From assembly GCA_029945625.1 (NCBI GenBank), contig JAQSCW010000002.1, positions 62,001-126,000 of the forward strand: a stretch of 64,000 bases of DNA. The letters are read 5' to 3'. Below the pieces are notes generated by a model. That model was given only the letters and a program-made list of their open reading frames with translations. It had not been told where the DNA came from and made no database searches. Origin of the DNA: a bacterium. GTDB taxonomy: Bacteria; Bacteroidota; Bacteroidia; B-17B0; Aurantibacillaceae. Position numbers and translations under genes: made by a program. Below are positions 1 to 64,000 of this stretch, piece by piece. Within the stretch, counting starts at the first letter, position 1. Each line of letters begins with the position of its first letter.

Positions 1-1231
1 CGGCGGAAAAAGTATCGTTATGACAAATCGAAATGCATTGCCCTCCATACTTCTTTACTTCAGTGATCAACTGGCGGGCCAAATCTGGTTTCGATGTATT
101 AAGTCGGCGGGATTCCGACAGAGTAGTGACTTCTGACATGCAATACGGATGAATGGTAAGTGAACTCACCGATTCAATGTCGAGATTATACCATTTATAA
201 GGGTAACAATAGGATGCTCTAAAACCATTGCAATTGGTATATCCCATTGAGTAGTCGGCAAAAATTCCCGCCTGCAATAGATTTTGATAGGTTTGCGGAA
301 ACTTTAGCATAGAAAAATGTTGCCGACTTTTGCTGATTAGTTTATGTGTGATGTTGCCCAAGCGAATGATCTCCTTTTTTAATTGTTTTAAATTGTTGTT
401 AGAACCATAAGAAGGGTGAATACCTACCATGGAATAATCGGCCAATTGTTTGATGAGAGATTGAAAGCGAAGATCGGTGGAAGAGTGATTTTTGTCGTTT
501 GGTCCATAATCACCCAGTAAGAAAAAATAGATTACCGTTGTTTCTATTTCCTTATGGGCTTCTATCAAAAAGTCGTAACAATCAAAAGGATCCTTTTCCC
601 TTCCAAGTATAATTCTGATGCGCTGTTTGCGCTCGGCAAAATTCTTGTCCGAAAAAAAACCTGCCATGGTTCTTACAAATCCTTTGTATTTGTATTTGTA
701 TACACTGTCAATATCTATGGTGGAAATAAAATTGTACTTACGCTTTAAAAAGTCAAGTTTCGGAAAATGTTCTTCCAATAGTTTTCTCAACTTTTCCAAC
801 CACAAGTTTACGAGCGGATAATGAAGAAATTCGTACTGATACGCCAAACTGCTTTTGTATCCAAACCGATTTTGTAAATCCGACTTATGAGGTAAATATT
901 CTTCGTATCTGCTTAAGAGCCAAAAAGACGCTCCAAAAAGATCAAAGGGTATTTCTCCCATGGAATTACTGAAAAGAATCTTATCAAAAATAGGATGTGC
1001 CTTCACCTGAAGATGGTAATCTCGAATGCCGTGATCAAACAACACCGAGTGGGGCTTGATGTTGATGCAATCGCTAATTTCCAAATCAGAATAATTGATC
1101 TTGGGAAGATCAGAAGAGTAAACTTCATCAATGTCGTCGGTACACAAAAACTCACAACCCAGCCCTTCATACAACAAGGTTTTTAGAATATACGTGAGCC
1201 TGTTACTGCTTTTTGGCGAATATACCAGAAT
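1..1231 (-). CDS. Polysaccharide deacetylase family protein (3' end cut by window edge)
   Basis: The reading frame runs off the left edge, so the C-terminus is missing. About 410 codons are visible. The N-terminus reads ILVYSPKSSNRLTYIL, which matches the opening of a Bacteroidota family with an N-terminal alpha/beta domain ahead of a NodB-like polysaccharide deacetylase domain. The deacetylase-type motif TIDIDSVYKYK (about residue 170) would carry the metal-binding Asp pair, and VGIHPSYGSN (about residue 270) the His-containing motif. The likely role is hydrolytic de-N-acetylation of a cell-surface or exported glycan. The start is odd. The frame opens after a TAA near 1300 and has no ATG, GTG or TTG before TTG at 1177, which would remove the conserved opening; ATT at 1231 or ATC at 1240 fits the family better. 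It follows dgkA on the same strand. The family call is from motif memory. Confidence 0.72.
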   Translation of the reverse strand, partial: MLVYSPKSSNRLTYILKTLLYEGLGCEFLCTDDIDEVYSSDLPKINYSDLEISDCINIKPHSVLFDHGIRDYHLQVKAHPIFDKILFSNSMGEIPFDLFGASFWLLSRYEEYLPHKSDLQNRFGYKSSLAYQYEFLHYPLVNLWLEKLRKLLEEHFPKLDFLKRKYNFISTIDIDSVYKYKYKGFVRTMAGFFSDKNFAERKQRIRIILGREKDPFDCYDFLIEAHKEIETTVIYFFLLGDYGPNDKNHSSTDLRFQSLIKQLADYSMVGIHPSYGSNNNLKQLKKEIIRLGNITHKLISKSRQHFSMLKFPQTYQNLLQAGIFADYSMGYTNCNGFRASYCYPYKWYNLDIESVSSLTIHPYCMSEVTTLSESRRLNTSKPDLARQLITEVKKYGGQCISICHNDTFSA

Positions 1232-1411
1232 GGAATTGATGGACCTAAGGTAGAAAAGGACTTGAAAACAGGAAAGAGTTTCCTGATTATTTTACCAGTT
1301 AGATTCTAACCGTAATCTAATTTTGCGGTGTTGAAATCTGCAAACATTGAACTCATTGAAAAATGAATTTGCGAATTTGTAACCCATTAAACGGGAAACC
1401 GAGACTCCATT

Positions 1412-1774
1412 TTAAAATATCTTGAGGTAAGGATAGAAGATAAGAAGGCCCACAATGAGGGCAAACACCGCCCCAAAAAGTACCGCTGCCGCAGATATGT
1501 CTTTAATAAATTTGATGTTGGGATGCTGTCCCGGATGGTTGAAATCGCAGATTTTTTCAATGGCCGTGTTAAATAATTCGCTCATAAAAACGAGTGCTAT
1601 CGCCAGAGCGATTAGTATCCATTCGAGTTTTGTGATCGATACATAGATTCCTGCCGCAATTACTAACACCGTGATTACCGTATGGATCTTTATATGCGCT
1701 TCCGTCACAAAAGCCTCATAAATGCCCGAAAATGCGAATTTAAAGGCCCGTAAACGCTTTTTTAAATAGGTCAT
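1412..1774 (-). CDS. dgkA: Diacylglycerol kinase / undecaprenol kinase family membrane protein
   Basis: This 120-residue integral membrane protein has the DgkA fold: an amphipathic N-terminus (RLRAFKFAFSG) and three transmembrane helices at about residues 31-48, 52-68 and 94-115. The signature ELFNTAIEKICDF (E66, N69 and E73) forms the catalytic and metal-binding core, and KDISAAAVLF (D92) follows. Family members phosphorylate diacylglycerol or undecaprenol in the inner membrane; in Bacteroidota either lipid is possible, and the sequence does not decide. Length is normal. The start is supported by a -7 box (TAAATTTG) 26 nt upstream. The deacetylase-like gene lies downstream on the same strand. 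They may be co-transcribed, although a 180-nt gap separates them. Confidence 0.9.
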   Translation of the reverse strand: MTYLKKRLRAFKFAFSGIYEAFVTEAHIKIHTVITVLVIAAGIYVSITKLEWILIALAIALVFMSELFNTAIEKICDFNHPGQHPNIKFIKDISAAAVLFGAVFALIVGLLIFYPYLKIF

Positions 1775-1800
1775 CTTTTCATTAAGTGTTCCTAAAAATA

Positions 1801-1808
1801 CAAATTTA
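1801..1808 (-). promoter_or_regulatory. -7 box of dgkA promoter
   Basis: On the minus strand the sequence reads TAAATTTG, a full match to the Bacteroidota -7 consensus TAnnTTTG. It lies 26 nt before the dgkA ATG. No good -33 TTTG is present at the expected 19-21 nt. Confidence 0.5.
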
Positions 1809-1969
1809 AGTACTGAAACTGTTGGCCGGGAGCGGAACGTATTGCTTTTGCTCCATAACCGAGTTCCTAATAGCAGCCTGTTAATATATAAAATTATGGC
1901 CGTCCGAATTTGATGCTTTAGAAACTACTTTTAAACAGGTTAATACTGATAATCTAAATTAGAGAGAGC

Positions 1970-3148
1970 ATGAGCGATATTGCGCATTTTTTTGGTCCGG
2001 TTGATTCGGAAGAACTTTTACAGGTCGGCTCGCTCAAGGAGCAACAATTCGGAAATTTATTCAGGATTCACAGTAATAGTGAAGGTTTTCCTGATCTTGA
2101 CACGATTGATATCGCCATAATTGGTGTACGTGAAGATCGAAATGCCGACAACAACAAGGGGTGTCAGCTAGCGCCAAATGCAGTACGCGCCTATTTGTAC
2201 AAATTGTATGGGGGCAGTTTTAACGTGAATGTAGCGGATCTTGGAAATATAAATCCGGGCCACAGTACCGATGATACCTATTTTGCCCTTCGTACCTGCG
2301 TTGATTTTCTGGTCCGAAAAAACATAGTTCCCGTCATTATCGGAGGGTCGCAGGACCTTACCTATGCTCAGTTTTTAGGCTATAAAGATCTTGAACAAAC
2401 CATCAATGTGGTGGCCATTGACAGTGTATTCGATCTGGGCAATCCCGATGAGGAGATCAGCAATACTTCTTATTTGGGAAAAATAATATTGCATCAACCG
2501 AATTACCTTTTTAATTACAGCAACGTAGGCTATCAAACGTATTTGGTAGATCAAAGCAGTTTGCAAATGATGAACCGTTTGTATTTCGATGTATATAGGT
2601 TAGGTCAAGTGCGCGATATGATTGAGGAAGCGGAACCCATTATCCGACAAGCCGACATGATCACATTTGATATAACGGCCATAAAACACTCAGATGCGCC
2701 GGCCAATCCAAATCCCTCGCCAAATGGTTTTTATGCAGAGGAAGCCTGTCAAATGATGCGTTATGCCGGCATGAATGATAAACTTTCCTCACTAGGGATT
2801 TACGAAATCAATCCCGAATACGATGAACATGGCAAAACCGCACATTTGGCCGCTCAAATGATTTGGTGTTTTATGGATGGGTTTTACAACCGCAAAAATG
2901 ATTTTCCAAATCGTACCAGTCCCGATTATACACGATTTCACGTGATCTTACAAGACGAAAAATATGAGATTAATTTTTACAAGAGTAAAAAAAGTGACCG
3001 ATGGTGGATGGAGATCCCCTACCCTCCCCATAAAGATCTGAAGTTTGAACGACACACGCTTATTCCCTGCAGCTATAAGGACTATGAATCGGCCACCAAA
3101 AATGAGATCCCCGACCGTTGGTGGCAGACTTATCAAAAACTGGCATAA
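1970..3148 (+). CDS. Arginase-fold (formimidoylglutamase-like) protein with degraded metal site
   Basis: This 392-residue protein aligns by motif with ureohydrolases (arginase, agmatinase, formimidoylglutamase). The four family landmarks occur in order: GGSQD (125-129, normally GGxHx), DSVFD (151-155, normally DAHxD), TFDIT (232-236, normally SxDxD) and EINPEYD (279-285). Three of the six usual Mn ligands are therefore replaced: His by Gln, His by Val and Asp by Thr. The C-terminal 80 residues, rich in Trp and basic residues (DRWWMEIPYPP), are an extension absent from ordinary arginases. Such proteins are often annotated as formimidoylglutamase in Bacteroidota, but a normal binuclear Mn centre looks impossible. 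A scaffold, regulatory or altered-chemistry role is an inference. The gene is divergent from dgkA and convergent with the permease, with a shared terminator between. Confidence 0.8.
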   Translation: MSDIAHFFGPVDSEELLQVGSLKEQQFGNLFRIHSNSEGFPDLDTIDIAIIGVREDRNADNNKGCQLAPNAVRAYLYKLYGGSFNVNVADLGNINPGHSTDDTYFALRTCVDFLVRKNIVPVIIGGSQDLTYAQFLGYKDLEQTINVVAIDSVFDLGNPDEEISNTSYLGKIILHQPNYLFNYSNVGYQTYLVDQSSLQMMNRLYFDVYRLGQVRDMIEEAEPIIRQADMITFDITAIKHSDAPANPNPSPNGFYAEEACQMMRYAGMNDKLSSLGIYEINPEYDEHGKTAHLAAQMIWCFMDGFYNRKNDFPNRTSPDYTRFHVILQDEKYEINFYKSKKSDRWWMEIPYPPHKDLKFERHTLIPCSYKDYESATKNEIPDRWWQTYQKLA

Positions 3149-3164
3149 CACTTCTGGAACACTA

Positions 3165-3201
3165 GAAAAAAGCCTGAGATTCGTGAACCTCAGGCTTTTT
3201 A
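3165..3201. terminator. Bidirectional intrinsic terminator
   Basis: A perfect stem AAAAAGCCTGAG / CTCAGGCTTTTT with a loop of about 10 nt lies between the convergent arginase-fold and permease genes. A and T runs flank both sides, so it can serve both strands. Confidence 0.85.
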
Positions 3202-3214
3202 AATTTCACAAACT

Positions 3215-4789
3215 TCAAGAAGGTATGTGAAGCAAACTTTTTTTGCGACTGTATCCAAAATAGATCAGAAGGCCAACTACCATCCACACACCGGCGGATG
3301 CAAGCGTAAAGGTATCTAAAGCAATGATCATGAAGGAACATACCAAAATACCAAGTATTGGAACCAAAGGTACCAAAGGAGTTCTGAATGGTCGTGGTGT
3401 CTCAGGATGTTTTCGGCGCATGATCCAGGTGCCACCACATACTAGCACAAAAGCAAACAGGGTGCCAAATGATGTGAGGTCACCGGCCACACTGCCGGGA
3501 ATAAAAGCGGCAAACAAACCCACAAATAAAAATAAGATCATGTTTGATTTGTAAGGAGTTTGAAACTTTGGGTGCAATTTCGAAAATACATTTGGCAATA
3601 ACCCGTCTTTTGACATGGAGAAAAACACGCGCGACTGACCCATTAACATCACCAAAATAACAGAGGAAAAGCCCGCGAGAATGGCAATGGTAACACTGGT
3701 GCCCAGCCATTCATATCCGATCATGTATTTTTGAATCACGTAGGAAACGGAAGCTTCTTTTCCGGCTGCGCCAAATTCACTCCAATGAGCAACCCCTGTT
3801 AAAACGTATGAAAATAAAACGTATAAAATAGTACATACGATCAATGAACCAAGAATACCAATGGGCATATCGCGTTTTGGATTCTTGGCTTCTTGTGCGG
3901 CAGTAGAAACAGCATCGAAACCGATAAATGCAAAAAACACCACTGCAGCGCCCCCTAGTATTCCCCCATAGCCCCATGTAAAAATACTGTCGTGGCCCGG
4001 TGTGCCTTCCGGAATAAGATAGGGTGTATGATTTGCGGGATCAATAAATCCCCATCCAATCACAATAAAAATAAGAACGATGGCCATTTTCACAAAAACA
4101 ATGATTCCATTTACGAAGGCCGACTCCTGTGTTCCTTTAATAAGAAGGAGAGTAAGTATTAATAAAATACAGAGGGCAGGTAAATTAACGGCACCGCTGT
4201 ACATGGTGACATTTGCTTTTAAATTATCAGATAACGTGGCATACTGTTCATCGCTGAGTATCAACAATCCACCCTTGGCTGCTTTGGCGATCTCGGCCGG
4301 AAACTGCGAGATGGCAGCGCCCGCGACTTTATAAGCGTGTTCAAACGGAGAGTGGCACCATTCATACGGTATTCGCCCTCCCAGCAAATTATTTAAATAT
4401 TCACTCCAGGCAATTGAAACTGTAGCTGCCCCTAAGGCATACTCCATAATAAGGGCCCAACCAATAATCCAAGCAACCAATTCACCCATCGTGGTGTAGG
4501 CATAAGTATATGCACTGCCGGCAATGGGAATCATAGCGGCAAATTCGGCATAACATAAACCGGCAAATGCGCAACCAACTGCAGCCACCACAAACGACAT
4601 GGTAACGCCTGAACCTGCATTATCGGAAGCTGCCGCCGCAGTGCGTACAAAAAGTCCGGCGCCAATAATTGCTCCAATGCCCAACGCGATCAAGGACCAC
4701 ATTCCAAGGGTCTTTTTTAATCCTTTTTCACCTGAGGCAGCATCTGCCAATAACTTGCTAAGAGATTTTGTTCTAAAGAGATCTGACAT
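3215..4789 (-). CDS. APC-superfamily amino acid permease
   Basis: This 524-residue polytopic membrane protein resembles the YfnA/CAT group of the APC superfamily. After a cytoplasmic N-terminus (DLFRTKSLSKLL) comes helix 1 with the unwound substrate-binding motif GIGAIIGAGLF (37-47). About 12 further hydrophobic segments follow, including the conserved FFAFIGFDAVSTAAQEAKNPKRDMPIGI in the middle of the protein. It should import amino acids by proton or sodium coupling; the substrate cannot be read from sequence. Length is normal for CAT-like permeases. A -7 box lies 33 nt upstream of the ATG. It converges on the arginase-fold gene. A link to amino acid catabolism is possible but only by proximity. 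Confidence 0.9.
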   Translation of the reverse strand: MSDLFRTKSLSKLLADAASGEKGLKKTLGMWSLIALGIGAIIGAGLFVRTAAAASDNAGSGVTMSFVVAAVGCAFAGLCYAEFAAMIPIAGSAYTYAYTTMGELVAWIIGWALIMEYALGAATVSIAWSEYLNNLLGGRIPYEWCHSPFEHAYKVAGAAISQFPAEIAKAAKGGLLILSDEQYATLSDNLKANVTMYSGAVNLPALCILLILTLLLIKGTQESAFVNGIIVFVKMAIVLIFIVIGWGFIDPANHTPYLIPEGTPGHDSIFTWGYGGILGGAAVVFFAFIGFDAVSTAAQEAKNPKRDMPIGILGSLIVCTILYVLFSYVLTGVAHWSEFGAAGKEASVSYVIQKYMIGYEWLGTSVTIAILAGFSSVILVMLMGQSRVFFSMSKDGLLPNVFSKLHPKFQTPYKSNMILFLFVGLFAAFIPGSVAGDLTSFGTLFAFVLVCGGTWIMRRKHPETPRPFRTPLVPLVPILGILVCSFMIIALDTFTLASAGVWMVVGLLIYFGYSRKKSLLHIPS

Positions 4790-4822
4790 AAATCATGATT
4801 GTTTTGAATTCGACCAAATTAA

Positions 4823-4830
4823 CAAATTTA
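4823..4830 (-). promoter_or_regulatory. -7 box of the permease promoter
   Basis: Minus-strand TAAATTTG matches TAnnTTTG and lies 33 nt ahead of the permease ATG. The -33 element is not evident. Confidence 0.4.
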
Positions 4831-4982
4831 ACTTTACAATACCAAGCTACGGCCTGTAATATGAATCGTTTACATGAAATAAGGCTTCCTGTCATTAACA
4901 TCATGATCAGGCCGCTAACTACTAGTTTAACACTTTTAACGTATAAGGGAAAGCAAATTCAGTAATATTTACGACATTTGTA

Positions 4983-5399
4983 ATTAAATACACAGGTATA
5001 AAAACAATCAAAACATATTTTTTCGGACTTATCGTCATAACCTACGTGATAACGGCGGCTGGTGTGCCGGTTTATTTCCATTACTGTGGCGGCGAACTCG
5101 AAAAAATAAGTTATGTTGTGAAAGCCGGCAACTGCTGCGAAAGTGACGAAGACACGGATGCAGGTGATGACGGTTGCTGCAAAAATGAAGGATTTATTTT
5201 GAAATCTAATCCTGATTTTACCGTCGCTCAGTTCTGTATTTATCAGCCCGTAAAAACAGAGCACCTATTATTTTACATTCCCTCCTTTCAACTTAAATCC
5301 TCCTTAAATCACTTCTCTCCCAGTATTCTTTGCAGCGAGCCCTGGCCGCCACCCAACATTCAAAATAAGATCATTTCCACTTCCGTTCTCAGAATTTAG
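4983..5399 (+). CDS. HYC_CC_PP-type small membrane-anchored protein
   Basis: The protein carries the three marks of a small Bacteroidota family: HYC (YFHYCGG), Cys pairs (GNCCES, DGCCKN) and a C-terminal PP (EPWPPPN). The family is usually membrane-anchored, exported and linked with metal loci. Here it precedes an HMA-domain protein and a TonB receptor. The first ordinary start is GTG at 5046, but that deletes most of a hydrophobic helix (TYFFGLIVITYVITAAGV) expected at the N-terminus. The frame is open upstream to a TAA at 4944 with no ATG, GTG or TTG, so I place the start at ATT 4983 (ATA 4998 is also possible). The acidic stretch CESDEDTDAGDD between the Cys pairs may bind metal. Identity is fairly sure; the start is uncertain. 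Confidence 0.65.
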   Translation: MKYTGIKTIKTYFFGLIVITYVITAAGVPVYFHYCGGELEKISYVVKAGNCCESDEDTDAGDDGCCKNEGFILKSNPDFTVAQFCIYQPVKTEHLLFYIPSFQLKSSLNHFSPSILCSEPWPPPNIQNKIISTSVLRI

Positions 5400-5469
5400 G
5401 TGCTGATTTTACCTTTCAGGTATTTTTTTGCATTCAAATTTATTATTCATCAATTAATATAAGAAGTTT

Positions 5470-5817
5470 ATGAGAACCTTAATTCTAACGGCATTTTGCC
5501 TGTATACAATTAGTACAAAAGCACAAGTAGGTGTTATTACCGAAACATTCACAGTTAAAGGTAATTGTGAGCAATGCAAGGATCGGATTGAAAATGCCGC
5601 CGATCTCAAAGGTGTGAAAGTGTTGACCTGGAGCCCGAAAACTAAAATAGCCACAGTTTCTTATAGTAGCGATAAAATTAGTCTTAACCAGATTGAAGAG
5701 GCAATTGCCGCAAAAGGTCACGATGCCGGCCCAATTCACGGCAACGACAAAGCCTACAGCAAATTGCCGAAATGCTGTAAATACCGTGATGCAAAATGTG
5801 AGGAGTCTAAAAACTAA
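5470..5817 (+). CDS. Exported heavy-metal-associated (HMA) domain protein
   Basis: A 115-residue protein with a signal peptide (MRTLILTAFCLYTISTKAQ) followed by a ferredoxin-like HMA domain at about residues 22-85. The metal-binding loop is GNCEQC, with C33 and C36 in CxxC spacing; the usual Met before the first Cys is replaced by Gly-Asn. A Cys-rich tail (C102, C103, C110) could add a second site. The predicted role is a periplasmic soft-metal (copper- or mercury-like) carrier, similar to MerP. It lies 5 nt before the TonB receptor gene and just after the HYC/CC/PP gene, so the three are very probably one transcript. Confidence 0.85.
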   Translation: MRTLILTAFCLYTISTKAQVGVITETFTVKGNCEQCKDRIENAADLKGVKVLTWSPKTKIATVSYSSDKISLNQIEEAIAAKGHDAGPIHGNDKAYSKLPKCCKYRDAKCEESKN

Positions 5818-5822
5818 CTCCT

Positions 5823-8069
5823 ATGAAGTTACGGCTTTTTTATGTGTGTGTAGGAATACTCACCCATCTCTTCCTGCATGCTCAAGTTCACGGGAAAGTT
5901 ATTGAGATCTCTGAAAAAGGAGACACCAGCGTTGTACCCGGGGTGATACTCGTGTGGGATAGCAGTTCCATTGCCACTACGTCAAACGAGAATGGTGATT
6001 TTAATCTGAAGCTGAGCAAGAATACCAAAAAACTGCACGTACAGGCTGTGGGTTATGAAAAACAATTTGTTACGGTAGGCCAACCCTCCAAGTATTTGGT
6101 AATTGTTCTCAAAAGTGGCGCTGCACTGCAAGAAATTGAAGTGGTTTATTACAGCACCGGCACCGAAATCTCCTATCTCAATCCAATAAAAGTGGAGACC
6201 CTCAACGAACGGTCTTTGATGAAAGCTGCTTGCTGCAACTTATCTGAGAGCTTTGAAACCAATCCCAGTATTGACGTGAATTATGCCGACGCTGTGAGTG
6301 GTACCAAACAAATTCAAATGCTGGGTCTTTCGGGTCAGTATGCGCAAATAACGAAAGAAAATATGCCCTATTTGCGGGGACTCGCCAATAACTACGGACT
6401 CAGTTTTATTCCCGGTACTTGGATTCAATCCATTCAACTAAGCAAAGGAGCGGGTTCGGTGATAAATGGGTATGAAAGTTTTACCGGGCAAATCAATACC
6501 GAATTGCAAAAGCCGGGAAGTTCGGATAAATTGAATTTCAATACGTATGTGAATGAAAATGCACGAAATGAATACAATCTCAATCTTTCGCAAAAAGTGA
6601 ATCCTAAACTGTCGGTAGGTTTATTTAGCCATGCTAGTTTTAACCCTCTGGTGCAAGACCATAACGGTGACGGCTTTGCCGATATCCCAACCGGCAAACA
6701 ATACAATGTGATGAATAAGTATGGTTTTAGCGATGCCAAATCGGGTTTTGAGGCCCAGTTTGGAGGCGGCTATTTAAAAGATGATCGCACCGGGGGGCAA
6801 TTCACGTCAACCCTGCCACTGCAAAACGATACGGTGCCATTGTACAAGATTGGTATTGCCAACGAAAAATGGGAATTGTACAGTAAAACCGGGATCGTAT
6901 TTCATAAAAAACCGGGTACTAGCATGGGCCTGCAATTATCTTACCTAAACCACGATCAACATAACTTTTATGGTTCCAATGTTTACAGTGGACTTCAGCA
7001 AACTTTTTATGCCAATTATATTTTTCAAGGAATTATAGGTTCCACCGACAATACATACAAGGTGGGAGCAAGTTATATGAATGACCGGGTAAACGAAACT
7101 TTCAATCAACTGAAGTACGGGCGACAAGAAGATGTTGTGGGGGTATTTGCCGAATACGCCAAAAATTATAAAGACAAATTTAATATGGTGACCGGTATTC
7201 GCGCCGACAAGCACAATTATTATGGGGTGTTTTTTACTCCCCGTTTGCATCTACGATATGCCCTCACTCCTTCCAGCGTTCTTCGATTTAGCGCCGGACG
7301 GGCCCTTCGTACAGCAAATGTTTTTACCGACAATTCGTATCTCATGGCGAGTTCACGTGTTTGGACTATTAAAGGCTCAGAAGCCTCATTGCCCTATGGC
7401 TTGAAACCCGAAGTGGGTTGGAATTTTGGGCTAAATTATACTCAAAAATTCAAGATCAATTACCGTCAGGCATACTATACCATTGATGTTTACCGCACGC
7501 AATTTACACAGCAGGTAGTTACCGATATTGATCAAAACACACAAGGAGTAGTGATCTATAATTTGAATGGTCCCTCCTACTCCAATACCATGCAGTTTGA
7601 GTTTAACATGGAGCCCAGGAAACGTTTTTTTGTGAAAACCGCTTACCGTTATGTCGATACAAAAATGACCTTTGAGCAGGGTCTGCTCCAAAAGGCCATG
7701 GTATCTAAACACAGAGCCTTTATCAACCTTAGTTACGAAACAAAAGGCAATCACTGGCAGGTCGATTTTACCACCCAGTACAATGGCGCTAAACGACTAC
7801 CAAGCACAGAAAGCAACCCCGGAAATTATCAGCGAGAAAAGTTCTCACCCGATTTTTTTAACTTACTTGGCCAAATTACTTATCTCACAAAAATTGGTTC
7901 GGCTAATTTTAATATTTACTTGGGAGTTGAGAATTTACTTAATTACAAACAAACTAATCCAATTGTCGCCAGTGACTTGCCTTATAGCAAGTATTTTGAT
8001 GCAAGTATGGTATGGGGACCAATTTACGGCAGAATGCTGTACGCGGGATTGAGATTAAAGATCAAATAG
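5823..8069 (+). CDS. TonB-dependent outer-membrane receptor, metal-locus type
   Basis: This 748-residue receptor has a signal peptide (to about residue 21), a carboxypeptidase-regulatory-like beta-sandwich (about 25-100), a plug domain (about 115-230) and a 22-strand-type beta-barrel ending in the aromatic-rich strand YGRMLYAGLRLKIK. The plug contains an unusual Cys pair (AACCNLSESFE, about residues 137-138) typical of receptors next to HMA proteins. It should move a small ligand, probably a metal complex, across the outer membrane with TonB energy. It is the last gene of the HYC-HMA-receptor cluster. Direction of transport and metal identity are inference. Confidence 0.9.
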   Translation: MKLRLFYVCVGILTHLFLHAQVHGKVIEISEKGDTSVVPGVILVWDSSSIATTSNENGDFNLKLSKNTKKLHVQAVGYEKQFVTVGQPSKYLVIVLKSGAALQEIEVVYYSTGTEISYLNPIKVETLNERSLMKAACCNLSESFETNPSIDVNYADAVSGTKQIQMLGLSGQYAQITKENMPYLRGLANNYGLSFIPGTWIQSIQLSKGAGSVINGYESFTGQINTELQKPGSSDKLNFNTYVNENARNEYNLNLSQKVNPKLSVGLFSHASFNPLVQDHNGDGFADIPTGKQYNVMNKYGFSDAKSGFEAQFGGGYLKDDRTGGQFTSTLPLQNDTVPLYKIGIANEKWELYSKTGIVFHKKPGTSMGLQLSYLNHDQHNFYGSNVYSGLQQTFYANYIFQGIIGSTDNTYKVGASYMNDRVNETFNQLKYGRQEDVVGVFAEYAKNYKDKFNMVTGIRADKHNYYGVFFTPRLHLRYALTPSSVLRFSAGRALRTANVFTDNSYLMASSRVWTIKGSEASLPYGLKPEVGWNFGLNYTQKFKINYRQAYYTIDVYRTQFTQQVVTDIDQNTQGVVIYNLNGPSYSNTMQFEFNMEPRKRFFVKTAYRYVDTKMTFEQGLLQKAMVSKHRAFINLSYETKGNHWQVDFTTQYNGAKRLPSTESNPGNYQREKFSPDFFNLLGQITYLTKIGSANFNIYLGVENLLNYKQTNPIVASDLPYSKYFDASMVWGPIYGRMLYAGLRLKIK

Positions 8070-8284
8070 AAGCACTGTATTGACTCGAAAGTTGGAGGGT
8101 ATCCCTGATAGGTATGGGCCCAAGTGCAACTACCTTTGGTGACCCGGCGCGACCTAAAGCATACGCCTATAAACTACCTGTTTTTGAGGGCCACAAAAAT
8201 AGGAGTTCACACACAAAAAGTACTATTAATTCGCGACCGCCCTTTGAGCTATGCACGACGATTTTCGAAAAAAGATGAAAGTAG

Positions 8285-9253
8285 TTAATGCCCTACTGCG
8301 GGATATTTCAGAAACAGGTACATTACTAGAGGTGCCACAAAAAGCACCACGTAAAAAAGAAGCACCAGAATGCGTTTTACAAAACTGAGGTCCAACTTTA
8401 AATTCACTTTAAGTACCGAACTGATATGCTGCACCATGAGAGGTTCAATTACCGAGTACTCGTATTTACCGGGTTGAAGGATCCTGTATTTTTTAGGAAA
8501 GGAAAAGATGAGGCAATCGCGAATAAGCCAGTAACTTCTGTTGGGAAGATTTTCATAGTCAGTATAATAGTTGATCTTCTCCTGCCGTAAGTAGGTTCTA
8601 ATTTTTTCGTGTTTGTTTTCATTATACAATTCCAAGGCGATAAGAGCCGGAATGACGAAAAGAATGGGATTTACAGTTACCACAAAAATAAGCATCAGAG
8701 CAAGAATAGAAATGATGCCAAACACCAAACGGATTACAAAATTATCTTTAAAGAACAACGTTTCTATTAAACGGCCTCCATCTAACGGAAACAAGGGAAG
8801 GAGATTGAGGAGATTGATGAACAAAAATGTATACGAAAGCATGGTGTAGGTTTCGTTATGCAGATCTCTGTTTAGGTAATAAATGAGACAACCCAAGAGA
8901 ATGCCGGGTACCGGACCCGCTAAAATAATAAGACTAAGTTGCCACTGGCTCACCTGTTGTTTTTTTCCGGCTGTAAAGGCCCCCAAGAGAGGTACAATAA
9001 AAATCTTCACGTTTGAATAATTGAACAAACGCATTAATAAAAAATGTCCCATTTCGTGGATCACTATCACAAGAAGTACCGCGGCAATGTACACCACGTT
9101 GCGTTCAAACAGGAAATAGAATAAAAGAGCATAAATAAAAAGACTCACAAGAGACCTTATCAACGCATTTTCATTCTTCTCAATCACGATCGGTTTAGTA
9201 GGAAAGCCGGCGGAGGAAGATTCGGTGGGTATGGAATCAATTTGTTCGTTCAA
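8285..9253 (-). CDS. Site-2 protease family (M50) membrane metalloprotease
   Basis: The protein has the two intramembrane zinc motifs of S2P-like proteases: HEMGH (residues 66-70 from the start chosen here) and NLLPLFPLDGGR (Asp at about 158). Between them is the GxxxN/P-like region (ILAGPVPGILLG). About six hydrophobic segments are visible. It probably cleaves membrane-embedded substrates such as anti-sigma factors; no such gene adjoins. I choose TTG at 9253, which overlaps the end of ctaA by 17 nt. A longer ATG start at 9379 would lie deep inside ctaA in another frame and adds an implausible Cys-rich leader. The overlap suggests translational coupling with ctaA. Confidence 0.8.
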   Translation of the reverse strand: MNEQIDSIPTESSSAGFPTKPIVIEKNENALIRSLVSLFIYALLFYFLFERNVVYIAAVLLVIVIHEMGHFLLMRLFNYSNVKIFIVPLLGAFTAGKKQQVSQWQLSLIILAGPVPGILLGCLIYYLNRDLHNETYTMLSYTFLFINLLNLLPLFPLDGGRLIETLFFKDNFVIRLVFGIISILALMLIFVVTVNPILFVIPALIALELYNENKHEKIRTYLRQEKINYYTDYENLPNRSYWLIRDCLIFSFPKKYRILQPGKYEYSVIEPLMVQHISSVLKVNLKLDLSFVKRILVLLFYVVLFVAPLVMYLFLKYPAVGH

Positions 9254-10319
9254 GGGATTTGGAAGTATTATTAAATAGATGAAACAATAAAAAAATGGAA
9301 CTGCCAAACAAAAAGAAAGCCCCTGTTTGATGCATTGCGCCCAGTACAACCGGCACATTATAGAGCAGTGTAAGCACACCCAAAATGAATTGCACCGTAA
9401 CTCCGTAGATCAATAAGGTGATGCCCTGCTCTTGTGTTTTTGTGACTCCCGTCTTATTAGAATGCGCCCATAGGATCATCAACACAACAACCAGTACAAC
9501 AGCAAGCATCCGATGCACAAATTGAATACCACTGGCGTTTTCAAGTATATTCTGCAAGAAAGTACCTTTCATAGTCACCTGATCAGCCATCCATTGATCC
9601 CCCATTTTTGGCCAGGTATTAAAAATGTGGCCCGGACGAATATGCGCCGCGTCTCCCTCCACATAACCTGCTGTGAAGGCGCCGTAAATAATTTGAAGAA
9701 TAAGTAGGAAAAAGAAAGTAACGGAAATACCCTTCAATTTGAGAGGAACTTTCTGCATGACGTCTTGTTTAGGGTAGATCAATTGCAACGCAAACCAAAA
9801 TGTAAAAGCAAACAATGTAAATGCGCTCATGAGGTGAGTGGCCAAACGGTAATGACTCACCGCAGGCTGTTTTTGAAGTCCGCTGTATACCATCCACCAA
9901 CCAATAACTGCTTGCAAGGCACCCATTACAAATAAAAGAACAAATGACGGCCACATGTTCTTTTTAATCTTGCCTTTGATTAAAAAATACACAAAACCTA
10001 GCGCGAATACATACATCATCGTACGTCCGATCATGCGATGAATGTATTCCCACCAAAAAATGGGCTTAAATTCTTCGAGGCTCATGGAGTAGTTTATCTT
10101 TTCAAACTCAGGACTCTGTTGGTACTTGGCAAACCGTTGCTGCCACATATCTTCATTCAGCGGAGGCACTGAGCCCATAAAACTCCAGTCGGTTATCGAT
10201 AAACCTGAATGAGTGAGTCGGATAAGGCCGCCCACCAGCACCATGATATAGATGAGCAAACAACCGGCAAGGAGCCAGTAGATCATTGCTTTGTGTTCAG
10301 ATTTAGAGATCAAGTTCAT
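9237..10319 (-). CDS. ctaA: Heme A synthase (COX15/CtaA family)
   Basis: This 360-residue eight-helix membrane protein oxidises heme O to heme A for cytochrome c oxidase. Family marks are the opening GGLIRLTHSGLSITDW and the four heme-ligand-type histidines: EYIHR (about H94), ATHLMSA (about H162), QFVHRML (about H269) and HQTGAF (about H330). The extended loop after helix 1 (WQQRFAKYQQSPEF) is typical of the COX15 type rather than the shorter Bacillus CtaA. A start five codons earlier (TTG at 10334) overlaps the TTTG of the -7 box, so ATG at 10319 is preferred. The downstream protease gene overlaps its stop. No ctaB or oxidase genes are in the window. Confidence 0.93.
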   Translation of the reverse strand: MNLISKSEHKAMIYWLLAGCLLIYIMVLVGGLIRLTHSGLSITDWSFMGSVPPLNEDMWQQRFAKYQQSPEFEKINYSMSLEEFKPIFWWEYIHRMIGRTMMYVFALGFVYFLIKGKIKKNMWPSFVLLFVMGALQAVIGWWMVYSGLQKQPAVSHYRLATHLMSAFTLFAFTFWFALQLIYPKQDVMQKVPLKLKGISVTFFFLLILQIIYGAFTAGYVEGDAAHIRPGHIFNTWPKMGDQWMADQVTMKGTFLQNILENASGIQFVHRMLAVVLVVVLMILWAHSNKTGVTKTQEQGITLLIYGVTVQFILGVLTLLYNVPVVLGAMHQTGAFFLFGSSIFLLFHLFNNTSKSLERTN

Positions 10320-10331
10320 GTTAGCAGCCCG

Positions 10332-10339
10332 CAAATTTA
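10332..10339 (-). promoter_or_regulatory. -7 box of ctaA promoter
   Basis: Minus-strand TAAATTTG fits TAnnTTTG. It ends 12 nt before the ATG at 10319, so the leader would be only about 6 nt. Confidence 0.5.
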
Positions 10340-10498
10340 GGAGAATTTGTTGGTTTTTGCGATCTTAAAAGATGGAAAATGACCATTTATTCCCTTTTAA
10401 AACTTACCAAGAGGATATTTCGAAAAAATTGAGCCCCCACCGTCCCTTAGTGAGATACCGGTTGATGTCTTATAAGAAACGCCATACAATGGAACCAC

Positions 10499-10539
10499 AA
10501 AAAACAGCAGACAAATCCTCCCGTCGCCTCTGCTTTTTT
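10499..10539 (+). terminator. Possible hairpin with T-run upstream of the hybrid kinase
   Basis: The 387-nt gap between ctaA and the kinase holds one structured element: AGCAGA (10506-10511) pairs with TCTGCT (10529-10534), extended by an A-run and followed by TTTTT. It could be an attenuator or the end of a short transcript. Nothing else convincing is seen in this gap. Confidence 0.35.
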
Positions 10540-10706
10540 AATTCCCCTTACCTTCGTACTTTTACAACGTATAAGCAGTAAATGGGGTTTTTGATTCAGT
10601 GTAAAGCACCAAAGAAAATAAATAGTGAATAGCGCCTTTGAATTTTTTTGTCGCATAAAGATGTGACGAACAACTGAACTAGAGGCGGGCGGATGGTGAG
10701 TAGTAC

Positions 10707-13622
10707 ATGGAAAGTAGGATGAGTTTGGAAGACAGAAATAAAAGTGATTTAAGGAAGGAACTGCAGGATCTGCGAAAAAAACACGATGCACTGCTTCTTG
10801 CAAATACCACACTAAGCCAACAGCATGATGACGCTTCGGCACTGTTGCGAAAAAACCGGGATGAAATCCGCGACGTACAGCGATTTGGCGCAATAGGTAT
10901 CTGGCGCGAAAATAATACAGGCACGCAAGTTAGTTGGTCTGAAGAACTTTATTCAATTTATGGATTCAGTCCCGGATCCCTTCCCCTAGCACTTTCCCAG
11001 CTTAGTAAAATTTTTTGTCCCGGATACTGGGATCTCTTTAAAGCAGCTCTTTGCGGCACCAGTAAACCGGCCGATTCGTATGAGCTTGAACTTGAGATCA
11101 TGCATCAGGAGGGTAGTAAACGTTGGATCAGCGTGAGAGGCAAAACTACATTCACTCGTAATGGGGATGTTATCGAACAAATGGGTGTGGTAAAAGATAT
11201 TACCTCAAACAAAATCCTTGAAATCGAACTAAAAAAAGCAAGAGAAGAGATTCGCGAAAATGAGAAACGTTTTAAAGACCTTGCCGGAAGTTCGGGAGAC
11301 TGGTTTTGGGAAGTAGATGAAAAAGGTAAGTATACCTATAGCTCTTCCAAAGCGAATGACTTTCTGGGCTTAAGGAATGAGGAAATAATAGGGAAAACTC
11401 CCTTTGATTTTATGCCTGCTGAGGAAGCAAAACGAGTGGCTGCTATTTTTTCGAAAATCTCAGCCACTAAATCGCCAATATTAAATCTTGAGAATTGGAA
11501 TACAAATAATAAGAAAAAGGAACTGCGGTGTTTACTCACCAATGGGGTTCCACTTCTTGATGAGAAGGGCCATTTGAAAGGCTATCGCGGCATCGACAAG
11601 GACATCACGGATATTAAATTAACTGAACTTGCGCTAAAAGAAAAAAATGAAGAATACCTGGCCATCAATGAAACCCTAAAAGAAACTAATCTGGAACTAA
11701 TAAATGCAAAAGAAAAGGCCGAAGAAAGTGAATTCCGATTAGAACTTGCAACCAGTTCGGGGCAGTTGGGGATCTGGGATTGGGACGTAAAGAACAACAT
11801 TATGCTCTGGAACGAGCGGATGTTTGAACTCTACGGCAGTAAAAAAGATCAATTCCCAAATAACGATGATGCATGGGTAAATGGGCTGCACCCTGAAGAT
11901 AAACAAAGGGCCATCGAGGAATCCACTCGCGCATTAAACGGTGGAAAGGATTTTGATACGACGTTTAGAGTGCTGCATCCAAATGGCAACATTCTGTACC
12001 TCAAAGCAAGCGGAAGTGTAATTAGAGATAGTGAAGGAACTGCTGTACGCATGATAGGAATCAACAGCGATATTACCGAGCGTAAAGAAGCTGAAGAATC
12101 ATTGCAAAAACAAAATAATTTATTCGATACACTTCTCAGAAATCTCGAAATGGGTGTTTACATGATTGAGGCCCCATCGGGAAAACCTTTATTGGCAAAT
12201 GCTGCATCATTTAAAATATTAGGGCGTGACATGATGCCGCCCTCAAGCACTGAAACAATAAGCCAATGGTTTAATCTGTTAAAAACTGATACACTCGAAC
12301 CCTACCCCAATGAAGAATTACCAATTGTAGTCGCCATGAAGGGGATCACAAAACGAGTAGACGATATGGTTGTTGTGAGACCTGATGGTACTAAAATAGA
12401 TGTAGAGGTTTTTGGTTCACCTATCACCGACCAAAAAGGTAACATTTGGGCAAGTGTGGTGACCTTTCACGACATCACCGACCGCAAACGAGCAGAAAAG
12501 GCCTATGTTCAAAATCAGAGATTAAGTACCATTGGAGAAATGGCCGCTTCTGTTGCTCACGATTTTAATAATTCACTTCAAGCCATGTCGGGCAATATTG
12601 ATGTTGTTAAATTGAAGACCCAACTGCCCGAAAGTATTATCAAGTACTTAAACAATATTGAGTCATTGATTACCGACGTGGCAAGCAGGGTTCGATCTCT
12701 TCAGCGATTTGGGGACACTTCACATGAAAGAAAAGACCTTCAAGCAGTTGATCTGAATGCCATCATAATTGAAAGTATCACGCAAACGCGTCCTTTATGG
12801 AAAGATAGTCCCGAAAAAAATGGGATGACGATTGATATTAAGACGCAATTAGGCGAGATCATGAAGATCACCGGCAATGAAGGGGAACTAAAAACTTCTT
12901 TTCTGAATATCCTCAAGAATAGCATTGAAGCTATGCCAAAAGGTGGTACCATTAGCATTACTTCAGGAATAAAACACAAAAAAGTAGTATTGACTATTAG
13001 CGATACCGGCATTGGGATGAACGAAGAAACCAAAACTAAGTTATTTCATCCCTTTTATACTACAAAGGGATTTGATGCAGGAAGAGGACTCGGAATGAGT
13101 AGCGTGTACACGATTTTTCGTGAAATGGGAGGCGACATTTCTGTTAAATTCTCCGAACCGGGGAAAGGAACCGTAATTGAACTGGTTTTTCCCATTACCA
13201 TGCAGGAGGAAAAAATAAAGGATCAAGAAATAAAGAAAAGAACTCCGAACGAGAAAATTAAGTTGAAGGTCTTGTGGGTTGAAGATGATGATACCATCAG
13301 AGAGAATGCCTCCACCATTGTGCAAGAACTGCTTGGTCATACCTGTGATACTGCAAATAGCGGGAAGACAGCTTTGAAATTACTTAAGAAAAACAGTTAC
13401 GATCTCGTCATTACCGATATTGGTATGCCGGATATGAGCGGCTGGGAACTTGCAGGGGTGATCAATTCCATGTTTCACGGAAACTTGCCAATCGCCATCG
13501 TAAGCGGATGGCAGGTAGAAGAAAGTAAGAAAAAAGAATATGGGGTGAAATATGTATTAGGAAAACCTTTTTCCATGAAAGCGGTTGAGACACTCTTCGC
13601 CAATCTAAAGTCCGGAAAATAG
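10707..13622 (+). CDS. Multi-PAS hybrid histidine kinase with C-terminal receiver domain
   Basis: A 971-residue soluble signalling protein. In order: an N-terminal coiled coil (about 5-55); PAS 1 (about 57-165); PAS 2 (about 188-305); a coiled linker; PAS 3 (about 345-460); PAS 4 (about 470-595); a HisKA-like helix with phospho-acceptor H618 in VAHDFNNSL; a HATPase domain with N738, D766 (DTGIG) and GRGLGMS (792-798); and a receiver domain (about 853-968) with acidic pocket E859/D860/D861, phospho-acceptor D904 (VITDIGMPD) and K953. No transmembrane segment or DNA-binding output is seen, so it likely senses a cytoplasmic cue and passes phosphate onward through its own receiver. No partner regulator is adjacent. 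M1 or M5 may start translation. Confidence 0.93.
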   Translation: MESRMSLEDRNKSDLRKELQDLRKKHDALLLANTTLSQQHDDASALLRKNRDEIRDVQRFGAIGIWRENNTGTQVSWSEELYSIYGFSPGSLPLALSQLSKIFCPGYWDLFKAALCGTSKPADSYELELEIMHQEGSKRWISVRGKTTFTRNGDVIEQMGVVKDITSNKILEIELKKAREEIRENEKRFKDLAGSSGDWFWEVDEKGKYTYSSSKANDFLGLRNEEIIGKTPFDFMPAEEAKRVAAIFSKISATKSPILNLENWNTNNKKKELRCLLTNGVPLLDEKGHLKGYRGIDKDITDIKLTELALKEKNEEYLAINETLKETNLELINAKEKAEESEFRLELATSSGQLGIWDWDVKNNIMLWNERMFELYGSKKDQFPNNDDAWVNGLHPEDKQRAIEESTRALNGGKDFDTTFRVLHPNGNILYLKASGSVIRDSEGTAVRMIGINSDITERKEAEESLQKQNNLFDTLLRNLEMGVYMIEAPSGKPLLANAASFKILGRDMMPPSSTETISQWFNLLKTDTLEPYPNEELPIVVAMKGITKRVDDMVVVRPDGTKIDVEVFGSPITDQKGNIWASVVTFHDITDRKRAEKAYVQNQRLSTIGEMAASVAHDFNNSLQAMSGNIDVVKLKTQLPESIIKYLNNIESLITDVASRVRSLQRFGDTSHERKDLQAVDLNAIIIESITQTRPLWKDSPEKNGMTIDIKTQLGEIMKITGNEGELKTSFLNILKNSIEAMPKGGTISITSGIKHKKVVLTISDTGIGMNEETKTKLFHPFYTTKGFDAGRGLGMSSVYTIFREMGGDISVKFSEPGKGTVIELVFPITMQEEKIKDQEIKKRTPNEKIKLKVLWVEDDDTIRENASTIVQELLGHTCDTANSGKTALKLLKKNSYDLVITDIGMPDMSGWELAGVINSMFHGNLPIAIVSGWQVEESKKKEYGVKYVLGKPFSMKAVETLFANLKSGK

Positions 13623-13709
13623 ATCTTAATTTTATTTCCTTTGGTAGATCACCGGCATTTTCATTTTCGAGCGCAGACTGGTCAACGCCTCGCAAATTTT
13701 TAAAAGCGT

Positions 13710-15206
13710 TTATTTTACTTCGATGGCCCCCACGCTGATACTAGTGGTATTGCGTGAAATCGCGTTAAGATCCAACGGAAATTTGAGGGCATCGGCAGTT
13801 GCATTGGCATGAACGAATCCCTTCACCCTGTTTTCTGAACTTAGGGGTTCAAAGTCATACTTATCCACATCTTTATAATTGAGCGACGTATTTTTGTCGG
13901 CCCGTACATTAATATAATTGGCGGTACTCACGTCATTCGTTGTTTTAAGCCAAGAGTTGCTGAAAGAATAAACCGGCTTATACAGTGGATCATCCTTAAT
14001 ATCTATATTTACTTCATTGCTGAGTTTTCCATCAATAATACAATTACCAAAATAAGCGTTTAGGGGTACTATCTGACTGGTACTGTAATTATTCAGATTT
14101 AAAGTGGGTTTTTCCCGTGGCTTGCTTTTATTCCAAAAGTTTGAGAAGGTACAATGAATGAATGAATAAGCTCCTCCCAGAGCAATATTTACGCTATGCT
14201 CCTGACAATTACTAATAATGGTATTGCCGGCAAACACTTTAAAATACAAACAATACAAGCCCCATTTACTCATGTTCTGGATCTTTGTATTTGTTAACGT
14301 TAATTGCCACTTCTTTTGTGTGGTGTCTTCGCCCATAAATTCACATTGAACACCTATGAAGCCATTCTTAATGATAGCATAATCAATTACATTATTATCG
14401 CTTCCTTCATTGATCCAAATCCTGTCCCACTGCCCGGGTTCATCCGCCCAGTCTTTTTCGCGCCTGGCCCCCTGAAATATTACTTCCTGATTTTTTTTAC
14501 CCAACACTTGCAGTTGCCCTCCGGCAAATACCCAAAGACCTGCTTTGTAATTTAAATAAACCTTGGTGTTTTCTTGAATTTTAAGTTTCTGCCCTTCATC
14601 CACCACGAGGTAATTATAAATCACGTGTGGTTTGTCGTTTTTCCATACAAATTCGTCACCCACTTTAGTATAGGAATTGGGCACTGCATTGGCAACCGAG
14701 TAGGCAAAATAGGTCCCGTCTTTAAAATGAATGGCACTGTCGGGCCGATGGTAGTAAGCATCTTGCCCCCACGCCTCTAAAGGTAATTTCTGTTGGTTGC
14801 CATTTACCTGAAACATAAGCGCATCGCTGATAATCACCGGGGAGTTACTGTTTGTAGGATCTACATTCACTTGCACAAATACATACATGCTATCGTTCGG
14901 CGCAATCTCCAAATCGCTCCACGAAGAGCCGGGAACGCCATCTACATTAATTTTAAATGCGGAAGCAGAGCCGCCTTGCAAAGTGATGGACGAAATTTTT
15001 ATGATTTTGTTGTGTTTATTTCGGATTCTGAAATTCTGGGTGGCTGAACCTATCTTTGTAAATACGGTATCAAACAAAATTGAGTCCTGCGAAAACTCCA
15101 GCATGGCACTAGCATCCGTGATTACTTGATCTTTTTTGCAGGAAAATAAGCTTCCTAAACTGAAAGTGAGAACAAATAGGAAGGCTATTTTTAAAACAAA
15201 TTTCAC
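13710..15206 (-). CDS. Lipoprotein with right-handed beta-helix-like region
   Basis: A 498-residue predicted lipoprotein. The signal peptide KFVLKIAFLFVLTFSLG leads to the lipobox SLFSC (C23), followed by KKDQ. Residues about 35-160 look like a beta-sandwich of the choice-of-anchor type (LFDTVFTKIGSATQNFRIRN). The rest has repeating short beta-strand turns (VIFQGARREKDW, NNVIDYAIIKNGFIGVQ, NTIISNCQEHSVNIALGGA), as in right-handed parallel beta-helices that often bind or process polysaccharide. GTG at 15206 is chosen because a -7 box sits 6 nt upstream; longer starts would place that promoter inside the gene. It follows the membrane protein and glycosyltransferase genes on the same strand. Function is unknown. 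Confidence 0.8.
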   Translation of the reverse strand: MKFVLKIAFLFVLTFSLGSLFSCKKDQVITDASAMLEFSQDSILFDTVFTKIGSATQNFRIRNKHNKIIKISSITLQGGSASAFKINVDGVPGSSWSDLEIAPNDSMYVFVQVNVDPTNSNSPVIISDALMFQVNGNQQKLPLEAWGQDAYYHRPDSAIHFKDGTYFAYSVANAVPNSYTKVGDEFVWKNDKPHVIYNYLVVDEGQKLKIQENTKVYLNYKAGLWVFAGGQLQVLGKKNQEVIFQGARREKDWADEPGQWDRIWINEGSDNNVIDYAIIKNGFIGVQCEFMGEDTTQKKWQLTLTNTKIQNMSKWGLYCLYFKVFAGNTIISNCQEHSVNIALGGAYSFIHCTFSNFWNKSKPREKPTLNLNNYSTSQIVPLNAYFGNCIIDGKLSNEVNIDIKDDPLYKPVYSFSNSWLKTTNDVSTANYINVRADKNTSLNYKDVDKYDFEPLSSENRVKGFVHANATADALKFPLDLNAISRNTTSISVGAIEVK

Positions 15207-15212
15207 AGGCCG

Positions 15213-15220
15213 CAAATATA
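15213..15220 (-). promoter_or_regulatory. -7 box placed 6 nt before the lipoprotein GTG
   Basis: Minus-strand TATATTTG is a full match to TAnnTTTG. Only 6 nt separate it from GTG 15206, so the transcript should begin at or next to the start codon. Confidence 0.6.
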
Positions 15221-15320
15221 CAACGGATAAATTAGTTTTAAAGTATAACAATTTCCAAAAAAAAGGAGGTGAACACAACATCTTTCCGCTAATTCTCATT
15301 CCCAAAATCAGTTCATTTGC

Positions 15321-15917
15321 TCACATAAGCAGAACGCAAAGTAGGGTCATCGAATTCACTATTGTTAATCCCGATAAAGAATATTCATTCTCGTTAAGAT
15401 TATACCCTATGCCAATAAGCATGATTACCGATATAAAAATAGAAAGGAAGAGTATGGGACTTGCCGAAAAAATCCGGTACGTGTCGGCGGAGCCTTCAAA
15501 TGAACCTTTAATGTCTTTTGCTAAGAGGAAGTCCTTACCCACTTCAAAAACCCCTAGTTTAGGGGGAGCTTTCACATAATCGTCGACAATGAATTTATAC
15601 GTTTGGCCATGCAAACAACTCATGTCTACTTCTGCTAAAATGGGAGTGCCGTCTCCCTTAGCCTCCTGTCCAAAAATTCCATTCACATTTTCAGAATAGT
15701 GCGTTTGGTAATTACAAGGCCCGAAGTAGCAAAACAGCAATTCACAGTAAATGAAAAAGCAACCCACGTTAAAAATATTCTGCAGTTTGTAGGAGAGCGA
15801 ACTCTTTAATTTTACTAACCTGCGACGTTCCTTTTCCTTTTTGAACGCAATTACATTTGCTACTTCCTCCGGACTTAACGGGGTGCGCCGCGGTCGTTTA
15901 TGCTGATCGGGCGCCAT
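15321..15917 (-). CDS. Unknown membrane protein
   Basis: A 198-residue protein with no family I recognise. It has a basic N-terminus (HKRPRRTPLSPEE, then KKEKERRRLVKLK), one hydrophobic segment at about 45-66 with several Cys (CFFIYCELLFCYFG), an exported-looking middle domain (about 70-145, including DMSCLHGQTYKFIVDDYVK), and two closing hydrophobic segments (about 150-170 and 178-198). It begins 5 nt after the GT2 gene stop, so both are probably translated from one mRNA, and it may help the glycosyltransferase at the membrane. That link is inference from position only. Confidence 0.7.
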   Translation of the reverse strand: MAPDQHKRPRRTPLSPEEVANVIAFKKEKERRRLVKLKSSLSYKLQNIFNVGCFFIYCELLFCYFGPCNYQTHYSENVNGIFGQEAKGDGTPILAEVDMSCLHGQTYKFIVDDYVKAPPKLGVFEVGKDFLLAKDIKGSFEGSADTYRIFSASPILFLSIFISVIMLIGIGYNLNENEYSLSGLTIVNSMTLLCVLLM

Positions 15918-15922
15918 GGGTA

Positions 15923-16876
15923 TTACTTAATTGTTTTATCGATCAGATACTGATTACGGATAGAACTGTTACGAAGAACGAGTTCACCGAGGAACCCGGC
16001 TAAAAACATCATACTTCCAATTACCATGCAGGTTAAAGAAATGTAAAAAGACGGGCGCTCTGTTAGGAGGCGTGCCGGATGATGGTTAAGTGTTGCCCAT
16101 ATCTTAAAGGCTCCCAGGTAAAATGCAAAACCAAATCCCAGCACAAACACCAGTGTACCCACCAGACCAAAAAAATGCATGGGCCGTTTCCCGAATTTTG
16201 AAAAAAAAGTAATCGTCAGCAGATCAAGAAAACCATTTATGAAGCGGCTCCATCCAAACTTACTCATGCCATATTTTCGCGCTTGGTGATGCACAATCTT
16301 CTCACCAATCTTATCAAAGCCGGCCGCTTTTGCCATAACGGGAATAAAGCGATGCATTTCGCCATAAATCTCGATGCTTTTCACCACTTGTTTTTTATAG
16401 GCCTTAAGTCCGCAATTCATATCATGAAGCGGAATGCCGCTAATTTTGCGGTTGGCAAAATTATAGAATTTCGAAGGTAGGTTTTTGCTGAGGGCACTGT
16501 CGTACCGTTTCTTCTTCCAGCCACTCACCAAATCGTAATCATCTACACTAATCATTTTGTAGAGCTCCGGAATTTCATCGGGACTATCCTGCAGGTCAGC
16601 ATCCATGGTAATCACCACATCGCCCTGCGCCATGTCGAAGCCCATGTGCAAAGCGGGAGATTTGCCGTAATTGCGACGGAACTTAATCCCCTTCACATGT
16701 GGATTTTTTGCTGAAAGTTGTTCAATAACCGCCCAGGACCCGTCTCTACTTCCATCATCTACAAAAATAAGTTCATACGTGTAGCCATTTTCCTCCATTA
16801 CACGCACAATCCAATCGTGTAATTCGGGCAATGACTCTTGTTCGTTCAATAAAGGGATAACTAAAGATAAGTTCAT
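15923..16876 (-). CDS. GT2-family membrane glycosyltransferase (DPM1/GtrB-like)
   Basis: The 317-residue protein has a GT-A catalytic domain (about 1-230) with nucleotide-sugar motifs VDDGSRDGS (D40, D41) and MDADLQDSP (DAD at 92-94). Two C-terminal transmembrane helices follow (about 235-258 and 280-305). This is the architecture of enzymes that load a sugar onto polyprenyl phosphate, such as GtrB, ArnC or DPM1 relatives. The conserved RKYGMSKFGWSRF before the helices is a family mark. The likely product is a polyprenyl-phosphate-linked sugar used outside the membrane. It leads a same-strand set with an unknown membrane protein. A -7 box lies 17 nt upstream, divergent from ffs. Confidence 0.9.
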   Translation of the reverse strand: MNLSLVIPLLNEQESLPELHDWIVRVMEENGYTYELIFVDDGSRDGSWAVIEQLSAKNPHVKGIKFRRNYGKSPALHMGFDMAQGDVVITMDADLQDSPDEIPELYKMISVDDYDLVSGWKKKRYDSALSKNLPSKFYNFANRKISGIPLHDMNCGLKAYKKQVVKSIEIYGEMHRFIPVMAKAAGFDKIGEKIVHHQARKYGMSKFGWSRFINGFLDLLTITFFSKFGKRPMHFFGLVGTLVFVLGFGFAFYLGAFKIWATLNHHPARLLTERPSFYISLTCMVIGSMMFLAGFLGELVLRNSSIRNQYLIDKTIK

Positions 16877-16893
16877 AGGAGGTATTTTTGCTT

Positions 16894-16901
16894 CAAAAGT
16901 A
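16894..16901 (-). promoter_or_regulatory. -7 box of the GT2 gene
   Basis: Minus-strand TACTTTTG matches TAnnTTTG. A TTG lies 18 nt further upstream, close to the -33 spacing rule. Confidence 0.5.
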
Positions 16902-17023
16902 CTTGTTTAGTAACGAATCCAACAGTTCAAATACCAAATATGAAACCTACTAAAATGTACACACAGCAAGGTTCTTGAATTTTACAAATTTTGCAAAATT
17001 AATCGTAAAATAAAAATTATTGT

Positions 17024-17031
17024 TACTTTTG
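17024..17031 (+). promoter_or_regulatory. -7 box of ffs
   Basis: TACTTTTG lies 4-5 nt before the first base of the outer SRP RNA stem, which fits the expected start of transcription. Confidence 0.55.
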
Positions 17032-17033
17032 CA

Positions 17034-17138
17034 GCGGGTAAGTCTTTCACGACCAGCTCCTGCTGAATCCCCCAGGCCGGGAACGGAGCAAGGGTGAGCG
17101 GTTGAGCGGTGCGATGGAAGTAGCTTACCCATTTTTTA
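17034..17138 (+). ncRNA. ffs: Signal recognition particle RNA, small bacterial type (4.5S)
   Basis: The segment folds end to end: GGGTAAG (17036-17042) pairs with CTTACCC (17124-17130), followed by a T-run (17132-17137) that ends transcription. The middle holds the conserved SRP tip: CCCCCAGGCCGGGAACGGAG, then CAAGGGTGAGC, with the asymmetric loop bases that bind Ffh. Length of about 100 nt matches small bacterial SRP RNA. It has its own -7 box. The product, with Ffh, targets nascent membrane proteins to SecYEG. Recognition is from the conserved tip and closing stem; a covariance-model search was not possible. Confidence 0.87.
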
Positions 17139-17340
17139 TTTCCCTTACTTTGCCAATTCGATGCCCCATTTTGATCATTCACTCAGCGAAATGGGGGTTT
17201 CACTCAAAAATTTGCAGATTTTAACAATACCGCATGGCGGTTTGGGACAAATGTTATAAATTTGTTCAAACAATTAACATTTTCGCTATAGGATAGACAT
17301 TTACCAGCACAACGACCACATTTAAAGCAGGTAAAAAACT

Positions 17341-17940
17341 ATGTCTATTCAATTGTTAAACGATAATGAGTTGGTACAACTCTATATTGGCGGAAATGAA
17401 GATTCCCTAGCCGTATTGGTTCAACGTCACAAGAGAAAAATCTTCTCGTCGATTATTATGGTCGTAAAAGACCATCAACTTGCTGAGGACGTGTTTCAGG
17501 ACACCTTTTTTAAGGTGATTCACACCCTTAAACGCGGGCAGTATAGCGAGGAAGGCAAATTCCTACCTTGGGTGATCCGGATCGCCAGAAATCTCATTAT
17601 CGATCATTTCCGTCGTGTTAAAAAAATGCCTCCCATGCCGGTATATGTGAATGACGAGGGCGAAGAGGTAAGTGTGTTCAGTAAACTGGCTGCCGATAAC
17701 GACATTCAACGTCGGGAGGAGGACAGCAAATTCAGAAAGAGCATCCGACACCTGATTAGTGAGTTACCCAACGATCAACGCGAGGTGGTTCTTATGCGTA
17801 TGTATTACGACATGAGTTTCAAGGAAATAGCCGAATTTACCAATGTATCCATTAATACCGCGCTGGGCCGTATGCGCTACGCCCTTTTTAATTTAAAAAA
17901 GATGATCGAAGAGCGTAAACTCGAGGTAGTGCTGCGCTGA
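17341..17940 (+). CDS. ECF-type RNA polymerase sigma factor
   Basis: The 199-residue protein has region 2 (about 20-90, with LAEDVFQDTFFKVI and FLPWVIRIARNLIIDHFRR) and region 4 (about 135-190, with ISELPNDQREVVLMRMYYDMSFKEIA and a helix-turn-helix VSINTALGRMRYAL). There is no region 1 or 3, so it is a group 4 (ECF) sigma factor. No anti-sigma or FecR-like gene lies next to it, so its control is not evident here. The long DEGEEVSVFSKLAADND linker between the domains is acidic. It lies about 200 nt downstream of ffs on the same strand. Confidence 0.92.
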   Translation: MSIQLLNDNELVQLYIGGNEDSLAVLVQRHKRKIFSSIIMVVKDHQLAEDVFQDTFFKVIHTLKRGQYSEEGKFLPWVIRIARNLIIDHFRRVKKMPPMPVYVNDEGEEVSVFSKLAADNDIQRREEDSKFRKSIRHLISELPNDQREVVLMRMYYDMSFKEIAEFTNVSINTALGRMRYALFNLKKMIEERKLEVVLR

Positions 17941-18457
17941 TCTCGTTTTTCTTTCTAAACTTCTTGTATCACCTACCCGCCAAGCTTGGGGTCAGGCTGC
18001 TTCATTGCCATGAGACCGCCATTCGCGCAATCAGTATTTCGCTCGCACACATGCTCGCTCAAAAACCCACCGGGTTTTTGCCGTCCTTCACGCGGCAACT
18101 GGCCTATTATCACTCATAACATCCTCTTTGAAAAACAAATTGAATTCTTGATGGAAGCTATCATGCTAAAAATCTTTTTTCATCTTATCTCTGCAAAAAT
18201 ACCGTTTGATTCCAAACATTACCAAAACCGGGATCTTCCTTGCCCCTAAGGGTGTCGTAAAACGCGACTTGCAAAGGATTTAACCAACATTTTTACCTAA
18301 ACCGTAGTTTTTAACAAAATGGCTTGAAATTCCTATTTTAATAGGAATAAGCTAATTTGTTTTTTAATTTTGCCAACCAATTTTTCATACTAATGCCAGT
18401 TCTCAAAAATTAGCAGTTAGAGTATGAAGCAGCTCTCGAAACAAAAAATAAAAAGCT
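17941..18457. other. 517-nt intergenic region with a GC-rich structured segment
   Basis: No convincing gene is present. Positions 17976-18110 are distinctly GC-richer than the surroundings and hold two adjacent hairpins: AAAAACCC/GGGTTTTT (18061-18079) and TTGCCG/CGGCAA (about 18078-18098). An 87-codon open frame here has an unnatural Pro/Cys/Arg composition and is rejected. Near the end is the etfB -7 box. Confidence 0.5.
18365..18372 (+). promoter_or_regulatory. -7 box likely serving etfB-etfA
   Basis: TAATTTTG fits TAnnTTTG and lies 85 nt before the etfB ATG, which would give a long leader. No clear -33 element. Confidence 0.35.
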
Positions 18458-19201
18458 ATGAAGATACTAGTTGCCATTAGCAATGTACCGGACACCACCA
18501 CAAAAATTCAGTTTACCGAAGGGGGTGCAAAATTTAATCCGGCAGGAGTCACCTTTATTATCAATCCATACGACGAATGGTATGCCTTGGTTCGTGCTCT
18601 CGAATTAAAGGAAGCCAACCTAGCTGAAAAAATAACCCTTATTCACGTAGGACTTGCCGACAGCGATGCCACCATTAGAAAAGGTCTAGCACTTGGAGCT
18701 GATGACGCAGTTCGCGTTGATGCCGAGGGTCCTGACGCGCTTTTTGTGGCTGAAGAAATAGCCAACTATGCCAAAGCAAATGGATACGATTTGATTCTGA
18801 CCGGGAAAGAAACCATTAGCTATAACGGTGCATCGGTGGGTGGTATGGTGGCAGGGTTGATGGATCTTCCTTTTGTTTCAATGGCCACTACACTTGAAGT
18901 AGCGGGAAGTATTACCACTGTTTCTCAGGATATAGATGGCGGATCACAGATTGTAGAATGCGCGCTTCCTCTGGTAATTAGTTGCGCAAAAGGTATGGCC
19001 GAACAACGAATTCCCAATATGAGAGGAATTATGGCAGCCCGCACCAAACCATTAACCGTTGTGGCTTCAACGGCATCGGCAAGTACCACCACCGTAAAAT
19101 CATTTACCCTGAGCCCCGGTCGTACTACCTGTAAGATGATTAGCGAAGACAATATTGATGAATTGGTTCATCTACTGCATACCGAGGCAAAGGTCATTTA
19201 A
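18458..19201 (+). CDS. etfB: Electron transfer flavoprotein subunit beta
   Basis: A 247-residue beta subunit of ETF, which accepts electrons from acyl-CoA and other dehydrogenases and passes them to the respiratory chain. The N-terminus MKILVAISNVPDT, the segment GLALGADDAVRV and the conserved DLILTGKETISYNGASVGGMVAGLMDLPFVS identify the domain that binds AMP and contacts partners. Length is usual. etfA follows after 47 nt on the same strand. No acyl-CoA dehydrogenase or ETF:quinone oxidoreductase is in the window. Confidence 0.94.
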   Translation: MKILVAISNVPDTTTKIQFTEGGAKFNPAGVTFIINPYDEWYALVRALELKEANLAEKITLIHVGLADSDATIRKGLALGADDAVRVDAEGPDALFVAEEIANYAKANGYDLILTGKETISYNGASVGGMVAGLMDLPFVSMATTLEVAGSITTVSQDIDGGSQIVECALPLVISCAKGMAEQRIPNMRGIMAARTKPLTVVASTASASTTTVKSFTLSPGRTTCKMISEDNIDELVHLLHTEAKVI

Positions 19202-19248
19202 GTAGAACACACCGAGAAATTGAAAATATAAATTCAAGAAATTAAACT

Positions 19249-20229
19249 ATGTCAGTTCTAGTATATACCGAAATAAATAAGGGTCGCGTAAAGAAAGCTT
19301 CTCTTGAATGTATTAATTATGCTGTAAAGATTGCAGAACTTACGGGCACTACCGTAACGGCCTTTGTAAATAATGCCGACGCAGCACAGTTTGAAGAGAT
19401 CGGCAAAGCCGGGGCTTCAAAGATTCTGTCGGCAAAAAATGCCACCCTCAGTTCTGATCATTTATTGATCTCAGCGGCTCTGGAGCAAGCGGCCAAAGCC
19501 GAAGGAACAAAGGTAATTGTGTTTGCGTTCGACCTGATAGGCAAAGCCGTGGCGCCACGTTTATCGGCCAAATTAAAGGCTGGTTTGGTGGCTGGCGCAG
19601 TGGATTACCCTACATTATCCGGCACTCATCTCGACGTGAAAAAAAATGTATTCTCTGGAAAAGCGACTGCCATTTATACAATTAATAGTGATATAAAGAT
19701 CATCTCCCTCATCCCAAATAGTTTTCCTGTAAAATTGGGTGATACTAAAGCTACAGTGAGTGATTTTATTCTCGACAGTTCTGCCCAGGCGTCACGCATT
19801 ACCATTAAAGAAGTGAATGCGATTTCATCGGGTACTTCCGTTCCCCTTCCTGAGGCCGAGTTAGTGGTGAGTGCCGGAAGAGGTTTAAAAGGGCCTGAGA
19901 ACTGGAACATCATTGAAGAACTTGCGGCTGCAATTGGCGCCACTACGGCCTGCTCTCGTCCGGTTGCCGATCTGCACTGGCGACCGCACCACGAACATGT
20001 GGGCCAAACAGGATTAGCCATCCGACCCAATTTATACATAGCCATTGGCATTTCGGGCGCTATACAGCATTTGGCGGGAGTTAACGGCAGCAAGACCATT
20101 GTGGTGATCAATAATGATAAGGAGGCTCCCTTCTTTAAGTCGGCCGATTACGGCATTATTGGCGACGCATTTACGGTGGTTCCCAAATTAACGGAGGCCA
20201 TAAAAAAATTCAAATCAAACCAAAATTAA
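19249..20229 (+). CDS. etfA: Electron transfer flavoprotein subunit alpha
   Basis: A 326-residue alpha subunit. The N-terminal domain (about 1-190) is followed by the C-terminal FAD-binding domain with VVSAGRGLKG (about 205), the site CSRPVADLHWRPHHEHVGQTG (about 243-263) and the closing NLYIAIGISGAIQHLAGVNGSKTIVVINND, typical of ETF-alpha. It forms the heterodimer with the upstream beta subunit and holds FAD. Length and motifs are complete. The downstream nuclease gene starts 33 nt later and may be co-transcribed. Confidence 0.94.
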   Translation: MSVLVYTEINKGRVKKASLECINYAVKIAELTGTTVTAFVNNADAAQFEEIGKAGASKILSAKNATLSSDHLLISAALEQAAKAEGTKVIVFAFDLIGKAVAPRLSAKLKAGLVAGAVDYPTLSGTHLDVKKNVFSGKATAIYTINSDIKIISLIPNSFPVKLGDTKATVSDFILDSSAQASRITIKEVNAISSGTSVPLPEAELVVSAGRGLKGPENWNIIEELAAAIGATTACSRPVADLHWRPHHEHVGQTGLAIRPNLYIAIGISGAIQHLAGVNGSKTIVVINNDKEAPFFKSADYGIIGDAFTVVPKLTEAIKKFKSNQN

Positions 20230-20262
20230 AACAATTATTTTTCTTAAATTAGAATTCAGTTA

Positions 20263-20874
20263 ATGAAGAAGGTAAGGTTAGAAATTGTTGGTTTATCGTA
20301 CAGTCAGACTCAAAGTGGAGCCTATGCGCTTGTACTTGGTGAAAGTTCAGGCTCACGCCGCTTGCCCATTATTATTGGGGGTTTTGAAGCACAAGCCATT
20401 GCCATTGAACTCGAAAAAATGAGTCCCAGCAGACCTTTAACGCACGACCTTTTTAAATCTTTCGCCCAAACGTTTGATGTTACCATTACAGAGGTGCTAA
20501 TATACAATCTTGTTGAAGGGATTTTTTACGCGAAACTTATTTGCAGCGACGGAACCCGGGAAGTGGAAATTGATGCCCGTACCAGTGATGCCATTGCGCT
20601 GGCGGTACGATTTGGATGTGAAATTTACACCTATGAATTTATTTTAAAAAGCGCCGGCATAGTATTGGATGATGATGCCGATGTAAGCGCCATTTCGGAA
20701 GCACCAACGGGTGTTGTTGAAACAAAGTCGGGCACAAAACAACTGGATAGCGATGAATACAAAGGGAAAAGCAGTGAGGAATTAAAAAATATGCTTCAAA
20801 CTGCACTCGATGAGGAAAAATACGAAATGGCCTCCAAGATTAGAGACGAGCTCAACCAGCGAAAAAAGTCCTAA
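20263..20874 (+). CDS. Bifunctional nuclease (DUF151) with C-terminal UVR motif
   Basis: Of 203 residues, the first about 135 form a BFN/DUF151 domain: LPIIIGGFEAQAIAIEL, RPLTHDLFKSF and EIDARTSDAIALAVRFGCEIY are the conserved blocks. A UVR-like helical hairpin closes the protein (about 165-200: LKNMLQTALDEEKYEMASKIRDELN), as in UvrB/UvrC and ClpC contact motifs. Plant BFN proteins cut DNA and RNA; the bacterial role is not settled. This two-domain form is common in Bacteroidota. A strong terminator follows, so it probably ends the etf transcript. Confidence 0.88.
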   Translation: MKKVRLEIVGLSYSQTQSGAYALVLGESSGSRRLPIIIGGFEAQAIAIELEKMSPSRPLTHDLFKSFAQTFDVTITEVLIYNLVEGIFYAKLICSDGTREVEIDARTSDAIALAVRFGCEIYTYEFILKSAGIVLDDDADVSAISEAPTGVVETKSGTKQLDSDEYKGKSSEELKNMLQTALDEEKYEMASKIRDELNQRKKS

Positions 20875-20875
20875 A

Positions 20876-20906
20876 AAAAACCTCTAATTTTTGATTAGAG
20901 GTTTTT
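20876..20906. terminator. Bidirectional intrinsic terminator
   Basis: CCTCTAAT (20881-20888) pairs with ATTAGAGG (20894-20901), with A-run and T-run flanks. It sits between the convergent nuclease gene and the repeat-bearing secreted protein gene. Confidence 0.85.
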
Positions 20907-20914
20907 ATATTTAA

Positions 20915-21295
20915 TTATTCGCGTCCCTGCGGTTTCACCGCACCCGAGTTAGCAGGAGGAGTTGTTTTTTCAGAGTTTACATCTTTATTTTTAGTAGTAG
21001 GAACACCCTTTTCAGTAATAGCGTGACGACTCTTCACCGGTTGCGGATCGGTGGAAGGAGGTGTGGCTACTTCTGACCTACTTGAGTTGGGGGCTGTGCC
21101 ATCGGGATTTACAGCTTGTTGTTTTGGGTATTCTGATCCTTGACGTGGGGCAGCCTCCGTATTGGCGGAATTGGCGTTCCCTGCTTGTTCTTTCGGATAT
21201 TCGCTTCCTTGTCTTGGTGCTGCTTCTTTGGTTTGTGCTTGCGCTAAAACGCTGCAAAAAGCTACACATGAAAGAGTGTATACTATTTTTTTCAT
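20915..21295 (-). CDS. Small secreted low-complexity protein with a 15-residue repeat
   Basis: A 126-residue protein with a clear signal peptide (MKKIVYTLSCVAFCSVLAQA) and a mature part made only of small, polar, Pro-rich sequence. Two near-identical copies of EAAPRQGSEYPKxQA occupy residues 24-38 and 47-61. The rest (Ser/Thr/Pro/Asn, ending GAVKPQGRE) looks disordered. I know no family. It could be a periplasmic linker-like or stress protein; nothing in the context helps. It shares a terminator with the nuclease gene. Confidence 0.75.
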   Translation of the reverse strand: MKKIVYTLSCVAFCSVLAQAQTKEAAPRQGSEYPKEQAGNANSANTEAAPRQGSEYPKQQAVNPDGTAPNSSRSEVATPPSTDPQPVKSRHAITEKGVPTTKNKDVNSEKTTPPANSGAVKPQGRE

Positions 21296-21357
21296 GATTA
21301 ATTGGTTTGTGTAGGATAAAGATACAGAATAAAAACCGGAAAAGTAAGTAGTTCCGC

Positions 21358-22251
21358 TTAAAGTTGACTATCGAGATTTTTTAACTCGTCTACTTTTTCG
21401 AGGTACCCCAATTTTTCGTACGAAAATATCAGATTATTGAGACAGCGTTTGATGATTTCCACATTGCTGCAGGGCAAATAATACTTGGCTTCGGGTTCAA
21501 GATTGAGCTGTTTGAGAAATTGATCGATGTCTTTTTGGTTGAACATCAAACCTTTACTAAACGGATTGATGTAAAAAAGAATATTATTGGAAAGCGTCTT
21601 GTTGCTCAGGTCCATCAAATTAGCGTAATCATTCAAGTAAGCTAATACAAAGTGTTGCGGCAGATTAATGCCGTAAACCGGTATTTTTAATTCCTGACAT
21701 ACGAGTGCGTAAACAACACTGAGCATGAGAGGATTTCCTTTTTTACTCTCCAATACATTGTTGATAAAGGAGTTTTGAGGTGCATGGTAATTGGTGATGT
21801 TACCGCTGAACTGATGCACTTCAAATAAAATGTGATTGATGATTTTTACTTTTTCGAGTGCCGTGAGGTCATCGTGCAATTCCAGCCAGATGTCTTGTTT
21901 GATCTGCTGCAATTGTTTTCTTATTTTATTTTCGTCAAGATCTGGATACTGGTATCTTGCCAGCAATAGTACACCTTTCAGCAGGTCTTCAGGATCTTCG
22001 ACCGCCCATTTTTTAAGCGCCCGTTGAAGCGTTTCGAATTGAATGGTATGAATGATTGTTTCGATGCGCTTTTGCATAATAGCATCAAAACTATTTTCCC
22101 AGGCAGTTTCAAGGTGCGGGATGGCCGGCGGACCAAGACTCACAAAACGATCTTTCACCTGCACATATATTACTTCATCGGGGTCATCCAACAAGGTGAT
22201 TAAGGCAATCACTTCCTTTAAACTCATTTCGTTTTTCCGCTTTGCTGCCAT
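21358..22251 (-). CDS. SirB1/transglutaminase-like superfamily protein
   Basis: The 297-residue protein has an N-terminal HEAT-like helical part (about 1-110: LLDDPDEVIYVQVKDRFVSLG, AIPHLETAWENS) and a transglutaminase-core-2 domain (about 120-240), with NSFINNVLESKKGNPLMLSVVYALVCQELKIPVYGINLPQHFVLAY as the family block. The family (SirB1/Transglut_core2) is widespread but its reaction is not known. ATG at 22251 is chosen over the longer frame because the -7 box TATTTTTG ends 6 nt before it; the longer start would cover that box. Confidence 0.85.
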   Translation of the reverse strand: MAAKRKNEMSLKEVIALITLLDDPDEVIYVQVKDRFVSLGPPAIPHLETAWENSFDAIMQKRIETIIHTIQFETLQRALKKWAVEDPEDLLKGVLLLARYQYPDLDENKIRKQLQQIKQDIWLELHDDLTALEKVKIINHILFEVHQFSGNITNYHAPQNSFINNVLESKKGNPLMLSVVYALVCQELKIPVYGINLPQHFVLAYLNDYANLMDLSNKTLSNNILFYINPFSKGLMFNQKDIDQFLKQLNLEPEAKYYLPCSNVEIIKRCLNNLIFSYEKLGYLEKVDELKNLDSQL

Positions 22252-22257
22252 TAAGAA

Positions 22258-22265
22258 CAAAAATA
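22258..22265 (-). promoter_or_regulatory. -7 box placed 6 nt before the SirB1-like ATG
   Basis: Minus-strand TATTTTTG matches TAnnTTTG. The 6-nt gap to ATG 22251 predicts a leaderless transcript. A TTG lies 22 nt further upstream, slightly beyond the usual spacing. Confidence 0.5.
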
Positions 22266-22393
22266 TATCTAAGTGATCTGCATTTGGCAATTTTGCATTT
22301 TAATTCTTAACAAACGCCATGTTTATACCTTTGAACAATTCGCTATTCATAAAAAAGAATGCAGTGAGTAGATATCGCCTCAATGGCTCTCTT

Positions 22394-23791
22394 CTAGCGG
22401 CTTATGATCAATCGCCTCACTGTTTGATTTCCAGTTGAAAACACGGTAAGTGAATAAATCCCTTCCGGATAATTTTCAAGATCGAGGAAAAATCTCTTGT
22501 TCGTATCAGGCAGGAGTTCAGAGTTTAAGAGAACCTGGCCCATCGTGTTGGAGAGTATCAGTTTGAAGCCTCCCTGCGGAGGATTGGCAAGTTCAAGGAT
22601 GATCTTACCGCTACTAGGATTGGGTATAATGCGCAAAGAAAATTCATCCGGCTTAGAAGGAGGCAAGCCTAAGTAATTAACCGTACACTGTGTTGCCGAA
22701 CTTGCGGTGAGTAGCGAGCGGAAGGTGCCATTGGTCATTGCTGTTTGCATACGGATACTCTGATCGGGAGTAAACATAGCCATAACGGCATCATCGGTAT
22801 AATCCATAAAATTCATAAACATATCGCCGTAAACAGAGGCACATATATTTACATGAAGAGGATAAACGGGAGCGCCAAAATTCTGGCCATTGGTTCCACC
22901 ATTAGCTCCTCCTTTTTGAGGGGGTGTATCATCACAGAAGTCGCTTGCTGCGCAATCTCCCAAAGCATTACCGGAGTCGCCTCCAATGTGGCGCAAACCT
23001 AACCAGTGCCCCGTTTCATGTACCGCGCTTCGGCCTTTGTTGTATACCGAATGCAAGGTGCCCACGGTGCCAAAAGATTTTGACCAGATCCAAATTCCGT
23101 CGTTGGTCGAACCTCCAAGGCCTGTGCTAATTCCGTTGAGAGTGCTCCCACTTGGAAATGTGGCATAACCCAGGGTGAAAAGAGAGGAATTAACATCACT
23201 GATCCAAATATTAAAAAACAATTGCGGGTTCCAAATGGTGGCAGGTTTTATGGTGCCTTCCATCAGAATTTGAAAACCACTCATCGATCCCAACGCTGCA
23301 GGGTTGGCCCAGCCCTTTGACACATAGTTGACACGGTCTATCCCCGGCTCGCTCAAAGGATTTCCGAGCGGGTCAATTTGCGCGAGGCAAAACGTAATGT
23401 TTGAATTGGACACTCCCACCAGAGAGAAACCTGTTGACGCTATAGTCGCGGAATTTAGTCCCCTGCCTCCATAATCTTCATTTAGAACTTTTAGTTGCGA
23501 GTAGATTTGCGCAGCAGAGACATTTGGGTAAGTAGCGAGCGCCTCTCCTCCATGGATCACATGCACTATGACCGGAATCATAAAATTGGATGTGGTGGAT
23601 GAAGGGAAATTTTGTTGTGACTTATATTCTGCTATTTTTTGTGAGAACCAAATTTCCCATGCTGAATCGGGAGGCACAGTAGCACAATGTCTTGGAAGGA
23701 TGAGATGGGCAGGCCCTGTTCCTATACCCGGCGTTTGTGCCAGAGCTGTAAAACTAAATAGAAGAGCAATCAACAGGGGTTTTAATTTCAT
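22394..23791 (-). CDS. Secreted M43-type zinc metalloprotease with T9SS type A sorting domain
   Basis: The 465-residue protein has a signal peptide (KPLLIALLFSFTALAQ) and a metzincin catalytic domain with HETGHWLGLRH (about 258-268) and the Met-turn MNFMDYTDD (about 326-334). Cys residues between (GDCAASDFCDD, VNICASVYGD) match the pappalysin (M43) pattern. The last 75 residues form a type A sorting domain: IIPNPSSGKIILEL opens it and YPEGIYSLTVFSTGNQTVRRLIISR closes it. It should be exported by Sec, moved across the outer membrane by T9SS and act at the cell surface or outside. The start at 23791 (MKLKPLL) gives the best signal peptide. Confidence 0.9.
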   Translation of the reverse strand: MKLKPLLIALLFSFTALAQTPGIGTGPAHLILPRHCATVPPDSAWEIWFSQKIAEYKSQQNFPSSTTSNFMIPVIVHVIHGGEALATYPNVSAAQIYSQLKVLNEDYGGRGLNSATIASTGFSLVGVSNSNITFCLAQIDPLGNPLSEPGIDRVNYVSKGWANPAALGSMSGFQILMEGTIKPATIWNPQLFFNIWISDVNSSLFTLGYATFPSGSTLNGISTGLGGSTNDGIWIWSKSFGTVGTLHSVYNKGRSAVHETGHWLGLRHIGGDSGNALGDCAASDFCDDTPPQKGGANGGTNGQNFGAPVYPLHVNICASVYGDMFMNFMDYTDDAVMAMFTPDQSIRMQTAMTNGTFRSLLTASSATQCTVNYLGLPPSKPDEFSLRIIPNPSSGKIILELANPPQGGFKLILSNTMGQVLLNSELLPDTNKRFFLDLENYPEGIYSLTVFSTGNQTVRRLIISR

Positions 23792-23990
23792 TTCAGGTAG
23801 GACAAGCATTGAAACAGAGATCGTTTTCTACCCTCTAAGGTACAAATTTATGAGCCATTCACAAGTTAATTCCGGAGCCCGGCCTTATGAAAATGACAAA
23901 CATCACTTTTTTTTGTGGTGTTTTTTTAAAAGTGTTCCAAATTGGCTGCAATGGCTTTGATTTGAGAAGAAATAGGTAAAATGTGCTGTT

Positions 23991-24137
23991 TAGTTTCTGT
24001 ATCCTTTTTAACCACAAAGTTTTATACTGAGGGCATAGAGAAGAACAAAAATCGCCATGTGTTCTTTTGTTTCTGTTTCCTTTCTGTATTTATAAATAGG
24101 AAATCATTCTTTTTTTCTTCAAACCTATCGGCTTTCT
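23991..24137. repeat. Dispersed intergenic repeat, copy A
   Basis: This stretch, from TAGTTTCTGT to about the TCTTCAAACCTATCGG block, resembles 58655-58815 in the same order: a TTTTAACCAC block, an AGAGAAGAACAAA block, TTTGTTTCTGTTTCC, TTTATAAATAGG and TTCTTCAAACC. No open frame covers it. It fills most of the 395-nt gap between pruA and the metalloprotease gene. It is not a transposase-bearing element. It may be an old repetitive sequence or a structured RNA; the sequence alone does not tell. Confidence 0.6.
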
Positions 24138-24186
24138 CTCGATTTGCTTAAGTCTATCTCTCCAAATATACCGATTGATCCGTGAA

Positions 24187-25818
24187 TTAGTCTGCTTGTA
24201 AAAAAGGGTATTTATAATCGAGAGGCGGCACAAAAGTTTCTTTAATGGTGCGGGGCGATACCCAGCGCAATAAATTGATTTTGGCTCCCGCTTTATCGTT
24301 TGTGCCACTTCCGCGTGCTCCGCCAAAAGGCTGCTGCCCAACTACCGCTCCGGTACATTTATCGTTGATGTAAAAATTTCCCGCTGAATTACTTAGTTTT
24401 TTTGTTGCCAATTCAACCGCGTAACGATCCTGCGCAAAAATAGCCCCGGTGAGTGCATAAATGGACGTGCTGTCGAGTACTTCCAACGTCTGCTCAAATT
24501 TGTGTTCGTCGTAAACAAATACGGTTAAAACCGGACCAAACAGCTCTTCGCACATAGTGACGTATTTTGGGTCTTTGGCCACAATAATAGTAGGTTCAAT
24601 GAAATAGCCTTTGCTTTTATCGTAGTTTCCACCGGCAATAATTTCCACGTCTTTATCTTTTTTTGCCGCGTCGATATAGGAAGCCAGTTTATCGAAACTT
24701 TTTTCATCGATCACGGCATTAATAAAATTGGTAAAATCTTCGGTTGGTCCCATTTTCATGGATTTGAGATCGGCCACTACATATTCTTTCACTTCTTTCC
24801 ACAAGTTAGAGGGAATATATGCGCGAGAGGCTGCTGAACATTTTTGTCCCTGGTACTCAAACGCTCCTCTCGAAAGTGCCGTTGCCAATGGTTTTGGATC
24901 AGCTGAGCTATGCGCCATGATGTAATCTTTTCCTCCGGTTTCGCCAACTATACGCGGATAGGAACGGTAGTTGTGGATATTAGTTCCAATGGTTTGCCAG
25001 ATGTTTTGAAACACTTCGGTACTTCCAGTAAAATGAATGCCGGCAAAATCTTTGTGGTTAAACACCACTTCGGCGGCATCGGGTCCGCTCGGATAAATTA
25101 AATTGATAACACCTGCGGGAACTCCTGCTTTTTGAAATACTTCCATGAGCACATTAGCGCTGTACACTTGAGCATTGCTGGGTTTCCACACCACCACATT
25201 GCCCATCATGGCGCAACTGCTTGGTAAGTTGCCGGCAATGGCTGTAAAATTAAAAGGAGTTAAGGCGTATATAAATCCTTCAAGGGGACGCCATTCCAAA
25301 CGATTCCAGATACCCGGCGAAGAAATGGGTTGTTCGGCGTAAATCTCGGTCATGTATTGCACATTGAACCTTAAAAAGTCGATGATTTCGCAGGCACTGT
25401 CGATTTCGGCCTGAAAGGCATTTTTGCTCTGGCCGAGCATGGTGGCTGCATTAATTTTGGCACGGTACGGACCCGCCAATAATTCGGCCGCTTTTAAAAA
25501 GATACCTGCCCTGTGCTCCCAAGCTAAATTAGCCCATTTTTCTTTCGCCGCTAAAGCCGCATCAATGGCTTGTTTCACATGGTTTTTATCACTTTTATGA
25601 AAATAACCGAGCGTGTGTTTGTGATCGTGCGGGGGTGCCATCCTCATTTTGTTTTCACTGCGTACTTCTTTTCCACCAATAAACATCGGCGCATCCAGTT
25701 CCTTGCTACGTAGTTCCTTCAGCATGGCTTGAAGCTCAATACGCTCGGGACTTCCGGGGGCATAATTTTTAATGGGTTCGTTGATGGCAACGGGTACTTT
25801 ATAAATTCCTTTTGGCAT
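24187..25818 (-). CDS. pruA: L-glutamate gamma-semialdehyde (1-pyrroline-5-carboxylate) dehydrogenase
   Basis: The 543-residue aldehyde dehydrogenase has the features of the P5C dehydrogenase type: RMAPPHDHKHTLGYFHKSD near the N-terminus, YALTPFNFTAIAGNLPSSCAMMGNVVVWKPS (NAD binding), FTGSTEVFQ, the glutamate motif VGETGGKDY and the catalytic Cys in GQKCSAASRAYIP (about residue 325). The C-terminal GQQPFGGARGSGTNDKAG is a P5CDH signature. It oxidises glutamate semialdehyde to glutamate with NAD+, the second step of proline breakdown. The proline dehydrogenase partner is not in the window, so the two are probably separate genes. Confidence 0.95.
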   Translation of the reverse strand: MPKGIYKVPVAINEPIKNYAPGSPERIELQAMLKELRSKELDAPMFIGGKEVRSENKMRMAPPHDHKHTLGYFHKSDKNHVKQAIDAALAAKEKWANLAWEHRAGIFLKAAELLAGPYRAKINAATMLGQSKNAFQAEIDSACEIIDFLRFNVQYMTEIYAEQPISSPGIWNRLEWRPLEGFIYALTPFNFTAIAGNLPSSCAMMGNVVVWKPSNAQVYSANVLMEVFQKAGVPAGVINLIYPSGPDAAEVVFNHKDFAGIHFTGSTEVFQNIWQTIGTNIHNYRSYPRIVGETGGKDYIMAHSSADPKPLATALSRGAFEYQGQKCSAASRAYIPSNLWKEVKEYVVADLKSMKMGPTEDFTNFINAVIDEKSFDKLASYIDAAKKDKDVEIIAGGNYDKSKGYFIEPTIIVAKDPKYVTMCEELFGPVLTVFVYDEHKFEQTLEVLDSTSIYALTGAIFAQDRYAVELATKKLSNSAGNFYINDKCTGAVVGQQPFGGARGSGTNDKAGAKINLLRWVSPRTIKETFVPPLDYKYPFLQAD

Positions 25819-25853
25819 AGGATGAGGTTTTTTAGAATTTGTGATTTGGGATA

Positions 25854-25861
25854 CAAAGATA
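25854..25861 (-). promoter_or_regulatory. -7 box of pruA promoter
   Basis: Minus-strand TATCTTTG, a full match to TAnnTTTG, lies 35 nt before the pruA ATG. Confidence 0.5.
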
Positions 25862-26190
25862 CATTCTTTAATTAATTGAATGAATTAGAAAATTTTATTT
25901 ATGATTTTTTTCAGTTTTATCAACCGGCCTTATGTGACGAAGGTCCCCGCCGCCATCAAGGGCTTGTAAGCTCCCGGATAAACCGGATGGGTGTTTTGAC
26001 AGGGAAACACAGAGGTGTGAGCCCAACAGTGGGAATAGGAACCAATGGTTAAAATGACACAAAATAAAGTACATTTTTAAAACTTATCAGAGCAAAAAGC
26101 CTGCACCAATCTAGACAGGATTGCACGATTGGTTGGGTAAGTAAGGGTATGTGTGAGTTTGGCGGCACCCATAACAACATTAGCAATTAC
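25862..26190. other. Non-coding gap upstream of a broken regulator gene
   Basis: No gene or repeat is recognised. A GC-richer patch (about 25920-26040) contains no long frame. It lies in the decayed region between pruA and the alcohol dehydrogenase, and may be further remnant sequence. Confidence 0.4.
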
Positions 26191-26488
26191 ATGAAAGATT
26201 TGAAACATTACATAATAAAAATGGTTGGATAGAATCCTGAATATTTGGAGGAGTTCTTTCTCATTTTGTAAAACAAAAATTAAAGAGAACGAATATATAT
26301 TTGCAGAAGCTGAGGTGTGCCGTTCTATCTATTTTGTTCAAAGTGGACTATTACAAGTTTTTTTAATCCACAAAAAGGGCGTTGAAGTGCATGTGAGGCT
26401 AAAAAGCCGGCCACGTGGTTTTCACCTTTTCGTCTCTCGGCTATCCCATACTACCCATTTCTGTATGTTGACCGAACTAATTTCTTGA
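26191..26488 (+). pseudogene. Broken Crp/Fnr-family regulator (cNMP-binding domain)
   Basis: Two frames together give a Crp/Fnr N-terminus. Frame one starts at ATG 26191 (MKDLKHYIIKMVG, then TAG at 26230, then NPEYLEEFFLIL). A shifted frame continues with KTKIKENEYIFAEAEVCRSIYFVQSGLLQVFLIHKKGVEV, the typical start of the cyclic-nucleotide-type beta-roll in this group. No helix-turn-helix domain can be read afterwards. There is at least one stop, one frameshift and loss of the 3' half. It probably once was a one-component regulator; whether it governed the nearby dehydrogenase is unknown. Confidence 0.72.
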
Positions 26489-26622
26489 ATTTGTAAATCC
26501 TTTTAGCGGAGATTGCCCCCTACAGAGACTGTGAAACATGTAATTTATTTTTAGAGCGATGTAAGACCAACTAACAAGCATGATAGTACCCTTGTACTGT
26601 TTTAAAACTAAACTCCAAAAAC

Positions 26623-27726
26623 ATGTCTACTCCAGTTATTCCAACCAAAAAAAACCCGGAAACTACTACTTCCGGCGAATCGACAAAAACTATGAAAGGC
26701 CTCGTATACGGCGGCCCCGGAAAAATAGAATGGAAAGAAATAGCAAAACCTAAAATCGAGAAGTCAACAGATGCTCTGGTTAAAATCTTGAAAACGACTA
26801 TCTGCGGAACAGACTTGGGAATTCTACACGGTAAAACCCCTACGTGTGTGCCCGGAACTACACTCGGCCACGAAGGGGTGGGTATTGTGGAAGAAGTAGG
26901 CGCGTCCGTTAGGAATTTCAAAAAAGGGGATCATGTCATAATATCTTGTATCACTTCTGATGGTACCTGTGAATACTGCAAGAAACAAATGTATGCGCAT
27001 TGTGAAGATGGCGGATGGATTCTCGGTCATCTTATAAATGGCACACAAGCAGAATATGTGAGAATCCCCCACGCGGATAATAGTATGTACCCTATTCCCA
27101 AAGGGGCCGACGAAGAAGCCTTGGTAATGCTTAGTGATATTTTGCCAACCGGCCACGAGATTGGGGTGTTGAACGGATGCGTAAAACCAGGAGATACCAT
27201 CGCCATAGTTGGAGCCGGGCCAATTGGTATGTCGGTTTTGCTTACCTCGCAATTTTATTCACCCTCAAAAATTTATGTAATCGATTTGGACGAAAACCGT
27301 CTAAAGATGGCTAAAACATTTGGGGCAACAGATACCATAAATTCAGGAACAGAAGATGCCGTAAAAAAGATTCTGGCAGAAACAAAAGACGGAGTTGATG
27401 TTGCAATTGAAGCTGTAGGAGCTCCCGCCACCTTCGACATCTGTCAACATATTGTTAAACCGGGTGGGCATATCGCCAACATTGGCGTGCATGGAAAATC
27501 GGTAGACCTGCAAATTCAAAATCTTTGGATCCGAAACATCACCATTACCATGGGACTGGTGAATACAAACACCACACCCATGTTACTAAAAACTGTGTCG
27601 TCGGGTAAAATAGAACCAAAAAAATTAATTACCCATCATTTCAAAAAAGACGAGATTCTGCGTGCCTATGAAGTATTTGGCAATCCGTCTAAAGAAAATG
27701 CGATGAAAGTTATTATTGAATTCTAA
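26623..27726 (+). CDS. Zinc-dependent alcohol dehydrogenase (MDR family)
   Basis: The 367-residue medium-chain dehydrogenase is complete. After a Lys/Thr-rich leader (about 1-23, which may be excluded if translation starts at M24) come the catalytic zinc residues in ICGTDLGI and LGHEGVG plus D of MLSDILPTG. The structural-zinc lobe CEYCKKQMYAHC retains three Cys; a fourth seems replaced in SDGT. The NAD(P)-binding motif IVGAGPIGMS (GxGxxG) follows, with LNGCVKPGD before it. The sequence GTQAEYVRIPHAD is typical of the class-III/isopropanol-like subgroup. Substrate is not clear. It is the only intact gene between 25.8 and 28.9 kb, flanked by pseudogenes, and may itself be on the way out or newly gained. 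Confidence 0.9.
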   Translation: MSTPVIPTKKNPETTTSGESTKTMKGLVYGGPGKIEWKEIAKPKIEKSTDALVKILKTTICGTDLGILHGKTPTCVPGTTLGHEGVGIVEEVGASVRNFKKGDHVIISCITSDGTCEYCKKQMYAHCEDGGWILGHLINGTQAEYVRIPHADNSMYPIPKGADEEALVMLSDILPTGHEIGVLNGCVKPGDTIAIVGAGPIGMSVLLTSQFYSPSKIYVIDLDENRLKMAKTFGATDTINSGTEDAVKKILAETKDGVDVAIEAVGAPATFDICQHIVKPGGHIANIGVHGKSVDLQIQNLWIRNITITMGLVNTNTTPMLLKTVSSGKIEPKKLITHHFKKDEILRAYEVFGNPSKENAMKVIIEF

Positions 27727-28126
27727 TAATTTTAGTATCCCCATCGTTTAGCAAAGCGAAAGGCCATACTCTTGCAAATTTCGGGGTAAACAATTGCACT
27801 TAAAACATCAGAGGCGCTTCAAGCTATTGCCGCTGCATGGAAGTATACTCGATCCAAATTACCCGTAGGCGTTTCGATCAGATTGAAATTCTTTCAAATC
27901 ACTTCACGCCGAAATTCAGTGGATTTTCACCTTATGGGTGTTCGGTATTTTGTAAATTCGCACAAACATGGTGAGTAGGTTCCTAGTCGAATGCAGGCGA
28001 AACGATGCCGGCTCCCGTACGAAAAACGCTATAAATAATTGTTACGGGGACAAACTTCACTTTGCCCGGTTTCAACTAATGCAACTGAAAATGGCCGTAA
28101 ACTAAACCGCAGAGTAGAAATTGTAA
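27727..28126. other. 400-nt gap without a recognisable gene
   Basis: One plus-strand frame, about 27807-27975, reads TSEALQAIAAAWKYTRSK and continues without stop for about 55 codons but has no start and no family resemblance. It may be remnant coding sequence. No repeat or RNA is seen. Confidence 0.35.
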
Positions 28127-28321
28127 AACAATAGTTCTATAAGAATAGTAATCGCGATACTGTTTTATGACCACCTTCTTGAGATCAATTGGACAAAGTT
28201 CAACATTTGTGTTTCGTGTAACTTTAGCTCAGAACATACCGTCCTTAGGCTGACCAAAAACTATTACTGTCAACCCTGCGCAGCCAACATTAAAACATGG
28301 ACTTGCCTTCTAAATTATTAG
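28127..28321 (+). pseudogene. Possible small zinc-ribbon protein or remnant
   Basis: A 65-codon open frame without ATG, GTG or TTG reads in part FNICVSCNFSSEHTVLRL, then YYCQPCAANIKTW. The pattern C-x2-C-x16-C-x2-C is a zinc-ribbon spacing, with the first pair at 28208-28219 and the second at 28268-28279. It lies in the decayed region and its end overlaps the start of the cytochrome-like pseudogene. It may be a degraded small zinc protein, or one that starts at CTG 28160. I cannot name a family. Confidence 0.3.
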
Positions 28322-28786
28322 TTCTACTTCTTAAAATCGGCTTTTTGGCCTACTGGCAAGCTCAGGACAATACTGCCCATTTACAATCTCAACTTAATGA
28401 GCTTCAAAAGCAAATAGCAAACGCCTATCGACTAGGGTTTTGGTGAATTTATGAGCAAAATTCAGGTGCATCACAATAAACTGTAATCGCCGGCGATACC
28501 AACAAAGGGCAATGCCGAATTTGAAGCTCACGACATTAGGGAGTCACTGGATGCGCTTCCAAAATATTGCGCCAACAGAAAAGAAATAATCTCCCTGTCT
28601 ATGCTACAGCCGGCCATTAACAGCGTCAATACCACAATCAGACAAAATAATTCAATACTTTTTAAGAGCAGTTTCAAATTATTGATGAGTTTTTGAAACA
28701 ATTGTCATCGCGCAACTATGTTTGGTTTAAATAGTGTGAAAATTTCAGACAAGCCGCCATTCAGCAATTGGGCCTGGGCCAAATAG
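28297..28786 (+). pseudogene. Broken small cytochrome-c-like protein (CxxCH family)
   Basis: The gene starts at ATG 28297 with a signal-like segment (KLLVLLLKIGFLAYWQAQ) and LQSQLNELQKQIANAYRLGF, then hits TGA at 28444. A frameshift restores FGEFMSKIQVHHNKL, followed by TAA at 28484. It then continues with NAEFEAHDIRESLDALPKYC and PAINSVNTTIRQNNSILFKSSF to TGA at 28694, NNCHRAT and a closing PPFSN. The pattern resembles a family of about 170-residue exported Bacteroidota proteins with a C-terminal TCxxCH heme site. The TGA sits where the first heme Cys should be. Two in-frame stops plus a frameshift make it a pseudogene. Confidence 0.72.
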
Positions 28787-28880
28787 TTGAAATTATGGGG
28801 ATTAGAAAGATTAAAAAGTTTGCTGCACGCACCGCCAAACATTCATAAGAAGTTTGACTTGGATTTGTACGCAAACATGA

Positions 28881-28911
28881 TTTGGCTTTACCCCTATTGT
28901 TTGTAGCTTTG
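28881..28911 (+). promoter_or_regulatory. Full Bacteroidota promoter of the RND/MMPL transporter gene
   Basis: TTTG (28881-28884), a 19-nt spacer and TAGCTTTG (28904-28911) match the consensus exactly. The expected start of transcription, about 28916-28918, coincides with the first plausible codon (ATC 28917) of the transporter gene. Confidence 0.75.
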
Positions 28912-28916
28912 CAAAA

Positions 28917-31196
28917 ATCGTTAAACCAAGAACATATCAGCTCCTGATCCTACTTTTAGTTGTACTGGGTTCCATTTTCTGCGCCTCTCGGTTGCAGTTT
29001 TTAAAGTTCGATTACGATTTTGAGGCTTTTTTTCCGAATGAAGATCGCGAGCTCGAGCTCTATTCCAACTACCGAAAAACCTTTGAGTACGACAATGAAT
29101 TTGTTCTGCTCGCCCTCGAAAATAAAGCAGGTATCTTCCGAAAAGATTTTCTGTTACAGGTTGACAGTCTCACAAAAGAGTTGCAAAAACTTGAATTTGT
29201 TAAACACGTAAGCTCAGCCACCAATATGAAAACCACTTCATTGGGTGGTTTGGTCCCCTTTCAATCGCGTTTACTCCGAATTGAGAACGAAGAGTACTAT
29301 GCAGCCGACAGTGCCGCCATTTATGACTCTCCCTTTTTGATAGGTTCCTATTTTCCTCAAAACGCGAAATCCTTAAGTTTATTTATCAAAACAAAAGACG
29401 GACTCAGCAAAAAACAATCAGACCAATTATCAAATGAAATCCGCGCCGGCATTGCTGCCTATTCGTTTGATGAATTCCATCTGGCGGGGAGGATTTTTGC
29501 ACAGCAGGTATATCTCGAAAATATTCAAAAAGAATTTGTATGGTTTTTAGCCATTGCATTTGTGTTTGTGGTTATTTTTTTATGGTTCAGTTTCAGAAGT
29601 GTATTTGGCGTGGTGGTGCCTGTAACAGTGGTGTTGGTCTCAATCCTCTATACGTTGGGCATCATGAACCTTTTCGGGAAATCAATCGACATCATGAGCA
29701 TTATGCTGCCTACCATGATTTTTGTAGCAGGCGTGAGTGATGTGGTACATTTCTTTTCAAAATATTTTGAGGAATTGGAAAAGGGAACCGCCCGGGAAAA
29801 GATCTATCGGGTAATAGTGAAGGAAGTGGCCTTCCCTACTTTCTTAACCCTTATCACCACCGTGGTTGGCTTTCTTTCGCTCTTGTTTTCAAGCATCAGG
29901 CCGGTGCGGGAGTTTGGCATCTACACCTCTCTTGGAATTACCATTGCCTTTATTCTAACCTATACCCTACTTCCCGCCATTCTTTATTTTTATGCTCCGC
30001 ACCGCATGATCTCCAAAAACCATTCCCATACGCGCGTGAACAAGATTATGAGCGGCGGATTTTTTTGGATTTTGAAACATCAGAAACTCATTTTCGGGAT
30101 CAGCATGGTACTGTTGGTTCTATCTCTCGTTGGCATTACTAAAATAAAAGTCAATAATATTTTGTTGGAAGATCTCAGCGACAAAGTGCGGGTGAAACAA
30201 GACTTCAAATTTTTTGATGAGAATTACAGTGGTGCTCGCCCCTTCGAATTGCTGGTCACGTTGAAAGATTCCCAGCACTCTGTATGGGATTATAACACCA
30301 TGCGCGACCTTTACATGGTAAACGAATTCGTTAAATATGAATATAGCGCGGGATTTATTCTTTCAGCGCCATCCATTGTTGCGGAAATCTATCGCACTAC
30401 AAATTTTCAGGTTGGAGGACGTTTCCCACCTAAAGCTGAATATGAGGCCATCAGCACACTGCTCATCAGCAATAAGAACAGCAAAGAGATCAAACGCGTG
30501 GTTCGTGTGGATGGATTAAGTACGAGGATCAGTGCGAAGGTAAAAGACATGGGCAGCGCCAAAATAAATGAACACAACAAACAGCTGATGCAGTTCATCG
30601 CCCATCATACCGATACCAATTTGCTCTCCTTTAAAATAACAGGAGCCGCTCAACTCATGGATCGTAATAATGAATATATGGTGAGCAATATGGCGAATGG
30701 GTTTCTGTTTTCCATATTTGTGATTGGACTATTAACCTTTTTTCTTCATCGGAGTTGGCGCATGATGGTAGTCTTTTTGCTTCCTAATTTAATTCCTTTA
30801 TTAGTGGTTGCCGGAGTGATGGGCTTTGCGGGAATTGAATTAAAGGCCGCAACCTCTCTCATCTTTAGCATTGCATTTGGCATCGCTACCGACGATACCA
30901 TCCATTTTATTTCACGCTTAAAACTGGAATTGGGTTATGGCAAAAGTCTTTTGTACGCTTTTAAACGCACCTACTTCGAAACGGGAAAACCCATCATCTT
31001 AACTACTTTTATATTGGTAGGTGGCTTTGTAAGCCTTATGACCAGTAATTTTGAAAGTACTTTTTATTTTGGATTCCTCATTTGCATCACCATTGTGGTG
31101 GCTGTACTGGCCGATATATTTTTATTACCGGTACTGCTCTTTTTGGTATACCGAAAAAAAGAATACAACAGAATGAAGAAGTTATTCGGCCATTAG
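28917..31196 (+). CDS. RND/MMPL-superfamily exporter
   Basis: About 759 residues with the duplicated RND layout. An N-terminal helix (TYQLLILLLVVLGSIFCAS) is followed by a periplasmic domain beginning FDYDFEAFFP, then five helices (about 195-360, including IDIMSIMLPTMIFVAGVSDVVHFFSKYFEE). A second helix, a second periplasmic domain and five more helices follow (FSIAFGIATDDTIHFISRL, with the Asp pair of the proton relay). It likely exports a lipid or hydrophobic compound by proton antiport. The first ordinary start, TTG 28992, removes helix 1. The upstream frame opens after TGA 28880 and contains no ATG, GTG or TTG, so ATC 28917 is proposed. The next gene begins 12 nt after its stop. Confidence 0.85.
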   Translation: MVKPRTYQLLILLLVVLGSIFCASRLQFLKFDYDFEAFFPNEDRELELYSNYRKTFEYDNEFVLLALENKAGIFRKDFLLQVDSLTKELQKLEFVKHVSSATNMKTTSLGGLVPFQSRLLRIENEEYYAADSAAIYDSPFLIGSYFPQNAKSLSLFIKTKDGLSKKQSDQLSNEIRAGIAAYSFDEFHLAGRIFAQQVYLENIQKEFVWFLAIAFVFVVIFLWFSFRSVFGVVVPVTVVLVSILYTLGIMNLFGKSIDIMSIMLPTMIFVAGVSDVVHFFSKYFEELEKGTAREKIYRVIVKEVAFPTFLTLITTVVGFLSLLFSSIRPVREFGIYTSLGITIAFILTYTLLPAILYFYAPHRMISKNHSHTRVNKIMSGGFFWILKHQKLIFGISMVLLVLSLVGITKIKVNNILLEDLSDKVRVKQDFKFFDENYSGARPFELLVTLKDSQHSVWDYNTMRDLYMVNEFVKYEYSAGFILSAPSIVAEIYRTTNFQVGGRFPPKAEYEAISTLLISNKNSKEIKRVVRVDGLSTRISAKVKDMGSAKINEHNKQLMQFIAHHTDTNLLSFKITGAAQLMDRNNEYMVSNMANGFLFSIFVIGLLTFFLHRSWRMMVVFLLPNLIPLLVVAGVMGFAGIELKAATSLIFSIAFGIATDDTIHFISRLKLELGYGKSLLYAFKRTYFETGKPIILTTFILVGGFVSLMTSNFESTFYFGFLICITIVVAVLADIFLLPVLLFLVYRKKEYNRMKKLFGH

Positions 31197-31207
31197 AATA
31201 AAATCAC

Positions 31208-32446
31208 ATGCAAGAATCTAGGACTCATAAAAAACACATCGTGATTATTGGTGCAGGGGCTGCCGGATTTTTTGCAGCCATCAATGCCGCTATAAATGAT
31301 CCCCTGCTTTCAATTGAGATCCTCGAAAAATCAACAAAATTACTTTCTAAAGTAAAGGTCTCGGGTGGTGGCCGCTGCAATGTGACCCATCAGTGTTTTG
31401 ACAATTCAGATCTCGTGAAAAACTATCCCCGTGGCAGCAAAGAACTGAAGCAGGTATTTTCGCATTTTGGAGTGCAAGACACCATTAAGTGGTTTAAAGA
31501 GCAAGGTATTGTGCTCCGCACCGAAGAAGACGGGCGAATGTTCCCCTACTCCAACGACAGTCAAACCATTGTCGATTGTTTTATTAGTCTGGCTAACAGA
31601 TACACTATTCGCATTCGCACAAGCTGTGAGGTTTTTGCCATCACCAAAAAAAAGGAAGGTTTTGAACTGAAAACAAATCAGGGTCTCATTGCCGCAACAA
31701 GCGTGGTATGCGCCCAGGGAGGACATTCTAAATCAGGCGCCTATGATCTTATTAAGAATTTGGGGCATACCATCGTGGCTCCCATTCCCAGTTTGTTTAC
31801 CATTAATCTTCCAAACGAACACATTAAAAAAGAACTGCAAGGGTTAAGCGTAAAACGCGCTGAAGTAAAGATTGAGGGAACCAAACTGAGTTATACGGGG
31901 CCGGTACTCATCACCCATTGGGGTTTGAGCGGACCTGCCGTATTGAAACTCTCGGCTTTTGCCGCTCAAGAGTTTTATGAACGCGAGTATAAAGCAACGA
32001 TCATTACCAATTGGGTATTCCCCTTAAACCAACTTGAAGTAGAAAAGATGCTCAAGCAGATTCAAAAAGAAAAACACAAAGCCCTTCCCTATTCCCATCC
32101 CCTCTTTGAATTGCCCCGTCGTTTGTGGGAATTCTTTTGTGCGCAGGCGGGGATCTTAAATACTAAACCCTGGGCCGAGATCAGCAATAAAGAGATGATG
32201 AAATTGAGTGAGGTAGTATGTCGCAGCAACTATAAAATGGAAGGAAAAACCACTTTCAAAGAGGAGTTTGTTACCTGCGGAGGCGTGAGTTTGAAAGAAG
32301 TTGATTTTAAGACCATGCAAAGTAAAATGGTGCCGGGTTTGTTTTTTTGCGGCGAAGTCCTCAATATCGACGGTATTACCGGTGGTTTTAATTTTCAAAA
32401 TGCATGGAGCACAGCCTGGATTTGCGCATCTGCAATATCTGCTTAA
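31208..32446 (+). CDS. NAD(P)/FAD-dependent oxidoreductase (BaiN/HI0933 family)
   Basis: The 412-residue flavoprotein has an N-terminal Rossmann fold (IVIIGAGAAGFFAA, GxGxxG at 15-20), the family block KVKVSGGGRCNVTH (about 47-60), GRMFPYSNDSQTIVD (about 115), the middle HI0933-like insertion domain and the closing GLFFCGEVLNIDGITGGFNFQNAWSTAW that caps FAD. These proteins are called BaiN or RdsA-like; their substrate in most bacteria is not known. It begins 12 nt after the transporter gene and is probably in the same transcript. Confidence 0.9.
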   Translation: MQESRTHKKHIVIIGAGAAGFFAAINAAINDPLLSIEILEKSTKLLSKVKVSGGGRCNVTHQCFDNSDLVKNYPRGSKELKQVFSHFGVQDTIKWFKEQGIVLRTEEDGRMFPYSNDSQTIVDCFISLANRYTIRIRTSCEVFAITKKKEGFELKTNQGLIAATSVVCAQGGHSKSGAYDLIKNLGHTIVAPIPSLFTINLPNEHIKKELQGLSVKRAEVKIEGTKLSYTGPVLITHWGLSGPAVLKLSAFAAQEFYEREYKATIITNWVFPLNQLEVEKMLKQIQKEKHKALPYSHPLFELPRRLWEFFCAQAGILNTKPWAEISNKEMMKLSEVVCRSNYKMEGKTTFKEEFVTCGGVSLKEVDFKTMQSKMVPGLFFCGEVLNIDGITGGFNFQNAWSTAWICASAISA

Positions 32447-32466
32447 ATTTACCGATCGTAACTCCT

Positions 32467-33486
32467 ATGAAGAAGCTCCTGGCATCAATTTCCATTTGTT
32501 TAATCGGACTCGAAGCCGCAGCGCAAGCTCCGTTAAAAAACCTGGAAGGACGCTGGGAAAGTACCGGAAAAAAAACGGATTCGAGTCTCACCTACAAAGG
32601 AGGAACAGTGATCAAACAAGTAGCCACGTTTAATTCTGACCGTTCGTTTCGTCGCGAAATTTATGTTAGAGAATCACCAAAAAATAGACTTGATACGTTT
32701 CGGTTAAACGGAAACTACAAAACCGACTTTAAAAGAAACACCGTGTTTTTTCGCTCCGATCTGGATGAGGCAGATCGTCCCGGAAAAACTATCACTCCCG
32801 CAAGCTATACCTCGCGGGTGCAGTTTCTGAGTGATAGCAGTATGGTACTACTCGATAACGTGTTTTACAGGAAAAGGAGAATTGAAGGAAATCCCCTCGC
32901 AAAAAATAACGAGCCCGGATCGAAAAATTTTTATTTGCAGAATGTAAATAAACCCGGCAAATCGGTGCGCGTGCGAAAAGACAATGTAGTTCTTTTGATC
33001 AACGAATCGAAACGGAAGGGTGATCATATCAGTCGCTTTAATACCACCATTTGTATTCTTGCAGGCCTCAAGAAAGATTCTGTGATTGTGCGCATGGTAA
33101 ACGAAGAAATAGAAATTGAGTACCGCGATCATGTGACCACCAGTTCCAACAATTATTTTCAGGACCTGATGAATAGAAAATATAAGTCGGTTGCCCTAAA
33201 CGATATTTATTATGTTAACATGAAGAGTCCCGGAAGAAATGCCATGGCCGGCATAGGAAGAGTAATTATGGGGGTCTCTATTTTAGCAATGTTAGCCAGT
33301 CCGCTAGTAGCTTTGAGTGTGCCCGCAGCAGAGCAAACGCAGACCCGCGAGAGCATTTTTTTTGCGGGATTAACAGGCCTTGTGGTGGCTGTGCCTTTTT
33401 TTGTGATCGGTAAAAACAAGAAGTATGGCATTTCTAAATCTTACCAAACAAAATCAAAGAATTATTGGCAAATTAAGGAGAGGTAA
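32467..33486 (+). CDS. Unknown secreted/membrane protein
   Basis: About 339 residues from ATG 32467, chosen because it gives a signal peptide (KKLLASISICLIGLEAAAQA). The mature N-terminus (LEGRWESTGKKTDSS, FRREIYVRESP) resembles a lipocalin-like beta-barrel of the type that measures excess over a baseline, but similarity is weak. A second basic region (VRVRKDNVVLLINESKRKGDHISRF) and two hydrophobic segments near the C-terminus (AGIGRVIMGVSILAMLASP, FFAGLTGLVVAVPFFVIG) follow. No family is recognised. The start lies 20 nt after the flavoprotein stop. Confidence 0.75.
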   Translation: MKKLLASISICLIGLEAAAQAPLKNLEGRWESTGKKTDSSLTYKGGTVIKQVATFNSDRSFRREIYVRESPKNRLDTFRLNGNYKTDFKRNTVFFRSDLDEADRPGKTITPASYTSRVQFLSDSSMVLLDNVFYRKRRIEGNPLAKNNEPGSKNFYLQNVNKPGKSVRVRKDNVVLLINESKRKGDHISRFNTTICILAGLKKDSVIVRMVNEEIEIEYRDHVTTSSNNYFQDLMNRKYKSVALNDIYYVNMKSPGRNAMAGIGRVIMGVSILAMLASPLVALSVPAAEQTQTRESIFFAGLTGLVVAVPFFVIGKNKKYGISKSYQTKSKNYWQIKER

Positions 33487-33555
33487 ATGAGATGGAATTT
33501 AAGTAGCTTACCCAATTTTGTTGAAACAATGTTATCTATTTGCAGCCTGAACGCT

Positions 33556-33563
33556 TATCTTTG
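33556..33563 (+). promoter_or_regulatory. -7 box of the aldolase gene
   Basis: TATCTTTG matches TAnnTTTG and lies 27 nt before the ATG. Confidence 0.5.
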
Positions 33564-33590
33564 TGGCTCAAAAAAAACTAAACTACACAC

Positions 33591-34238
33591 ATGAAATTTT
33601 TTATCGATACGGCCAATCTGGCTCAAATTAAAGAGGCACAGGACATGGGCGTGCTGGATGGCGTTACCACCAATCCTTCACTCATGGCAAAAGAAGGAAT
33701 TAAGGGCCAGAGTAATATTTTGAAACATTATGTTGACATCTGCAATTTGGTGACGGGAGATGTAAGTGCCGAAGTGATTGCTACCGATTACGAAGGCATG
33801 ATCAAAGAAGGCGAAGCATTGGCAGATTTGCATGAACGGATTGTGGTTAAAATTCCTATGATAAAAGATGGAATAAAAGCCATCAAATATTTTACCGAAA
33901 AAGGCATTAAAACCAATTGCACCTTGGTATTCTCGGCCGGACAAGCGTTATTGGCTGCAAAGGCAGGGGCCACCTATATGTCGCCATTTATTGGTCGCTT
34001 AGATGATGTAAGCACCGATGGTTTAAGACTCATCGAAGATATCCGTCAGATTTATGATAATTATGGATTTGAAACTCAAATTTTAGCCGCCAGTGTGCGT
34101 CACCCCATGCACATTATTGAGTGCGCACGCATAGGTGCCGATGTGGCAACCTGTCCCTTGAGCGCAATCACTGCCTTGTTGAAGCATCCTTTAACCGATA
34201 GCGGGCTGGCGCAGTTTTTGGCCGACGCGAAGAAATAA
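33591..34238 (+). CDS. fsa: Transaldolase-like fructose-6-phosphate aldolase
   Basis: The 215-residue TIM barrel is of the short transaldolase group (FSA/TalC). It opens with [16 protein letters not shown] and [14 protein letters not shown]; the Schiff-base lysine is K87 in [39 protein letters not shown] and [12 protein letters not shown] are conserved. Short members are annotated either as transaldolase (pentose phosphate pathway) or as fructose-6-phosphate aldolase; sequence alone does not separate the two well. It is complete, has its own -7 box and ends at a strong terminator. Confidence 0.9.
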
Positions 34239-34255
34239 GGTTGAAAAATAAATTG

Positions 34256-34292
34256 TTAAAAGACTCCGTCTAGGTGATGGGGTCTTTTTTTT
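34256..34292 (+). terminator. Intrinsic terminator after the aldolase gene
   Basis: AAAGACTCC pairs with GGGGTCTTT (one mismatch) across a short loop, then a run of T. Confidence 0.8.
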
Positions 34293-34352
34293 ATGATATC
34301 AGGGCACGATATTTGTTTATTTCACTTATATCCTCATCTAAAAAACCCTACC

Positions 34353-36002
34353 ATGAAAAAAATTATTACTCTTGTAGCATACTTTTTGGGAGCAGCCAGC
34401 CTGCAGGCACAGTCTCTCACGTTCACCATCACTAATTTATCAGGAACCAATTCTATCACCTGCACTACTCCCACAATTAACTTGTCGGCAGCAGGTACTG
34501 CAAGTTCCTCAATTTCTTTTTCCTTTGTGTCAGCTACTGCAAGTTTAACAGGAGCAAACGTCGGAATTACTTCTCCCGGTTCTTATACCATCACTGCATC
34601 TGCAGCGGGGTATAACAATGTGACTCAGGTACTGAGTATTTATATAAATACGCTTACTCCCACTGCTACCGTCAGTCCTCTTACACAAAGCTTTGTCTGC
34701 AACGGTACCCCCCCACTGGTAACTGGAACTGCTACCCCCGGAACATATATCACGCATAGTATTCTCATTCCTTTTGGAGGTGCATTCGCAAGTACAGCGC
34801 CTAATTTCTCCTATTCACCTTTGGTGCCGGGCACTTACACGTACATGGTTACCGAAAATACCAGTGGTTGTAAATATTTAGGAAGCTTTACAGTAACATC
34901 CCCCAGTGGTTATCCAACTTATAGTCTTACGAGTCCTCAGAGTTTTACAGTGGGCTGTGGTACCAAGTCGGTTGTCACCATCAATATAACCAATGCCAGC
35001 ACTTCACCTCCGGGGGGACCAATTACATACACCCTTGTTGGCCCCCCTGCCACAAGTGTTTTTCCTCCAGCCCTTCCAACCGGTCCATTATCAAATATTT
35101 CTACTTACACACTTGCAGTTCCGGGTACTTGGGTTGCGGTAGTTAGAGATAACATATCCACTTGCAACACGTTTGCTGTATTTTCTGTTTTACAAAACAC
35201 AAATGGTCCAAACATCAGCGCTTCCCTGCCCACCCAAGTCTTAGATTGCAACACATCTTCCATAACGATGGTTGGACTGAGCACCACAAACAATGTATCT
35301 TATGAATGGAGATTCCCCGGAGCACCGGGTGTCGTTACTGGCAGCATAATGAATGTTGCTGCAAATTTCGTCATTCCAACGAGTACACTCGTAGCCAATT
35401 TTACATTGGTAGTAACAGATAACAGCAGCACTTGCAAAAGCACCTCTATAATTCCTATGTACCAAAACGTATTCCCGCCAAAAGCAGTAATTTCCTATGG
35501 CGGAGCCGATCCTTGCATCACCTCCAGTGTAGTGCTTACGAATGCAAGTGTAAGCGGCATACCTACAAATGTATTTCCAATTACCTTGCCTGTGGTTGCG
35601 TATTCATGGATGGGCCCGGCACCTCAGGCTTCGGCAGCTTTGGTTTCAACTTACCTTGCTTTAACACCGGGAGTGTATACCCTCAACGTTCAGGACTTAA
35701 ATAATGGTTGCAAATCCAGCACCACTACGGCTATTTGCACAGGTATTTCAGAAAACAAGTACTTAAGTAATTCCATTAGCATTTACCCAAATCCCGGAAA
35801 CGGACTCTTTACCATTTCCATAGAGAACAGTGGGTTTAATCAAGTTGAAGTATATAATACTTTGGGGGGGTTAATTTGGAATCAAACCAGCGAAAAATCA
35901 CAAGCTAAAATCGACCTTCAAAATGAACCTGCAGGAGTCTATTTTGTTTCAATTAAGTCCGGCGAGCTGTTGCTCAAGACTTTTAAGATCATCAAACAGT
36001 AA
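34353..36002 (+). CDS. T9SS cargo protein, type A sorting domain, modular Cys-repeat family (I)
   Basis: About 549 residues. Signal peptide KKIITLVAYFLGAASLQAQ. The mature part is a run of beta-rich modules that recur in other proteins of the window: SGTNSITCTTPTINL, SLTSPQSFTVGCGTKSVV with PGGPITYTLVGPP, VLDCNTSSITMVGLSTTNN with YEWRFPGAPG, and GGADPCITSSVVLTNASVSGIP. Each module has one or two Cys. A type A sorting domain ends it: SISIYPNPGNGLFTISI and PAGVYFVSIKSGELLLKTFKIIKQ. It should reach the cell surface through T9SS. A role in adhesion or as a structural surface layer is inference. ATG 34353 is chosen for the signal peptide. Confidence 0.88.
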   Translation: MKKIITLVAYFLGAASLQAQSLTFTITNLSGTNSITCTTPTINLSAAGTASSSISFSFVSATASLTGANVGITSPGSYTITASAAGYNNVTQVLSIYINTLTPTATVSPLTQSFVCNGTPPLVTGTATPGTYITHSILIPFGGAFASTAPNFSYSPLVPGTYTYMVTENTSGCKYLGSFTVTSPSGYPTYSLTSPQSFTVGCGTKSVVTINITNASTSPPGGPITYTLVGPPATSVFPPALPTGPLSNISTYTLAVPGTWVAVVRDNISTCNTFAVFSVLQNTNGPNISASLPTQVLDCNTSSITMVGLSTTNNVSYEWRFPGAPGVVTGSIMNVAANFVIPTSTLVANFTLVVTDNSSTCKSTSIIPMYQNVFPPKAVISYGGADPCITSSVVLTNASVSGIPTNVFPITLPVVAYSWMGPAPQASAALVSTYLALTPGVYTLNVQDLNNGCKSSTTTAICTGISENKYLSNSISIYPNPGNGLFTISIENSGFNQVEVYNTLGGLIWNQTSEKSQAKIDLQNEPAGVYFVSIKSGELLLKTFKIIKQ

Positions 36003-36050
36003 TTGGGAAACCAATTATGCGTCCTTTTTTGGTGTTTGCATTTTCTTTCT

Positions 36051-36111
36051 ATTTTTTCAAAAGGAGTGGTATTAATTACTAATTTTAATAAAGATATTAA
36101 AACCATATATC
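36051..36111 (+). promoter_or_regulatory. Shared 5' leader/promoter element, copy 1
   Basis: The last 48 nt before ATG 36112 match the last 48 nt before ATG 38133 at 39 positions, including TTACTAATTTTAATA. TAATTTTA is one base off the -7 consensus. It is probably the promoter plus leader. Confidence 0.6.
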
Positions 36112-38022
36112 ATGAAAAGTATTAATTTTCTGATTTGGGTTACTTTGGCCATGCAAGAATCAATTGCACAACCAAGTAGTTTTACGATAAGCAATAATAG
36201 CGCCACTTTCACCATCAGCTGCATGACCCCCTTTATAAATCTTGTGGCGACAGGCAATTACACTTCCCCGCCCACTTATTCCTGGGTCAGCACCAGTGCC
36301 ACTTTAACAGGTTCAAACGTAAATATTTATATGCCCGGTAATTATACGGTAATCGCTTATTGTGTAGGATATCAGAACGCCTCTCAAACTCTTTCAATCT
36401 TTAGTAATACTGTCGGCCCTATTGGGGCTGTAACGCCAAGTGCAGTGAGTATTTCATGTGCCGATGCAAATGTATCTGTAACACTTGCCGCTATTTCGCC
36501 CACAAATAATATTCTTCAGCAGGTGCTAACGCCTTATGGCGGCACATTTGCCACGAACTCCCCCAGCACTGTATATTCACCAATGGGCCCGGGAACGTAT
36601 ACCTACATGATCAAGGATAGTATTAGTGGGTGCCAAAGTTCTTCGCTATTTGTTATTACCGCTGCTCCGGGATTCCCCACTTTTAGTTTGAGTGGTTCCT
36701 TCAATTTTAGCTTAAGTTGCACTGGTTATACAAACATTTCGGTGAACATTGGAAACAGCACTAGTAACCCTGTTCCCGGGGGCCCAGTTTCATATACGTT
36801 AATTGGTCCAGGTACTTCAACTTTTATTCCAACCGGAAATTTGAATATGAATTCTATTTTTAATATTACAATTCCCGGGACATACACTTTCGTTCTTAGA
36901 GACAACATAACCGGCTGCACAACAAAGATCCCTGTCACTGTTTTCGGAAACGTTGATCGGCCAACAAACTTAAGTATTGCGGGTGGAACGAAGACCCTCT
37001 CGTGTATAAACCCTTCTGCACTTCTTCAGGGTAGCAGTACTACACCTAGTATTACATATGGGTGGAATGTCCCCATCTCCCCGGGCTCAATAAGCGGAAG
37101 TTCAGTTCAGGTGTCTGCAAATTTTACAAATCCTACAACTACACTGTTAGGTAACTATACGCTTGTAGTTACAAGTACTACAAATGGATGTAAGAGTTAC
37201 ACTCCCTTTCCTGTTTATCAAAACATTGCACCCCCAAACGTGTCCATTAATACTGGCGGCCAATACACCCTCACATGTTCAAGTCAAAGTATTTTGCTTA
37301 ACAATGTGAGTACTACCGGTATTTCAGGTAGTTCAGGTTTTCCAAATAGTGGTCCGGTCAATGCGCAATATTGGGACAGTCCGGCTCCGGATACTCTTGC
37401 AAACTCAGCAACATACACTGCAAATGCGGGTGGTGTATACACATTGGTAGCAAGGGACTCAAATAATGGTTGCTCTTCCACAGCCAATATTATGATTAGT
37501 GACCAACGAGCTTTTCCAAATGTAAGTCCTCCCTCACAGAATTTTTATTTGTGTTCCGGTGGGCAGGTCCAGATTTACCCTGTTCTTCCCCTCCCGTTGC
37601 CTGCATATACATACTCTTGGAGCAGTCCCGCCGGTGCAGTTAGCTGGGGTGCAGGTACGCCTTCCTTAACCACCACTTCTCCGGGCACTTATACACTCAC
37701 CGTAGCAAGTAGCGCAGGCTGTTCGAAAATAGTAGTGGTATCTGTTTCAAATTGCCTGGGAATATCCGGCAATGTTACAAAGTCAGAACTGTGCTCGTTT
37801 TACCCCAATCCTGTGCATAGCACCATCACTATTTTTTCAGAAGAGCCGGCACTGGACAGGAAAATTGAAATTTTTAATGCCTTTGGAGAGGTTGTAAGAA
37901 GCGAGATATTTGCCGAAGAAAAATTGGAAATTAACCTTCAAACCGAACCTGCAGGAATCTATATTGTAACTGTAAAGTCAGGTGATACGTCGCTCAAGTC
38001 TTTTAAGGTCATCAAGCAATAG
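36112..38022 (+). CDS. T9SS cargo protein, type A sorting domain, modular Cys-repeat family (II)
   Basis: A 636-residue paralogue of the gene before it. It has a signal peptide (NFLIWVTLAMQESIAQ) and the same order of modules: SNNSATFTISCMTPFINL; SGSFNFSLSCTGYTNI with GGPVSYTLIGPG; LSCINPSALLQGSSTTPS; GGQYTLTCSSQSILLNNVSTTGI. An extra module (NVSPPSQNFYLCSGGQVQIYPVLPLPLP, SNCLG) is present before the type A domain SFYPNPVHSTITIF ... AGIYIVTVKSGDTSLKSFKVIKQ. The sorting domains of this and the previous gene are closely alike. Surface or secreted location is expected. Confidence 0.88.
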   Translation: MKSINFLIWVTLAMQESIAQPSSFTISNNSATFTISCMTPFINLVATGNYTSPPTYSWVSTSATLTGSNVNIYMPGNYTVIAYCVGYQNASQTLSIFSNTVGPIGAVTPSAVSISCADANVSVTLAAISPTNNILQQVLTPYGGTFATNSPSTVYSPMGPGTYTYMIKDSISGCQSSSLFVITAAPGFPTFSLSGSFNFSLSCTGYTNISVNIGNSTSNPVPGGPVSYTLIGPGTSTFIPTGNLNMNSIFNITIPGTYTFVLRDNITGCTTKIPVTVFGNVDRPTNLSIAGGTKTLSCINPSALLQGSSTTPSITYGWNVPISPGSISGSSVQVSANFTNPTTTLLGNYTLVVTSTTNGCKSYTPFPVYQNIAPPNVSINTGGQYTLTCSSQSILLNNVSTTGISGSSGFPNSGPVNAQYWDSPAPDTLANSATYTANAGGVYTLVARDSNNGCSSTANIMISDQRAFPNVSPPSQNFYLCSGGQVQIYPVLPLPLPAYTYSWSSPAGAVSWGAGTPSLTTTSPGTYTLTVASSAGCSKIVVVSVSNCLGISGNVTKSELCSFYPNPVHSTITIFSEEPALDRKIEIFNAFGEVVRSEIFAEEKLEINLQTEPAGIYIVTVKSGDTSLKSFKVIKQ

Positions 38023-38071
38023 TTAGTAGGGCACTTAATCTGAATCTTTATTTGTTTTTAGATTATATTAT

Positions 38072-38132
38072 AATTTTTTCATAAGAGTAGTATTTATTAC
38101 TAATTTTAATAGGAATATTAAACCCACTCATC
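38072..38132 (+). promoter_or_regulatory. Shared 5' leader/promoter element, copy 2
   Basis: Partner of the element before 36112; both carry TATTACTAATTTTAATA-type core and end directly before ATGAAAA. Confidence 0.6.
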
Positions 38133-40904
38133 ATGAAAAAATGTCTATTTTTTTTCGCACTCATTTTTATCTCAGTGAATGTTGCATTTGCGCAGACCAT
38201 ACTAATTGTGGATGCGCCGCAAAGCAATGCTACTACACAATTACGAGCACCCAACGGACTTTCTTCGAGCGCGTATATGCGGGCCTGTGCCCTGGTTCTC
38301 CAGTCAGAATTGGGGAGTCTCCCCGCCACCTCTACCATCACGCAATTTGGATTTACACTCAGTGCCGGATGTACTGGCGCCGCAGCCTCCGGTAATTTCT
38401 CGGTCTACCTGCAAAACACCACCGATGTAGCCTATTTAAAAGGAACGACCTGGTCAACCATCATTACCGGAATGACGAGCGTATATGCCAATATTATGAC
38501 TATTCCGCTCACAGCAGGAACCACCTCCGTGCTACTTACACTCTCTACACCCTTTGTTTACGGGGGCGGTGGCATTTATGTGGCATACGACTGGAATTCT
38601 ACGGGGCCTTTTAGTTCAACACCTGCCACTTACCTTGCAGAAAGTTTGGCTTTAAATCCGGGCTGCGCTTCAAGTGCCACAACAGGCTCTGCGCCTCCAA
38701 CATTAACCAACACGCCGTTTCGGCCTACCTTTTTATTTGGCTTAACTAATCCCTACTCAAATGATGTTGTTGTATTAGGAATAGAAGCTTTGGGAAGAGT
38801 TCCCTTAGTACTCAATTCGCCCCACACCATCCGCGCCATGGTAAAGAACGGAAGCAACATAAGTCTCAGCAATTTTAGCGTGAATTTAAACGTGGTAGGG
38901 CCAAACCCATTTTCAAACACGCAAGTTGTGTCGTCACTAGCCGCGGGGGCAAGCACACTTATTTCGTTTGCACCTTTTAATCCTAGTAATCCGGGGGCTG
39001 AAACCGTGTCGGTAAGTGTTCCGGGCGATCAAAACAATACCAATAATTCAGTAGTTTTTTCACAAAGTGTGACCTGTAATCTCTGGGGGCAAAATCCCGC
39101 CATCGGTAATTATACTTATAACGCCGTTGGGTTTAATACAGGATCAGGAATAATTGCCACTCCCTATTTGAATCCGGTGGCTTCTAACCTAACGGGACTG
39201 AGGGGCGCTGTGAGCACAAACACGCCTTCCGTTGGAAACAATGTGTATGGCGTACTATTGAATGCGATCGGCGCAGTGCTAGCCACTACCAATACCCTTC
39301 AAATAACAAATTCTGCTCTGGGAACTTTTCAAACTTTCAATTTTTCCACACCTGTTGCGCTTACGCCGGCCACTCAGTATTACTTGGGATTTGCGCAAAT
39401 GCCAACCGGCAGTCTGGGTTATTTTCCGGCCGGCACGTTATTTTCCCCTTACCTCCCGGCCAATCTCTATTACTCTGTTGCGCTTGGCGGAGGCCCTCTT
39501 TCTGTGGTGGCAGCCAATTATGGATATTTCGGACTTGAAGGGATCTTTGGGCATACTGTAACCATATCGGCAGCTTCCCAATCTATCTCGTGCGGAAGTA
39601 CTGCCTCACTCACCGCCCTTAGTTCCACCAATTACAGCTGGAGCACAGGGGCAACAAGCTCCGGCATTAGCGTCAATCCTCTGGTAAATACTGTTTACTC
39701 CGTTTCCGCTTCAAACACCATGGGCTGCTATGCCTCTACAAATGTATCGGTAACGGTGGTGCCTATTCAAATCGCTGGCTTGTTTAATCCAAGTGTGCCC
39801 TGCGTGGGTGACCAAATCACATTTACAGCAAGCGGGGCCGGTTCATTTACTTGGGCCTCCGGTTCGGGAACAGCAACAGGAAGTACCTATTTCGACAACC
39901 CCTTGGTGTCCACCAATTATACCCTCAGTGGCATGAACAGTAATGGATGTGCCGCTAGCACGGTGATACCCGTCTTTCTAAACGCTCTTCCCATTATCAA
40001 TGTTTCGTCCGGCAGCCCCTCCGTTTGTTTGGGTAATTCTGTGGCATTAAATGCAAGCGGAAATTCGGTTACCTATCTCTGGACCGGCTCCCCGGCAGGA
40101 CCTTCAACGGTAGTTTATCCAACAACAAATTCTATTTTCACCGTAACCGGCACCAGTGCAGCCGGATGTATGAAGTCGAACACCCTTGCGGTGCTAGTGG
40201 ATTCGTTTACTCCCGGAATCACTCCTTCTACGGGCATTTGCAAGGGAAATCAGATTACTTTGAGCGCAACGGGGGCTACCACTCTTATATGGAGCACTTT
40301 TTCACCATTTTCGAGTATCACAGTAACCCCCGCTATTACCTCAATATATTCGGTGATAGGTTCGGGACCCAACGGCTGCCCGGGTTCAAATTCCACCACG
40401 GTAACCGTAAATGCAAGTCCCACTGTGGTGGCCTTGGCCAGTCGAGCTTCTATTTGCAAATTTGAAACCAGTACCCTCACAGCATCGGGCGCTACCTCGT
40501 ATTCGTGGAGCAGCGGCCAAACAAATTCGGTAGTGGTGGTTACGCCCACTTCCTCCTTTCTATATACCTATAGCGTAACCGGCTCTTTTAGCACCGGCTG
40601 CTCGCAGACCGCCGTGCTCACCTTAAATGTAAATTCATGCACAGGGCTGGTAGAATCCACAATTAATGACGGCATTCGAATCTATCCCAATCCGGGGAGC
40701 GGGAAAATGATCTTGTATTGTGAGACGTTCGCACATCAGATCACTGTGAGAGTAGTAGACGCATTGGGTAGGAATATCCTGAGTAAAGAGCTGAGTGCTG
40801 AGGAAACGGAGCTGGATATTTCGGCGGAGGCAAGCGGTATTTATTTTGTGAGTATTACGCAGAATAACAACACGCTGAGGGTGCTAAAGGTCATTAAACA
40901 ATGA
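38133..40904 (+). CDS. Large T9SS cargo protein with Ig-like repeats, type A sorting domain
   Basis: 923 residues. After the signal peptide (KKCLFFFALIFISVNVAFAQ), residues about 20-210 form a domain not seen in the neighbours (SSSAYMRACALVLQSELGSLPATSTITQFGFTL). A CARDB-like stretch follows (NDVVVLGIEALGRVPLVLNSPHTIRAMVKNG), then a domain about 330-485, then at least five Ig-like repeats with the pattern SxTLTASGATSYSWSSG and a paired Cys. The type A sorting domain IRIYPNPGSGKMILYC ... SGIYFVSITQNNNTLRVLKVIKQ ends it. Its repeats differ from the module set of the two genes upstream, but the 5' leader and sorting domain are shared, so regulation and export may be common. Confidence 0.88.
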   Translation: MKKCLFFFALIFISVNVAFAQTILIVDAPQSNATTQLRAPNGLSSSAYMRACALVLQSELGSLPATSTITQFGFTLSAGCTGAAASGNFSVYLQNTTDVAYLKGTTWSTIITGMTSVYANIMTIPLTAGTTSVLLTLSTPFVYGGGGIYVAYDWNSTGPFSSTPATYLAESLALNPGCASSATTGSAPPTLTNTPFRPTFLFGLTNPYSNDVVVLGIEALGRVPLVLNSPHTIRAMVKNGSNISLSNFSVNLNVVGPNPFSNTQVVSSLAAGASTLISFAPFNPSNPGAETVSVSVPGDQNNTNNSVVFSQSVTCNLWGQNPAIGNYTYNAVGFNTGSGIIATPYLNPVASNLTGLRGAVSTNTPSVGNNVYGVLLNAIGAVLATTNTLQITNSALGTFQTFNFSTPVALTPATQYYLGFAQMPTGSLGYFPAGTLFSPYLPANLYYSVALGGGPLSVVAANYGYFGLEGIFGHTVTISAASQSISCGSTASLTALSSTNYSWSTGATSSGISVNPLVNTVYSVSASNTMGCYASTNVSVTVVPIQIAGLFNPSVPCVGDQITFTASGAGSFTWASGSGTATGSTYFDNPLVSTNYTLSGMNSNGCAASTVIPVFLNALPIINVSSGSPSVCLGNSVALNASGNSVTYLWTGSPAGPSTVVYPTTNSIFTVTGTSAAGCMKSNTLAVLVDSFTPGITPSTGICKGNQITLSATGATTLIWSTFSPFSSITVTPAITSIYSVIGSGPNGCPGSNSTTVTVNASPTVVALASRASICKFETSTLTASGATSYSWSSGQTNSVVVVTPTSSFLYTYSVTGSFSTGCSQTAVLTLNVNSCTGLVESTINDGIRIYPNPGSGKMILYCETFAHQITVRVVDALGRNILSKELSAEETELDISAEASGIYFVSITQNNNTLRVLKVIKQ

Positions 40905-41029
40905 TGTTGCTGGTATTCGTATGAGCCTTACTCTGAGCCATTTTTGAGCCTTTGCGCGATAGTAAAAAGAAGGTGCCGAGGGTAAGCCAGATTATTGAGG
41001 CTTAATTACCTAAAAGGAGTCCGAATTAT

Positions 41030-41060
41030 TTTGGTATTTATATAAAAACCAGTATATTTG
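41030..41060 (+). promoter_or_regulatory. Full Bacteroidota promoter of rpsO
   Basis: TTTG (41030-41033), 19-nt spacer and TATATTTG (41053-41060) match the consensus fully. The ATG follows 24 nt later, giving a leader of about 19 nt. Confidence 0.8.
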
Positions 41061-41084
41061 TCGCCTTAAATAAAAAACAGAATA

Positions 41085-41354
41085 ATGTATTTATCATCAC
41101 AAGTAAAAAAAGACATTTTTAAGAAACACGGTGGCGCTGAAAAGAACACAGGAAGTTCTGAGTCACAAATTGCGTTATTTACACTTCGCATCGACCATTT
41201 AACCGGTCATTTAAAAGGTAATAAGAAAGATTTTGGCACGCAACGTGCTTTGTTAAATTTGGTTGGAAAACGCCGTGCGTTATTGGATTATTTGAAAAAG
41301 AATGACCTGATGCGTTACCGTGCAATTATTAAAACTTTAGATATCCGTAAATAA
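41085..41354 (+). CDS. rpsO: 30S ribosomal protein S15
   Basis: The 89-residue protein is of normal length and complete. Conserved S15 blocks are GSSESQIALFTLRIDHLTGHLKGNKKDFGTQRALLNLVGKRRALLDYL. It binds the central 16S rRNA junction and helps form the platform of the small subunit. It is followed by pnp after a terminator, the classic order in bacteria, and it has the best promoter in the window. Confidence 0.97.
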   Translation: MYLSSQVKKDIFKKHGGAEKNTGSSESQIALFTLRIDHLTGHLKGNKKDFGTQRALLNLVGKRRALLDYLKKNDLMRYRAIIKTLDIRK

Positions 41355-41388
41355 TTCCGGCTTTTGTTGGAAGGGTATGAATTTATTT

Positions 41389-41429
41389 AAAAGGGGCATT
41401 TCGAAGAACGTTTCGAAGTGCCTTTTTTG
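41389..41429 (+). terminator. Intrinsic terminator after rpsO
   Basis: A long stem (AAAAGGGGCATTTCGAA with TTCGAAGTGCCTTTTTT, one or two wobbles) closes over GAACGT, then TTTTTTG. Some read-through into pnp is likely, given the usual rpsO-pnp arrangement. Confidence 0.8.
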
Positions 41430-41604
41430 TTAAACCTCACCCATTTACGAGATTGACGCGGAAAAGTAGAGAGACATGGGCAAACTAACTTTGAATCCTC
41501 AGTCATCCTACCTAAAGTTAAAAAAAATTCGTTGAAACCTTTGTGCCTCAGTGCCTCAGCGTCTAACTGTTAAGTTTAAGAATAAATTAAAACAATATAA
41601 ATCC

Positions 41605-41623
41605 GTCCCGAAAACGTTGGGAC
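41605..41623 (+). promoter_or_regulatory. Small hairpin in the pnp leader
   Basis: GTCCC (41605-41609) pairs with GGGAC (41619-41623) 15 nt before the pnp ATG. In enteric bacteria the pnp leader is an autoregulated RNase III/PNPase target; here the parallel is only suggestive. Confidence 0.4.
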
Positions 41624-41638
41624 ACAAAACAAAAAAAC

Positions 41639-43780
41639 ATGTCACAAATAGGAATCACTCACAGTTTTGATATCGGCGATGGCCGGATCATTAGTTTAGA
41701 AACCGGAAAACTTGCCAAGCAAGCAGACGGATCGGTTGTTGTACGCCTCGGCGATACCATGATCTTAGCCACAATCGTAAGTAATAAAGACGCAAAAGAA
41801 GGTGTTGACTTCTTGCCACTTACCGTGGATTATCAAGAAAAATATGCTTCTTCGGGAAGATTTCCGGGCGGATTTTTTAAACGCGAAGCCAAATTATCGG
41901 ATTACGAAGTGTTGATCAGCCGTATCGTTGACCGCGCTTTACGTCCACAATTTCCGGAAGATTACCATGCTGATACACAGTTGATGTTATCACTAATTTC
42001 TTCTGATAAAGAAAATATGCCCGATGCCCTCGTGGGTTTAGCTGCTTCCGCAGCAATTGCGGTGAGCAACATTCCTTTTAATGGTCCCATTAGCGAAGTA
42101 CGTGTTGCCAAAATTGACGGCAAGCTGGTGATTAATCCTACAAAACCTCAGTTAGTAGGCAGTACCCTAGATATGATTGTGGCTGGTTCAGCAAGCGATA
42201 TTGCCATGGTTGAAGGTGAAATGAGTGAGGTGAGCGAAGCTGAAATGCTGGAAGCTATCAAATTTGCGCACGAAGCCATTAAAATACAGGTTAAGGCCAT
42301 TAACGAATTTGCTGAAAAAGCAGGTAAGAAAACAATTCGTGAATACAGTCACGAAGTAAATGATCTTGACCTGAAAGCAAAGGTGATGAAAGAAACGTAC
42401 GATGCCGTGTATGCCGCAGCTAAGAAATTAGACGGAAATAAAACCAATCGTAAAGTAAATTTCAAGGCTCCCCTTGATGAATTTAAAAAACAATTCAGTG
42501 CCGAAGAATTGAAAGAAAAAGAAACACTGATTAATAAATATTACCACGAAGTAGAATACAAAGCGGTGCGCCGTATGGCCATCGATGAAAAAGTTCGTTT
42601 AGATGGACGTAAAACTACCGACATCCGGAATATCTGGGCGGAGGTAAGTTATTTGCCATCGCCGCACGGTAGCGCAGTGTTTACGCGTGGTGAAACTCAA
42701 TCGTTAACAACAGTTACGCTTGGTACGCCACTCGATAAATTAAGAATTGATGGTGCCTTTAATCAGGGTGAAGAAACGTTGTTATTGCACTATAACTTCC
42801 CCGGATTTAGTACCGGTGAAGCAAAACCAAACCGTGGTGTGGGCCGTCGTGAAGTTGGACATGGTAACCTGGCACTTCGTGCGTTAAAACGTATGGTGCC
42901 AATGGATTCGGGATACACCATTCGTATTGTGAGTGATATTTTAGAAAGCAATGGTTCATCCAGTATGGCCACTGTGTGCGCAGGTTCGCTCGCATTAATG
43001 GACGCCGGTATTCAAATGAAAAAACCGGTAGCAGGTATTGCCATGGGTTTAATTACGGATGAAAAAGGCGACTATGCTATTTTATCAGATATTTTGGGAG
43101 ACGAAGATCACCTGGGTGATATGGACTTTAAAGTATGCGGTACCCGCGATGGTATTACAGCCGTTCAAATGGATCTTAAAGTAAATGGCTTGCCTTACGA
43201 AGTAATGGAAAAAGCCATGGAACAAGCAAAACAAGGACGTTTGCACATCATGAATGAGATGTTAAAAGCTCTTGATGCGCCTCGTCCTGATTACAAACCA
43301 CACGCTCCTCGTTTTGAGAAGATTGTGATTGCCGGTGAATTTATTGGCGCCATTATAGGACCCGGAGGTAAAGTAATTCAGGAAATGCAAAAAGCAACCA
43401 ATACTACCATTGTAATTTCTGAAGTAGATAAAACCGGAATCGTTGAAATTTTTGGAACTAATTTGGCCGATGTAACCGCTGCTAAAAACAGAGTAAGACA
43501 AATTGTAGCAGTGCCCGAACTGGGAGATATCTACCAGGCGAAAGTAAAAACGATTATGCCTTATGGTGCCTTCGTTGAAATTATGCCGGGAAAAGACGGA
43601 TTGCTGCACATCAGTGAATACGACTGGAAACGCATTGATACGTTGGAAGGTTTGTTAAAAGAAGGAGATATCATTGAAGTGAAATACGTGGGTGATGATC
43701 CTAAAACCAAAAAAATTAAGTTAAGCCGTAAAGTGCTATTACCAAAACCGGAAGGAATGGTTGAAAAGAAAGAAGCTTAA
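41639..43780 (+). CDS. pnp: Polyribonucleotide nucleotidyltransferase (PNPase)
   Basis: The 713-residue enzyme contains two RNase PH-like cores (about 1-230 and 315-550), with [22 protein letters not shown] in the first and the catalytic [36 protein letters not shown] in the second. A KH domain (about 558-620, with [12 protein letters not shown]) and an S1 domain (about 629-700, [20 protein letters not shown]) follow. It degrades RNA 3' to 5' by phosphorolysis. Length is typical. A strong terminator follows, so it ends its transcript. Confidence 0.97.
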
Positions 43781-43796
43781 TTCAGTTCTCACAATT

Positions 43797-43829
43797 AAAA
43801 ATCGACCTTCATGAGGTCGATTTTTTTTT
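43797..43829 (+). terminator. Intrinsic terminator after pnp
   Basis: AAAATCGACC (43797-43806) pairs with GGTCGATTTT (43815-43824), with TTCATGA loop and a T-run. Confidence 0.85.
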
Positions 43830-43869
43830 GAGGAGATCCTTTTCTCACATACCATCAAAATCTCATAGC

Positions 43870-44127
43870 ATGGAATTAAAACGTCCCAATAAAAAACTGG
43901 AAGAGCAGATTCGACAAGCTGTAAAGTCGCTGAAATGCCCTGTACATAATAAGTCCGCCAGCATTTCCATGGAAAGTGAAAATAAAGAAGTGCTTGTAAA
44001 CGCCTGTTGTCCATTCTTTAGAAAAGACATTTTTATTGTTGGCGAACGCATGCGTAAAGAATTTATTTACAAGGCTGAAAAAACCAGAGAAAGAATTGAA
44101 AGGGAGAGAAAAAAAGGGCTCCTGTAG
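43870..44127 (+). CDS. Small conserved-looking protein with Cys/His motif
   Basis: An 85-residue protein from ATG 43870, chosen because the longer start (ATG-like at 43828) lies inside the T-run of the pnp terminator. CPVH (C23, H26) and ACCPFF (C46, C47) could form a metal or disulfide site. The second half is highly charged and helical (ERMRKEFIYKAEKTRERIERERKKGLL). I do not recognise a named family. The gene stands alone, 130 nt before paaZ. Confidence 0.65.
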   Translation: MELKRPNKKLEEQIRQAVKSLKCPVHNKSASISMESENKEVLVNACCPFFRKDIFIVGERMRKEFIYKAEKTRERIERERKKGLL

Positions 44128-44282
44128 TACATAAGAAAAGAATTTGTGTCATTTGTTTGGTTTGTTACATGAGCAATTCCTTTGTCTAATTTCGCCCTTT
44201 ATTTCCATCTTTAAAGCGTAGGCCTTGGTTTATTAGTGATTCCTTTCTTATTTTTGACATGGATACAAAATTCTATTTCTAC

Positions 44283-46334
44283 ATGAACCAATTACAGAAT
44301 TACGCCTACGGCCAATGGCTGGGAGGAACAGAAAAGGGACAAGACCTTTACAATGCTATTACCGGCGAAATAATCGCTTCCGCCAGCAGTAAAGGCATCG
44401 ATTTTGGAAAAATGTGCGCGTATGCCCGAAACTTGGGTGGTCCTGCTCTTCGTAAAATGACCTTTCAAGAAAGAGGTCTCATGTTGAAAGCTCTGGCCGT
44501 GCATTTGTTGGCTAAGAAAGAAGATTTTTATAAAATTAGTGCCGCCACCGGTGCCACTCGAATTGATAGTTGGGTGGATATTGAAGGTGGGATCGGAAAT
44601 TTATTTACATATGCTTCTCTGCGTCGCCAATTTCCGAACGAAACATTTTGCTATGACGGAGAGGTGGCAAAACTCTCCAAAAATAACACCTTCATTGGTC
44701 ATCACATTTGTGTACCCAAAGAAGGAGTAGCCATTCATATCAATGCCTTCAATTTCCCGGTATGGGGCATGCTCGAAAAAGTGGCCGTAAATTGGTTAGC
44801 CGGAATGCCTGCCATCGTAAAGCCGGCAACCGTTACCTCCTTTTTAACGGAGGCGGTGGTAAAAGAAATTGTGGCGAGTAAAATCCTGCCTGAAGGGGCC
44901 CTGCAACTCATCTGCGGAAGTGCCAACGGAATTCTGGATCATGTGATGAATCAGGATGTAGTAACGTTTACAGGCTCTGCCAGCACCGGAAAAATGCTAA
45001 AATCGCATCCCCGTCTTCTTGAAGAATCTGTGCCCTTTAATATGGAAGCCGATTCACTCAACTGCTGTGTATTAGGTACCGATGTGACCACCGACATGCC
45101 TGAGTTCGATATTTTTATTAAAGAAGTGGCACGTGAGATTACCACCAAGGCCGGTCAAAAATGTACCGCCATACGCCGTATCATTGTTCCCGAAAACAGA
45201 ATTGAAGATGTTCATATTGCCTTGGGAAAACGCTTAGCTCAAAACATTATTGGTGACCCGGGTGTGGAAGGGGTGCGTATGGGCTCTTTGGCGGGACTGG
45301 CCCAACTTAAAGAGGTGAAAGAAAAAGTGGAGCAATTGTCAAAAACCCAAAAGATTATCATTGGGGACTTCGAAAAATTCGATGTAAAAGGAGCTGATAA
45401 AAAGAAAGGCGCTTTTATGCCTCCCATTATTTTTCTGAATGAAAAACCATTCAGCAATTTAGATTGTCACAATATTGAAGCGTTTGGACCGGTAAGCACC
45501 TTAATGCCTTATAAAACCATTGAAGACGCTATCGCACTCAGTAAATTAGGGAAGGGCAGTTTGGTAAGCAGCATTGTTACAGCCAACGATAAAATTGCCA
45601 GAGACTTTACCATTGGAGCGGCCTGCATGCATGGACGAATTTTGGTATTGAACCGCGAGTGCGCTAAAGAAAGTACCGGTCACGGTTCCCCTATGCCTTT
45701 GCTGGTTCATGGCGGTCCGGGCCGTGCCGGCGGCGGCGAAGAAATGGGCGGCAAGCGCGGTGTATTTCATTATTTGCAACGTACGGCCCTTCAGGGCTCC
45801 CCTACCACTATTTCTTACATTCTAAATCAGTATCAGGTGGGTGGCAAACAAATTGAAAAAGACATTCATCCTTTCCGTCAGTATTTTGAAGATTTGGAAA
45901 TCGGCGAAACGTTGATTACCGCGAAACACACGGTAACAGAAGCCGATGTGATCAATTTTGCGAATGTAAGCGGTGATCATTTTTACGCGCATACCGACGT
46001 TACCAGTTTGGATGGCACCATCTTTACCGGCCGCGTTGCGCACGGTTATTATATTTTAAGCAAAGCCGCAGGATTATTTGTGAATGCGAAGAAAGGTCCC
46101 GTTTTATTGAATTATGGAATCGACGAATGCCGCTTCACCAAACCTGTGTACATGGGAGCTACCATTGGCGTGAGATTTACCTGTAAAGAGAAGATTTTGC
46201 AGGAAAAGAAGAGTGCCGAGGATCTTGCCAAAGGCATTGTGAAATGGTTGGTGGATGTGTACGACGAAACCGGTGAAACCGTTGCCATAGCTACCATTTT
46301 AACGATGGTGAAACTTAAAAATCAGGATTCGTAA
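44283..46334 (+). CDS. paaZ: Bifunctional oxepin-CoA hydrolase / aldehyde dehydrogenase (PaaZ-type)
   Basis: About 683 residues from ATG 44283, which gives the usual MNQLQNYAYGQWLGG start; an upstream ATG at 44259 adds eight residues. An aldehyde dehydrogenase domain (about 1-520) has HINAFNFPVWGMLEKVAVNWLAGMPAIVKP, FTGSASTGKMLKS, NMEADSLN and the catalytic Cys in GQKCTAIRR (about 293). A MaoC-type hydratase domain (about 535-680) has FANVSGDHFYAHTD and GRVAHGYYILS. In phenylacetate breakdown PaaZ opens the oxepin-CoA ring and oxidises the aldehyde. No other paa gene is in the window, so the partner genes lie elsewhere or it serves another aromatic-CoA route. ridA follows 71 nt later. Confidence 0.92.
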   Translation: MNQLQNYAYGQWLGGTEKGQDLYNAITGEIIASASSKGIDFGKMCAYARNLGGPALRKMTFQERGLMLKALAVHLLAKKEDFYKISAATGATRIDSWVDIEGGIGNLFTYASLRRQFPNETFCYDGEVAKLSKNNTFIGHHICVPKEGVAIHINAFNFPVWGMLEKVAVNWLAGMPAIVKPATVTSFLTEAVVKEIVASKILPEGALQLICGSANGILDHVMNQDVVTFTGSASTGKMLKSHPRLLEESVPFNMEADSLNCCVLGTDVTTDMPEFDIFIKEVAREITTKAGQKCTAIRRIIVPENRIEDVHIALGKRLAQNIIGDPGVEGVRMGSLAGLAQLKEVKEKVEQLSKTQKIIIGDFEKFDVKGADKKKGAFMPPIIFLNEKPFSNLDCHNIEAFGPVSTLMPYKTIEDAIALSKLGKGSLVSSIVTANDKIARDFTIGAACMHGRILVLNRECAKESTGHGSPMPLLVHGGPGRAGGGEEMGGKRGVFHYLQRTALQGSPTTISYILNQYQVGGKQIEKDIHPFRQYFEDLEIGETLITAKHTVTEADVINFANVSGDHFYAHTDVTSLDGTIFTGRVAHGYYILSKAAGLFVNAKKGPVLLNYGIDECRFTKPVYMGATIGVRFTCKEKILQEKKSAEDLAKGIVKWLVDVYDETGETVAIATILTMVKLKNQDS

Positions 46335-46376
46335 AAATTCAGGGATTCTTACAGAAACAGGTTTATAAAACTTTAT

Positions 46377-46384
46377 TATATTTG
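46377..46384 (+). promoter_or_regulatory. -7 box of ridA
   Basis: TATATTTG matches TAnnTTTG, 21 nt before the ATG at 46406. Confidence 0.5.
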
Positions 46385-46405
46385 TTTTTCAAAAAAAGCA
46401 CCACT

Positions 46406-46792
46406 ATGAAAAAGATCATCAATACTCCCAATGCCCCTGCACCTATAGGACCTTACAATCAGGCCATAATTGTAGATAACATCATGTTCATTAGCGGAAC
46501 CATCGCTATGGACCTTCAAAGCAAACAATTGGTAAAAACCACCATTAAGGAAGAAACTAAGATGGTGATGGGTTATATTGGGGCCATTCTGGAAGCGGCC
46601 GGCTGTTCGTTTGATGATGTGGTGAAAAGCACCATCTTTTTGAACGATATGAACAATTTTGTACATGTGAACGAGGTGTATGCTTCCTACTTTAAGGGTG
46701 ATTTTCCGGCAAGAGCCACTATACAAGCGGCAAGACTGCCAAAAGATGCCAATGTTGAAATTAGCATGGAGGCTATTATTTCAAAAACTTAA
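46406..46792 (+). CDS. ridA: RidA-family enamine/imine deaminase
   Basis: 128 residues from ATG 46406. NAPAPIGPYNQAI, FISGTIAMD and FPARATIQAARLPKDANVEI are the RidA blocks; R103 and E118 are the residues that hold the carboxylate and water in active family members. It hydrolyses reactive 2-aminoacrylate-type enamines to ketoacids and protects PLP enzymes. Its place after paaZ may point to an aromatic pathway, but ridA has its own promoter, so the link is weak. The first eight codons of the longer frame lie within the promoter-leader and are excluded. Confidence 0.93.
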   Translation: MKKIINTPNAPAPIGPYNQAIIVDNIMFISGTIAMDLQSKQLVKTTIKEETKMVMGYIGAILEAAGCSFDDVVKSTIFLNDMNNFVHVNEVYASYFKGDFPARATIQAARLPKDANVEISMEAIISKT

Positions 46793-46898
46793 GCGCTTTT
46801 TGTTAAAAATAGGTACAGTTTTAACAAATTTTGTCGAAAAATTTGCTTTTGTGTTTTTATTAACTACTTTTACTATTCACACAAATCCTAAGGCAACT

Positions 46899-47171
46899 AT
46901 GAACATTTTTATCAGTAACATCAGTTTTAAAGTGAGAGAACAGACTCTAAGCGAACTTTTCTCACAATTTGGTGAAGTAACAAGTGTTAGAATCATTAAA
47001 GACAAAGAATCCCGTCGCAGTAAAGGATACGGCTTTGTTGAAATGGCGAATGATGCAGAGGCCACCGCAGCAATTAATGCGCTGAACGGTACCGAACATT
47101 ACGAACGTAACATTGTTGTTGCTGAAGCAAAAGGCAAAAAGGAACCTGCACAGGAGTCCTCGCAAGAATAA
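46899..47171 (+). CDS. RRM-type RNA-binding protein
   Basis: A 90-residue protein that is essentially one RNA recognition motif: RNP2 IFISNI (3-8) and RNP1 KGYGFVEM (42-49), with a short acidic/Lys tail (KGKKEPAQESSQE). Single-RRM proteins of this kind occur in Bacteroidota and cyanobacteria; several are cold-induced or act as global RNA regulators. ATG 46899 is the only start that gives the full beta-1 strand. It has a terminator downstream and its own short intergenic leader of about 106 nt. Confidence 0.93.
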   Translation: MNIFISNISFKVREQTLSELFSQFGEVTSVRIIKDKESRRSKGYGFVEMANDAEATAAINALNGTEHYERNIVVAEAKGKKEPAQESSQE

Positions 47172-47198
47172 AAAAAAGCTTTTTTCTCCTTTTTATGA

Positions 47199-47228
47199 CC
47201 TGGAATTAACATTCCGGGATTTTTTTTG
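47199..47228 (+). terminator. Intrinsic terminator after the RRM gene
   Basis: CCTGGAAT pairs with ATTCCGGG (one G-T wobble) around TAAC, followed by eight T. Confidence 0.8.
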
Positions 47229-47280
47229 CTCCCCTTGATATTTAGTCAATATCTTTCTTTCAGCATTGCCCGCTCTCTTT

Positions 47281-47288
47281 TATCTTTG
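47281..47288 (+). promoter_or_regulatory. -7 box of carB
   Basis: TATCTTTG matches TAnnTTTG and ends 26 nt before the carB ATG. No perfect -33 TTTG is present. Confidence 0.5.
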
Positions 47289-47314
47289 CACGATTTCAAA
47301 ATATATTCTGCACG

Positions 47315-50131
47315 ATGCCAAAAGACAAATCCATAAAATCGGTGTTAATAATAGGTTCCGGCCCCATTGTAATAGGCCAGGCCTGCGAATTTGATTATTC
47401 CGGCTCACAATCGGCAAGAAGTTTACGTGAAGAAGGGATTGAGGTAACTCTTATCAACTCAAATCCGGCTACTATCATGACCGACAAGGTCACAGCCGAT
47501 CATATTTACTTATTGCCATTGGAGGTAAAGTCCATTGTTAAAATTCTTGAAGAACGTCACATCGATGCGGTTTTACCCACCATGGGAGGTCAAACTGCTC
47601 TCAACCTTGCCCTAAAATGTGAGGATATGGGGATCTGGCAAAAGTACCATGTGAAAATGATTGGTGTAGATATTGATGCCATCAAGGTGACCGAAGACCG
47701 TGATTTGTTCAGAATTCGGATGAATGAAATTGGAGTAGCCATGGCACCGAGTAAAATTGCCAAGTCTTTTCTGGAAGGTAAAAGCATTGCTCAAGATTTT
47801 GGTTTCCCCTTGGTAATTCGCCCTTCCTTCACCCTAGGTGGCAGCGGCGGATCGGTAGTGTATGAAAAAGAGAATTTCGACAGTTTGTTGAATCGCGGAC
47901 TCCAGACCTCCCCTATTCATGAAGTATTGATTGATAAAGCAGTACTGGGATGGAAAGAATACGAATTAGAATTATTAAGAGACCAGAACGACAACGTAGC
48001 CATCATTTGTTCGATTGAGAACTTCGATCCCATGGGTGTGCACACAGGTGACAGTATTACCGTGGCGCCGGCCATGACCTTGAGCGATAGCACCTATCAG
48101 AAAATGCGTACCATGGCCATCAAAATGATGCGTAGTATTGGAAACTTTTCGGGAGGATGTAATGTACAGTTTGCCGTCAGCAACGACGAAAAAGAAGAAA
48201 TCATCGCCATCGAAATTAACCCGCGTGTGTCGCGCTCGTCGGCTCTGGCCAGCAAAGCCACCGGGTATCCCATTGCCCGCATTGCCAGCAAACTGGCTAT
48301 AGGGTACCAACTCGATGAATTATTGAACGATATTACCAAATCCACTTCAGCATATTTTGAACCCACGCTGGATTATGTGATTGTAAAAATTCCGCGTTGG
48401 AACTTTGATAAATTTAAAGGTTGTAACCGTGAGTTAGGATTTCAAATGAAGTCGGTTGGCGAAGTAATGGCCATTGGCAGAAGCTTCCAGGAAGCGCTTC
48501 AAAAGGCATGTCAAAGTCTCGAGATCAAACGAAATGGCTTGGGTGCCGACGGCAAAGAAATTACCGATCAGGCAGAATTACTGAGAGCTTTGGAGCGTCC
48601 GAGTTGGAACCGCTTGTTTATGATTTACGATGCTCTGAAACTGGGAATCTCTATCAAAACAATTCAAAAGTTAACACGAATCGATATGTGGTTTTTGCAG
48701 CAGATCGAAGAAATGATTGCTTTGGAAGATGAGATTGAGAAATACGACCTCAATAATCTTAGCAAAGATCTTCTCTACGAAGCCAAACAAAAGGGCTATG
48801 CCGACCGGCAGATTGCGCACCTCTTGAGATGCAAAGAAAGCGAAGTGTACACCAAACGTGAAAAAATGGGAATCAAGCGCGTGTATAAATTGGTAGATAC
48901 CTGCGCTGCTGAATTTGAAGCAAAAACTCCTTATTACTATTCAACATTTGAAGTTGAAAATGAGAGTATTTCAAGTAACCGTAAAAAAGTAGTGATCCTT
49001 GGTAGCGGACCCAATCGTATTGGTCAGGGTATTGAATTTGATTACAGTTGTGTGCATGGTGTGCTGGCAGCCAAAGAGTGTGGGTATGAAACGATTATGA
49101 TCAACTGTAATCCCGAGACCGTTAGTACCGATTTCAGCACAGCTGATAAACTTTATTTTGAACCCGTTTTTTGGGAACATATTTACGACATCATTCAGCA
49201 TGAAAAACCCGAAGGAGTAATTGTTCAATTGGGCGGACAAACCGCTCTGAAACTAGCTGAGAAGCTCGATCGGTATGGTATTAAAATTATTGGAACAGAT
49301 TTTAAGTCCCTTGATCTTGCTGAAGACCGGGGCAGTTTTTCAAGTCTGTTAAAAGATAACAACATCCCCTACCCCGAATTTGGTGTGATTGAGGACGCAG
49401 AAGAAGCGGTGACTTTATCCAAACGTTTGGGGTTTCCTCTCCTTGTTCGTCCCAGTTATGTACTTGGTGGACAAAGCATGAAGATTGTGATCAACGAACA
49501 GGAGCTCGAACAACACGTGGTGAAACTGTTGAATGACCTTCCTGATAATAAAGTATTACTTGACCACTTTTTGCAAGGTGCCATTGAAGCCGAGGCCGAT
49601 GCAATTTGCGATGGAACCGATGTGTATATCATTGGCATTATGGAGCACATTGAACCGGCGGGAATTCATAGTGGAGACAGTTATGCCGTTCTTCCTCCCT
49701 TTGATCTTTCGGCCGATGTAATCCGCCAAATTAAAGAACATACTAAAGTTATTGCATTGGCCTTGCACACAGTAGGTTTGTTAAACATACAATTTGCTGT
49801 AAAAGATGGTAAAGTGTACATTATTGAAGCAAACCCGCGCGCCTCACGCACAGTGCCATTTATCGCGAAGGCTTATGACGAGCCTTATGTGAATTATGCC
49901 ACTAAAGTAATGTTGGGAGAGAAGAAAGTGAAAGACTTTAAGTTTAAACCTAAGAAAATAGGTTACGCGATCAAAATCCCGGTGTTCAGTTATGAGAAGT
50001 TTCCCGAGATCCAAAAGGAATTAGGGCCTGAAATGAAAAGTACAGGTGAAGCTATTTATTTCATTGATGATCTGCACGATGAATATTTTCAGAATGTGTA
50101 CAGTGAACGAAATTTATATTTGAGTAAATAA
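47315..50131 (+). CDS. carB: Carbamoyl-phosphate synthase large chain, without C-terminal regulatory domain
   Basis: The 938-residue protein has the two homologous synthetase halves: carboxyphosphate domain (about 1-400; VLIIGSGPIVIGQACEFDYSG, LVIRPSFTLGGSGG), oligomerisation domain (about 400-550), and carbamoyl-phosphate domain (about 555-935; VVILGSGPNRIGQGIEFDYSCVH, LLVRPSYVLGGQSM). It makes carbamoyl phosphate for pyrimidines and arginine with the CarA glutaminase, which is not nearby. It stops where the MGS-like allosteric domain (about 130 residues in Escherichia coli) would begin, so UMP/ornithine control of that type is absent. This shorter length seems usual for Bacteroidota. A terminator follows at once. 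Confidence 0.95.
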   Translation: MPKDKSIKSVLIIGSGPIVIGQACEFDYSGSQSARSLREEGIEVTLINSNPATIMTDKVTADHIYLLPLEVKSIVKILEERHIDAVLPTMGGQTALNLALKCEDMGIWQKYHVKMIGVDIDAIKVTEDRDLFRIRMNEIGVAMAPSKIAKSFLEGKSIAQDFGFPLVIRPSFTLGGSGGSVVYEKENFDSLLNRGLQTSPIHEVLIDKAVLGWKEYELELLRDQNDNVAIICSIENFDPMGVHTGDSITVAPAMTLSDSTYQKMRTMAIKMMRSIGNFSGGCNVQFAVSNDEKEEIIAIEINPRVSRSSALASKATGYPIARIASKLAIGYQLDELLNDITKSTSAYFEPTLDYVIVKIPRWNFDKFKGCNRELGFQMKSVGEVMAIGRSFQEALQKACQSLEIKRNGLGADGKEITDQAELLRALERPSWNRLFMIYDALKLGISIKTIQKLTRIDMWFLQQIEEMIALEDEIEKYDLNNLSKDLLYEAKQKGYADRQIAHLLRCKESEVYTKREKMGIKRVYKLVDTCAAEFEAKTPYYYSTFEVENESISSNRKKVVILGSGPNRIGQGIEFDYSCVHGVLAAKECGYETIMINCNPETVSTDFSTADKLYFEPVFWEHIYDIIQHEKPEGVIVQLGGQTALKLAEKLDRYGIKIIGTDFKSLDLAEDRGSFSSLLKDNNIPYPEFGVIEDAEEAVTLSKRLGFPLLVRPSYVLGGQSMKIVINEQELEQHVVKLLNDLPDNKVLLDHFLQGAIEAEADAICDGTDVYIIGIMEHIEPAGIHSGDSYAVLPPFDLSADVIRQIKEHTKVIALALHTVGLLNIQFAVKDGKVYIIEANPRASRTVPFIAKAYDEPYVNYATKVMLGEKKVKDFKFKPKKIGYAIKIPVFSYEKFPEIQKELGPEMKSTGEAIYFIDDLHDEYFQNVYSERNLYLSK

Positions 50132-50150
50132 AATTATTCTTTTAATCAAA

Positions 50151-50188
50151 ATAAAGGACCCATCGTGCTAAAATGATGGGTCCTTTTT
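50151..50188. terminator. Bidirectional terminator between carB and the T9SS gene
   Basis: AAAGGACCCATC (50153-50164) pairs with GATGGGTCCTTT (50174-50185), T-run after. The genes on each side converge. Confidence 0.88.
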
Positions 50189-50202
50189 AATTGGAAGTAA
50201 TT

Positions 50203-53200
50203 CTATCTCGTAATTGTTATAGTTCCACTCTTCTTATAATCAATTCCATCCTTGCCACTGGCTACCAATGTGTAATAGTAAACACCATCTGCTACCTCTA
50301 TTCCTTTTTGATTTTTGCCATCCCAAACCACATTTCCCGATTGACTGCTTACTTCAAATACTATTTGTCCCCAGCGATCAAGCACCTGCATGGAGATCTC
50401 CGCTATGTTAGCTGCCTTAATAAAATACTCATCATTTACACCGTCATTATTTGGTGTAAAAATGTTTGGTATTTCCAGTTCAGATGGTATTTCTACCAGA
50501 ATCGTCTTTACGATTGTATCCATGCAGGGACCTTTATAAGAAAACATGGTAACGCTGTAAGTTCCAGCAAATTTATAGGTGGTGGAGGGCGAAATATGTG
50601 CTCCGGCAGTAAGTGAGGATGTGCCGTTGCCAAAGCTCCAGGCCGAACTAATGCTGCCATTTCCAACACTCGTGCGAGAGTCATTCGAAAAAGCGATGGT
50701 AAGCGGCGCAAAACCTTGCAGTTTTTCAGGAGTAAACCCTGCCTGAAGAGTGCCATTCACCACAAATACCAGCCCCGAACTGCTGCAGCCATTGAGGGTA
50801 TTAGTTACTAAAACCTGATATTCTCCCGGTTCATTTACCAATGCCACTTTGTTATCAGCTCCTGTGATACTCGCCCCCGGAACCGCAAACCATTGATAGG
50901 TTAAGGCATTTGTGGGACTAGTAATAATAGGTGTTATTGAGGCACTCGATGCGCCGCAATCGATAATAAAATTTGCGGGTTTTACCGGATTGTTCACCAC
51001 CGGATAATCGCGATCATCTGCAATCGCTATAACGGTCTTGGAAGTACAGCCGTTGTTAAGGTCGAGTACAGTTAAAGTAAATTCTCCAACCATATAGGCA
51101 AGATAGGTTGATACATTACTAAAAGTAACTTGAGGATTTGGTCCCTGCCATACTGCTCCAATTACCGGCAAGAAACTCGGAAACATAGAATTTGCCGGAA
51201 TGCCGGTGCTGCTGCTGTTGGTGAGGGTGAGGGTGGGTGTTTTGCAAGAGATGGCTGAAACTCCTCCGTTGGTTATTTTGGCATTGGGAAGATACTTGTT
51301 TTGATAAATAGGCACCACTGTGGTATTAAAACAAGTGCTGCTCTTGTCGGTAACCGTTAAGGTGTAATTTGCGACGAGGGTCGCTGTTGGAGCGAGTGTG
51401 CCGTTTGCGACCACCAGTGTACTGCCAGGTTGATTGCCCGGTATTCCGGGAAAGGTCCAGTTGTAATTGATATTTTGAGTTGAACTCACTCCCTGCAGGG
51501 TGACCTGTGGTGTGGCACAATCCAACACATTTCGAGGTACAATTACTGAATCAATAGCGGGAGCAAAAGTATTTGACAAGATCGAAAATGGAAGTTTAGA
51601 TTCGCACATCGTGGTATTGTCGCGTGTCACCACCGTCCAGGTCCCCGGAACGTTTACGGTATAGGTACTGCCTGCACCTGGCGTGTAAACTGTAGATGTG
51701 GGCGGCCCAAGTAATGTATACGAAATGGGTCCACCTGGTACAGGCGTGGTTGCACCATTAATAATACTAATATTGGCCACACTTCTGGTACCACAGCCCA
51801 GTGAAAAATTCTGCGCACTCACTACGCTGAAAGTGGGAAATCCCACGTTTGAAAAAACCGTGAATTGTTTGCAGGTGCTGCACCCATTATCATTATTTAC
51901 CAAACAATGTGTATAGGTGCCGGGGCCTCCAGCCACATAGGTCATAGTACCCGTTGTGGCACTTAAAGTGGTACCCAGAGGCGACATAATTTGATGGGTA
52001 ATGTTTACAGTGGGTGACAAAGCGGTGGCATTCACCAGTGCAATAGAACTAATGCTGCATGTAATATTTTGAAAGGATGGGGTGATTGCCGACAAAGGGG
52101 ATACTGTGTTAACGCCAATAGAAATTGTTCGGGTTACAGAACAATTTGTTACTGGGTCGAGACTTGCAACCACATAGTTGCCGGGGTTTACGATGCCTAC
52201 CGCGTTGGATGCAAAGGTGGCACTTGGACTCGACCAAAAATAACTAATGCTGCCAAACGTATAATTAGTCATGGCTGCAACATTAATGGTAGGTGTAGCG
52301 CAAGTAATGCTGTTTGAACCGCTTGAATTTACAAGTGTAAAAGTTGGGAGTGGTGGAAATGGATCGATGCTGAACGTAGAAACAGATACACAGCCATCGG
52401 GAAACGATGCGGTAAAACTCGCCGGCCCAAAATAGGTATAACTCGCAACCGTGCTGTTACCATTAATGGATAATGGTAAAGGCGACCACACAATGCTGGT
52501 AGGTGTACCTGAAGAACCGGGATTCGAAAAACCGGCAATGGCGGCTGTATTTGTACAGTTTGTTTGAAGCACAGTTGCCGTTAATACGGGCACTGAATTG
52601 GTAGTAACGCATACAATGGCAGAGTTAAGTGTACTCGTGCAGGAGGAAACAATGGCCTGAAAACAGGTATTCCCAAAAAGAGGTGGTGATATTATGGTTG
52701 GAGAAACAGCACCTGTCAAATTAGTCCATGGTCCGCTATTGGAAGGACCCGATTGCCATTGTACATTGCCTACTACGTTTGGAAGGGAAATTACGCTTGT
52801 TTTCCCCACACAAATAGTAGCAGGAGCCACTTGTGCCGGGCCAAATGTTGGCGGTGCCGTGTTGAGGCTAAGTGTAATTGTTTTGGCCACTGTCCAACAG
52901 CCCAATTTACCGCCATTTACTGTGCAGGTATAAATGATGTTTGCCGATGGGGATGCAATGGTGCTGGCAGTATTGGTGCTACTCAAGCTAGTTAAGGGTG
53001 TCCATGCATACGAGAAAAAAGAGGGGTCACCACAATCATTTAAGAGCGAAGCGCTGAGCGTGGAGGTTTGCGGAGGGCAAACGATCACAGAGGTGCCGCT
53101 TAAATTTAAGGTAGGCTGCACAAATACCCCGGGAGTTGTAATTGTATAGGTTTGTGTCCATCCGCTAAAGGTAGAAGGAGGATATACTTCTCTTGCCCTG

Positions 53201-53529
53201 TAAATATAGGTTGTGCCTGGACAAAGGGACGACAAACTAATTGTTTGGGTGGGAAAGGGCATTGGAGTCATAGTTTTATTCATGGCAGGGCTCTGAAAAA
53301 ATGGTGCCACTCCAGTAAAACTGGAGGTAAGGCATGCTATTTCCACTTGCATGTAGTACCCGTTGCATTGATATGTCGTATTACTTTGCCAATTAAAAAC
53401 GATCGTGTTTCCTACAAAGGTCTGGCTTAATAATGTTGGAATAACCAAGGGCGAACATGCTTTTGAGATTGTCGGAATACATAGAACGACAGAAAAGGTG
53501 AAGGCTTGCAGAAAGTGGTATAATCTCAT
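50203..53529 (-). CDS. T9SS cargo protein, type B (gliding-motility-type) sorting domain, modular Cys-repeat family (III)
   Basis: 1108 residues. Signal peptide (RLYHFLQAFTFSVVLCIPTISKA), an N-terminal fibronectin-like part (about 30-130), two Ig-like domains (about 130-370), then the shared module block: NSSGSNSITCATPTINVAA; SVVSAQNFSLGCGTRSV with PGGPISYTLLGPP; VLDCATPQVTLQGVSSTQN with YNWTFPGIPG; GGVSAISCKTPTLTLTNSS; YPVVNNPVKPANFIIDCG. A PKD-like domain (GFAPLTIAFSND) precedes the type B sorting domain: IPNIFTPNNDGVNDEYF ... RWGQIVFEV ... WDGKNQKGIEVADGVYYYTL. Type B domains are translocated by T9SS and may stay cell-attached. Function is probably adhesive, by architecture only. Confidence 0.9.
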   Translation of the reverse strand: MRLYHFLQAFTFSVVLCIPTISKACSPLVIPTLLSQTFVGNTIVFNWQSNTTYQCNGYYMQVEIACLTSSFTGVAPFFQSPAMNKTMTPMPFPTQTISLSSLCPGTTYIYRAREVYPPSTFSGWTQTYTITTPGVFVQPTLNLSGTSVIVCPPQTSTLSASLLNDCGDPSFFSYAWTPLTSLSSTNTASTIASPSANIIYTCTVNGGKLGCWTVAKTITLSLNTAPPTFGPAQVAPATICVGKTSVISLPNVVGNVQWQSGPSNSGPWTNLTGAVSPTIISPPLFGNTCFQAIVSSCTSTLNSAIVCVTTNSVPVLTATVLQTNCTNTAAIAGFSNPGSSGTPTSIVWSPLPLSINGNSTVASYTYFGPASFTASFPDGCVSVSTFSIDPFPPLPTFTLVNSSGSNSITCATPTINVAAMTNYTFGSISYFWSSPSATFASNAVGIVNPGNYVVASLDPVTNCSVTRTISIGVNTVSPLSAITPSFQNITCSISSIALVNATALSPTVNITHQIMSPLGTTLSATTGTMTYVAGGPGTYTHCLVNNDNGCSTCKQFTVFSNVGFPTFSVVSAQNFSLGCGTRSVANISIINGATTPVPGGPISYTLLGPPTSTVYTPGAGSTYTVNVPGTWTVVTRDNTTMCESKLPFSILSNTFAPAIDSVIVPRNVLDCATPQVTLQGVSSTQNINYNWTFPGIPGNQPGSTLVVANGTLAPTATLVANYTLTVTDKSSTCFNTTVVPIYQNKYLPNAKITNGGVSAISCKTPTLTLTNSSSTGIPANSMFPSFLPVIGAVWQGPNPQVTFSNVSTYLAYMVGEFTLTVLDLNNGCTSKTVIAIADDRDYPVVNNPVKPANFIIDCGASSASITPIITSPTNALTYQWFAVPGASITGADNKVALVNEPGEYQVLVTNTLNGCSSSGLVFVVNGTLQAGFTPEKLQGFAPLTIAFSNDSRTSVGNGSISSAWSFGNGTSSLTAGAHISPSTTYKFAGTYSVTMFSYKGPCMDTIVKTILVEIPSELEIPNIFTPNNDGVNDEYFIKAANIAEISMQVLDRWGQIVFEVSSQSGNVVWDGKNQKGIEVADGVYYYTLVASGKDGIDYKKSGTITITR

Positions 53530-53698
53530 CTGTAAATGGTGTTAGTGTTGATCGTGTTTTAGTTAACGAGTTTAGTTGACTTAAGTCATGACCTATTGGA
53601 ACCTCGCCTACAAAGCGGATCATTCAACAGTCATGGAATTAGTTTTCCGTCTTTATAAATATACCAAAAAAAAATTGAGAACTTGTTCCTTATTGGGC

Positions 53699-53730
53699 AA
53701 AAAAAAAGACCCGGGTTTTACACCGGATCT
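53699..53730 (-). terminator. Intrinsic terminator of the 53.8-57.6 kb gene
   Basis: On the minus strand AGATCCGG pairs with CCGGGTCT (one mismatch), followed by seven or more T. Confidence 0.75.
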
Positions 53731-53752
53731 CTTTTAAATTGATCTGTATTAT

Positions 53753-56700
53753 TTATCGTGCAACTGTTACTGTTCCGTTTTTGTTGTAATCAATGCCGTC
53801 TTTTCCTTTTCCGGTGATGGTATAGAAATATACTCCTTCAGCAACATCTACTCCCTTCTGGTTTTTTCCATCCCATTCAATATTACCGGTAGAACTGGTT
53901 AACTCGTAAACAACATGACCCCAACGATCGATAATTACGGCTGTAATCTCCGTTAAATTGCTCGCAGTCAAGTGGAAATAGTCATTTACTTTGTCACCGT
54001 TTGGCGTAAAGATATTCGGAATCTCCATCTTAGACGCTACTTCAACGGTGATTACTTTTCGTGCAGATTCCATACAACTTCCTTTGCTTGCAAACAAGGT
54101 GACAGTATAAGAACCAGGCTGATTGTAGAGAGCAGATCCTGAAATTGTAGCAGTTCCAACCGAATAGGTAGTTCCATTTCCATAATTCCAGATAGAAGTA
54201 ATTCCACTGTTGTTGCTGGTCGATTTTGAAGTATTCACAAAGGTAACAGGCAATGGAGCATAGCCGGTAGTTTGATCAGGGTCAAACGAAGCCGTTAATG
54301 AACCATTGATGACATTCATGGACGACTCGGTTTGGCAACCATTTGATGGATTTAACACCGTGATTCTGTACTCCCCGATTTCATTTGTGGTTAAGGTCAT
54401 AGAGAATTGATTGGTAATAGAAGCTGATCCAGGTGCTGTCCACGTATAAGTTAACCCGGTAGTTGGAGACGTAATAATAGGCGTTACCTTAGTACTTATT
54501 GCTCCACAATCTAACACTGTTGGGCCGGGTTGAATTGGATTATTAACGACAGGGTAATCTCGGTTGTCAGCAATGTCTATGGTAGTGTAAGTTATACATC
54601 CATTATTTTTATCCTGCGCATACATCGTATAAGTTCCTACTATTAAGGCCAGATAAGTGGATGAATTAGAAATATCCGGTTGTGGACTCGGCCCTTTCCA
54701 CAAGTAACCTACTACGGGGTTTCCTGTTGGGAAGCCTGTTGCCGCTGGAATGCTCGACGTGCTTTGGTTAGTAAGCATCACACTTGGCGTTTTACAAGAA
54801 ATAGCACCGGTACCTCCATTGGTAATGATTGCCTTTGGTAAAAACATGTTCTGGTACATTGGCACCACCGAAAAGTTCTGACAGGTGCTGCTGCTGTCTG
54901 TCACTTGTACCGTATAATTTGCGATCAATGATGCATTTGGTGTAGAAGGATTAACATAGATGGTGATGGTATCACCCGGCTGCGAGCTTGGTGAGCCAGG
55001 GAAATTCCATGTATAGAACACATTATTGGTCAAACTTTTTGCCTTCAGTGTAGTTCTTGGCGTATTACAATCGAGGATTTGACTTGGAACGACAGCACTT
55101 ACATTGGGTAAGAATTTATTATCCAAGATAGAGATAGGTGTTCTGGTTTCACACAAATTGGTATTGTCCTTTGTGATAACGGTCCAGGTGCCCGGCACAT
55201 TAACAGTATAGGTATTGTTGCTGCTTAGCGGAGTAGTTCCGGTAGGAATTGTCGAGGAGCTTGCAGGTCCAATCAAGGTGTAAGAAACAGGTCCACCCGG
55301 AGGAGTGGTGCTTCCATTACTGATATTGATAGTAGCTACACTTTTGGTGCCGCAACCCAATGTAAAGTTCTGAGCACTTACCACACTGTACGTCGGGAAT
55401 CCCGAACTGGATCCCACTGTAAAGGTTTTGCAGGTTTGACAGCCATTAATATCGTTCACCAAACAGGTAGTATAAACACCTACTCCGCCGGGAGGATAAC
55501 TTACTGAAGGAGTGGTATAAAATACCGTACCTCCTTGAGGTGAAAGGACGTTATGGGTAATACTTACCGTTTGCGTAGTTTGAATATTCACATTGCTTGC
55601 AGGAACACCACAAATAATTAATTGCGTTAACGGAGATACTGTAGAGCTTGGAATTACTGTGTTTACTCCAATAGCAATGGTATGACTAATGCCACAATTG
55701 GTAACAAAGTCAACCGCATTAATGGTGTATATACCGGGACTAGTAATGGATACAGGCGTGGAAGCAAACGTTGCGCTGTTACTTGCCCAGAAGTAGGACA
55801 AGGAGCCACTGTTATAGGTGTAGGTGGTTTGTGCATCTAAGTTAATGCTTGGATAAGTACACGTAATATCGCTTGAGCCGGTTAAATTAACAACGGTAAA
55901 TGTTGGATAAGGAGGTGCAGGATTCACATTAGCTGTTGCCGTAACCAAACAACCAAGTGGATCACTCGCCGTAATAGTTACTAAACTTGGCGTGTTACCC
56001 GTTGGTATCTGATATTGTCCAATGGTGGTAGTGGTATTGAGACTCAATGGGGCCGGTGACCAAATTAAAGTGGATGGGATTGAAGCGGAACCTGAAGGCG
56101 TAACTGAAACTACTGCCATTGTTCCTCCGCATTGTGCTTGAAGCACCGAAGCAGCTAATAATGGAGCCGGCGTAATAGTACTTTGTACAATTCTGGTGAT
56201 AGGCACACACGATCCCTGTGGTTGCATAAACAAGGTGTAGGTTGCCGATATAGTGGATGTTAAACACTGGTTGGTCATGGATGGTGTAGACTGATTAGGT
56301 GTGATACCCGGACCAGCCCATGAGTATGGCCCAAGTCCTGCCGCCGCACAAATAGTAGCACCTGCTGCACCGCAGGTAGGTACAGTTACTGTTGCAGCGC
56401 CTGCATCATAAGGAACACCGTTACCTGTTATCGTCATAGGTCCGCACTGCGCGTCAAAATAACACATCCCGAAGTGACCTCCAGCTGTACAGTCGGATGT
56501 TAGAATGTCGATTGTAATATACTGATTCAAATAAAATGTGAGGTCAAGAGAATTTAACTTCCAAGGATGATAAATGAGTCCGAAGTTCACACTCGGGCTG
56601 TAAGTAGTTCCTGTTCCCGCATTTAAATACGTAATAGGCACAGTTGCAGTACAAGCGGTACTAGGCGCCGAAACCGAAAAGTTAGGACAAGGGATTACTG

Positions 56701-57556
56701 TAAAAGGACCTGACGCGCTAGCTGCGCTCGAAAGACGGATCTGAAATGCACCTGCGTCACAACAGCCGTGACCGGGCGAAAACACCGATATAAACGCAAA
56801 TTGGAAGAGGGCATTTTGGGCAGTTACCAAAAATGTTTTGGATAATTTCTCCATACTATAATCACCGGTTACCCCATCATTAATTCGAATCACTTTGGTG
56901 CCAAACATACCTCCTGTGAGTTGTGGATTTAACGCGCCACCCGCGGCATTTGCAGACCCTGAACCAAATACGGAATAGATGGGATATTGACTACCTACCT
57001 GAGTATCGACATAACCTCCCGGGGCACTGCAGTCAATTAATGCTGAATTTTGGGGAGGCATCGGGCAGCAACCAAAAAGGTTGCAAGAGTTCGGTCCAGA
57101 GAGTCCACCGGGATAATAAGGAGCCATTGTAGACGTACTGCTGGAACTGATGTTGCTGTTGTAGCCGCCATTCACTGACCAGCCTGTAATTTGTGTAGAA
57201 ACGGTGATGGCCCCGGACGCCGATGCTTCGAAATCTTCGTTCACACATCCAGGACTTGGTGATGGCCTGCCCGCCTGCAGAAAATCTTCAAATCTTTTGG
57301 CGTAATCTACCTTTGGGCTAATGTTATATTTATTGTCAATAAATTCCCGCTTTAAACGGTACATCTTTATCTTAAACTCCGAACCAAGAAAATTCTCGGA
57401 AATAGCAGAAGCCCTCGCCGCAGTTTCATCAAACCCAGCCAGTGAATCCTGGTCAAAAATCGTATAATAAATCGGATCAATGCTGAAATACTGCCCCCAA
57501 CTATTGGTTGAAAGGGTCATGAGTGCAATAATGCATCCTGTAATTAATTTTTTCAT
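53753..57556 (-). CDS. T9SS cargo protein, type B sorting domain, modular Cys-repeat family (IV)
   Basis: 1267 residues, the longest protein in the window. The signal peptide (KKLITGCIIALMTLSTNSWG) is followed by a charged region (about 25-95), then a unique Cys-rich head (about 100-370: CVNEDFEASASGAITVSTQITGW, CNLFGCCPMPPQ, GHGCCDAGAFQIRLS) resembling a carbohydrate-binding or lectin-like beta-sandwich. Next come three Ig-like parts, then the same module block as its neighbour (NLTGSSDITCTYPSINLDA, SAQNFTLGCGTKSV with PGGPVSYTLIGP, ILDCNTPRTTLKAKSLTNN, GGTGAISCKTPSVMLTNQS, YPVVNNPIQPGPTVLDCG), a PKD-like domain and the type B domain IPNIFTPNGDKVNDYF. A -7 box lies 32 nt before the ATG. Confidence 0.9.
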   Translation of the reverse strand: MKKLITGCIIALMTLSTNSWGQYFSIDPIYYTIFDQDSLAGFDETAARASAISENFLGSEFKIKMYRLKREFIDNKYNISPKVDYAKRFEDFLQAGRPSPSPGCVNEDFEASASGAITVSTQITGWSVNGGYNSNISSSSTSTMAPYYPGGLSGPNSCNLFGCCPMPPQNSALIDCSAPGGYVDTQVGSQYPIYSVFGSGSANAAGGALNPQLTGGMFGTKVIRINDGVTGDYSMEKLSKTFLVTAQNALFQFAFISVFSPGHGCCDAGAFQIRLSSAASASGPFTVIPCPNFSVSAPSTACTATVPITYLNAGTGTTYSPSVNFGLIYHPWKLNSLDLTFYLNQYITIDILTSDCTAGGHFGMCYFDAQCGPMTITGNGVPYDAGAATVTVPTCGAAGATICAAAGLGPYSWAGPGITPNQSTPSMTNQCLTSTISATYTLFMQPQGSCVPITRIVQSTITPAPLLAASVLQAQCGGTMAVVSVTPSGSASIPSTLIWSPAPLSLNTTTTIGQYQIPTGNTPSLVTITASDPLGCLVTATANVNPAPPYPTFTVVNLTGSSDITCTYPSINLDAQTTYTYNSGSLSYFWASNSATFASTPVSITSPGIYTINAVDFVTNCGISHTIAIGVNTVIPSSTVSPLTQLIICGVPASNVNIQTTQTVSITHNVLSPQGGTVFYTTPSVSYPPGGVGVYTTCLVNDINGCQTCKTFTVGSSSGFPTYSVVSAQNFTLGCGTKSVATINISNGSTTPPGGPVSYTLIGPASSSTIPTGTTPLSSNNTYTVNVPGTWTVITKDNTNLCETRTPISILDNKFLPNVSAVVPSQILDCNTPRTTLKAKSLTNNVFYTWNFPGSPSSQPGDTITIYVNPSTPNASLIANYTVQVTDSSSTCQNFSVVPMYQNMFLPKAIITNGGTGAISCKTPSVMLTNQSTSSIPAATGFPTGNPVVGYLWKGPSPQPDISNSSTYLALIVGTYTMYAQDKNNGCITYTTIDIADNRDYPVVNNPIQPGPTVLDCGAISTKVTPIITSPTTGLTYTWTAPGSASITNQFSMTLTTNEIGEYRITVLNPSNGCQTESSMNVINGSLTASFDPDQTTGYAPLPVTFVNTSKSTSNNSGITSIWNYGNGTTYSVGTATISGSALYNQPGSYTVTLFASKGSCMESARKVITVEVASKMEIPNIFTPNGDKVNDYFHLTASNLTEITAVIIDRWGHVVYELTSSTGNIEWDGKNQKGVDVAEGVYFYTITGKGKDGIDYNKNGTVTVAR

Positions 57557-57588
57557 GCTCTTAGTTTATTTTTATGAAGATAAGTATT

Positions 57589-57596
57589 CAAATATA
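57589..57596 (-). promoter_or_regulatory. -7 box of the 53.8-57.6 kb T9SS gene
   Basis: Minus-strand TATATTTG matches TAnnTTTG, 32 nt before ATG 57556. Confidence 0.5.
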
Positions 57597-57902
57597 GTAC
57601 CAAACTTTGTTAAATTGAAATTTTATCAAATAAATATTTGCCAAACGACTCCACAAAACTACTTTCCGCCTCTAAACCCAAAAGTTGTTGTGTAATCATA
57701 CTTTACCGGTTCTTCCATTACACTATTCGTGCCTAATATTACCATCACGCTATTCCGGCCGATAAAAAAACTGCATTTAAGCCAATTGATCATTTTTCTC
57801 GTCGGAAATAGCGAAATCCGGCGAGTTATTGGGTGTTTTGCAAAGATATTCGCTAAAATAGGCCCAAAACATTCAAACGCGCCAAAATATTGCCGATGGC
57901 TT
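57597..57902. other. 306-nt gap with one doubtful minus-strand frame
   Basis: A 96-codon minus-strand frame (57659-57949) overlaps the lipoprotein gene by 47 nt. Its last codons (EEPVKYDYTTTFGFRGGK) look like the end of a beta-strand-rich protein, but the rest has no family signal. It may be a remnant of an outer-membrane protein. No repeat or RNA is seen. Confidence 0.3.
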
Positions 57903-58349
57903 TTACTCCCCCTGTTCGCTCTGCGCACTAAACAATCGGATAGCAGCACCGCTGTTCACAAACACCAATTGGTTCAAGAGATACAACTCGTTCTTCTTTA
58001 ACGCCAATTCAATGGCAGAAGGACTCATTTCCCTTTTTATAAGCTCAAAATCCTGTGCGTGTAAATGATAGTCAGTCGCCATTTTTCCAAAAAATAAGTT
58101 CGACTTATTTGCACAGGCCGACAGGTTTTCGACATCCTTCGCTAATAAAAAGAGCGTACTTAATTCCTTCCGGATCTCGACGAGATGTGTTGCCAGTAAA
58201 TCATCATCAGCCGAAAGGCTTGTTAGGATATCCACTCTGTCTTTTATTTCATGGTCATAATTCTCTTTTAGCGCTGCTTTTTTATCACGATGTTTGCAGG
58301 TTATAAAAAATACAGACAAGAACAAAATGGTAAGGAGTGTATGTTTCAT
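57903..58349 (-). CDS. Small predicted lipoprotein of unknown function
   Basis: 148 residues with a short hydrophobic signal (KHTLLTILFLSVFF) and lipobox-like FITC, Cys at residue 18, then a strongly charged helical body (KHRDKKAALKENYDHEIKDRVDILTSL). Long amphipathic helices with Leu and Glu dominate (LVEIRKELSTLFLLAKDVENL). No family is recognised. It is flanked upstream by the tandem intergenic repeat and has no clear operon partner. Confidence 0.7.
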   Translation of the reverse strand: MKHTLLTILFLSVFFITCKHRDKKAALKENYDHEIKDRVDILTSLSADDDLLATHLVEIRKELSTLFLLAKDVENLSACANKSNLFFGKMATDYHLHAQDFELIKREMSPSAIELALKKNELYLLNQLVFVNSGAAIRLFSAQSEQGE

Positions 58350-58399
58350 TGGTCTTAATCGTTTTTGAAAATTGCACTTTTAGCGCAAGAATCCAATTT

Positions 58400-58725
58400 C
58401 TGTAAAAATTAAACACAGAGATACAAAAGATACAAAGCTGCACAGAGAATAATCATACAAAACTGTGAATCTCTGTCCCTTCGTGTCTCTGTAGTTTCTG
58501 TCTGCTTTTAACCACAAAGGTCAAAGAGGGTTACACAAAGGGCACAGAGAAAAACAAATCTACTGTAAAAATTAATCACAGTGATACAAGAGATACAGAG
58601 CTGCACAGAGAATAATCATACAAAACTGTGAATCTCTGTCCCTTCGTATCTCTGTAGTTTCTGTCTGCTTTTAACCACTGAAGGCACAGAGGCTTACACG
58701 GAGAACACAGAGAAGAACAAATCCA
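58400..58725. repeat. Two tandem copies of a 163-nt intergenic repeat
   Basis: Copy 1 (58400-58562) and copy 2 (58563-58725) are nearly the same over the first 120 nt; for example both carry CTGTAAAAATTAA, GCACAGAGAATAATCATACA and TTTCTGTCTGCTTTTAACCA. Each unit has short internal inverted repeats built from CACAGAGATAC and GTCTCTGTAG. No open frame crosses it. It fills much of the 600-nt gap between the lipoprotein and the pseudouridine synthase gene; the rest of the gap holds repeat copy B and the start of the next gene. Confidence 0.75.
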
Positions 58726-58815
58726 CTTTGTGTGCTCTGTGTGGTTTCTGTCTCCTTCCTATGTTTATAAATAGGCATTTCATTGTTTTGTTCTTCAAAC
58801 CCAGTGGACTTTCAG
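58655..58815. repeat. Dispersed intergenic repeat, copy B
   Basis: It matches copy A at 23991-24137 in the order TAGTTTCTGT, TTTTAACCAC, AGAGAAGAACAAA, TTTCTGTCTCCTT, TTTATAAATAGG, TTCTTCAAACC. It overlaps the end of the tandem repeat, so the tandem unit is part of the same family. About 34.5 kb separates the two sites. Confidence 0.6.
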
Positions 58816-58949
58816 TGTATTTGGTTTAGTTTTTCAAAGTAAAAGTACGGCTTTTGATTGAAAATGGAACCCATCCTCCCGCCATTAAATAAGATGAATT
58901 AGCATCGGGCCAAAACAATTTCTGAATTATTAAATACCTTTACTTTTTT

Positions 58950-59540
58950 ATGGATCGCTATTTCATCGTGTACAAACCTTATAAAATGCTCTCTCAGTTT
59001 GTTAGTCCTTATGAGCACCGACTGCTTGGTCATCTTGCATTTGATTTTCCGGAAGGTACACATGCCGTAGGAAGGCTTGACGATGAAAGTGAGGGACTTC
59101 TCATACTTACAACCGACAAAAGTCTCACCCGAAAATTGATGCATCCAAGCAAAAAACACAAGCGACATTACCTTGTATTGGTTGAAAAAGAAGTGGAAGA
59201 TTCAACGCTTGAACGTTTGAGAAACGGCATCAAGATTCTTGTCAAAAAGAAAGGAACATACACCACCTTGCCCTGTGAGGTCAACCGCATATACACCACC
59301 GGCGCCATACCCGCTCGCGAACCGGCCTTTGTGGAATACGAGCCGCATACCTGGCTTGAATTTGTATTAACCGAAGGTAAAAACAGGCAACTCAGGAAAA
59401 TGTGCAAAGCAGTTCGGCACACTTGTAAACGGTTAATTCGTACCCGAATCGAAAATCTTAATCTGGATGGAATGACCGCAGGCGAAGTAAAAGAAATAGA
59501 AAAAGATAGACTCTTCTCTCTGTTGGGTCTTGCTATTTAG
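58950..59540 (+). CDS. rluE: RsuA/RluB/E/F-family pseudouridine synthase (RluE-like)
   Basis: The 196-residue catalytic domain has no N-terminal S4 domain, as in RluE. GRLDDESEGLLILTTD contains the catalytic Asp (D44), HYLVLVEKEV is the central strand, and EGKNRQLRKMCKAVRHTCKRLIRTRI is the closing family block. E. coli RluE makes pseudouridine 2457 in 23S rRNA; that exact target is inferred. A TACCTTTA box, one base off the consensus, lies 7 nt before the ATG, so this mRNA may also be leaderless. Its stop overlaps the stop of fahA on the other strand by 8 nt. Confidence 0.88.
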   Translation: MDRYFIVYKPYKMLSQFVSPYEHRLLGHLAFDFPEGTHAVGRLDDESEGLLILTTDKSLTRKLMHPSKKHKRHYLVLVEKEVEDSTLERLRNGIKILVKKKGTYTTLPCEVNRIYTTGAIPAREPAFVEYEPHTWLEFVLTEGKNRQLRKMCKAVRHTCKRLIRTRIENLNLDGMTAGEVKEIEKDRLFSLLGLAI

Positions 59541-60786
59541 CAGGCAACGCAGTGGCGACACATTCTCCAAATCCAACACGCATACCGTCTTTTTCACAAT
59601 GGCCTCGAATAATGATGGTATCAAAATCGTTTACGAATTTTCGTTCAGAACCGTCATTTAATTTAAGGGGTTTGGTTCCCCGCCAGGTTAACTCAAGGAA
59701 ACTTCCGTACTCATGTGGCTGCGGGCCGCTGATGGTGCCACTTGCCATGAGGTCGCCCACATTAATGTTACACCCGTTTACGGTATGATGGGCCAACTGT
59801 TGTTCCATGGTCCAATACATGTATTTATAATTGGAGGTAATGATCTTATTTTCTTCCCCGCCTTTTGGTTTAATAAATACATCCAATTGAATGTCGAGAT
59901 TACGGTCGCCTACGTACTGTAGATAAGGAAGTACTTTCGGTTCTTGTTTGTATCCCTTCGTGCGGAAAGGCTCTAAGGCCTCCAACGTTACTATCCAGGG
60001 ACTAACAGTGCTCGCAAAATTCTTCGATAGAAATGGTCCAAGTGGTACATACTCCCAAGTTTGAATATCGCGCGCACTCCAATCGTTAAACAATACCATT
60101 CCAAAAATATATTCGTCGGCGAGTGCTGTTGTTACGTTATCTCCCAGGGAGGTAGATTTTCCGATGACAAATGCAGTTTCCAATTCAATGTCCAATAATT
60201 TTGTGGGGCCAAAAACGGGTGTCTCTGAATCGGCAGGTTTCTGTTGTCCTTTGGGACGGAAAAAGGAATGTCCACTCACACAAATGCTGCTCGATCGGCC
60301 ATGGTAGCCCACAGGCAAGTGCTTCCAATTGGGCAATAAGGCATTGGCAGGATCGCGAAACATGGTGCCAACATTGGTAGCATGATCCATACTACTATAA
60401 AAATCGGTGTAATCCCCTACTCTAACAGGCATGAGCATTTTTACCGCGCTTTGTTTTTTAAAGACAGCATTAAAAATGGCTTCCTCATTTTTGAGTCTGG
60501 AATTTGGATCAGTTAACAAGGTAATCAATTGTACTCTGAGGGCAGATGTTTTTGTTTTACCAAGTGAAATAAAATCGTTCAGATACAGTTGCTCCAGCAC
60601 AGACGCATCGCAGCTCAGTAATTGGTGTTTAGCAAGTTCATACAAATCGATGACATAATCCCCAATCGCTGAACACGCATGGTGATTTACCCCTTGATCA
60701 GAATAAATACCAAAAGGAATATTATGAATTGAAAAATCGGAGGCGGGTGCTACTTCTAACCAGCTAGTCAGGTTCTTATTAGACAT
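59533..60786 (-). CDS. fahA: Fumarylacetoacetase
   Basis: The 417-residue protein has the N-terminal SH3-like FAH domain (about 1-115: IHNIPFGIYSDQG) and the C-terminal FAH fold. Metal and catalytic residues are in VGDYTDFYSSMDHATNVG (about 122-140), LDIELETAFVIGKSTSLGD and FNDWSARDIQTWEYVPLGPF. It hydrolyses fumarylacetoacetate to fumarate and acetoacetate, the last step of tyrosine and phenylalanine breakdown through homogentisate. Homogentisate dioxygenase is not in the window. The start (ATG 60786) overlaps the end of the unknown helical gene by 8 nt, so it is coupled to it. Confidence 0.95.
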   Translation of the reverse strand: MSNKNLTSWLEVAPASDFSIHNIPFGIYSDQGVNHHACSAIGDYVIDLYELAKHQLLSCDASVLEQLYLNDFISLGKTKTSALRVQLITLLTDPNSRLKNEEAIFNAVFKKQSAVKMLMPVRVGDYTDFYSSMDHATNVGTMFRDPANALLPNWKHLPVGYHGRSSSICVSGHSFFRPKGQQKPADSETPVFGPTKLLDIELETAFVIGKSTSLGDNVTTALADEYIFGMVLFNDWSARDIQTWEYVPLGPFLSKNFASTVSPWIVTLEALEPFRTKGYKQEPKVLPYLQYVGDRNLDIQLDVFIKPKGGEENKIITSNYKYMYWTMEQQLAHHTVNGCNINVGDLMASGTISGPQPHEYGSFLELTWRGTKPLKLNDGSERKFVNDFDTIIIRGHCEKDGMRVGFGECVATALPAK

Positions 60787-61291
60787 TCATTCGTGATTTA
60801 AGGTTTGAAATCAGGTCGGAGACCAGTTGTGGATTTTTATTGTTTTTGGCAACTTCGGCAATCTCCATGGCTGTTTCGAGGGTTCCTTCGCTGATTACCC
60901 CTTCCGAACTCTCCACAACCGACAGGGCTTCGAGGGCCAATTGAAAATCATCGTGACACGACAGCTCAACAAACACTAAAAAATCGGGGCTAAAATCGAG
61001 ACCACACTCCCAACAGGCCGCTACTAATTTAATTTTTTCAGAAACCCGACCGGCCTTCTTAATTGCATCCACAAGGAGCTTACCTGAATTGGTAGTTTTG
61101 AGCTTCTCAAACAACTCTTCACTTTCGGCACGTGTCAAATCTTTTTCAAGAAGGGCCTCAATCAGATCGGCACCGGCATTTTCTTTTTTCGAAAATCCCG
61201 CGCGATTAATAAGGAGAGTACTGTACTCTTTTTCGTTAAATAATTTCTCGGGATCAAATGCGTCCTCATCAAGAAGCTCTTTAATATCCAT
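60779..61291 (-). CDS. Unknown helical protein in the moxR-fahA set
   Basis: 170 residues, all helical in appearance (KELLDEDAFDPEKLFNEKEYSTLLINRAGF; LIEALLEKDLTRAESEELFEKL; AMEIAEVAKNNKNPQLVSDLISNL) with acidic bias. Two Cys (AACWECGLDF) lie in the middle. It looks like a short HEAT/ARM-type repeat protein, but I know no named family. It starts 5 nt after the moxR stop and its end overlaps the start of fahA, so it is very likely co-translated with both. A partner role for MoxR is a guess from position. Confidence 0.75.
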   Translation of the reverse strand: MDIKELLDEDAFDPEKLFNEKEYSTLLINRAGFSKKENAGADLIEALLEKDLTRAESEELFEKLKTTNSGKLLVDAIKKAGRVSEKIKLVAACWECGLDFSPDFLVFVELSCHDDFQLALEALSVVESSEGVISEGTLETAMEIAEVAKNNKNPQLVSDLISNLKSRMNV

Positions 61292-61296
61292 TGTTC

Positions 61297-62265
61297 CTAC
61301 ATTAATTGTTTAATAATATCTTCCACTGAAACGCCTTCGGCTTCGGCCTTGTAATTTAACACCAAACGATGACGCAAAATTGGCAAGGCGATAGCGCGAA
61401 CATCTTCAATATCGGGGCTAAATTTTCCCCTGATGGCCGCGTGGCACTTCGCCCCTATAATCAAATACTGCGAAGCGCGTGGGCCTGCTCCCCATAACAA
61501 ATATTTTTTCGCCGCCTCACTGGTGTATTCACCGGTTAAACGTGTTTTGTGTACCAATTTTACGGCATATTCAATTACATTATCAGCAACGGGAATCTTT
61601 CTGATCAGTTCTTGAAAAAACACAATCTCTTGTGCATTCAACACCTTGCTTAATTGCACCTTGTTATCAGATGTAGTGAGTTTTACTACCTGCAATTCTT
61701 CCAAAAACGTCGGGTAATCGAGCCACACATTGAACATAAATCGATCGAGCTGCGCTTCCGGCAAAGGATAGGTTCCCTCCTGCTCTATCGGATTTTGAGT
61801 AGCAAGCACAAAGAAAGGACTGTCAAGCGGGTATTTTTTTCCTGCTGCGGTAACTTGTCTTTCCTGCATGGCCTCCAACAAAGCGGCTTGTGTTTTTGGA
61901 GGAGTCCGGTTGATCTCATCGGCCAGAATGATGTTTGAAAATAATGGTCCTTTGATAAACTGAAAATGGCGTTGTTCGTCGAGGATCTCACTGCCTATGA
62001 TATCGCCGGGCATAAGATCGGGTGTAAACTGGATTCGGTTGAACGACAAACCAAGGGCATCGGCAATGGTATTCACCAGTAGGGTTTTTGCCAAGCCCGG
62101 CACCCCCACCAATAAACAATGTCCTCTACTAAATATGGAGATGAGCACATTTCTAACAGTATCCTCCTGCCCAACGATTACCTTCGCTATTTCGGTGTTG
62201 AGTTCATGGTATTTGGAAACAAAGCCCAATACCGCTTCCGTATCATTTTTGAAAGTTAGTGACAT
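61297..62265 (-). CDS. MoxR-family AAA+ ATPase
   Basis: 322 residues from ATG 62265. Walker A GVPGLAKT (54-61), Walker B IILADEINRTPP (D115, E116), sensor 1 LATQNPIEQEGTYPLPEAQLDRFMF and sensor 2-type GPRASQYLI identify a MoxR ATPase. These act as chaperones that insert cofactors or ready partner proteins, usually with von Willebrand factor A-domain and DUF58 partners. None is seen downstream; the next genes are an unknown helical protein and fahA. ATG 62265 is chosen over the longer frame because the -7 box TATCTTTG ends 6 nt before it. Confidence 0.92.
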   Translation of the reverse strand: MSLTFKNDTEAVLGFVSKYHELNTEIAKVIVGQEDTVRNVLISIFSRGHCLLVGVPGLAKTLLVNTIADALGLSFNRIQFTPDLMPGDIIGSEILDEQRHFQFIKGPLFSNIILADEINRTPPKTQAALLEAMQERQVTAAGKKYPLDSPFFVLATQNPIEQEGTYPLPEAQLDRFMFNVWLDYPTFLEELQVVKLTTSDNKVQLSKVLNAQEIVFFQELIRKIPVADNVIEYAVKLVHKTRLTGEYTSEAAKKYLLWGAGPRASQYLIIGAKCHAAIRGKFSPDIEDVRAIALPILRHRLVLNYKAEAEGVSVEDIIKQLM

Positions 62266-62271
62266 AGTTTG

Positions 62272-62279
62272 CAAAGATA
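62272..62279 (-). promoter_or_regulatory. -7 box placed 6 nt before the moxR ATG
   Basis: Minus-strand TATCTTTG, a full match to TAnnTTTG, lies in the 32-nt gap after the upstream gene. The 6-nt gap predicts transcription from the ATG itself. Confidence 0.6.
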
Positions 62280-62297
62280 CATAAATAATCAAAAAAA

Positions 62298-64000
62298 TCA
62301 GTCACCCGTATGACTTGAAGTTCCCACACGTTTTCTGAAAGTGAGTGCAAACTGTTCGGCTAATATGTTGATGTTTACTGATTCCGATTTCTTTGGATCG
62401 GGGTAAAATGTGCTGTTTAAGATCTCTATCCTCGAACTTAGGTTGTTCGGCGTATTCTCCACAAAGACCGATGTCCAGAATTCTTCTTCACTTTTGGATT
62501 TCACATTTTTGTAAATATAAAGCGTTCCTTCCTGGTATTTATTTTTGCCCTTTTGTTCGCGTAGAAGTAACAAACTGTCTTTGTTCCTGAAGTCTTTGTC
62601 GGTATTGTAATATTGGTTCAATTGCTTTTGGCTTAGCAATACCGATTCATTGAGACTGCCCTGACTAAGATACTTTTTATCAAAATGTGACGTGAGCTTT
62701 TCTTTCTCGAGTTCACTGTAAAAATAAGCACGGGTAAATTTGTTTTTGCTAAAATAAGTGATCATGGTGTCGTTTATGCTTATGTTTCGTTTTAAGAGAT
62801 CTATGGTTACAGGCATGAAGATGTCCTGATTCCTAAACTTCGCGAGACGGACAAAAAATTGTTTTGTTTTTTCATCCGATTTGTAAAATGGTGAAAGCAC
62901 ATATGCGTAATTTACTAATGGCTGGCGCGTGGCCGAAACAAGATTTTTAAGATAATCAGAACCTTTGTACAGATTATTATTGGCCAGCCCTTCAAGACTA
63001 CCCCTGATACTTTCGGCAAGTTCTCTCGAATTTTTTTCAAGATGATCAAAATTACTACGCTCTGAATTTCCCGACTGCTTCACGCCGAGGGTATTATAGC
63101 GTTTTGCTTCTAAACTTGCCTGTTCGAGAATATGTTCTTTTTGAGCAGCGTAACGCACAGGAGAAATTAGGTTATTGTGCACTAACTCGCCAAGTAGCGC
63201 GTACACGGCGTTTCGGTACTCATCGTATTTGGTGAGGGTAAGCATAGCCGGATAAAATTTGGCACAAAATTCAAGAGAATCGTGCAATACATTGAAGATA
63301 TCCGAAATAATTTGCTCATCTCCGACTAGGGGAGGTTCACTCAATAACAAATCGCTAAAGGCCGAAAATGAATTCTCCGTTTTTAAATAGGCTAGGCCCT
63401 TCAGGAGGCACAATTGAAGGTAAAAACTATCTGTATAGTGTTTGTATAAATTCTTATAGGGCTGGATAATAGTTTCACTGCCTAAAGTGCCTCCATTCAC
63501 AAATAACTGTGCTCTGCTTTCGTTATTCACTAAATGGATTCGTTGATCCGAAATAAATGTCACAAAATTTCGGGTAAAATCTTTATGCCAAACAAGTGCC
63601 GGCACTGATTTGTTGGCCCGCTGCCTAGCCGTTGTGTCGTTACTAGAGAGATCACGTAATAAAGTGCCAAATTTATTCTCAAAAATATTCTTTCCCACTA
63701 CCGAATCGAGGGGGCTAAACGACTCCATAAATTCTTTGGTCCATCCTCTTAGCCCAATGCTGGTATCGTAAGGAGCGGTGAGCTCGTGCATGGTTCCGTT
63801 CTTAAAGTACAATTGCACCTTTACTGCCCTGCTCGTGGCAGTATCTTTCAATGAAAACTGATAGTAAAATGAATTGCTGTCGGTCGTCAACTTCTTATTT
63901 GTTAACATCATGGTGCCTGATTCGGCAAATGCCCTGTCGATGCGTCCTTGCAACTCTTGTTGATTCCGGTAGTCGTAATCGTTATATTTTTCAAATACTA
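62298..64000 (-). CDS. C-terminal part of a large unknown protein (5' end cut by window edge)
   Basis: The frame stays open to the right edge, so at least 567 residues are seen and the N-terminus is missing; the TTG at 63953 is internal. The visible start (VFEKYNDYDYRNQQELQGRIDRAFAESGTMML) leads into a beta-rich part (YYQFSLKDTATSRAVKVQLYF) and a long helical part (about 200-450) with repeated Leu/Tyr helices. No catalytic motif is seen. It resembles the long C-terminal part of Bacteroidota TraB/GumN-type proteins, but this is a weak impression. It lies upstream of moxR on the same strand. Confidence 0.55.
   Translation of the reverse strand, partial: VFEKYNDYDYRNQQELQGRIDRAFAESGTMMLTNKKLTTDSNSFYYQFSLKDTATSRAVKVQLYFKNGTMHELTAPYDTSIGLRGWTKEFMESFSPLDSVVGKNIFENKFGTLLRDLSSNDTTARQRANKSVPALVWHKDFTRNFVTFISDQRIHLVNNESRAQLFVNGGTLGSETIIQPYKNLYKHYTDSFYLQLCLLKGLAYLKTENSFSAFSDLLLSEPPLVGDEQIISDIFNVLHDSLEFCAKFYPAMLTLTKYDEYRNAVYALLGELVHNNLISPVRYAAQKEHILEQASLEAKRYNTLGVKQSGNSERSNFDHLEKNSRELAESIRGSLEGLANNNLYKGSDYLKNLVSATRQPLVNYAYVLSPFYKSDEKTKQFFVRLAKFRNQDIFMPVTIDLLKRNISINDTMITYFSKNKFTRAYFYSELEKEKLTSHFDKKYLSQGSLNESVLLSQKQLNQYYNTDKDFRNKDSLLLLREQKGKNKYQEGTLYIYKNVKSKSEEEFWTSVFVENTPNNLSSRIEILNSTFYPDPKKSESVNINILAEQFALTFRKRVGTSSHTGD

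Follow-up and report, generated by a model that had tools for sequence, protein, structure and literature searches.

Translation initiation factor IF3 is encoded by infC, a gene that autoregulates through an AUU or AUC start codon and represents the classical IF3-sensitive arrangement. Leaderless mRNAs, such as those of lambda cI and the mycobacterial RUG transcripts, begin with AUG, or with GUG in actinobacteria. The Bacteroidota generally make no use of Shine-Dalgarno (SD) sequences. To our knowledge, very few conserved starts other than AUG, GUG or UUG have been described outside infC. One of them is Streptomyces sigR, where an IF3-repressed GTC start is found in 32 of 34 species (GTT in the other 2) and is normally misannotated (PMC5472188). 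The textbook view that leaderless translation depends on AUG comes from Escherichia coli, where other codons fail on leaderless messages even with a matching initiator tRNA; IF3 also antagonizes such messages (PMC9031893, PMC4611024). No report of a leaderless AUU, AUC or AUA start was found in the open-licence literature.

Here we analyse an RND/MMPL-family transporter gene located in the window, the whole stretch of 64,000 nucleotides of Bacteroidota DNA under study; coordinates are positions in the window on its forward strand. The gene resembles infC in having a conserved start that ends in a base other than G (AUU/AUC in infC), but infC has a leader and an SD sequence, whereas the transporter appears to have neither. 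The infC gene of the same genome (about 145,000 on the contig) also starts at ATC, with GGAGG 5 nt before it, which resembles an SD sequence although the phylum makes scant use of such sequences elsewhere. Like sigR, the transporter is a gene other than infC with a noncanonical start conserved across a clade; sigR, however, has a strong, conserved ribosome-binding site (AGGAGGTG) and experimental proof, while the transporter belongs to another phylum, has no such site, uses AUH (AUU, AUC or AUA) and is known from sequence only. Like leaderless mRNAs it has A-rich first codons, and its start would lie no more than about 2 nt from the predicted 5′ end. The codon at that end differs, being ATC in the window and ATH (ATT, ATC or ATA) in 35 orthologues rather than the AUG or GUG of the known cases. 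On balance, we consider it likely that the transporter starts at ATC 28917 on an apparently leaderless message from a sigma-A promoter, by weak, IF3-sensitive initiation.

Every element of the layout described in the earlier note is present at its position. Downstream of an in-frame TGA stop (28878..28880, plus strand) lie a −33 element, TTTG (28881..28884), and, 19 nt further on, a −7 element, TAGCTTTG (28904..28911), which matches the Bacteroidota sigma-A consensus TAnnTTTG at 6/6 positions. The 5-nt gap CAAAA separates the latter from the ATC codon at 28917..28919, from which the frame is open to 31196, defining a plus-strand gene of 759 codons (28917..31196, stop included). The absence of any in-frame ATG, GTG or TTG between the stop at 28880 and TTG 28992..28994 was likewise borne out. 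This TTG is the first canonical in-frame start codon and the choice of a mechanical ORF caller, and it is not conserved as a start in the relatives.

The choice between these two codons affects the architecture of the protein. The product matches the Pfam MMPL profile PF03176 (7.8e-37, 127.4 bits against a cut-off of 20.5), and a profile search with NCBIfam TIGR00921 (HAE3) scored 222.9 bits, below the curated cut-off of 351.9. An AlphaFold2 model built from 38 homologues (mean pLDDT 82.6, pTM 0.77) contains the MMPL domain and the two membrane-helix repeats with periplasmic domains that define the MMPL/HAE3-like members of the RND superfamily. Its nearest folds in the PDB are MmpL5, MmpL4, MmpL3 and HpnN, which have in common with it the fold and a twofold repeat bearing an MMPL/SSD domain, although identity is just 13–16% and the protein stays under the HAE3 cut-off. 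In the model, the first transmembrane helix (TM1) spans residues 4–26 (28926..28994), with a local pLDDT of 81–93. As TTG 28992 corresponds to residue 26, a start there removes TM1, in agreement with the earlier claim that the frame from ATC encodes a first helix that a TTG start would lose. An ORF caller restricted to ATG, GTG and TTG cuts the gene at this point, a likely annotation error.

Related genomes and genome contigs were searched and yielded 60 distinct close orthologues: 35 with ATH, 24 that start with ATG, and one (L057) in which ATC sits one codon later than the aligned start column. Opposite ATC 28917 in the alignment, 16 of the 35 ATH orthologues have ATT, 15 have ATC and 4 have ATA, and in no case does an in-frame ATG occur between the upstream stop and codon 26; all 29 same-genus loci displayed (L007–L035) carry ATH at the start position. 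The earlier note had suggested an alignment to see whether ATG stands at this codon in orthologues, and in the close relatives it does not. ATC accounts for 15/35 start codons against 14% of the Ile codons in the gene bodies (375/2682), which could reflect clade structure or preference. Wherever the contig is complete, the orthologous frames are intact, at about 750 codons. The assemblies are drafts and many are metagenome-assembled, a circumstance that would favour a mistake in sequencing or assembly, or decay into a pseudogene with loss of the ATG; nevertheless, three different codons and intact frames in 35 distinct species refute this explanation, and we assign it practically no weight. 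Since 35 distinct genomes share ATH and carry open frames, two of the options offered in the earlier note, truncation and sequence error, are excluded. Its remaining option, a rare start codon on a leaderless message, is sustained by ATH in 35/35 orthologues and by a near-leaderless geometry in which the leader itself is predicted.

It might be argued that the start differs from species to species, lying at a GTG or TTG upstream or at a TTG or GTG downstream (such as 28992), and that ATH is an ordinary isoleucine codon. A canonical codon does occur upstream in frame in 19 of the 35, and the free exchange of ATT, ATC and ATA is the pattern of an internal isoleucine codon. These upstream candidates, however, share no common column and often fall within the −7 box, and the downstream ones lie within or beyond TM1. 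Moreover, nine of the 35 have no ATG, GTG or TTG at all between the upstream stop and codon 26, and in five species an in-frame stop precedes ATH by two to four codons; in L026 and L055 the distance is two, so that a single codon stands between stop and ATH. A shifting start is therefore highly improbable. ATH is the sole start column common to all species examined, and its conservation as a non-G-ending codon across species, with no canonical alternative in the nine, gives it the sequence features of an IF3-discriminated start.

In a midpoint-rooted tree computed after removal of the first 12 residues, a branch (SH-aLRT 95) separates the ATH genes (36 rows, L057 included) from the ATG genes, such that a single change explains the ATH/ATG label. 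Because of the midpoint root, the direction of this change can only be presumed. Judged from these sequences, the ATH state extends throughout this clade of uncultured Bacteroidota and is evolutionarily stable, and ATG is confined to the other side of the supported branch. Among the ATH genes, at least 11 substitutions fell on the third base, and none of them produced G. With G at 18% of fourfold sites and about 12 independent draws, simple arithmetic gives roughly p = 0.09 for its absence, which is not significant alone, so that the statement that AUG is avoided is weaker than the statement that AUG is not preferred.

This value, compared with a free third base, leaves some room for the idea that AUH is neutral slack, in which dosage hardly matters, any AUN works and the codon has no regulatory role. 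Such an account is compatible with the AUH start itself. It is opposed by the finding that starts are normally selected for AUG: across 36 genome groups, a switch from AUG to AUU was seen in 1 of 61,358 AUG starts (PMC5622118), and an AUH start throughout a clade is therefore far from normal drift. The promoter geometry and the A-rich first codons are also maintained. We regard neutral slack as a minority possibility that deserves to be kept in mind, and favour a start at AUH that is weak and IF3-sensitive.

Where would the message begin? We scored the −7 box as TAnnTTTG with at least 5/6 matches 4–8 nt before ATH, and found it in 30 of the 35 ATH orthologues, whereas 200 composition shuffles averaged 2.7 and never exceeded 7. 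Only 4 of the 24 ATG relatives have the same box, and L075 is the one clear case. The consensus promoter claimed in the earlier note thus stands for the conserved −7 box; the −33 TTTG, clear in the genome itself, is mostly just a T-rich stretch in the relatives, which makes that half of the match weaker. In Flavobacterium psychrophilum, the TAnnTTTG box occupies −12 to −5 (PMC9723704). By this rule, transcription would start at the fifth base past the box, which is 28916 in the window (predicted start 28916..28917, plus strand, within about 2 nt) and falls 0–2 nt ahead of ATH in most species. In 31 of the 35 a C or T precedes ATH, as at a transcription start. From these features we infer a message that is leaderless or nearly so, with a leader of 0–2 nt. 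No SD sequence is present between the −7 box and ATH in the window or the relatives.

A different arrangement would be an AUH start on a leadered mRNA, transcribed from a promoter further upstream, with the TAnnTTTG box being incidental or a second promoter. Most Bacteroidota mRNAs are indeed leadered: the figure for leaders above 10 nt is 87% in F. johnsoniae (PMC6847099), and that for leaders below 10 nt is 3.7% in B. theta (PMC7366714). Weaker 5/6 boxes also occur elsewhere in the AT-rich intergenic regions, and one of them, TAAGTTTT, is found repeatedly in the closest group, some 31 nt upstream. On the other hand, the box near ATH keeps its distance in 30/35 amid diverging flanks. In 14 relatives the divergent neighbour is just 77–112 nt away, and all of these have a box at the same place, 5–6 nt before ATH. 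We therefore judge a leadered message unlikely, and it would in any case still carry a conserved AUH start.

The beginning of the coding sequence is itself distinctive. Across the clade, synonymous change in this gene is most strongly constrained at codons 2–8 (28920..28940, plus strand), the seven codons after ATH accounting for ranks 1–6 of about 687 windows. We considered whether this reflects a special 5′ element and rejected the idea: in the same species the divergent neighbour gene, which starts with ATG, has a comparable and even stronger peak at that codon, so that the peak marks a gene start. The first codons are A-rich, with 60% A in the relatives against 45–46% in the ATG relatives and the neighbour gene.

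We then compared the gene with a sample of its own genome (464 kb, 11%), in which 251 ATG genes were examined for the −7 box and gene context. Eleven of the 251 (about 4%) have a 6/6 box 4–7 nt before the ATG, against 0 for a reversed-motif control; exact boxes are few at 8–11 nt, and the rest lie at 12 nt or more. Given this difference from the control, a small leaderless class seems to exist in the genome, and by its geometry the RND gene seems to fit it. Among the eleven are genes with UroD-like and MurB-like first residues; leaderless-type ATG examples are L184:4424+, L187:19888- and L181:13478+. A strict search that demanded TTTG at −33 gave no enrichment of leaderless ATG genes (8 vs 8), while the analysis of the −7 box alone did reveal them. 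Two further genes may be noted. A hemC-hemD fusion (L198:15570-17153, minus strand) has an apparent GTG start 4 nt past TATCTTTG and is a leaderless GTG candidate, and a paralogous RND gene (G000:C54, L147; 31% identity) reads TAGATTTG-TTTT-ATG, with near-leaderless spacing but ATG.

A search of the genome for strict promoter-ATH combinations gave 51 sites, against 18 for a reversed-pattern control, and a convincing ORF followed only in the case of the RND gene. An ATT lookalike on L198 was discarded, being inside a lycopene cyclase whose coding sequence extends further upstream. Apart from the RND gene, none of the other ATH starts in the 464 kb (11%) qualified. With an altered initiator tRNA in mind, ARAGORN was run on the best 30 tRNA loci and found two CAU-anticodon tRNAs and no odd initiator among them; queries of the genome with two approximate initiator tRNA patterns gave no match.

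As for the genomic neighbourhood, an HI0933-like flavoprotein gene (31208..32446, plus strand) lies 11 nt 3′ of the RND gene and is probably on the same transcript; a homologue is nearby downstream in 17 ATH relatives. In most ATH relatives, a gene resembling 1-pyrroline-5-carboxylate (P5C) dehydrogenase is divergent from the RND gene, and this is the neighbour whose distance was examined in the 14 relatives above. Its counterpart in the window, named by resemblance, is at 24187..25818 on the minus strand. Compared with the relatives, the window carries an extra segment of about 3 kb between the two genes (26225-28880), comprising a short, likely truncated Crp-like ORF named by eye (26225-26488), a zinc alcohol dehydrogenase (26623-27726) and about 1.1 kb without clear genes.

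These comparisons suggest the following mechanism. The sigma-A promoter TTTG-N19-TAGCTTTG would set the 5′ end of the RNA at ATC or within about two bases of it, and the message would begin with AUC, or with AUU, AUC or AUA in the relatives. The initiator tRNA would pair with this codon with a third-base mismatch, by analogy with the AUU/AUC start of infC. Since IF3 selects against start codons with a final base other than G and also disfavours leaderless messages, little of the transporter would be made, and more of it when IF3 runs short or 70S ribosomes abound. By the same analogy, the start may be deliberately weak, holding the pump at a low, IF3-responsive dose. Given that leaderless messages in E. 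coli require AUG and are antagonized by IF3, a leaderless AUH start should be doubly weak, and yet it is maintained. The ancestor of the clade probably swapped AUG for the AUH arrangement, if the presumed direction of change is correct, and the clade kept the swap, perhaps for a low or conditional dosage of the pump.

More broadly, the clade may naturally initiate on the 5′-terminal AUU, AUC or AUA of a leaderless mRNA and may have kept AUG out, with the IF3 level or the availability of 70S ribosomes setting the dose of the transporter; this is a tentative proposal, which we doubt slightly more than we believe. If it is true, the AUG requirement for leaderless initiation would not hold in this clade. 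The natural set of leaderless AUU, AUC and AUA starts, with the AUG sister group as a control, would then make the recognition of the 5′-terminal codon testable in the Bacteroidota.
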